Source: a bacterium (lineage in GTDB: Bacteria; Patescibacteriota; Patescibacteriia; Patescibacteriales; Patescibacteriaceae). Taken from it: a stretch of DNA of 33,315 nucleotides. The notes below the pieces were generated by a model. That model saw nothing but the letters and a program-made list of their open reading frames with translations. It searched no databases and had not been told where the DNA came from. A program made the translations under genes and the position numbers. The DNA is taken from contig JAKAEX010000002.1 of assembly GCA_021819805.1 (NCBI GenBank), positions 1 to 33,315 of the forward strand, read 5' to 3'. Numbering within the stretch: the stretch's first letter is position 1; every line of letters begins with the position of its first letter. Positions 1-33,315 of the stretch are shown piece after piece.

Positions 1-2
1 TG

Positions 3-986
3 AGCCTGATTGTTTTAATCGGCTCCGGCAAAACAGCGGAAATTTTATTGCATGAATTTTCCACTAACAAAAAATTAGGTTATGAAGTGGTTAAGCGTTT
101 TGATAATTTCGGTTTGGAAGAAGCCAACGAATTGGAAACCATCCTTGGTTTTAAGGAAATTAACGAAGTTATTCAAAGCGATCTCAATTTGTCCAAGGCG
201 GAAATCTTGCGTCTGTATGATTTTGCCGACGAGCATCATCTGACTTTCAAATATGCGGCTGATCTTTTGGATACCAAGGTCTTGCGAGTGGAGGTTTCCG
301 AATTAGCCGGCGTGCCGATTGCCGAAGTTAAAAAAACCCCTTTGGACGGCTGGGGCAGGATTTTAAAGCGCTTGTTTGATATTATTGTTTCCTTGCTGCT
401 GATTATTATTACCAGTCCGATTCTGATTATCACGGCCATTTTGATTAAATTGGATTCTCGCGGTCCGGTTTTTTACAAAAATGAGCGAGTCAGTAAAGAT
501 GGCTTTTTCAAATTATTTAAGTTCCGTTCCATGGCCAGCCAATATTGCGTTGGTGATGAGTATGACAATAATCAACAAGCCTTGGCTTATGAAAAAGAAT
601 TGATCGCCAAGCAGAATACCAAAGAAGGCCCGGTTTATAAAATTGGCAATGACCCGCGCATCACTCGCGTTGGTCGATTTATTCGCCGTTGGAGCATTGA
701 TGAATTGCCGCAATTTTTTAATGTCTTCATGGGCAACATGAGCTTGGTCGGTCCGCGACCGCATCAGCCGAGAGAAGTGGAAAAATATCAGCTTCACCAC
801 AAGAAAGTTTTAACCATTAAACCGGGCATTACCGGCATGGCTCAAGTTTCCGGCCGCAGCGATCTAAGCTTTGAAGATGAGGTCAAGTTGGATACTTATT
901 ATATTGAAAATTGGTCAATTTGGCTGGACTTGGTTATTTTATTAAAAACCCCGATGGCGGTTTTACGCTCGCGAACAGCCGCTTAA
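3..986 (+). CDS. Undecaprenyl-phosphate sugar phosphotransferase (WcaJ/bacterial sugar transferase family), 5' truncated by window edge
   Basis: Open frame extends to the window start (SLIVLIGSGKTAEILLHEF...). C-terminal motifs LKRLFDIIVS, FKFRSM, DELPQFFNVFMGNMSLVGPRPHQPREVEKY and KPGITGMAQVSGRS are typical of the family. Confidence 0.93.
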   Translation, partial: SLIVLIGSGKTAEILLHEFSTNKKLGYEVVKRFDNFGLEEANELETILGFKEINEVIQSDLNLSKAEILRLYDFADEHHLTFKYAADLLDTKVLRVEVSELAGVPIAEVKKTPLDGWGRILKRLFDIIVSLLLIIITSPILIITAILIKLDSRGPVFYKNERVSKDGFFKLFKFRSMASQYCVGDEYDNNQQALAYEKELIAKQNTKEGPVYKIGNDPRITRVGRFIRRWSIDELPQFFNVFMGNMSLVGPRPHQPREVEKYQLHHKKVLTIKPGITGMAQVSGRSDLSFEDEVKLDTYYIENWSIWLDLVILLKTPMAVLRSRTAA

Positions 987-1039
987 GGCAGCTATGCCTT
1001 TTTGTCTTTTTTAAAGACTTTAGTGTAGAATTAATATAT

Positions 1040-1180
1040 ATGAGAGTCGCTTTAATTCATGATCATTTGGCCCAAGATGGCGGAGCCGAGAAAGCGACGG
1101 CGTGTGAGCCGTTGTCCCGGACAAGCGATGCGCCCATTGGCGCAGAGCGCGATCCGGGATCCATTAGTTATATTATATGA
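1040..1180 (+). pseudogene. 5' fragment of a GT4 glycosyltransferase (MRVALIHDHLAQDGGAEK...) truncated by an unrelated GC-rich sequence
   Basis: The first 18 codons encode the same peptide as the intact gene at 1177, but with several synonymous differences. After codon 18 the frame reads into a GC-rich palindrome and stops at the TGA overlapping the next ATG. Confidence 0.8.
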
Positions 1181-2283
1181 GAGTAGCCTTAATTCACGAT
1201 CATTTGGCTCAAGACGGTGGAGCCGAGAAAGTTCTCAGGGTGCTGGCGGAGATGTTTCCCGAAGCGCCGATTTTTACTATGCTTTACGAACCGGCTATGG
1301 TTGATAAATACTTTAAAAATAGAGTAATTGTTACTTCTATTATTCAACGGATGCCTTTTGGCGTAAGTCATTACAAATGGTTTTTACCATTTATGCCAAT
1401 GGCTGTGGAATTTTTTGATTTAACCGATTACGATTTGGTAATTTCTAATACTAGCGCTTTTGCTAAGGGTGTTATTACTAACACCAATACTTTACATTTG
1501 TGTTATTGTCATACGCCAACCAGATATTTATGGAGCGATACTCATTCTTATGTTAAGGAATTAAAGTTTAATAAGTATTTGAAAAAAATTGTCGCCCTAT
1601 CCTTAAATAAGATTAGGATTTGGGATCGAGTAGCAGCTGATCGGCCCGATTATCTTATCGGTAATTCGCGCTTTATTGCCCGACGGATTAGAAAATACTA
1701 TCGCCGACCAGCAGAAGTGCTTTACCCGCCGGTAGAAACAGATAAGTTTACTATCAGTCAAACTATCGGTGATTATTTTTTAGCCGGCGCTCGTTTAGTG
1801 CCATATAAGCGTTTTGATTTATTGGTTCAGACTTTTAAAGCCAATGGGCTTAAATTAAAAATTTTCGGTGAAGGGTCTGATGATTTACGTCTGAAAAAAA
1901 TGGCTGATGGCGCGACCAATATAGAATTTTTGGGTCGGGTTAGCGAAGAGGCTAAAAGTAAGCTGTATAGTGAAGCCTTAGCTTTTCTTAATCCTCAAGA
2001 AGAGGATTTTGGTATTACTATGGTTGAATCTTTAGCTTCTGGTCGGCCGGTTATCGCCTATAATAGTGGTGGCGCTCAAGATATTGTTGCCAACGAACAG
2101 GTGGGAATTTTGTTTGACGAACAAAACCCGGCCAGCTTAAATGAGGCCTTAGATAAATTTAAGCATCGACAGTTTGATCCTCAGGTTATTAAGGAATATT
2201 CCGAAAAATTCAGCGTCGATAGATTTAAAAAAGAAGTGCATCAATTGATTGAGAAAAAAATGAAGGAATTTAAAAGTAGCTAA
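1177..2283 (+). CDS. Glycosyltransferase family 4
   Basis: MRVALIHDHLAQDGGAEKVLRVLAEMFP N-terminus; C-terminal EEDFGITMVESLASGRPVIAYNSGGAQDIV donor-binding motif. Confidence 0.9.
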   Translation: MRVALIHDHLAQDGGAEKVLRVLAEMFPEAPIFTMLYEPAMVDKYFKNRVIVTSIIQRMPFGVSHYKWFLPFMPMAVEFFDLTDYDLVISNTSAFAKGVITNTNTLHLCYCHTPTRYLWSDTHSYVKELKFNKYLKKIVALSLNKIRIWDRVAADRPDYLIGNSRFIARRIRKYYRRPAEVLYPPVETDKFTISQTIGDYFLAGARLVPYKRFDLLVQTFKANGLKLKIFGEGSDDLRLKKMADGATNIEFLGRVSEEAKSKLYSEALAFLNPQEEDFGITMVESLASGRPVIAYNSGGAQDIVANEQVGILFDEQNPASLNEALDKFKHRQFDPQVIKEYSEKFSVDRFKKEVHQLIEKKMKEFKSS

Positions 2284-2285
2284 TT

Positions 2286-3431
2286 ATGATTATTGGTGTT
2301 GATGTTCGTGTATTATTGGGCGCTCAGTACAGCGGGATTGGTGAATACACGTTTAATTTGCTTACAGCCTTGATTAAAGAGGACAAGTCTAATGACTACG
2401 TCCTTTTTTATAATAGCGCCAAAGATTTAAGCGGACGCCTGCCGAAGTTTGATCAAGCTAATGTGAGCTATGTCGGCCGACGTTTGCCCAATAAATTGAT
2501 TAATTACGGTCTTTTTAAAACTTTGCATTGGCCGCGAGTTGACCAGCTGGTAAACAAACACTTTGATGTTTTTTGGATGCCCCACCTTAATTTTATGGCC
2601 TGGCCGATGGCTAAAAATTTTTTAACAGTTCATGATTTGTCGTTTCTCCGTTACCGAGAATTTTTTTCAGCGCATAATAATTTTTGGCACAATCAGCTTA
2701 AGGCGCCAAAACTGATTCAAGGAGCGGATAAAATAATCGCCATTTCCGCTAACACTAAACAGGATATTGTTGAATTAACCGGCGTGTCGCCGGACAAGGT
2801 GGCGGTTGTCTATTCCGGCGTGGCTGAGAGCTACAGCCGCTTAGAGCCGGCTGATCCGCGCTTAGTGGCGGTTAAAAATAAATATCAACTGCCGGCTAAA
2901 TTTATTTTATACTTAGGCACGATTGAACCCAGAAAAAATTTAGTTGGTTTGATTGAAGCCTATAATTATTTACGACAAACTTATCCAGAACTGGCGGAAT
3001 TTAAATTGGTTTTAGCCGGCGGCGATGGCTGGAAATTTAAAGCGGTTTATCAAGCGGCTAAAGTTTCACCCTTTAGCCAAGATATTAAATTTTTGGGTTA
3101 TGTGGAGGCGGAGGATAAGTGCCCGCTTTATAATTTAGCCAGCGTCTTTGCTTTCCCGTCTTTTTACGAGGGCTTTGGTTTTCCACCCCTGGAAGCCATG
3201 GCCTCAGGCACGCCGGTCGTGGCCAGCTTTGTTTCTTCTATTCCCGAAGTTCTCGGCACAGCCGGTTTATTGATTGACCCTTATGATTTGAGAGAAATCG
3301 GCGAAGCCTTAGCTCAAGTTTTGTTAAACCAAAACTTAGCAGATAGTTTAAGTCAAAGGGGTTTAGTTCGCGCTCAAGAGTTTACTTGGCAAAAAACAGC
3401 CAAGCAATATTTGGATATTTTTAACAATTAA
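2286..3431 (+). CDS. Glycosyltransferase family 4 (GT-B)
   Basis: GVDVRVLLGAQYSGIGEYTFNLL; YLGTIEPRKNLVGLIEAY; FPSFYEGFGFPPLEAMASGTPVVAS. Confidence 0.92.
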   Translation: MIIGVDVRVLLGAQYSGIGEYTFNLLTALIKEDKSNDYVLFYNSAKDLSGRLPKFDQANVSYVGRRLPNKLINYGLFKTLHWPRVDQLVNKHFDVFWMPHLNFMAWPMAKNFLTVHDLSFLRYREFFSAHNNFWHNQLKAPKLIQGADKIIAISANTKQDIVELTGVSPDKVAVVYSGVAESYSRLEPADPRLVAVKNKYQLPAKFILYLGTIEPRKNLVGLIEAYNYLRQTYPELAEFKLVLAGGDGWKFKAVYQAAKVSPFSQDIKFLGYVEAEDKCPLYNLASVFAFPSFYEGFGFPPLEAMASGTPVVASFVSSIPEVLGTAGLLIDPYDLREIGEALAQVLLNQNLADSLSQRGLVRAQEFTWQKTAKQYLDIFNN

Positions 3432-3434
3432 AAA

Positions 3435-3720
3435 TTGTCATCCCAGCGAAAGCTGGGATCCAGGGTTTATTTAGATAAATTGTCTATTACTGTAAATACG
3501 TTTTTGGTACTTAACTAAACGTATCTTTCCCACCTTTTTATAAAGGTGGGGCCAAAATCGCGCCTGGAATAAAATTAGCTATATTTTTTCGCTCTCGCTA
3601 ACATATTTTTTAACTCGCTATCGCTCAAACAGAAAAAATATGTAATGCTTCGCTCAAAAATATAACGCTAATTTTATTAGTGGCGCATTTTTATTTATAT
3701 AGACGCGGCCGGGATGACAA
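3435..3720. repeat. MITE-like intergenic element with 10-bp terminal inverted repeats TTGTCATCCC / GGGATGACAA
   Basis: Left end ttgtcatccc (3435-3444), right end gggatgacaa (3711-3720). The left end also forms a tcccagcgaaagctggga hairpin; an internal hairpin cccacctttttataaaggtggg is present. Confidence 0.6.
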
Positions 3721-3810
3721 AGTAAAATAACAGAGAATGTTGACATTTTTGGGCCACTTTGTTTTACTTTAATTAAGAATAAAATGTTTGTTAATTTTTT
3801 GGAGAAATGA

Positions 3811-4204
3811 AATGGGATTTTTAATCGTTCTTTGCAGTTTGTTGGCTGGTTGTGGGGGTTATTTGAGTATGTGGTCATACTATTCAAGAACACCAGCTGA
3901 GTCAGTTGGCTCCATTTTTTTGGAGTATGGAGTAGGATCCTTTGTATTTGCTCTTTCCCAGTGGTTGCTTTACAGGCATCGCGCCTATAGAAAAAATAAC
4001 ATCAGACGTTATCAACCCTGGCTGATGTTTATGGTCACAGTTGGAATTTATTTGTCCACTACTCTGTCGGGTTATAATTTTTATAACCATGTGAGCATTG
4101 AACTTGGAAATTTGATGGCTTACTTTGGCCTGGCGCTTGGTTTGATATTTTTATCAATCCAAATCAACTTATTACTACCAGAAGCTTTCGGCAGTGAATG
4201 CTAA
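3811..4204 (+). CDS. Hypothetical membrane protein (four predicted hydrophobic segments)
   Basis: ORF with ggag upstream of ATG at 3811; hydrophobic segments; followed by a terminator. Confidence 0.6.
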
Positions 4205-4211
4205 ACATTAA

Positions 4212-4247
4212 AAAAGCCTCGAAAATATTCGGGGCTTTATTTTTTTA
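4212..4247 (+). terminator. Rho-independent terminator
   Basis: aaagcctcgaaaatattcggggctttatttttt. Confidence 0.75.
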
Positions 4248-4268
4248 TAAATCGCAAATTAAAACCGA

Positions 4269-4314
4269 GATTGCCACGCGTCTCCGCCAGTTGGCGGATA
4301 CGCTCGCAATGACA
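4269..4314. repeat. Intergenic repeat of the 'GTCATTGCGAG...GTGGCAATCT' family (reverse orientation) with nested palindrome
   Basis: agattgccacgcgtctccgccagttggcggatacgctcgcaatgacag; related to 28118-28152; internal tccgcca-gt-tggcgga. Confidence 0.65.
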
Positions 4315-4319
4315 GAGGT

Positions 4320-5624
4320 CTATGGTTTCAGCCGATAAATAGTGCGGGGGAAAGGAATTGATTCGCGGACATGTTCCAAACCGCAAAGCCAGGTCACGAT
4401 GCGCTCCAAGCCGAAGCCGAAGCCGCCGTGCGGCACGCTGCCGTATTTTCTTAAATCCAAATACCAGTCGTAATTTTCCGGTTTTAAGCCGTAGTCAATA
4501 ATTCGGCGCTTCAGCGTGTCATAGTCTTCTTCGCGCTGGGAGCCGCCAATAATTTCGCCATAACCTTCCGGCGCCAAGAGGTCGGCGCATTCGGCCAAAT
4601 CCTGATTGTCAGCATTGCGCTTCATATAGAAAGCCTTAATTTTGGCCGGGTAGTTGGTGATAAAAATCGGCGCGTCATATTGCTTGGTTAAGAGAGTTTC
4701 ATCGTCGCCACCCAAATCCTCATCGGCTTTAATATCCGAACCGAGTTTTTGCAGGGCTTCAACTGCCTGGGCGTGAGTTAGTCGATAAAATGGTTTTTTG
4801 ATAATTTGTTCAAGAATGCTTGTGTCTCGCTCTAAAATTCTTAATTCATCTTGGTTATGCTTCAGGACTTCCATAGTCATAAACTTGATCAGCTCTTCTT
4901 GGATTTTCAAGTTGCCGTCTAAGTCGCAAAAAGCCATTTCGGCATCCATCATCCAAAACTCAGTCAGGTGGCGGCGGGTTTTTGATTTTTCCGCGCGGAA
5001 AGTCGGGCCAAAATCATAAACTCGGGCAAAAGCCGGCAGAGCCGCTTCCAAATAAAGCTGGCCGGTTTGCGAGAGGTAAGCTTCTTCATCAAAATATTTC
5101 ACCTTGAATAATTCAGTTGTATTTTCGCCGGCAGTCGGCGTCAAAATCGGTGAATCAATTTTGGTAAAATTATTAAGATTGAAATAATTATAGGTGGCCA
5201 AAATTAAGGTATTGCGCAGGCGCTGGATGGCCCATTGGCGTTTGGCGCGCAACCAAAGGTGTCGATTGTCCATTAAAAATTCAATGCCATGGTCTTTGTT
5301 GCCAATTGGCCACTCTTCGGAGATTTGGTAAAAATCAAAATCCTTGACGACGATTTCGTATTCTTCTTTTTTGGGATGTTTGTTAACTACGCCGCTTAAT
5401 TTGACTGAGGTTTCTTGGGTAGCTTGTTGGCTTAAGGCCCATTTGGCCTCGCTTAAATCGGTCGCTGACAGAACCGCCTGAATAAAGCCGGAGCCATCGC
5501 GGATTTGCCAAAAATTGATTTTACCCGAAGAACGCAGGTTATAGATCCAGCCATCAATCGTTACGGTTTGTCCGACATAGTCTTTAATGTTTGCCAAGAG
5601 AATTTTGCTTGCTGTTTTTGACAT
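4320..5624 (-). CDS. asnS: Asparaginyl-tRNA synthetase
   Basis: Class II motifs: DFGPTFRAEKSKTRRHLTEFWMMDAEMAF, GGSQREEDYDTLKRRI, GSVPHGGFGFGLERIVTWLCGLEHVRESIPFPR. Confidence 0.93.
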   Translation of the reverse strand: MSKTASKILLANIKDYVGQTVTIDGWIYNLRSSGKINFWQIRDGSGFIQAVLSATDLSEAKWALSQQATQETSVKLSGVVNKHPKKEEYEIVVKDFDFYQISEEWPIGNKDHGIEFLMDNRHLWLRAKRQWAIQRLRNTLILATYNYFNLNNFTKIDSPILTPTAGENTTELFKVKYFDEEAYLSQTGQLYLEAALPAFARVYDFGPTFRAEKSKTRRHLTEFWMMDAEMAFCDLDGNLKIQEELIKFMTMEVLKHNQDELRILERDTSILEQIIKKPFYRLTHAQAVEALQKLGSDIKADEDLGGDDETLLTKQYDAPIFITNYPAKIKAFYMKRNADNQDLAECADLLAPEGYGEIIGGSQREEDYDTLKRRIIDYGLKPENYDWYLDLRKYGSVPHGGFGFGLERIVTWLCGLEHVRESIPFPRTIYRLKP

Positions 5625-5726
5625 AATTTTAGGTTAATTATTTTCAGTTTAACCTTAATTTTGCCATTTGTCTACATTTGGCTAAGCTTAGTTGATTATT
5701 TGGCGAGCTAATAATATAATGCTTTC

Positions 5727-6515
5727 ATGTTGAAAGATATCATTATTATTAGAACTATTTTGTGGCTAAGTTTGGCCATTTTTGTCGCTTGGCTGATGTG
5801 GCAAGTCGTTGTGCCGCGCGGCCGAGTTGCCTATTTGACGGATAAACATCATCAGAGCGGTTTTATTGGTGATTTTGAGCCTCTTGGCAGCCTGGCTAAA
5901 GTTGACGGCCAAACAAAAATTATTGGTAATTCGGTTTATTTTACTGTCCGCACCCCGCGGCCGTTTAGCAAACTGAAACTCACTTTAAGCTATCGGCCAA
6001 GCGACCAATCGCTGATTGAGTTGGGTTTGCTGCAAAACGGCGACCAGGAAAATTATCAAGTTAAGCCGCTTTACCACCAAGTGATTAATAATTTATATCA
6101 CGCCAAGGATTGGGGCGTGATTGAAAACGGCCAAACGCTTTTTTTACAGCGTCAAGATGTCTATGACAGTCTTAAGCAATTTTTAGCCAAACCGCCCGCT
6201 GCCAGCGAGGTGGCGATTTATAATTATAAGTGGCCGAGTCAAGGTGTTAAAAAATTGGGCGAAGATAAAATATTAGATAAACAGATAAATTATGTCGTGG
6301 CCAATTATCAGCCGCCGACTATTTTGGCTGACGGCTATTATGAGAGCCAGGTGGAGTTTGATTTGGCTTCGGCCAAGCAAGAGCGGGGTGTTTATAAATT
6401 AAAATTGATCGTGCCGGGATTGGAATATAATGACAGCCAGCTCGGTTCAATCAGTATTGATTCAATTAAAGCCGAGTTTAGCGGCAAGACTTGGCGGGAA
6501 TTTTTTAAATTATGA
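5727..6515 (+). CDS. Hypothetical protein with N-terminal signal anchor
   Basis: 262-aa ORF, hydrophobic N-terminus (IIIIRTILWLSLAIFVAWLMWQVVV), soluble remainder. Confidence 0.65.
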   Translation: MLKDIIIIRTILWLSLAIFVAWLMWQVVVPRGRVAYLTDKHHQSGFIGDFEPLGSLAKVDGQTKIIGNSVYFTVRTPRPFSKLKLTLSYRPSDQSLIELGLLQNGDQENYQVKPLYHQVINNLYHAKDWGVIENGQTLFLQRQDVYDSLKQFLAKPPAASEVAIYNYKWPSQGVKKLGEDKILDKQINYVVANYQPPTILADGYYESQVEFDLASAKQERGVYKLKLIVPGLEYNDSQLGSISIDSIKAEFSGKTWREFFKL

Positions 6516-6697
6516 AAAAACTTATTTACCACTTAGCCAAAGAAGTTTTTCGGGTAATGACGGCCGGCAGCTTGATTTTTTTGTTGATGGAATTGGTTAA
6601 GCCGTGGTCGGTTTTGGCTTATTTGAATTGGCTGCTATGGTTGGTAATTTGGCTCGCAAGTGCTATAATAGCAATAGCTTTTAAGCCTAAGGCTTAA
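6512..6697 (+). CDS. Small hypothetical membrane protein
   Basis: 61-aa hydrophobic ORF overlapping the upstream gene stop by 4 nt. Confidence 0.5.
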   Translation: MKKLIYHLAKEVFRVMTAGSLIFLLMELVKPWSVLAYLNWLLWLVIWLASAIIAIAFKPKA

Positions 6698-6715
6698 TTT
6701 CTCTAAATAAATTAT

Positions 6716-7135
6716 ATGAAAACCAATTGCATTTTTTGCAAAATCATCAGCGGCGATATTCCGGCCTACAAAGTTTACGAGGATAGCTATGTTTTGGCTT
6801 TTTTGGATATCGCGCCGGTCAATCCCGGTCATGTTTTGGTTGTGCCCAAAATTCATTCGTCTAATTTGGATGACATTGACGAATTAATGCTGGGTTATTT
6901 AATGAAGGTTGTTCGGCTCATCGGCCGGTCTATGAAAAAAAGCTTGGGCGCCAACGGCTACAACGTTATTATTAATAACGGCGCCGTGGCCGGCCAGCTG
7001 ATTGACCATTGCCATGTCCATCTGATTCCGCGCCATCCCAAAGACGGCCTAACGCCTTGGCCGCAAGCCAAGTATAAAGACGACGAACCGAGAAAGTTGG
7101 CGGCTAAGATTAAAGCCAACGTGATTGTTTGCTAA
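6716..7135 (+). CDS. HIT family protein (histidine triad hydrolase)
   Basis: CIFCKIISGDIPAYKVYEDSYVLAFLDIAPVNPGHVLVVPK and the triad HCHVHLIPR. Confidence 0.93.
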   Translation: MKTNCIFCKIISGDIPAYKVYEDSYVLAFLDIAPVNPGHVLVVPKIHSSNLDDIDELMLGYLMKVVRLIGRSMKKSLGANGYNVIINNGAVAGQLIDHCHVHLIPRHPKDGLTPWPQAKYKDDEPRKLAAKIKANVIVC

Positions 7136-7138
7136 TTT

Positions 7139-8179
7139 ATGGCTCGAATATTATATGGCTTAAGCGGGGAGGGCTTCGGCCATGCTGCCAGAAGCAAGGA
7201 GGTTATTGATTATTTGCGGTCTCGCGGCCACGAAGTAAGTATTGCCACCCATGATCGCGGTCTTAAGTATTTGAGCGAATTTTATCAGGTTGAAAAGATT
7301 GGCGGCTTCAGTTTTGTTTATGAAAGCAATGAAGTTAAATATGCCAAAACTGTTTTTAGTAATTGGCTGAAACGAAAAGAAACCCTGGAGAGCCTTCAAC
7401 AGCTAAGCGGTTTGATAGAAGAACGGCAAATTGATTTGGTTATTTCCGACTATGAGCCACTGACAGCTTTGAGCGCCAAATTAAAACGACTGCCTTTAAT
7501 TTCTTTGGATAATCAGCACGTTTTGACCAAAACCAAGCTTGATTATCCGCGAGAACATAAGGCCTCTTTCTTAACCAACTCCTTGCTCAATCGTTTATTT
7601 ATCGTCCAGCCGAAAAATTATTTGATTTTAAGTTTTTTCCCTTGTCAGCCCAGAGGCGGCAAGGTTTTTGTTTTTAAACCGATTGTTAAAAGCGAGATAC
7701 TGTCAGCCAAGCCGACCATTGGCGATAAAATTTTAGTTTATTTAACCTCCGGCTTTGAGGGCGCGGCCGATGTTTTAAAAGATTTGCCGGCTGAGTTTAT
7801 AGTTTATGGCTTAAAGCGCGAAGGCCAAGACGGCAATCTGTTGTTTAAAAACATGGAGCGCGCCAGTTTTTCCGAAGATTTGATTAAGTGCCGAGCGGTA
7901 ATTGCCAATGCCGGCTTTGCTTTAATTTCCGAAGCCCTATTTTTGGCCAAACCTTATTTGGCCATACCGGCGGGCGCCCAGTTTGAACAATTTTTAAATG
8001 CCTATCATTTGGCCAAGCTCGGCTATGGCGCCACCAGCGAACAATTTACCGCCGAAGCGGTTAGTGATTTTTTAAACAAGCTGGAAGAATATCGCCAGCA
8101 CTTGGCCGGCGGTATGGAACCGGGCAATCAGCAGGTTTTTGCCAAGTTGGACGAGTTGATTGCGCTTTACGTTAAGTAA
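7139..8179 (+). CDS. GT-B glycosyltransferase, MGDG synthase/UGT-like
   Basis: ARILYGLSGEGFGHAARSKEVIDYLRSRGHEVSIAT; ANAGFALISEALFLAKPYLAIPAGAQFEQFLNAYHL. Confidence 0.82.
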   Translation: MARILYGLSGEGFGHAARSKEVIDYLRSRGHEVSIATHDRGLKYLSEFYQVEKIGGFSFVYESNEVKYAKTVFSNWLKRKETLESLQQLSGLIEERQIDLVISDYEPLTALSAKLKRLPLISLDNQHVLTKTKLDYPREHKASFLTNSLLNRLFIVQPKNYLILSFFPCQPRGGKVFVFKPIVKSEILSAKPTIGDKILVYLTSGFEGAADVLKDLPAEFIVYGLKREGQDGNLLFKNMERASFSEDLIKCRAVIANAGFALISEALFLAKPYLAIPAGAQFEQFLNAYHLAKLGYGATSEQFTAEAVSDFLNKLEEYRQHLAGGMEPGNQQVFAKLDELIALYVK

Positions 8180-8205
8180 AATTATTGTTAAAATATAAAT
8201 AGAAA

Positions 8206-8300
8206 ATTCTCCTCTTGAGAGGAGTACCCGTAGGGGGAGGTGTGTCCGGTAAAAGGTTAACACACCCCGGCCTACGGCCACCCCTCTGATAGAGGGGAAT
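8206..8300. repeat. Palindromic MITE-like element, about 40-bp imperfect terminal inverted repeats
   Basis: attctcctcttgagaggagtacccgtagggggaggtgtgt versus reverse complement of acacaccccggcctacggccacccctctgatagaggggaat. Confidence 0.7.
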
Positions 8301-8310
8301 AAATTAATTT

Positions 8311-9021
8311 ATGCCGGCCGACAAACAAATATTATTAGGCTTAACGACGACACCCGGCTCAAATTGGCGGGATAAAGTTGAGGAAATCAAGCAATTAAAT
8401 TTGCGCGAGGTGGCTTTGTTGCCAACGGCTTTGCCAACAGCCGATCGGCAAGTCTTATATAAATTACTGGAAGGAACAAACCTTGATTCAATTCCCTATG
8501 TTCACCTGCGAGATGATTTTACGACTGAAGAGGTTGATTATTTAGTGTCTCGTTTTAAGGTTAAAACTTTAAGCTGCCATGCCGACGTTAAGGGCTATGC
8601 GCTGTTGGATAAATTGCCAAAATATAACAGTCTGATTTGCGTGGAAAATTTTTCCGATGAAGGCGCTGACAAAATGTTTACACCGGACTATTTTGCCAAA
8701 CACCAGGTAAGCGGTTTGTGTCTGGACTTGGCGCACTTGGAGGAATCGCGGCGCACCAGCCAGCGGCACTTCAAGCGTTTAACCGCTATCTTGCAAAAAT
8801 ATCCGGCCATGGTGACTCATGTCAGCGGCACCAAAACCAGCGTCTTGTTTAAAATTTTTAATAAAACCTACGTTGACCACAGTTTGGATAGCTTGGCTGA
8901 CATGAATTATCTTAAACAATTTCCGCAAGCCTATTTTGCCAAAATAATCGTGATTGAACTGGAAAACTCCTTTTTGGAACAGCTGGAAGTTAAGAAGTTT
9001 TTGGAAACTATTATACAATAA
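8311..9021 (+). CDS. Hypothetical protein, possible TIM-barrel (sugar isomerase/endonuclease IV-like) fold
   Basis: 236-aa ORF; alternating beta/alpha pattern with VENFSD, GLCLDLAHL and THVSGTK segments; family not firmly recognised. Confidence 0.55.
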   Translation: MPADKQILLGLTTTPGSNWRDKVEEIKQLNLREVALLPTALPTADRQVLYKLLEGTNLDSIPYVHLRDDFTTEEVDYLVSRFKVKTLSCHADVKGYALLDKLPKYNSLICVENFSDEGADKMFTPDYFAKHQVSGLCLDLAHLEESRRTSQRHFKRLTAILQKYPAMVTHVSGTKTSVLFKIFNKTYVDHSLDSLADMNYLKQFPQAYFAKIIVIELENSFLEQLEVKKFLETIIQ

Positions 9022-9035
9022 ACAAGTATTAGATA

Positions 9036-9063
9036 GCGCCTCGTTTTTAGCGAGGCGTTTTTA
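9036..9063 (+). terminator. Rho-independent terminator
   Basis: cgcctcg-tttttag-cgaggcg-ttttt. Confidence 0.8.
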
Positions 9064-9107
9064 TTACCTTGATTTTTGTTAAAAAATAGGCTAAGATAAA
9101 ATAAAAT

Positions 9108-9833
9108 ATGAGAGGAATTATTTTGTCGGGCGGCAGCGCCACCAGATTAAGGCCCTGCACTAAAGTTACCAGCAAGCAACTCCTGCCGGTTTATAATCGG
9201 CCGATGATTTATTATCCTCTAAACACCCTCATTAAGGCCGGCATTAAAGATATTTTAATTATTGTGGCGCCGGAACGAGCCGGCGACTATTTGAATCTAT
9301 TGGGCAGCGGCAAAGAATTCGGCGTTAAGTTTACTTATGAAATTCAAGACAAGCCTAAAGGCTTGGCTGAGGCCTTTATTATCGGCGAAAATTTTATTGA
9401 CAACGAAAGCGTGGCCATGATTTTAGGCGACAATATTTTTGAAGATGATTTTGTTGAAGCGGTTAAATCGTTTAAAGGCGGCGCTAAAATTTTTGCCAAG
9501 GAAGTTAAAGACCCCGAACGTTTTGGTGTGGTGGAAGTAAACAGCGATTGGCACGCTTTATCCATTGAGGAAAAACCGGCTCAGCCGAAAAGCAATTTGG
9601 CCGTGACCGGCTTTTACGTTTTTGATCATCGCGTCGTGGAGGCGGCCAAGCAAACTCAGCCGAGCGCTCGCGGCGAATTGGAAATTATTGATTTACATAA
9701 TTATTATCTGCGCTTGGGCGAATTGGAAGTCGTGCCGGTTAAGGGTGGCTGGCTGGATGCCGGCACCTTTGACAGCTTATTGGCCGCTCAGATTTTTGCT
9801 AAAGACAAGATGCAAGATAAAATGATTATTTAA
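9108..9833 (+). CDS. Sugar-1-phosphate nucleotidyltransferase (glucose-1-phosphate thymidylyltransferase-like)
   Basis: MRGIILSGGSATRLRPCTKVTSKQLLPVYNRPMIYYPL; GDNIFED; GGWLDAGTFDSLL. Confidence 0.9.
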   Translation: MRGIILSGGSATRLRPCTKVTSKQLLPVYNRPMIYYPLNTLIKAGIKDILIIVAPERAGDYLNLLGSGKEFGVKFTYEIQDKPKGLAEAFIIGENFIDNESVAMILGDNIFEDDFVEAVKSFKGGAKIFAKEVKDPERFGVVEVNSDWHALSIEEKPAQPKSNLAVTGFYVFDHRVVEAAKQTQPSARGELEIIDLHNYYLRLGELEVVPVKGGWLDAGTFDSLLAAQIFAKDKMQDKMII

Positions 9834-9834
9834 T

Positions 9835-10749
9835 ATGACTAAGAAAGTCGCTATTGGTTTTTTAACTTACGGCCAAACCAGCCGCCAGTATTTGGATTCT
9901 TTTTTAAGCGGTTTGAAAGAGCAGACTTTTACTGATTTTCAACTTTTGGCCTTAGATAATACCGAAGAAGAGAATAGCGTTAATGTCCAGTTTTTGCGCC
10001 AGCAGTCGCCGGCAGTTAAAGTGCTGTGGCCGGGAACCAATTTGGGTTTTGGCGCCGGTTTTAATCGGCTGATTAAAGAAGCTCTGGCTTTGGGCGCTGA
10101 ATATTTTTTGGTGGTAAATGCTGATACGTTTTGGACGCCGCGCGCTTTGGAATTGTTGGTAGCCGCCTTGGATCGGCGATCAGACTTGGGCTCGGTTAGC
10201 CCTAAAATTTTGAAGTGGGATTTTGCCGGGCAAAAATTTACCAAAATTATTGACACTTGCGGTTTAAGGCTGCTGCCGGGTTTGCATTTTGTTGATTTGG
10301 GCCAAGGCGAGGAAGATAAAGGACAGTATGACTCGGCTGAGATTCTCGGCCCTTCCGGCGCCGCCGGCTTGTTTCGTTTGTCCGCTTTGGCGCAAAGCGC
10401 TGAAGACGGCCAATACTTTGATGAAAAATTTTTTATGTATAAGGAAGATTGCGATTTGGCTTATCGGCTTAAGCTCAAAGGCTGGCCGAGCGCTTTGGTG
10501 AGTCAGGCAATTGTTTATCATGATCGCACAGCCAGCGGTAGCGCCTCGCTTTTAGGCAGTTTGGCGGCTCGCTCCGGCAAAAGCCAGCAGGTTAAGCTTT
10601 GGTCGTTTAGCGGCCAGCAGCGTTTGATTGCCAAATATTGGGCGCGGCAAACTTGGTTCAATAAACTGGCAATTATTTGGCGCCAATTTTTGACCTTTGC
10701 TTATGCTTTGGTTTTTGAACCGGCTTTATTAAAAAAAGGAAAAAAATAA
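9835..10749 (+). CDS. Glycosyltransferase family 2
   Basis: NLGFGAGFNRLIKEAL, VVNADT, FFMYKEDCDLAYRLKLKGW. Confidence 0.88.
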   Translation: MTKKVAIGFLTYGQTSRQYLDSFLSGLKEQTFTDFQLLALDNTEEENSVNVQFLRQQSPAVKVLWPGTNLGFGAGFNRLIKEALALGAEYFLVVNADTFWTPRALELLVAALDRRSDLGSVSPKILKWDFAGQKFTKIIDTCGLRLLPGLHFVDLGQGEEDKGQYDSAEILGPSGAAGLFRLSALAQSAEDGQYFDEKFFMYKEDCDLAYRLKLKGWPSALVSQAIVYHDRTASGSASLLGSLAARSGKSQQVKLWSFSGQQRLIAKYWARQTWFNKLAIIWRQFLTFAYALVFEPALLKKGKK

Positions 10750-10751
10750 TT

Positions 10752-10793
10752 AACCCCCTCCCGACCTCCCCCTTCGTAATGGGGAGGGGGACA
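10752..10793. repeat. Intergenic repeat AACCCCCTCCCGACCTCCCCCTT...GGGGAGG
   Basis: aaccccctcccgacctcccccttcgtaatggggaggggg; the same 23-nt core occurs inverted at 23028-23063. Confidence 0.7.
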
Positions 10794-10800
10794 AAGAAGT

Positions 10801-11661
10801 ATGAAACTCTCAATTATCATTGTCTCTTGGCAAGTTAGAGATAAATTAAAAAATAATTTAACAGCCTTATTTAAAAGCCAGGTTGATTTTGATTGGGAAG
10901 TTTTTGTTGTTGATAATAATTCACAGGACGGCACGGTCGAGATGGTTGAAAATAACTTCCCGCAAGTTAATTTAATAGCCAACGAGGATAATGTCGGTTT
11001 TGCTCGCGCCAATAATCAAGCGATTAAAGCGGCGGCCGGCGAATTTGTTCTGCTTTTAAATCCGGATATGCTGGTGCGCCAAGACACTTTGTTAAAAATG
11101 ATAGATTGGTTGGAGGCTAAGCCCGAGGCTTGGGTGGCTGGCTGTCATTTGCTTGACGAGCAAGGTCAGACCATCAAGCAAGTTCGTCGTTTCCCGGGCT
11201 TAGCAGACCAATGGGCAATAGCTTCTAAATTGGCTCATGTTTTTCCGGCGGCTTTGCATAAATATTTACGCAAAGATTTTGATTATGCGGCGGCGGCCAA
11301 GGTTGATTCAATTCGCGGCTCATTTTTTATGATTAGGCGGTCTTGTTTGGAGCAAGTCGGCTTATTGGATGAAAGATTTTTTGTTTGGTTTGAAGAAGTT
11401 GATTATTGCCGGCGCGTGGCGGAGGCCGGCGGCGAAGTTTGGTATACGCCGGCGGCCGAAGCCGTTGATTTAGTTGGGCAAAGTTTTGCTCAATGGCCGA
11501 CAGCGCGGGCGCAGAAGATTTTTAAAGATAGCCAATTAAAATATTTTACTAAGTGGCAGCCGGCAGGACAAGTTTGGCTTTTACGAGTCGGCTGGCTCGT
11601 GGGTGGAGTTTTGGTGGCTTTGGCTAATTTGTTTAAAATAAAGAGCAAGGCCAAAACTTAA
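10801..11661 (+). CDS. Glycosyltransferase family 2 (rhamnosyltransferase-like)
   Basis: VFVVDNNSQDGTVEMV; NVGFARANNQAI; LLNPDM; FFVWFEEVDYCRRVAEAGGEV. Confidence 0.9.
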   Translation: MKLSIIIVSWQVRDKLKNNLTALFKSQVDFDWEVFVVDNNSQDGTVEMVENNFPQVNLIANEDNVGFARANNQAIKAAAGEFVLLLNPDMLVRQDTLLKMIDWLEAKPEAWVAGCHLLDEQGQTIKQVRRFPGLADQWAIASKLAHVFPAALHKYLRKDFDYAAAAKVDSIRGSFFMIRRSCLEQVGLLDERFFVWFEEVDYCRRVAEAGGEVWYTPAAEAVDLVGQSFAQWPTARAQKIFKDSQLKYFTKWQPAGQVWLLRVGWLVGGVLVALANLFKIKSKAKT

Positions 11662-11665
11662 ACAA

Positions 11666-11694
11666 TTGACAAAAGCTTTAGCTTTTAGTAGATT
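11666..11694 (+). promoter_or_regulatory. Sigma70-type promoter with palindrome in the spacer
   Basis: TTGACA - 17 nt (aaagctttagcttttag) - TAGATT; overlapping inverted repeat aaaagct-tt-agctttt. Confidence 0.6.
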
Positions 11695-11740
11695 AGTAAA
11701 TTAAAATAGTTATTTCACAAATTAATAGATGGAGGAAAAC

Positions 11741-12238
11741 ATGAAAACTAAGCTGAAAAAAGATCAGCCAATTTCAGAAAAAGAAATTTGGGAAATTCTC
11801 TTGGAAAAAGAGCGTCCGATTTCAGCTAAGGTAATTTGGCCGATTTTGGCGGATAGAGTCAAACAGCACCTGCTGGATCAAAAAATTACCAATGCCGCGG
11901 AATTAGAATCGGTAATTAAGGATTTAAAAACAAAAGGCCTGGCTGATGTTTCCAAATTACTGATTGCCGCCGGTCGGGATAAAAAGGTTAAAGTACTTAA
12001 TTATAATCGAGGTAGCGAACAGGTAGAGACGGTTAACTTTAATCGCGATGACAGCAGTCAAGATGAGTTCGGCCCTTTGTATAGTCTTCACCTTAAAGGT
12101 AGCGCCGATCCCTTCCTGATGATCCAGTTGGCGGAAAGACATTGGCTTAATCTTAACTTTATTTTTGTTGGCCACGGCAAGACTAAAATTATCAAGGTGG
12201 TGGATGAATCAGCTATAGTTCTGTATGAAAATTATTAA
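11741..12238 (+). CDS. Hypothetical protein
   Basis: ORF with GGAGG upstream of ATG (atggaggaaaacATG); ends AIVLYENY. Confidence 0.65.
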   Translation: MKTKLKKDQPISEKEIWEILLEKERPISAKVIWPILADRVKQHLLDQKITNAAELESVIKDLKTKGLADVSKLLIAAGRDKKVKVLNYNRGSEQVETVNFNRDDSSQDEFGPLYSLHLKGSADPFLMIQLAERHWLNLNFIFVGHGKTKIIKVVDESAIVLYENY

Positions 12239-12254
12239 CTGACAGGAGACAACA

Positions 12255-12299
12255 ATGGATCAGCTTGCCGGCTGGAAGGTCCTTTATGAAAATTTTTAA
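12255..12299 (+). CDS. Possible 14-codon micro-ORF MDQLAGWKVLYENF
   Basis: aggag SD-like sequence upstream of ATG; the C-terminus VLYENF echoes VLYENY of the preceding gene. Confidence 0.3.
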   Translation: MDQLAGWKVLYENF

Positions 12300-12335
12300 A
12301 AAGCTCGTTATGATTATAACGAGCTTTTATTTTTG
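12299..12335 (+). terminator. Rho-independent terminator
   Basis: aaaagctcgtta-tgat-tataacgagcttttattttt. Confidence 0.8.
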
Positions 12336-12344
12336 AGATTAAGT

Positions 12345-12749
12345 TTAGGGGTTAAGCTTATGGATATTCTGCGGATGGATATGTCCGCGCAAGCCTTTTT
12401 CTTCGGCTAAATAATTATTCAAGGCTCGGCCTTTAAGAATTGAGTAAATAACACCAGTTAGGGTAATGGCCAAATCAACATAGAGAATTGAGCCTTGGGC
12501 AGCCGGTTTGCCGATGAATAAAACAGCAAACATACAGTTAACAGCCAAAAGACTGCCGATAACTATTAGGTGTTTGCCGCCCTGCTGGTTAACCGCATAC
12601 CAAATATCATCGTCCAGCATGGCATACTGAGAAATGCGATAGCCAAAAAAATAATTGCGGCCGATTTTTTTAAAATAAAGCGGCAAGCCCATAAGGATAA
12701 ACAGAATGGCCAAAGGTCCGGACACCAAGAGAGCAATGACATCTCTCAT
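12345..12749 (-). CDS. SdpI-family-like membrane protein
   Basis: Multi-TM with KIGRNYFFGYRISQYAMLDDDIWYAVNQQGGK, resembling the SdpI N-x-x-x-GYR motif region. Confidence 0.65.
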   Translation of the reverse strand: MRDVIALLVSGPLAILFILMGLPLYFKKIGRNYFFGYRISQYAMLDDDIWYAVNQQGGKHLIVIGSLLAVNCMFAVLFIGKPAAQGSILYVDLAITLTGVIYSILKGRALNNYLAEEKGLRGHIHPQNIHKLNP

Positions 12750-12935
12750 AATTTTAATCTTAAATTAAAACCGTAAACTTGTCTTCAGGGTTTGCCATAA
12801 TTATAGCCTAAAGCCAATAAGTTGAAAAGTTGGCGATTGATTTTTTTGTTTCAAAAGACTAAGATGGAGATAATGCGCGCGGTTGTCAAAATGAAGATTT
12901 TGTGGTAAAAATTAGAACTTATTTTTGTTTTATTT

Positions 12936-13724
12936 ATGGATATCAGTATCATTATTGTTAATTATAAAAGCAAGGGATTAACCCTGGCTTGCCTGCGGTC
13001 AATCAAAGAAGCGGCTTGGTCCAGTTTGTCGCATGAAGTTATTGTAGTTGATAATAATTCCAATGATTATTTGGGCGAAATCTTGGCTTGGCAGCACCCC
13101 GAGGTTCACTTTATCGCTGCGCCTAAAAATTTGGGTATGGGTGGCGGCAATAATTTGGGTTTGGCTAAAGCTAAAGGCAAGTATGTTGTGGTCATGAATC
13201 CTGATACTATCGCCATGCCCAATGTTTTTCGCCGGCTGTACGATTATATGGAAGCCAATCCTAAGGTGGGCGTGGTTGGACCTAAACAATTTAATCCGGA
13301 CAAAACCGTTCAAGATTCATGTTATCGCTGGCACAGTTTGTTGACGCCTTTATATCGCCGAACTTTTTTGGGCGCTTGGTTCGGCAGCAAAGACTTGGCG
13401 CGTTTTTTAATGACTGATTTTGACAAAACAACCATCAAAGATGTTGATTGGCTCTTGGGCTCGTTTTTATTTATGCGCGTCTCGGCTTTGCGCCAAGTTG
13501 GTTTTTTTGACGAAAGATTTTTTATGTATTTTGAAGACACTGATTTGTGCCGCCGTTTTTGGCAGAAGGGTTTTAAAGTTGTTTACAACCCGGAGGCGCA
13601 GATTATTCATAATCATAGCCGTGAAAGCGCCAAGACGGCTTGGTACAAGTTTTTTACCAGCCGCACCACCCGCACTCATGTTATTTCCTGGTTTAAATAT
13701 TTATTAAAATGGAAATTCAAATAA
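12936..13724 (+). CDS. Glycosyltransferase family 2
   Basis: MDISIIIVNYKSKGLTLACLRSI; VIVVDNNSND; VMNPDT; FFMYFEDTDLCRRFWQKGF. Confidence 0.92.
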   Translation: MDISIIIVNYKSKGLTLACLRSIKEAAWSSLSHEVIVVDNNSNDYLGEILAWQHPEVHFIAAPKNLGMGGGNNLGLAKAKGKYVVVMNPDTIAMPNVFRRLYDYMEANPKVGVVGPKQFNPDKTVQDSCYRWHSLLTPLYRRTFLGAWFGSKDLARFLMTDFDKTTIKDVDWLLGSFLFMRVSALRQVGFFDERFFMYFEDTDLCRRFWQKGFKVVYNPEAQIIHNHSRESAKTAWYKFFTSRTTRTHVISWFKYLLKWKFK

Positions 13725-13725
13725 T

Positions 13726-14619
13726 ATGAATCTGATTCAACGATTTAAAAAAGACAAAGTGACTAAAGCGATTTTTCCAGTGGCCGGCTTTGGCACTCGA
13801 TTTTTACCGGCCACTAAAGCTCAGCCCAAAGAAATGTTGGCAGTCGTAGACAAGCCGGCGATTCAGTATTTAGCCGAAGACGCGGCCGCCGCCGGCATTA
13901 AAGATATTGTGTTTATTACCGGCCGCGGCAAGCGGGCGATTGAAGATCATTTTGATTATTCCTTTGAGCTGGACAAAACCTTGGTGGAAAAAAATAAATT
14001 GGATTTGGTTAAAACCGTTCGTCAGGTAAGTGAGTTGGCTCGTTTTTCTTATGTGCGTCAGCCCATGCCTTTGGGCGACGGCCACGCCATTAATTGCGCC
14101 GCCCACTTGGTGGGCGATGAGCCGGTTTTGGTTATGTTCGGCGATACGCTGTATGACGCCGAAATTTCACCGGCCAAACAAGTGATTGAAGCTTACCAAA
14201 AATATCGCGCGCCGATTATCGGTTTGGCCGAGGTGGCGCCAAGCGAGGTTTCCAAGTTTGGTGTCATTGATGGTGAAACAGTGTCTGATGATATTTATAA
14301 AATTAAAAAATTCGTGGAAAAGCCGGCGGTCGGCGAGGCCCCGTCCAACTTGGTGGCGGTTGGCGTTTACATTATTACTTCAGCGGTTTTTGACATGCTA
14401 TCGCAAATGAAAATCGGCAAGTCGGGCGAGATTCGCCTGGCCGATGCTTTTGCTTTGCTCTTGGAGCAAGGTGAAAATATTTATGGTCTGAAATTGGCCG
14501 GCGAGTGGCTGGATACCGGTTCCAAATTTGGCTTATTGAAAGCCAATATTAAAATCGGTTTGAAAAACGAGGAGGTTAAAGATGATTTAAGAGACTTTTT
14601 AAGCAACTTGCAGCTTTAA
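13726..14619 (+). CDS. galU: UTP--glucose-1-phosphate uridylyltransferase
   Basis: KAIFPVAGFGTRFLPATKAQPKEMLAVVDKPAIQYLAEDAAAAGIKDIVFITGRGKRAIEDHFD. Confidence 0.95.
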   Translation: MNLIQRFKKDKVTKAIFPVAGFGTRFLPATKAQPKEMLAVVDKPAIQYLAEDAAAAGIKDIVFITGRGKRAIEDHFDYSFELDKTLVEKNKLDLVKTVRQVSELARFSYVRQPMPLGDGHAINCAAHLVGDEPVLVMFGDTLYDAEISPAKQVIEAYQKYRAPIIGLAEVAPSEVSKFGVIDGETVSDDIYKIKKFVEKPAVGEAPSNLVAVGVYIITSAVFDMLSQMKIGKSGEIRLADAFALLLEQGENIYGLKLAGEWLDTGSKFGLLKANIKIGLKNEEVKDDLRDFLSNLQL

Positions 14620-14630
14620 ACGGATAAAAT

Positions 14631-14662
14631 AAAAACGCCCCGATGTCCGTCGGGGCGTTTTG
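14631..14662. terminator. Bidirectional Rho-independent terminator between convergent genes
   Basis: aaaaacgccccga-tgtcc-gtcggggcgtttt. Confidence 0.8.
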
Positions 14663-14671
14663 TTATAGCGA

Positions 14672-16030
14672 TTAGATTTCCAGCAGGTAAAAACCGCTTT
14701 GGTTGTTGATGGTGGCAAAGAAAATAATTCGGTTGCCGTCGCGGTTGAAGCTTGGATAAGCGATTTTATCAAGATCCAAAAGAGTTGAGATATTATAGGC
14801 GTAGCGATCGTCTAATTCCAGGGTATTAATGCTGCGGTCAGTGGCAAAGACGACATAGTTATTGCTTTTGTGCCAAGCTAAGGCCGTGATCGGATGGCTG
14901 ATGCGAGTTAAAAGCTTGGCTTGATTGGCATCGCTGGTCCAGAGGCTTAATTCAAAATTGTTGCCAAAAACTAATTTGTCGCCGCTAACCCATTGGCCAA
15001 CAGTTAAAGCGCCAATTTCTTTAATTGAATAATCTTTGAGCCAAGGCAATTTAGTGCTGACAAGGTATAATTTTTTGCTGGTAATTTCTTGAAGATTAAT
15101 CGTATTTTGGCCTAAATCAATAAAGCGATAATTTTCAAAGGCCTTTAATTTTATAAGTTCAACTTCTTTGTCCAGATTGCCGTTTAATTTAAAAATAGAG
15201 AGACTGGGCATTGAGCCATCGCGGAGCAAATAAAGATAGCCGTCTTTCAAGGTGAAATCGGTGGTATCTGGACCAAGATCAATAACGGCTAATTGGTTAT
15301 TTTTCAGATTAAGGCTTTTAAGATTATTTTTTTCTCTTATATAAACCAAACTGTCATCGGCCCAAAGCAGCTTATCAAATGATTTTAAACCGGAATTTTT
15401 AAGATCGGTAATATTTGAATTGCGCCAATCAACCAGCGATTGGCCGGCGATGATGAATTGGCCGCTGGGCGACCAGCTGAGATAATTTTTAATTGGCTGG
15501 GGCAGAGTAATGGTTTGCGGCGCCTGGTTTTTATCTAAGGTAAAGATTTTCAGCTCTTGTTTGGTAAGCACGGCTAAGTGTTTGTGATCGGGCGAAACTA
15601 AAGTTGTTTGGATATTCTCAATTGGCATTTGATCCAGTAGCAGTGGCTGGCTTTTTTTGAAAAAATAAACATCTTCCAGATAAGTGGTTTCGCTTGGATT
15701 AATTATTAGCTGTTTTTCCCAGGGCCAATAGCCATCAAGCTCCAGGCGCACTTGGTAGGTGCCGGGCGTAATATTTTTTAATTTAATCGGCGTGGTGGCG
15801 GCTGATTCTCGACCGCTTAACTGACTTAAGAAGCTTACTTGTTTTTTGCCGTTTAAATAAATATTAGCGCCGGCAGGCGTGGTTTTGATATCAAACATGC
15901 CGGTTCGCTGGAGTTTCATGCCGGAGAAATTAAGTTTATAGCCAAAAGCATAGGGCAGAATAACGGCCGACAAAATAAAAAACATCGCGACAAAACTATA
16001 AAATAAAATTTTTCTGGCTCGGCTATTCAT
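14672..16030 (-). CDS. PEGA-domain membrane-anchored protein with beta-propeller-like repeats
   Basis: N-terminal TM; FDIKTTPAGANIYLNGKKQ...TPIKLKNITPGTYQVRLELDGYWPWEKQLII (PEGA). Likely start at 16030 (MNSRARK), downstream of the listed ORF start. Confidence 0.82.
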   Translation of the reverse strand: MNSRARKILFYSFVAMFFILSAVILPYAFGYKLNFSGMKLQRTGMFDIKTTPAGANIYLNGKKQVSFLSQLSGRESAATTPIKLKNITPGTYQVRLELDGYWPWEKQLIINPSETTYLEDVYFFKKSQPLLLDQMPIENIQTTLVSPDHKHLAVLTKQELKIFTLDKNQAPQTITLPQPIKNYLSWSPSGQFIIAGQSLVDWRNSNITDLKNSGLKSFDKLLWADDSLVYIREKNNLKSLNLKNNQLAVIDLGPDTTDFTLKDGYLYLLRDGSMPSLSIFKLNGNLDKEVELIKLKAFENYRFIDLGQNTINLQEITSKKLYLVSTKLPWLKDYSIKEIGALTVGQWVSGDKLVFGNNFELSLWTSDANQAKLLTRISHPITALAWHKSNNYVVFATDRSINTLELDDRYAYNISTLLDLDKIAYPSFNRDGNRIIFFATINNQSGFYLLEI

Positions 16031-17282
16031 GGCGTTCAATTTTAGCGCCCAACTGCTGCAAGCGTTGGACAATGTCGGCATAGCCGCGGTCAATTTGATA
16101 AATATTATCAATTTCGGTTGTGCCCTGGGCGATTAAGCCGGCGATTACCATAGAGATGCCGGCGCGCAAATCAGGCGAGGTAAGTTTGTGGCCGCTCAAA
16201 GGCGTCGGTCCATTAACCACGACTCGATGCGGATCGCACATAATAATGTTGGCGCCCATCTGCGCGAGCAAATCGGTAAACAACAAACGGCGATCATAAA
16301 TTGTTTCATGGATAATGCTGGCGCCTTCAGCTTGAGTCATTAAGACAGTGTAAGGCGATTGCAAATCAGTTGGAAAACCCGGGTATTCATGAGTTTTAAT
16401 GCTGTAAGCTTTGAGTTCGTCAGCTTTTAAAATTTTCAGCCAGTCCGGGCCAACTTCAAACTTCACGCCGATTTTGGCAAAGACGGCCAATAGCGATTCC
16501 AAGTGAGCCGGCTGGCAATGAGTGATGGTAATGGCTGATTTGGTGGCGGCCGCTAAGATGGCAAAAGTGCCGGCTTCAATCCGGTCGGGAATAATTTTAA
16601 AATTACCGGCGCTGATAGATTCAACCCCGTCAATAATAATAGTCGGTGTGCCGGCGCCGCTGATACGCGCGCCTTGAGTATTAAGATAGTCGGCTAAGGC
16701 GGAAATTTCCGGCTCCAGAGCGCAATTTTTTAAAACTGTCCGGCCGGCGGCCAAAACTGCTGTCATCATCAAACTTTCCGTGCCGGTTACGCTCACAGTC
16801 GTAAAGAAATATTCGCAGCCCTGTAGGCGTTTAGCGCTTAGGTGATAAAAACCATGGCGTACGCTTACCTTAGCGCCCATCGCCTCAAAGCCTTCCAAGA
16901 ATAAATCAATCGGCCGTTTGCCGGCGCCGATAACGCAGCCGCCCGGATGAGGGAATTTGGCTTCGCCCAAGCGAGCCAAGAGCGGGCCGACAAACATAAT
17001 AGAAGCGCGGAGCTTGTTGGCCAAGGTCGGCGATAATTCGTGCCGGTTTAAATGACTGGTATTGATTACACAGCCATCGGCATTTAGCTCAACTTGGCCG
17101 CCCAAATCCTGGACAATCTCCAAAGCTCTATCAATATCTTCAATTTTCGGCAGGTTGCTGATGCTTATCGGTTGATTTGACAATAAAGCAGCCGGAATAA
17201 TCTTCAAAGCCGCATTTTTTGCCCCTTTAACCGCAATTTCGCCCGACAGCTTGTGGCCGCCTTCAATAATAAATTTAGACAT
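16023..17282 (-). CDS. murA: UDP-N-acetylglucosamine 1-carboxyvinyltransferase
   Basis: GAKNAALKIIPAALL; HPGGCVIGAGKRPIDLFLEGFEAMGA (Cys115-type active site); DLRAGISMVIAGLIAQG. Confidence 0.95.
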   Translation of the reverse strand: MSKFIIEGGHKLSGEIAVKGAKNAALKIIPAALLSNQPISISNLPKIEDIDRALEIVQDLGGQVELNADGCVINTSHLNRHELSPTLANKLRASIMFVGPLLARLGEAKFPHPGGCVIGAGKRPIDLFLEGFEAMGAKVSVRHGFYHLSAKRLQGCEYFFTTVSVTGTESLMMTAVLAAGRTVLKNCALEPEISALADYLNTQGARISGAGTPTIIIDGVESISAGNFKIIPDRIEAGTFAILAAATKSAITITHCQPAHLESLLAVFAKIGVKFEVGPDWLKILKADELKAYSIKTHEYPGFPTDLQSPYTVLMTQAEGASIIHETIYDRRLLFTDLLAQMGANIIMCDPHRVVVNGPTPLSGHKLTSPDLRAGISMVIAGLIAQGTTEIDNIYQIDRGYADIVQRLQQLGAKIERHE

Positions 17283-17357
17283 AATTAGCAGATTAGCTAT
17301 TTTTTCATTATAATTAAACTACAAGCTTTTAGCAATTTTGGCAAGTCTTATAAAAAT

Positions 17358-17486
17358 ATGAAAAATACTTCTCGTATCAAAGCCGGCAAGCGCGGCGGCA
17401 ATCCGGGCTATCGCACCGCCTCAACCTGGCGGGCTAACGTGGCGCTTAAGGCTAAAAATTTAAAAAATAAAAAGCCCGGTTTTTAG
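17358..17486 (+). CDS. Possible 42-aa basic protein
   Basis: ATG..TAG frame MKNTSRIKAGKRGGNPGYRTASTWRANVALKAKNLKNKKPGF; too short for the supplied ORF track. Confidence 0.35.
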   Translation: MKNTSRIKAGKRGGNPGYRTASTWRANVALKAKNLKNKKPGF

Positions 17487-17493
17487 TCGGGCT
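17462..17493 (-). terminator. Rho-independent terminator of the 17483-17962 gene
   Basis: Minus strand: agcccg-actaaaaac-cgggctttttatttttt. Confidence 0.65.
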
Positions 17494-17962
17494 CCAGTTC
17501 GCGTTTAACGCGTCCGATGATTTCTTGAAAATCCCTTACATTGGCGGCATAAATAAGGTCGTCATCCGAGGGTTTTTCTTTTTTAAAAAGCTTGAAATCC
17601 CAAAATTTGTCGGGATTTTCAGTGGCCAAGAAACGATCAAGTATGGCTTGATCCAAATTCTTGATAAAGGCAATCAGTTTGTCTTTATCTTTGTCTTTGG
17701 GCTTATTCTTTCGTTTGCCCTTGCCCTTACCGATGCCTTTAACACCTTTATTAACTTCAGTAAGGCAATAAACAAAGTGTAGAATAAATTTATTATCCAA
17801 AAGTCTTTTAGCTTCCGGGAGCTCTCCTGCTTCTGCCAATTCCAATTTGTATTTTGCTCTTAAGTTTAGATCCAGGATTTCAACAAACCAAAAACAATGT
17901 TCGTTAGCATAACGCCTGGTGTCAGGGTGTAGCTGCGCCGGAATTCTTTTTTCTGCTGTCAT
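17483..17962 (-). CDS. Hypothetical protein
   Basis: 159-aa ORF with Lys-rich low-complexity KGIGKGKGKRKNKPKDKDKDK. Confidence 0.6.
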   Translation of the reverse strand: MTAEKRIPAQLHPDTRRYANEHCFWFVEILDLNLRAKYKLELAEAGELPEAKRLLDNKFILHFVYCLTEVNKGVKGIGKGKGKRKNKPKDKDKDKLIAFIKNLDQAILDRFLATENPDKFWDFKLFKKEKPSDDDLIYAANVRDFQEIIGRVKRELEPD

Positions 17963-18048
17963 GGCTAAGCCCTTTTAGTGAAGGAACAATTTTTTCTTAG
18001 ACTAACTATTTGCTGTAAGTTTGTCAAGCGGGCTTAGGATTAATAAAA

Positions 18049-18068
18049 AACCGATCCCCAGATCGGTT
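18049..18068 (-). terminator. Rho-independent terminator
   Basis: Minus strand: aaccgatc-tggg-gatcggttttttatta. Confidence 0.75.
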
Positions 18069-18399
18069 ATTTAAACTTTAGCAACTTTGCTCTTTGCAGG
18101 TATTCCGGCTTTAATTTTAGCACCTCCCGTAATAAATTTTCTATCTCCGACGGAGCTAATTTTCTCATAATACCGTCATTGCCCAAGCGCCGATGAACGA
18201 AAAAAACAATTACTTGTTTGGAAGCTCGGCCGCCAGTACCCTGGAGACTAAACTTTATTTTAAATAATTTTTTAAGAGCCGTTAAGTCTAAAGAATAAAG
18301 ATTAGCCGACTCATCATAAAGCTGAACCCCGGTAATTTGGTTTAAGCGTTCATTGGTTTCCGGAGTTTCCGGCGAAACAAAATATTGGTAATGTACCAT
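18067..18399 (-). CDS. Hypothetical protein
   Basis: MVHYQYFVSPETPETNERLNQ...; strong SD (agaggaggg) before ATG at 18399. Confidence 0.65.
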   Translation of the reverse strand: MVHYQYFVSPETPETNERLNQITGVQLYDESANLYSLDLTALKKLFKIKFSLQGTGGRASKQVIVFFVHRRLGNDGIMRKLAPSEIENLLREVLKLKPEYLQRAKLLKFK

Positions 18400-18410
18400 T
18401 AACCCTCCTC

Positions 18411-20621
18411 TTATTTTTTGCTGCAATCTCTATTTGAACATTTAATTTCTTCATCTTTGGTGCTAATCATCAGCGAACCGCAGTCCGGGCATTTGGCGCC
18501 GGTCGGTTTGCCGTTATAAGCATTTTTGCATTCGGGGTAGTTGCTGCAGGCATAAAAAACACCACGCTTGCTGCGTTTGGCCACGATTTCACCTTTGCCG
18601 CAGGCCGGGCATTTTACGCCGGTGGAAGTAAGTCCGTTTTCTTTTATATTTTTTATATTTTTACATTTGGGATAAGCGGTACAAGCCAAGAAGGGGCCAT
18701 AGCGGCCGACTTTAATAGCCATGGGCGAACCGCATTTGGCGCAAACCTCCTTGGGATATTTGGCGCTGAGCTCCTTGATTTCCACCTCATCTTTTTTGCC
18801 GTCGTTATCAACGTCGCCGTCATGAAACTTTTTGGTATTTTTGCATTCCGGAAAATTGGTGCAGGCTAAAAATTTGCCGTAGCGCCCGGTTTTAATAACC
18901 ATGGGCGAACCGCATTTGTCGCAAACTTCGTTTGATTTAACGTCGGGCATAATATCTTGTTTATTAATTTCCTTGTTTTTGATTTCCAGGTTGGCGTGAA
19001 ACGGCTCGTAAAATTCTTTAATAACCGGCTGCCAAGCTTCTTTGCCCTCGGCGATTTCGTCCAAGTCTTTTTCCAATTTGGCGGTAAACTTTAAATCCAC
19101 CACTTTGGGAAAATGTTCCACTAATAAATCATTAACCACAAAAGCGATGTCGTTTGGTTTGAGGCGTTTATTTTCATCGCGCTCCACATAATTTCTGGCT
19201 TCAATCGTGGCAATAGTCGGCGCGTAAGTTGATGGCCGGCCAATTTCGTGTTTTTCCAATTCTTTAACCAAGGTGGCGTCGGAGTAGCGAGCCGGCGGCT
19301 TGGTTGAATGTTCTTCGGTTTTTAGTTCTTGCAAAGTTAAAGTTTCGCCGACACTTACTATTGGCAATTGGTTCTCGGCTGATTTTTCCGGATAAATTTT
19401 CAGGTAGCCGTCAAATTTTAAAGTTTGGCCTTGCGCCAGCAATTCATATTTGCCGGCTTTAACCGTAATATGGGCGCTGTCAAAAATTGCGTCGGGCATT
19501 TGGCTGGCAACTGAGCGCTGCCAGATTAATTGATACATTTTAAATTGCCGCGGATCCAATTCATTTTTCAAAGAATCAGGAGTTTGGCTGGCTTCGGTCG
19601 GGCGGATGGCTTCGTGGGCTTCTTGGGCGCCGGCCGATTTGGTTTTGTAGCGGCGGTCAGCGGAATATTTTTCACCCAAAGTTTCCGTTAAATAATTTTT
19701 AGCATCATTAATAAATTTCTCACTTAAATTGAGCGAGTCGGTGCGCATATAAGTAATGTAGCCGCTTTCATACAAACGCTGGGCCAGCATCATGGTTTGT
19801 TTGGCGCTATAGCCCAAGCGGCGATTGGCGGTCTGCTGGAGGGTGGAAGTTTTAAACGGTGTTGGCGCTTTTTGTTTGGCTTCTTTGGTTTCAACTTCGC
19901 CGACGACAAATTCAGCTGTCTTAAGTTCGGCGCTGATGGTGTCAGCCTGTTCTTTATTTTTAATGGCCAAGCGGTCTAATTTTTTGTCGTCTATTTTGTC
20001 CAGCAAGGCGCTGAAAGTTTGCTGCTTCGGATCGGCTAAGTCGGCTTCAATTGTCCAGTAAGCTTGCGGTTGAAAAGCTTGAATTTCTCGTTCGCGATCA
20101 ACGACTAAACGGACGGCGACCGATTGGACGCGGCCGGCTGATAAGCCCTTGGCGACTTTGCGCCACAAAAAAGGCGAGAGTTCGTAGCCAACCAAGCGGT
20201 CTAAAACTCGGCGCGCCTGCTGGGCGTCAATTAGGTTATTGTCCAAACCGCGCGGCTTGTCTAAGGCTTTTAAAATGGCGTCTTTGGTAATTTCATGAAA
20301 GACGATTCGTTTGGCCTCGGCCGGCTTAATCTTTAAAGCTTCGGCTAAGTGCCAGGCAATCGCTTCTCCTTCGCGGTCTTCATCGGAGGCCAGAATAATT
20401 TCATCGGCTTTTTTGGCCAGGGCTTTAAGCTTGGCTACAACCGGCTTGGCTTTGGCCGGCACGACATATTTTGGTTCAAAATTATTGTTAACATCCACGC
20501 CCAAAACACTTTTCGGCAAATCACGGATATGCCCAAAAGAAGACTCTATCTTATAATTAGAGCCTAAAAATTTGGCGATGGTTTTGGCTTTAGTCGGCGA
20601 TTCGACGATAACTAATTTCAT
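18411..20621 (-). CDS. topA: DNA topoisomerase I (type IA) with C-terminal zinc ribbons
   Basis: MKLVIVESPTKAKTIAKFLG; ILASDEDREGEAIAWHL; GYITYMRTDS; four CxxC...C..(Y/F)PxC ribbon units. Confidence 0.96.
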   Translation of the reverse strand: MKLVIVESPTKAKTIAKFLGSNYKIESSFGHIRDLPKSVLGVDVNNNFEPKYVVPAKAKPVVAKLKALAKKADEIILASDEDREGEAIAWHLAEALKIKPAEAKRIVFHEITKDAILKALDKPRGLDNNLIDAQQARRVLDRLVGYELSPFLWRKVAKGLSAGRVQSVAVRLVVDREREIQAFQPQAYWTIEADLADPKQQTFSALLDKIDDKKLDRLAIKNKEQADTISAELKTAEFVVGEVETKEAKQKAPTPFKTSTLQQTANRRLGYSAKQTMMLAQRLYESGYITYMRTDSLNLSEKFINDAKNYLTETLGEKYSADRRYKTKSAGAQEAHEAIRPTEASQTPDSLKNELDPRQFKMYQLIWQRSVASQMPDAIFDSAHITVKAGKYELLAQGQTLKFDGYLKIYPEKSAENQLPIVSVGETLTLQELKTEEHSTKPPARYSDATLVKELEKHEIGRPSTYAPTIATIEARNYVERDENKRLKPNDIAFVVNDLLVEHFPKVVDLKFTAKLEKDLDEIAEGKEAWQPVIKEFYEPFHANLEIKNKEINKQDIMPDVKSNEVCDKCGSPMVIKTGRYGKFLACTNFPECKNTKKFHDGDVDNDGKKDEVEIKELSAKYPKEVCAKCGSPMAIKVGRYGPFLACTAYPKCKNIKNIKENGLTSTGVKCPACGKGEIVAKRSKRGVFYACSNYPECKNAYNGKPTGAKCPDCGSLMISTKDEEIKCSNRDCSKK

Positions 20622-21700
20622 AGTTTAAGATAAATGGAGTTGCCAATATTTTTGACAAAACCTTTGATTTCCATAAGCGTTAGTGTACTGGTTATAACAC
20701 CAATGTCAAGTTTTAGCAAGTTGCTTAGCTCGTCCAGGTGTTTAGCTTCACTGTTTAAAGCGTTTAAAATTTTAATTTCTTCGGCGTTCAATTCTTGGCG
20801 GCTGGAAGTTTGACTGCCACCGGTTTCCAGCTCCAAAACTTCATAAACATCTTCGGTTTTGGTAATCGGTTTGGCGCCTAATTTCAGCAGATGATTAGCG
20901 CCGGCCGAGACCGGAGAAAAAATATTGCCGGGCACAGCCATAACTTCGCGGTTTTGTTCTAGGCCGTAATGAGCAGTAATCAACGAACCGGATTTAGCGG
21001 CCGCCTCAATAACCAGCACACCCAAGCTGATGCCCGAAATAAGGCGATTGCGTCGAGGAAAATTAAATTTATTGGCGCTGGTTTTGGGCGGGAATTCACT
21101 AATTAGCGCTCCGCCTTGAGCCACAATTTTATCGGCCAAGCAGCGATTGGCGGCTGGGTATAAGCTGGGCCGGTCTAAGCCCGAACCTAAGACAGCAATA
21201 GTTTTGCCACTAACCGCCAAGGCAGCTTGGTGCGCTAAGGCGTCAATGCCAAAAGCCAAGCCGCTGACAATGGTTAAATTATTTTGCGCCAAGTCTTTGA
21301 CCAAACGATTAACCGCCATCTGGCCATAAGGCGAAGGCCGGCGCGAGCCGACTACGGCTAAAGGCAGATGATAAAGCTCCGATTTTAAATTGCCTTGATA
21401 ATAGAGCAGGGGTGGCGGTTGATAAATATTTTTTAAAAGAGGTGGGTAAAACTCGTCATCAAATTCAACGGCTTGGATTTGATGCTGAGTCATTGTTGAT
21501 AAAAGATTTTCAATTTTAACTAAGTCGCGCCAGCTGATAAATTCGTCGATGGTTTTTTGATTAAGTCCGAGAGATAAAAGTTTGGCCGATGATGCTTGCC
21601 AGGCTGTTTGCCAATTGCCCAAACTTTTTAGGCGCGCTAAACTGGCCGGCCCGAATTTTGGAAAATGAGTTAAAGCGATGAGATAATTTTTTTCCTCCAT
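20618..21700 (-). CDS. dprA: DNA-processing protein DprA/Smf
   Basis: AVVGSRRPSPYGQMAVNRLVKDLAQNNLTIVSGLAFGIDALAHQAAL; GSGLDRPSLYPAANR; FPRRNRLISGIS. Confidence 0.95.
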   Translation of the reverse strand: MEEKNYLIALTHFPKFGPASLARLKSLGNWQTAWQASSAKLLSLGLNQKTIDEFISWRDLVKIENLLSTMTQHQIQAVEFDDEFYPPLLKNIYQPPPLLYYQGNLKSELYHLPLAVVGSRRPSPYGQMAVNRLVKDLAQNNLTIVSGLAFGIDALAHQAALAVSGKTIAVLGSGLDRPSLYPAANRCLADKIVAQGGALISEFPPKTSANKFNFPRRNRLISGISLGVLVIEAAAKSGSLITAHYGLEQNREVMAVPGNIFSPVSAGANHLLKLGAKPITKTEDVYEVLELETGGSQTSSRQELNAEEIKILNALNSEAKHLDELSNLLKLDIGVITSTLTLMEIKGFVKNIGNSIYLKL

Positions 21701-21751
21701 AAATTCTTTTTATTATATCACATCATATAATACATATCACATTGCATAGGT

Positions 21752-21874
21752 GTCATACCCGCGAAGGCGGGTATCCAGTCCGTGGTAAAATTAGCAACCG
21801 TCTGGATTCCCGCTTTCGCGGGAATGACGATTAGTATGTGGTTGTCTTATATTATCGCTTTCGCGGGAATGACA
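21752..21874. repeat. GTCATTCCCGCGAAAGCGGGAATCCAG-type palindromic repeats: an inverted pair plus a third partial copy
   Basis: gtcatacccgcgaaggcgggtatccag (21752-21778), ctggattcccgctttcgcgggaatgac (21802-21828), cgctttcgcgggaatgaca (21856-21874). Confidence 0.8.
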
Positions 21875-21880
21875 TAAATA

Positions 21881-21908
21881 AAAAAATATGGGCTATGCCA
21901 TATTTTTG
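21881..21908 (-). terminator. Hairpin/terminator-like palindrome
   Basis: aaaaatatgg-gctatg-ccatattttt. Confidence 0.5.
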
Positions 21909-21944
21909 TAAACTTGGTTTTACACGATGGTTCTCGCCACCCAA

Positions 21945-21975
21945 ACGCAAAATAAAACACGGGCAAAAACCCGTG
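21945..21975 (-). terminator. Rho-independent terminator of the tRNA pair
   Basis: Minus strand: cacggg-tttttg-cccgtgttttatttt, directly after tRNA-Ile. Confidence 0.75.
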
Positions 21976-21985
21976 ATTTATTTTG

Positions 21986-22059
21986 TGCGCCTGGATGGAC
22001 TTGAACCATCGACCCCCGCCTTATAAGGGCGGTGCTCTAACCAGCTGAGCTACAGGCAC
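21986..22059 (-). tRNA. tRNA-Ile (anticodon UAU)
   Basis: Cloverleaf: gtgcctg/caggcgc acceptor, gctcagctggttagagc D-arm, ccgcc-cTTATaa-ggcgg anticodon arm, gatgg-ttcaagt-ccatc T-arm, A73. Confidence 0.9.
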
Positions 22060-22082
22060 CAGACGAGTTCATAAAGTAAAAA

Positions 22083-22140
22083 GTTCATAAAGTTTGTAAA
22101 GTTGTCGTTTTTGACTTTATCAACTTTCAACTTTATGAAC
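22083..22140. repeat. Inverted repeat between the two tRNA genes
   Basis: gttcataaagtttgtaaagttg (22083-22104) versus caactttcaactttatgaac (22121-22140); an extra gttcataaagt copy at 22067. Confidence 0.65.
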
Positions 22141-22148
22141 TGTTTCTG

Positions 22149-22222
22149 TGGACGATACTGGATTCGAACCAGTGACCTCTACAATGTCAATGTAGCGCTC
22201 TAACCAACTGAGCTAATCGTCC
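22149..22222 (-). tRNA. tRNA-Val (anticodon GAC)
   Basis: ggacgat/atcgtcc acceptor, ctaca-ttGACat-tgtag anticodon arm, T-loop ttcgaat. Confidence 0.92.
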
Positions 22223-22350
22223 TCTCGTATGTGTTCCTAATTTAATTAATTTTTAGCTTTTTGTCAATTTTTGATAATTTGACTTTGATTATTTTAATTT
22301 GTAAGATGGGGTTAATTAACGATAAATGTACCTTTAAAGAAGGAGGTTTA

Positions 22351-22983
22351 GTGAATATCTTTAGATTCTTAACGGATCCATCGCCGGGGGGCTATCAGGA
22401 TAAAAATCGCTTGGTGCGCTGGCTCGTCGCCAGATGCTCTATTTTTCCGGCTAATGTTTGGACAGCGGCTCGCATTGTCGCGCCAATCTTTATTATTCCC
22501 GCTTATTACTGGTCGTCAATTTTAAGCTTGATCTTATTTGCTTTGTTCGCCGCCACCGATTTTATTGATGGCAAAGTGGCCAGGCATCGCGGTCAAGCCA
22601 GCAATGTTGGCGCCTGGTTAGATCCATTAGCTGACAAAGTTTTTGTCGTCGTTTGTTTCTACTGGTTTGGTTTAATTGCCAGACCGATTTTGTCGGTTGA
22701 ATTATTTTGGCTTTTTACCGGAGTGGAATTGGGCGGACGAGTGATTGTGGGCATAGTCTGGAAAATTAGGCGAAGCAAAATAGATGTTAAGGCCAAATGG
22801 TATGGCAAAATAAAATTTGGCTTGCAGATTGCTTTGGGCGCTTGGTTGTTGCTTACCTATATTGTCAGCTGGACCCCCAAAACCCTGCTGGATGTTTGCT
22901 TAGCTCTTATTACCCTGCTGACGGCTGTAAGTGTCGCCAGTCATATCTGGAATATTCCCGAACCATTTTGTAAAAAAAATTAA
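22351..22983 (+). CDS. CDP-alcohol phosphatidyltransferase
   Basis: GTG start after aaggagg; TDFIDGKVARHRGQASNVGAWLDPLADK matches DGxxAR-x8-GxxxDxxxD. Confidence 0.92.
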   Translation: MNIFRFLTDPSPGGYQDKNRLVRWLVARCSIFPANVWTAARIVAPIFIIPAYYWSSILSLILFALFAATDFIDGKVARHRGQASNVGAWLDPLADKVFVVVCFYWFGLIARPILSVELFWLFTGVELGGRVIVGIVWKIRRSKIDVKAKWYGKIKFGLQIALGAWLLLTYIVSWTPKTLLDVCLALITLLTAVSVASHIWNIPEPFCKKN

Positions 22984-22985
22984 GA

Positions 22986-23015
22986 AAAAGGCACGTTAAC
23001 TAACGTGCCTTTTAA
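22986..23015 (+). terminator. Rho-independent terminator
   Basis: aaaggcacgtta-act-aacgtgcctttt. Confidence 0.8.
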
Positions 23016-23027
23016 AATCCCTTAGTT

Positions 23028-23063
23028 TCCTCCCCCTTAATAAGGGGGAGGTCGGGAGGGGGT
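23028..23063. repeat. Inverted copy of the AACCCCCTCCCGACCTCCCCCTT repeat
   Basis: tcctcccccttaataagggggaggtcgggagggggtt. Confidence 0.7.
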
Positions 23064-23070
23064 TCTTCTC

Positions 23071-23099
23071 TTGACACTGGTGGCTTTCTTGTTTAATAT
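23071..23099 (+). promoter_or_regulatory. groESL promoter
   Basis: TTGACA - 17 nt - TAATAT. Confidence 0.85.
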
Positions 23100-23108
23100 A
23101 GAGAGGCT

Positions 23109-23135
23109 TTAGCAGTCAAAACCAGGGACTGCTAA
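23109..23135 (+). promoter_or_regulatory. CIRCE-like operator (variant)
   Basis: TTAGCAGTC-aaaaccagg-GACTGCTAA: perfect 9-9-9 inverted repeat; canonical CIRCE is TTAGCACTC-N9-GAGTGCTAA. Confidence 0.85.
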
Positions 23136-23167
23136 CCTCTACTATTAATAATTTTAAGCTTAAATTT

Positions 23168-23458
23168 ATGAATTTAAAACCTCTTCATGCCAACGTCATC
23201 GTTAAGCCTTTGAGCAAAGAAACCGTGACCAAATCCGGCATTGTTATTCCTGAAACTGTAAGTCAGGAAAAACCGGAACAAGGCGAAGTGGTCGCTGTTG
23301 GCGCCGGTAGAGTTTTGGACAATGGCCAAATCGCTCCTATGAGCGTTAAGGTCGGCGACAAAGTTATGTTCCGCAAATATTCGCCAGATGAAATCAAAGT
23401 TGGCGAAGAAGAATATTTGGTTATCAAGGAACAAGACATCATGTTAATTATTGAATAA
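23168..23458 (+). CDS. groES: Co-chaperonin GroES
   Basis: [45 protein letters not shown]...[13 protein letters not shown]. Confidence 0.95.
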
Positions 23459-25123
<1,665 letters not shown>

Positions 25124-25159
25124 GCGCTTATCCTGATTGCCGCATAATAAAATAAAGTA

Positions 25160-25190
25160 AAAACAGAGCTTTAACCGGCTCTGTTTTGGT
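25160..25190 (+). terminator. Rho-independent terminator
   Basis: aaacagagc-tttaacc-ggctctgtttt. Confidence 0.75.
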
Positions 25191-25257
25191 GTCTTGAAAA
25201 ATTATAATTTTAGCGTTAAGCTCATAACAGTTTTTTTAAAAATAAAATGGGGGAAAC

Positions 25258-25848
25258 ATGAGTGTTTTGGTTGGCGTTTTAACTTTGATTTTCGCAATGG
25301 CTCTTAATTTGCCCTTGGCTGATCAAGAAAACCAACGGCAAATTATTACCAGCAAGAGCCAAATTGATTCGGCTTTGATTCCTTGGGTGGAAAAAATTAA
25401 CGGTACTGACAAAAAATATTTTGTTGGTAAAAATTTGTTAATACCCAAAGACACGGGGTGGGCTAAAAGTTATAGCCCTTTGCCGGCTTATGACAGTTTG
25501 CTGGCGACTCGCGATTCGGTGATTGTGGTTTTTTTGGAAAAAAGTTTGCTGGGAGTTTATGAGCACGGCTGTTTGATGGCTTGGGCGCCGATTACTCGCG
25601 GCCGAAAAGTTAGTTTTACACCTCTGGGGGAATATGCTGTTTTGGATAAGGCGCGATTAATGTATTCCAAAAAATACGGCAACGTGCCAATGCCCTATTC
25701 TTTGCACTTGGTTGATAATATTTGTATTCACCAAGGGCCAATGGTTGGTCGGGGCGCTTCGCACGGCTGTATCCGCTTATTTAAGCGGGACGCTCAGTGG
25801 CTTTACACTTGGGCTCGCAAAGGCACCAAGGTAATTATTAAAATTTAA
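25258..25848 (+). CDS. L,D-transpeptidase (YkuD domain)
   Basis: HQGPMVGRGASHGCIRLFKRDAQWLYTW catalytic SHGCIRL motif. Confidence 0.9.
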   Translation: MSVLVGVLTLIFAMALNLPLADQENQRQIITSKSQIDSALIPWVEKINGTDKKYFVGKNLLIPKDTGWAKSYSPLPAYDSLLATRDSVIVVFLEKSLLGVYEHGCLMAWAPITRGRKVSFTPLGEYAVLDKARLMYSKKYGNVPMPYSLHLVDNICIHQGPMVGRGASHGCIRLFKRDAQWLYTWARKGTKVIIKI

Positions 25849-25852
25849 GTTA

Positions 25853-25879
25853 AGGGGCTAAAATAGCCTCTTTTTTTAT
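25853..25879 (+). terminator. Rho-independent terminator
   Basis: aggggcta-aaa-tagcctcttttttt. Confidence 0.7.
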
Positions 25880-25914
25880 TGACTGAGAAGTGGCTTAGTG
25901 ATAAGCTATTTAGT

Positions 25915-27363
<1,449 letters not shown>

Positions 27364-27367
27364 TTAT

Positions 27368-28111
27368 ATGATAAAAAAAGGCAGGTCGTTTTTGCTTTTT
27401 ACCGCCAGCTTCGCCGCCGGCGCGATTTTTTTAATTGTCATGGCTTTAGTCTTTAGAGATAAAAGCGTTTCGCCGAGCAAGCTGGCTGATGAGGCCGATA
27501 AATTAAAAGCTGCCAATGCCAAGGTCGTGGCCAATTTGGGCGCCGGCCAAGTAAGCAAAGTGCGGGCGATTGATGGCGATGATTTTTTGCTGGGCAAAAA
27601 AAATTCAAAAAACGAATTGATTGTTTACCTTGATTTTGACTGCCCCTTTTCCCGAAGCTTTTTTAAAACCATCAAACAAGTTAACGAGGTTTTTGGCAAG
27701 GATTTAGCCATTGCTTTGCGCCACTACCCCTTAGATAGCCATCCTGGAGCCCTGGAAGCCGCGCAGGCCTTTGAATGCGCCAGAGAGCAAGAAAAGGCTC
27801 TGCCCATGGCCGAGGCCCTATTTGACAACCAGGACAAGAATGATAATAATACGGAAGGCATTTTGGCCGACGCCCAGGCTGTCGGTTTGAAAATGGAGCC
27901 GTTTAAAAGCTGTTTAAGCAGCAAGAAATACCAGGCTAAAATTTTGGCCGGCAAAGAGGAAGCCGGCTTGTTTGGAGTAATGGGCGCGCCGACCAGTTTT
28001 TTGAACGGCCGCAACCTGCCCGGCGCTTATCAGTTTGAAGATTTTAGCGATGCCACCGGCCGGCAATATGAAGGCCTGAAAACTTTGATAGCCAAAGAAA
28101 TAAAAAAATAA
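27368..28111 (+). CDS. DsbA-family thioredoxin-fold protein with CPFS active-site motif
   Basis: N-terminal TM; LIVYLDFDCPFSRSFFKTIKQV; FECAREQEKALPMAEALF; GAPTSFLNGR. Confidence 0.85.
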   Translation: MIKKGRSFLLFTASFAAGAIFLIVMALVFRDKSVSPSKLADEADKLKAANAKVVANLGAGQVSKVRAIDGDDFLLGKKNSKNELIVYLDFDCPFSRSFFKTIKQVNEVFGKDLAIALRHYPLDSHPGALEAAQAFECAREQEKALPMAEALFDNQDKNDNNTEGILADAQAVGLKMEPFKSCLSSKKYQAKILAGKEEAGLFGVMGAPTSFLNGRNLPGAYQFEDFSDATGRQYEGLKTLIAKEIKK

Positions 28112-28117
28112 AAACCA

Positions 28118-28152
28118 CTGTCATTGCGAGGAACGCAGCGACGTGGCAATCT
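28118..28152. repeat. Intergenic repeat GTCATTGCGAG...GTGGCAATCT next to tRNA-Ser
   Basis: ctgtcattgcgaggaacgcagcgacgtggcaatct. Confidence 0.7.
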
Positions 28153-28158
28153 CATTTT

Positions 28159-28245
28159 GGAGAGTTCGCATAGCGGTCTAGTGCGCAGTCCTGGAAAGAC
28201 TGTATGCTTTAACGAGCATCGAGGGTTCGAATCCCTCACTCTCCG
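28159..28245 (+). tRNA. tRNA-Ser (anticodon GGA)
   Basis: ggagagt/actctcc acceptor, cagtc-ctGGAaa-gactg anticodon arm, long variable arm, T-arm gaggg-ttcgaat-ccctc. Confidence 0.93.
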
Positions 28246-28292
28246 CACAAATGTCCAAGTTTATAATAAAAATAAAATAAGGAAACATAGAT

Positions 28293-29123
28293 ATGTCGAA
28301 AGAAAAAATATCGGAAGAACCAAAACTAATAAACAAACACGATTTTTATTTTGAGACCTCACTCTATGAGCTGTTAGATTATTCAGGCTTAGAGGACGAA
28401 AAGAATCTTCTATTGGGTGATGTAGATGCATATTCTGCTAAAAATAGCACCGATACTACATATAGTATTAAGTTTAATTGGATTGTAAAAATAGATACTA
28501 AGTATGCAGGCCAATACACCCCAGATCTTGTTTGTGGTTTTGGTGTAGCCACCCTTCAATGTAAGAGAAAAATTAATGACGTTTTAAGATTCTTTATATA
28601 CAACGATGAGATTAACAAAGAAATCATGAAAGTTGGGCAGTGGCCCTCTTTGGCTGATTTGCAATTTGCAGAAATTGGAAAGAAATATGATGGGGTATTA
28701 CCAGAAGAAGATCTAAAAAATCTTAAGAAGGCTATTGGTCTCGTAGCTCACGGAGCAGGCGCCGGTTCTTTCGTTTATCTTAGACGTATTTTCGAAAATC
28801 TTATTTTCGAAACATTTAATAATAATATTTCCACCTTAAACATTACTGAAGATGATTTCGAGAAACAGCGGATGGAGGAAAAGATAGAAACGCTAAAAGA
28901 ATTTTTACCCAGCCAGCTAATTGAGATGAAGTTTATCTATGGTATTTTTGGTAAAGGAGTGCACGAACTTAGCGAAGAAGAGTGTTTGAAATATTTTGGA
29001 CCATTAAAATTATCTATTGAACTAATCTTGGATCAAAAGATTGAAAACATAAAAAAGCAAGAACGTGATGCTTTTGTTAAAAAAGAACTACAAAAGATTA
29101 ATAAACAAATCAAGAGTAGCTAG
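28293..29123 (+). CDS. Hypothetical protein, atypical composition
   Basis: 276-aa ORF; AT-rich codons (ata, aga, tta) unlike neighbours; no family recognised with confidence. Confidence 0.7.
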   Translation: MSKEKISEEPKLINKHDFYFETSLYELLDYSGLEDEKNLLLGDVDAYSAKNSTDTTYSIKFNWIVKIDTKYAGQYTPDLVCGFGVATLQCKRKINDVLRFFIYNDEINKEIMKVGQWPSLADLQFAEIGKKYDGVLPEEDLKNLKKAIGLVAHGAGAGSFVYLRRIFENLIFETFNNNISTLNITEDDFEKQRMEEKIETLKEFLPSQLIEMKFIYGIFGKGVHELSEEECLKYFGPLKLSIELILDQKIENIKKQERDAFVKKELQKINKQIKSS

Positions 29124-29218
29124 TTATTGGTTATTGCTGTTTTAATCACTACCCTCTCTGCTAGCTCTGTTTCGTTATTATTGATTTTGCAGTATAATAA
29201 AGATACTTATGAATAAGT

Positions 29219-29247
29219 TTGACAATCATTAAATTTTAGGTTAACAT
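29219..29247 (+). promoter_or_regulatory. Sigma70-type promoter
   Basis: TTGACA - 17 nt - TAACAT. Confidence 0.55.
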
Positions 29248-29253
29248 AGTCTT

Positions 29254-29342
29254 ACTGGAAGTATTGGGGAAAATGGGAGAAACTCCTTCATTTTACTAAA
29301 ATCACCCACTCTGCCCCTTTCGGGGGGCACGGTGGGTTTTTT
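29254..29342 (+). ncRNA. Candidate structured leader/small RNA ending in a strong terminator
   Basis: Hairpin aaaatg-ggag-aaa-ctcc-tt-cattt (29270-29294) followed by cccac-tc-tgcccc-tttcgg-ggggca-cg-gtggg-tttttt. Confidence 0.5.
29303..29342 (+). terminator. Strong Rho-independent terminator ending 3 nt before the next ATG
   Basis: acccactctgcccctttcggggggcacggtgggttttttaatATG. Confidence 0.85.
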
Positions 29343-29345
29343 AAT

Positions 29346-29900
29346 ATGGTTGATACTGAAAGGGTTGCTATTTTTATTGATGGTAGCAATCTATATCACA
29401 AATTAAAGGATTTACAAATTCCTGGCACCACGATATTTAATTATAAGGGATTATGTAAAAAGCTCGCAAGAAATAGGGTAATTATTTCTTGCCGTTATTA
29501 TGTTGGGGCAATTAGAGCTAAAGATAATGATAATAAAGGACAAAGACTTAGAGCTAATCAGTTAAAATTATTTAACAATTTAATGACGCAAGGTTTTGTT
29601 ATTAAAAAGGGCAATTTTTTGTTTAATAGTGATGGCTATCACGAAAAAGGTGTTGATGTTAAATTGGCGGTTGATTTGTTGGTTGGGGCTTATGACGACC
29701 TTTGGGATACGGCTATAATTATTTCCTCTGACTCTGACTTAAATCCCGCCATAAAAAAAGTTAAACATTTAAAGAAAAACGTGGAGTATGTAGGTTTTTC
29801 TCATAACCCCTGCTATTCATTACAAAAAGTTTCGTCGTTATCTCGTTTGTTAATAAGAGAAGATTTGGATGAATTTATTGTGCCACAATTATCATTATAA
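29346..29900 (+). CDS. NYN domain (PIN-like, LabA/DUF88) putative ribonuclease
   Basis: RVAIFIDGSNLYHKL; KGVDVKLAVDLLVGAYDDLWDTAIIISSDSDLNPAIKKVK (acidic D..D..SDSD motifs). Confidence 0.88.
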   Translation: MVDTERVAIFIDGSNLYHKLKDLQIPGTTIFNYKGLCKKLARNRVIISCRYYVGAIRAKDNDNKGQRLRANQLKLFNNLMTQGFVIKKGNFLFNSDGYHEKGVDVKLAVDLLVGAYDDLWDTAIIISSDSDLNPAIKKVKHLKKNVEYVGFSHNPCYSLQKVSSLSRLLIREDLDEFIVPQLSL

Positions 29901-29919
29901 TATTTTTAATAAATAACCT

Positions 29920-30102
29920 ATGTCTAAAAACATGAATGGCGGGGGGCCTGCCGGCGGCGTTTACGGCTTGGCTTTCATTGGCGCGGTGGTTTATTACATC
30001 CAGCATGCTGACAGTTTCTTGGTTGGGCTGTTGGGCGTTTTAAAAGCCATTGTTTGGCCGGCGATGATCGTCTATAAGCTGTTGGAGTTTTTAAAAATGT
30101 AG
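29920..30102 (+). CDS. Small hypothetical membrane protein
   Basis: MSKNMNGGGPAGGVYGLAFIGAVVYYIQHADSFLVGLLGVLKAIVWPAMIVYKLLEFLKM; resembles a widespread small membrane protein. Confidence 0.7.
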   Translation: MSKNMNGGGPAGGVYGLAFIGAVVYYIQHADSFLVGLLGVLKAIVWPAMIVYKLLEFLKM

Positions 30103-30117
30103 TCTTGCCTCAATTCT

Positions 30118-31146
30118 ATGGCCAAAGCCTTGGGCAAAATTTTAGCCGAAGCCGGTTGGCTGACCGGCGGTTATTTTGTAGCGCCAAAATATGTAAGTTT
30201 GCTCATAACTTGGCGCTGTAATTTTCGTTGCGCCAGCTGTTCAATTTGGCAAAAGACCGATTATGCCGATTTGGCCGACGAAGATTGGCTGGCCATTGCC
30301 AGCGACTTAAAACAAAGCTTGCCCCCCGATACTTTGATTGAAATTAACGGCGGCGAAGCGCTTTTACTTAAGCCTAAAGTTTTAAAATTGATTAAAAGTT
30401 TGGCTGAATATTTTGAGGAAGTTAATTTAACCACCAACGGTTCGCTGATTACGCCTGAGGTAATTAAAGATTTAAGCGAAGCCGGCTTGCGGACGATTAA
30501 AGTTTCTCTCTATAGCCTGGAGCCCGACACGCACGACGCTTTGCGCGGTTTTGCCGGCGCCCAAGCTCGCGCTTTGGCGGCGATTAAGCTGGCGGCCGAG
30601 AGTAATTTAAAAGTTGAGGTCGGTGTTTTATTAACGGGCAAAAATATCAGCCAGCTGCCGGCGCTTCTGACCTATTTAAAAACTTTATCGGGCGTCAGCG
30701 CCATCCTTCAGCCCTTGGATGAGAGCGTGGAGTCGTCGGCTTCAAAAAATTTAAGCGCCAATTCTTTGCCGGCCGAACTTTGGCCGGAACCGGCGGCGGT
30801 TAAAACTTTTTTTGCTTGGCTGGGCGAGCAAGCGGACTTGCTTAAAAATTCGCCGGCCAATTTGGCGGCCATTGAAAAATATTATTTACAGCCGGAGAGC
30901 GTTTTGGTTTATCGCTGTTTCGCCAGCCAAAAGAATTTGATTATTTACCCGGACGGCCAAGCGGCTTTCTGCTTTAAGACCGGAGCTATTGGCAATTTGC
31001 GAGAGAAAAAATTGGCCGATATTTTGCGCGGCGCCGGCGCCAAGCAGACTCGGCGCGCCATCAAGACCTGTTCCAAATATTGCCGGATAGTCGGCTGTAA
31101 TTTTAATCGCGGTTTTAAAGAATGGTTTAAAGATAAATTTAAATAA
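30118..31146 (+). CDS. Radical SAM protein with SPASM-like C-terminal Cys cluster
   Basis: WRCNFRCASCSIW (CxxxCxxC); EINGGEALL; C-terminal CFASQKNLIIYPDGQAAFCF...CSKYCRIVGCNFNR. Confidence 0.9.
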   Translation: MAKALGKILAEAGWLTGGYFVAPKYVSLLITWRCNFRCASCSIWQKTDYADLADEDWLAIASDLKQSLPPDTLIEINGGEALLLKPKVLKLIKSLAEYFEEVNLTTNGSLITPEVIKDLSEAGLRTIKVSLYSLEPDTHDALRGFAGAQARALAAIKLAAESNLKVEVGVLLTGKNISQLPALLTYLKTLSGVSAILQPLDESVESSASKNLSANSLPAELWPEPAAVKTFFAWLGEQADLLKNSPANLAAIEKYYLQPESVLVYRCFASQKNLIIYPDGQAAFCFKTGAIGNLREKKLADILRGAGAKQTRRAIKTCSKYCRIVGCNFNRGFKEWFKDKFK

Positions 31147-31151
31147 ATTAT

Positions 31152-31583
31152 ATGAATTACAAACACACGCAGGTTGCCTATTTACTAATCATCGCTTTTT
31201 TGGTGGTAATTTTACTGTCGGCTTGGCTGGCGATTACCGGCGCCCAAGACGGCTGGCTCGGCGGCCTGATGGCTTTGATTTTGGCGATTTTTGCCTGGCT
31301 GTTTTCTTCGCTGACTGTAGTAATTGATGCCGGCCAGCTGATTTTAAGTTTCGGACCGGGTTTGGTTAAAAAAAATATTGAGCTGTCGGAGGTGGCCGCC
31401 TGCCAAACAGTTAGAAATAAGTGGTGGTATGGCTGGGGCATTCATCTGACGCCCAAAGGCTGGCTGTATAATGTCTCCGGTCTGTTGGCTGTGGAGATAC
31501 TTTTTAAAAACGGCAAAACTTTGCGCGTTGGCACTGACCAGCCGGAAATTTTGTCCGCGGCTATCAAGGCTAATTTGCGTTAA
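31152..31583 (+). CDS. Hypothetical membrane protein (two TM, possible PH-like domain)
   Basis: 143-aa ORF; two N-terminal TM segments, then a beta-rich region. Confidence 0.6.
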   Translation: MNYKHTQVAYLLIIAFLVVILLSAWLAITGAQDGWLGGLMALILAIFAWLFSSLTVVIDAGQLILSFGPGLVKKNIELSEVAACQTVRNKWWYGWGIHLTPKGWLYNVSGLLAVEILFKNGKTLRVGTDQPEILSAAIKANLR

Positions 31584-31594
31584 TTTTTAAAAAT

Positions 31595-31632
31595 AAAACC
31601 TCTTGTCAATTTTTGAGAAGAGGTTTTTTAGT
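31595..31632. terminator. Bidirectional terminator between convergent genes
   Basis: aaaacctctt-gtcaatttttgag-aagaggtttttt. Confidence 0.75.
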
Positions 31633-32074
31633 CGTCGGGACAATGAGTGTAAATAATGAAATAGAGGTCGCGAATCAGCTCGGGTGTGATATCAATCGGG
31701 CGTTTTTGTTGTTTTGGCGGCCCGGCCTTAAACGGCATGAGCTCCAAAACTATTTGCCTGATAACGGCTCGCAGATGACGGCTGGGCGTGGCATACCAGT
31801 AGTCAATCAGTTTGTGCAGGTCATTGATCTTTTTAAATTCGCAGTAAGATAATTTTTTGAGAGTGGTTAGAAAACCGTTGCTCTCAATTTTTTTCCAGTC
31901 TTTTGACCAATGAGCCATAATTTCTTGCTCGCTGATTTCGTCCGGCAGCCAGTCAATAAATCTGATTAAGAGCTGAGTGTCAAACTCAACTATTTTATCA
32001 ACCAGCAGTTCCGAGCGGTAGAGGCGAAGCAGTTCGTCTCTATCTAAAATTTGCAAAAGTTCCGTTTTTTTCAT
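31628..32074 (-). CDS. Hypothetical protein
   Basis: 148-aa ORF, helical, MKKTELLQILDRDELLRLYRSELL. Confidence 0.6.
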   Translation of the reverse strand: MKKTELLQILDRDELLRLYRSELLVDKIVEFDTQLLIRFIDWLPDEISEQEIMAHWSKDWKKIESNGFLTTLKKLSYCEFKKINDLHKLIDYWYATPSRHLRAVIRQIVLELMPFKAGPPKQQKRPIDITPELIRDLYFIIYTHCPDD

Positions 32075-32213
32075 TTTTTGCCTTTCATAAAAAGAACAGC
32101 TTGATAAGTTAATAAATTAAAACCCAAACTGCCCAGAAAAGCAAGGGCTTGCCAGCGTTTGGCGGCTGTATTAAACTAAAGAGACTAATAAAAACCTCAC
32201 TAAATTTTTAAAA

Positions 32214-32516
32214 ATGAAGCTAAGATTAAACAAAAAAGTTTTAAAAGAGAACTCGGTGCAGTTTATGCGCCAGGCCGGCTATAGCTTTATCAGAGGCATA
32301 GTTGGCGAGGAAATGAGTTTTGAGCGGCCTTTGGCGGCCAATGGCTGGCCCCGCTTTCACGCCTATGTGAAAGAAGATGATAACGAATTGAGTATTAACT
32401 TGCATCTGGATCAAAAGCGCCCGAGCTATGCCGGCGCCAGCGCGCACAGCGGCGAGTACGATGGAGAACTGCTAAATGAGGAAATAGAGAGAATAAAATT
32501 ATTAGCTAAAAGCTAA
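32214..32516 (+). CDS. Conserved hypothetical protein
   Basis: FMRQAGYSFIRGIVGEEMSFERPL...GWPRFHAYV...INLHLDQKRPSYAGASAHSGEYDG. Confidence 0.65.
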   Translation: MKLRLNKKVLKENSVQFMRQAGYSFIRGIVGEEMSFERPLAANGWPRFHAYVKEDDNELSINLHLDQKRPSYAGASAHSGEYDGELLNEEIERIKLLAKS

Positions 32517-32641
32517 GAGCTAAAAGCGAAAAGCTCTGGAGCTCGCTTCGCTCGCAATTTTATTTAATAAATAAAAAGTCGCGGAGTGTTAATGACGCGA
32601 CACCTAAAGTTTTTACATTTTACCTTTTAGTTTTTAGCTTA
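32501..32641. repeat. Low-complexity inverted repeat (agctaaaagctaagagctaaaag ... ccttttagtttttagctta) flanking a hairpin
   Basis: Outer arms inverted; inner gtcgcg-gagtgttaatga-cgcgac hairpin. Confidence 0.5.
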
Positions 32642-32645
32642 TCCT

Positions 32646-33315
32646 ATGTCTCCGGCCGAAGAAGTAAAAAATAAATTGGACATCGTGGAAATTATCAGAG
32701 AGTATATTTCTCTCAAGCCCTCCGGCAGAAATTTTCAGGCGCTGTGTCCGTTTCATAATGAAAAGTCGCCGTCTTTGGTGATTAGTCCGGATAAACAAAT
32801 CTGGCATTGTTTTGGTTGCGCCAAGGGCGGTGATGTTTTTACTTTTGTCATGGAAAAAGAGGGTTTAACCTTTGGTGAAGCTTTGCGATTTTTGGCCGGC
32901 AAGGCCGGGGTTAATTTGCCGGATTACAGTCCGGAGCTGGTTAGCCAAAAAAATCGCTTGTTGGATTGTTTGGACACCGCCGCCGCTTATTATCATCGCG
33001 CTTTAATGGAATCGCCTTTGGCCGAGCCGGCCAGGCAATACTTGGCCAAGCGCGGTTTAACCGAGGATGTAATTGAAGATTGGCAAATCGGTTTCAGTCC
33101 GGACTCCTGGGATGATTTGATTAATTTTTTGAAAAGCAAAAAGTTTACCGAACGCGATATTGCCGAGGCCGGTTTGTCGGTGGCCAAAGCCGGCGCCGCC
33201 GTGCGTTATTTTAATCGCTTCCGCGGCCGCATTATGTTTCCCATTGCCGACGCCAATTCCAATATTGTCGGTTTTACGGCCAGAGTTTTGCCGGAGCGCG
33301 AAGGCCAAGACGGCA
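32646..33315 (+). CDS. dnaG: DNA primase, 3' truncated by window edge
   Basis: EVKNKLDIVEIIREYISLKPSGRNFQALCPFHNEKSPSLVISPDKQIWHCFGCAKGGDVFTFVM (CHC2 zinc finger); FRGRIMFPIADANSNIVGFTARVL. Open at the window end, so absent from the ORF track. Confidence 0.96.
   Translation, partial: MSPAEEVKNKLDIVEIIREYISLKPSGRNFQALCPFHNEKSPSLVISPDKQIWHCFGCAKGGDVFTFVMEKEGLTFGEALRFLAGKAGVNLPDYSPELVSQKNRLLDCLDTAAAYYHRALMESPLAEPARQYLAKRGLTEDVIEDWQIGFSPDSWDDLINFLKSKKFTERDIAEAGLSVAKAGAAVRYFNRFRGRIMFPIADANSNIVGFTARVLPEREGQDG

Follow-up and report, generated by a model that had tools for sequence, protein, structure and literature searches.

The window, that is, the whole stretch of DNA analysed (33,315 nt), is contig C23 of a 687-kb MAG (83 contigs, 77% complete) that is Candidatus Falkowbacteria-like. 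It carries groES and groEL, and the closest relatives of this groES in named records were mostly Candidatus Falkowbacteria or unclassified Patescibacteria. Ahead of groES we found a promoter with a 17-nt spacer between TTGACA and TAATAT, and an inverted repeat that begins 9 nt past TAATAT and ends 32 nt upstream of groES (Table 1). As the repeat follows the -10 box and precedes groES, it lies over the predicted transcription start.

Table 1. Features of the groESL locus and the clpB operator of the same MAG.
Feature	Contig	Position	Strand	Basis or remark
groESL promoter -35 hexamer TTGACA	C23	23071..23076	+	sequence
groESL promoter -10 hexamer TAATAT	C23	23094..23099	+	sequence
Left CIRCE half-site TTAGCAGTC, position 7 = G	C23	23109..23117	+	sequence
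Operator spacer AAAACCAGG, 9 nt	C23	23118..23126	+	sequence
Right CIRCE half-site GACTGCTAA (TTAGCAGTC on the - strand)	C23	23127..23135	+	sequence
groES, 96 aa	C23	23168..23458	+	PF00166, E=2.4e-31
groEL, one in-frame TAG at 24374-24376	C23	23468..25123	+	PF00118 on both parts
clpB CIRCE operator	C76 (L013)	3208-3234		adjoins clpB -10 box, also in the family

The repeat has the features of CIRCE, the operator of HrcA: a 9-bp inverted repeat, a 9-nt spacer and the TTAGCA core. When compared with the exact consensus TTAGCACTC-N9-GAGTGCTAA, 16 of the 18 half-site positions agree, and both departures fall on position 7, where each half-site has G and not C. The likeness extends to the placement at promoter and start, the groESL target and the presence of hrcA and a cognate HrcA in the genome. 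A pattern search with TTAGCASTC-N9-GASTGCTAA returned this site as the single match in the whole window, while 100 dinucleotide-preserving shuffles gave 0 matches, none being expected by chance. The first-pass annotation had described the operator sequence with its 9-9-9 geometry (23109-23135), the promoter 9 nt ahead of it with groES next, and the symmetric change at position 7; all of these were exactly reproduced.

We did not treat the inexact match as excluding CIRCE, since this clade varies at position 7 and the HrcA motif of Waddlia chondrophila (TAGCA-N15-TGCTAA, obtained by ChIP-seq and confirmed by gel shift; PMC4989314) leaves it open. The two share the TAGCA/TGCTA core at equal distance with positions 7-9 not fixed, although the Waddlia motif comes from ChIP-seq in a chlamydial relative and the groESL operator is known from sequence alone. 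The CIRCE sites of delta-proteobacteria are alike in geometry and in their groESL and hrcA-grpE-dnaK targets, but they invariably have C at position 7 and depart from the consensus at 1 and 3 (PMC545781, Table 8), whereas the groESL operator departs at 7.

HrcA is encoded in the MAG, on contig C16, upstream of grpE and dnaK. The protein has the DNA-binding and C-terminal Pfam domains, above the Pfam cut-off, and matches T. maritima HrcA (1STZ, the only solved HrcA structure that we found) over its DNA-binding part (residues 15-104, E=1.1e-18). HrcA proteins of the order (e.g. L002:1462-2139:-) have ~226-248 aa (median 229), compared with 338 residues in the 1STZ chain; the PF01628 alignment starts only at around position 70-110, and that with 1STZ is confined to the DNA-binding part. 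From these alignments, HrcA of this clade seems to lack a segment that would follow the DNA-binding domain and may be the inserted dimerising domain.

A second HrcA copy was found on contig C39. The hrcA-grpE-dnaK loci of C39 (L001/L014) and C16 (L002/L015) are syntenic with 70-79% nucleotide identity within one MAG, and the similarity spans nearly all of C39's 4.8 kb. Since relatives have one HrcA per genome as a rule, C39 is probably a contig that a related organism contributed to the bin. We therefore rejected the C39 HrcA as a special partner of the groESL operator; its recognition helix and wing are in any case the same as those of the C16 protein, with one I/V difference ahead of the helix. 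With two HrcA genes in the MAG, either might encode the operator's partner.

The operator is conserved among relatives. A pattern search found TTAGCANTC-N9-GANTGCTAA in 108 of the 111 genomes of the order, while the reversed control pattern gave 0 matches in the same 111; HrcA was likewise found in 108. Operators of the same geometry lie upstream of groES, hrcA and clpB both in this genome and across the order. When loci were picked by groES and not by the motif, 36 of 39 had an operator ahead of groES, so the motif is conserved at this position in relatives. Together with the HrcA gene, these findings, which speak against both grounds for refutation named in the first-pass annotation, bear out the part of the first-pass interpretation that assigned the site as a CIRCE-like HrcA operator of groESL.

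Conservation within the 36 groES-picked operators was 0.96-1.00 at positions 1-6 and 8, 0.81 at position 9 and 0.65 at position 7. Across the 13 genomes of the present genome's family, 37 operators at three target genes had C at position 7 in 33 half-sites, G in 33, A in 8 and T in none, the other positions being nearly fixed. Most of the family's groES operators likewise follow a TTGACA that stands about 17 nt ahead of a TAnnnT box. In the family's hrcA operators (L152-L163, L015) the 9-nt spacer contains a TTGACA-like -35 box; position 7 of their left half was C in 13/13, and that of the right half was G in 7, A in 3 and C in 3.

With no mismatch allowed in the core, a loose pattern search of the MAG left exactly three sites, at groES, hrcA and clpB. 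The operator of hrcA-grpE-dnaK is TTAGCACTC..GATTGCTAA and that of clpB, read along the gene, is TTAGCAATC..GAGTGCTAA; clpB thus appears to belong to the HrcA regulon. Within one genome, position 7 (left/right half-site) is G/G at groES, C/A at hrcA and A/C at clpB, and therefore one HrcA type meets C, G and A.

These states bear directly on the second part of the earlier interpretation, namely that a change shared by both halves implies a repressor that co-evolved to an altered specificity. HrcA or a paralogue would then favour G at position 7, and having it on both sides would restore matching in the two half-sites. Such a preference would fit the like change of both halves, the prevalence of G/G among the family's groES operators (5/11, the commonest state) and the two HrcA genes in the bin. 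However, the changed base is not common to all operators, as hrcA and clpB each keep one C and one A half.

Symmetry at position 7 was also no more frequent than expected from random half-site pairing. Among the 37 operators of the family, 12 were symmetric against 14.8 expected (P=0.88), and among its groES operators alone 6 against 5.1 (P=0.36); these P values are rough, as the operators share ancestry, which would inflate symmetry and not hide it. G/G itself was seen in 7 of the 37 (7.2 expected). With no symmetric excess, the half-sites vary independently at position 7. Pooled across the class, G/G operators numbered 29 against 16.9 from one pooled expectation. This excess largely shrinks within the G-rich family f42 (12 against 11.1), within the order subset (6 against 4.4) and within the present family, so lineage differences in G frequency largely account for it; the remaining families, pooled together, gave 11 against ~6.7.

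The recognition helix pointed the same way. That of the C16 HrcA (LDISSATVRNEMAELE) recurs unchanged in G010, a relative with two operators, each of them C/C, and also in several others. By this helix comparison with a C/C-only genome, no changes in putative DNA-reading residues were found in the C16 protein, and both HrcA copies of the bin share the helix. Both groups of HrcA have the wing PHTSAGR(I/V)PTE in common. Genomes of f42, moreover, often hold C/C and G/G operators together. An altered-specificity repressor is thus very improbable here, and the co-evolution claim was not upheld.

In f42 itself, HrcA (L194, L196-L204, L206-L220) mostly has RNWF or RNYF in the helix in place of RNEM. 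G at position 7 is frequent in this family (0.43), and C/C operators remain, often in the same genome as G/G. In f42, helix and position 7 may be linked, but such a link is not needed for the present genome.

Being downstream of the -10 box, the groESL operator is probably transcribed, and the leader folds to a 9-bp stem (-12.4 kcal/mol, z -2.1). The inverted repeat might accordingly be kept as an RNA hairpin acting on mRNA stability, the paired change being base-pair compensation. Against this, groES operators of relatives are often mismatched at position 7 (C/G, A/G), and hrcA operators of the family enclose the -35 box, so that transcription from that promoter gives no hairpin of them. Base-pair compensation was rejected on account of the common mismatched pairs and the enclosed -35 box, and we regard the hairpin explanation as extremely improbable.

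Position 7 might instead tune affinity, with G operators binding HrcA more weakly or more strongly than C operators and induction thresholds differing between groESL, clpB and hrcA. In the family, G half-sites amount to 14/22 for groES, 12/26 for clpB and 7/26 for hrcA, whose left half is always C, as would be expected of tuning. The state of the same gene differs between close relatives, however, and the hrcA bias could stem from the adjacent -35 box, so that we consider tuning unlikely. As a speculative suggestion, HrcA of the Falkowbacteria family may have lost discrimination between C, G and A (though not T) at position 7, the mix of operators then setting the repression strengths of groESL, clpB and hrcA; in a contrast lineage (f4), position 7 is almost only C.

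Judging from the operators and HrcA proteins compared here, the groESL site is very probably an ordinary HrcA operator (CIRCE) in which position 7 drifts separately in each half-site, its symmetric G/G being a coincidence of two tolerated changes. Each HrcA subunit would read mainly TTAGCA (positions 1-6) and T8, with C9 read less strictly, and position 7 would be weakly read in this lineage, leaving C, G and A to drift in each half-site on its own. C is the consensus in most other bacteria described, and a lineage difference in how HrcA reads this position is possible. A literature search that covered mostly freely available papers turned up neither the G/G variant nor a Patescibacteria HrcA.

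By analogy with known HrcA biology, a dimer of HrcA bound to this site, immediately past the -10 box and on the predicted start, would keep RNA polymerase from transcribing groESL until heat stress inactivated the repressor. The placement is like that in Campylobacter, where HrcA overlies the transcription start and is believed to act by blocking RNA polymerase (PMC7464140). The operators indicate that the HrcA regulon (groESL, hrcA-grpE-dnaK, clpB) has been kept in small-genome Patescibacteria. A search limited to the strict CIRCE consensus would overlook Patescibacteria operators, in this genome all three. That both halves of a palindromic operator have changed alike is not in itself evidence of repressor co-evolution, and the base rate of one-sided changes should be counted first.

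Finally, groEL has 74-81% identity to most relatives across its length. Its in-frame TAG replaces a D of the closest aligned relative, at an E/D position, and the halves on either side both align with groEL of relatives, to full length; the TAG may reflect a true nonsense change, or else a mistake in the reads or the assembly. A 60-codon stretch at ~24728-24907 has a GC3 of 0.27 (0.38-0.60 elsewhere in the gene) and is less like the closest relative, possibly as a recombination patch or a chimeric assembly.
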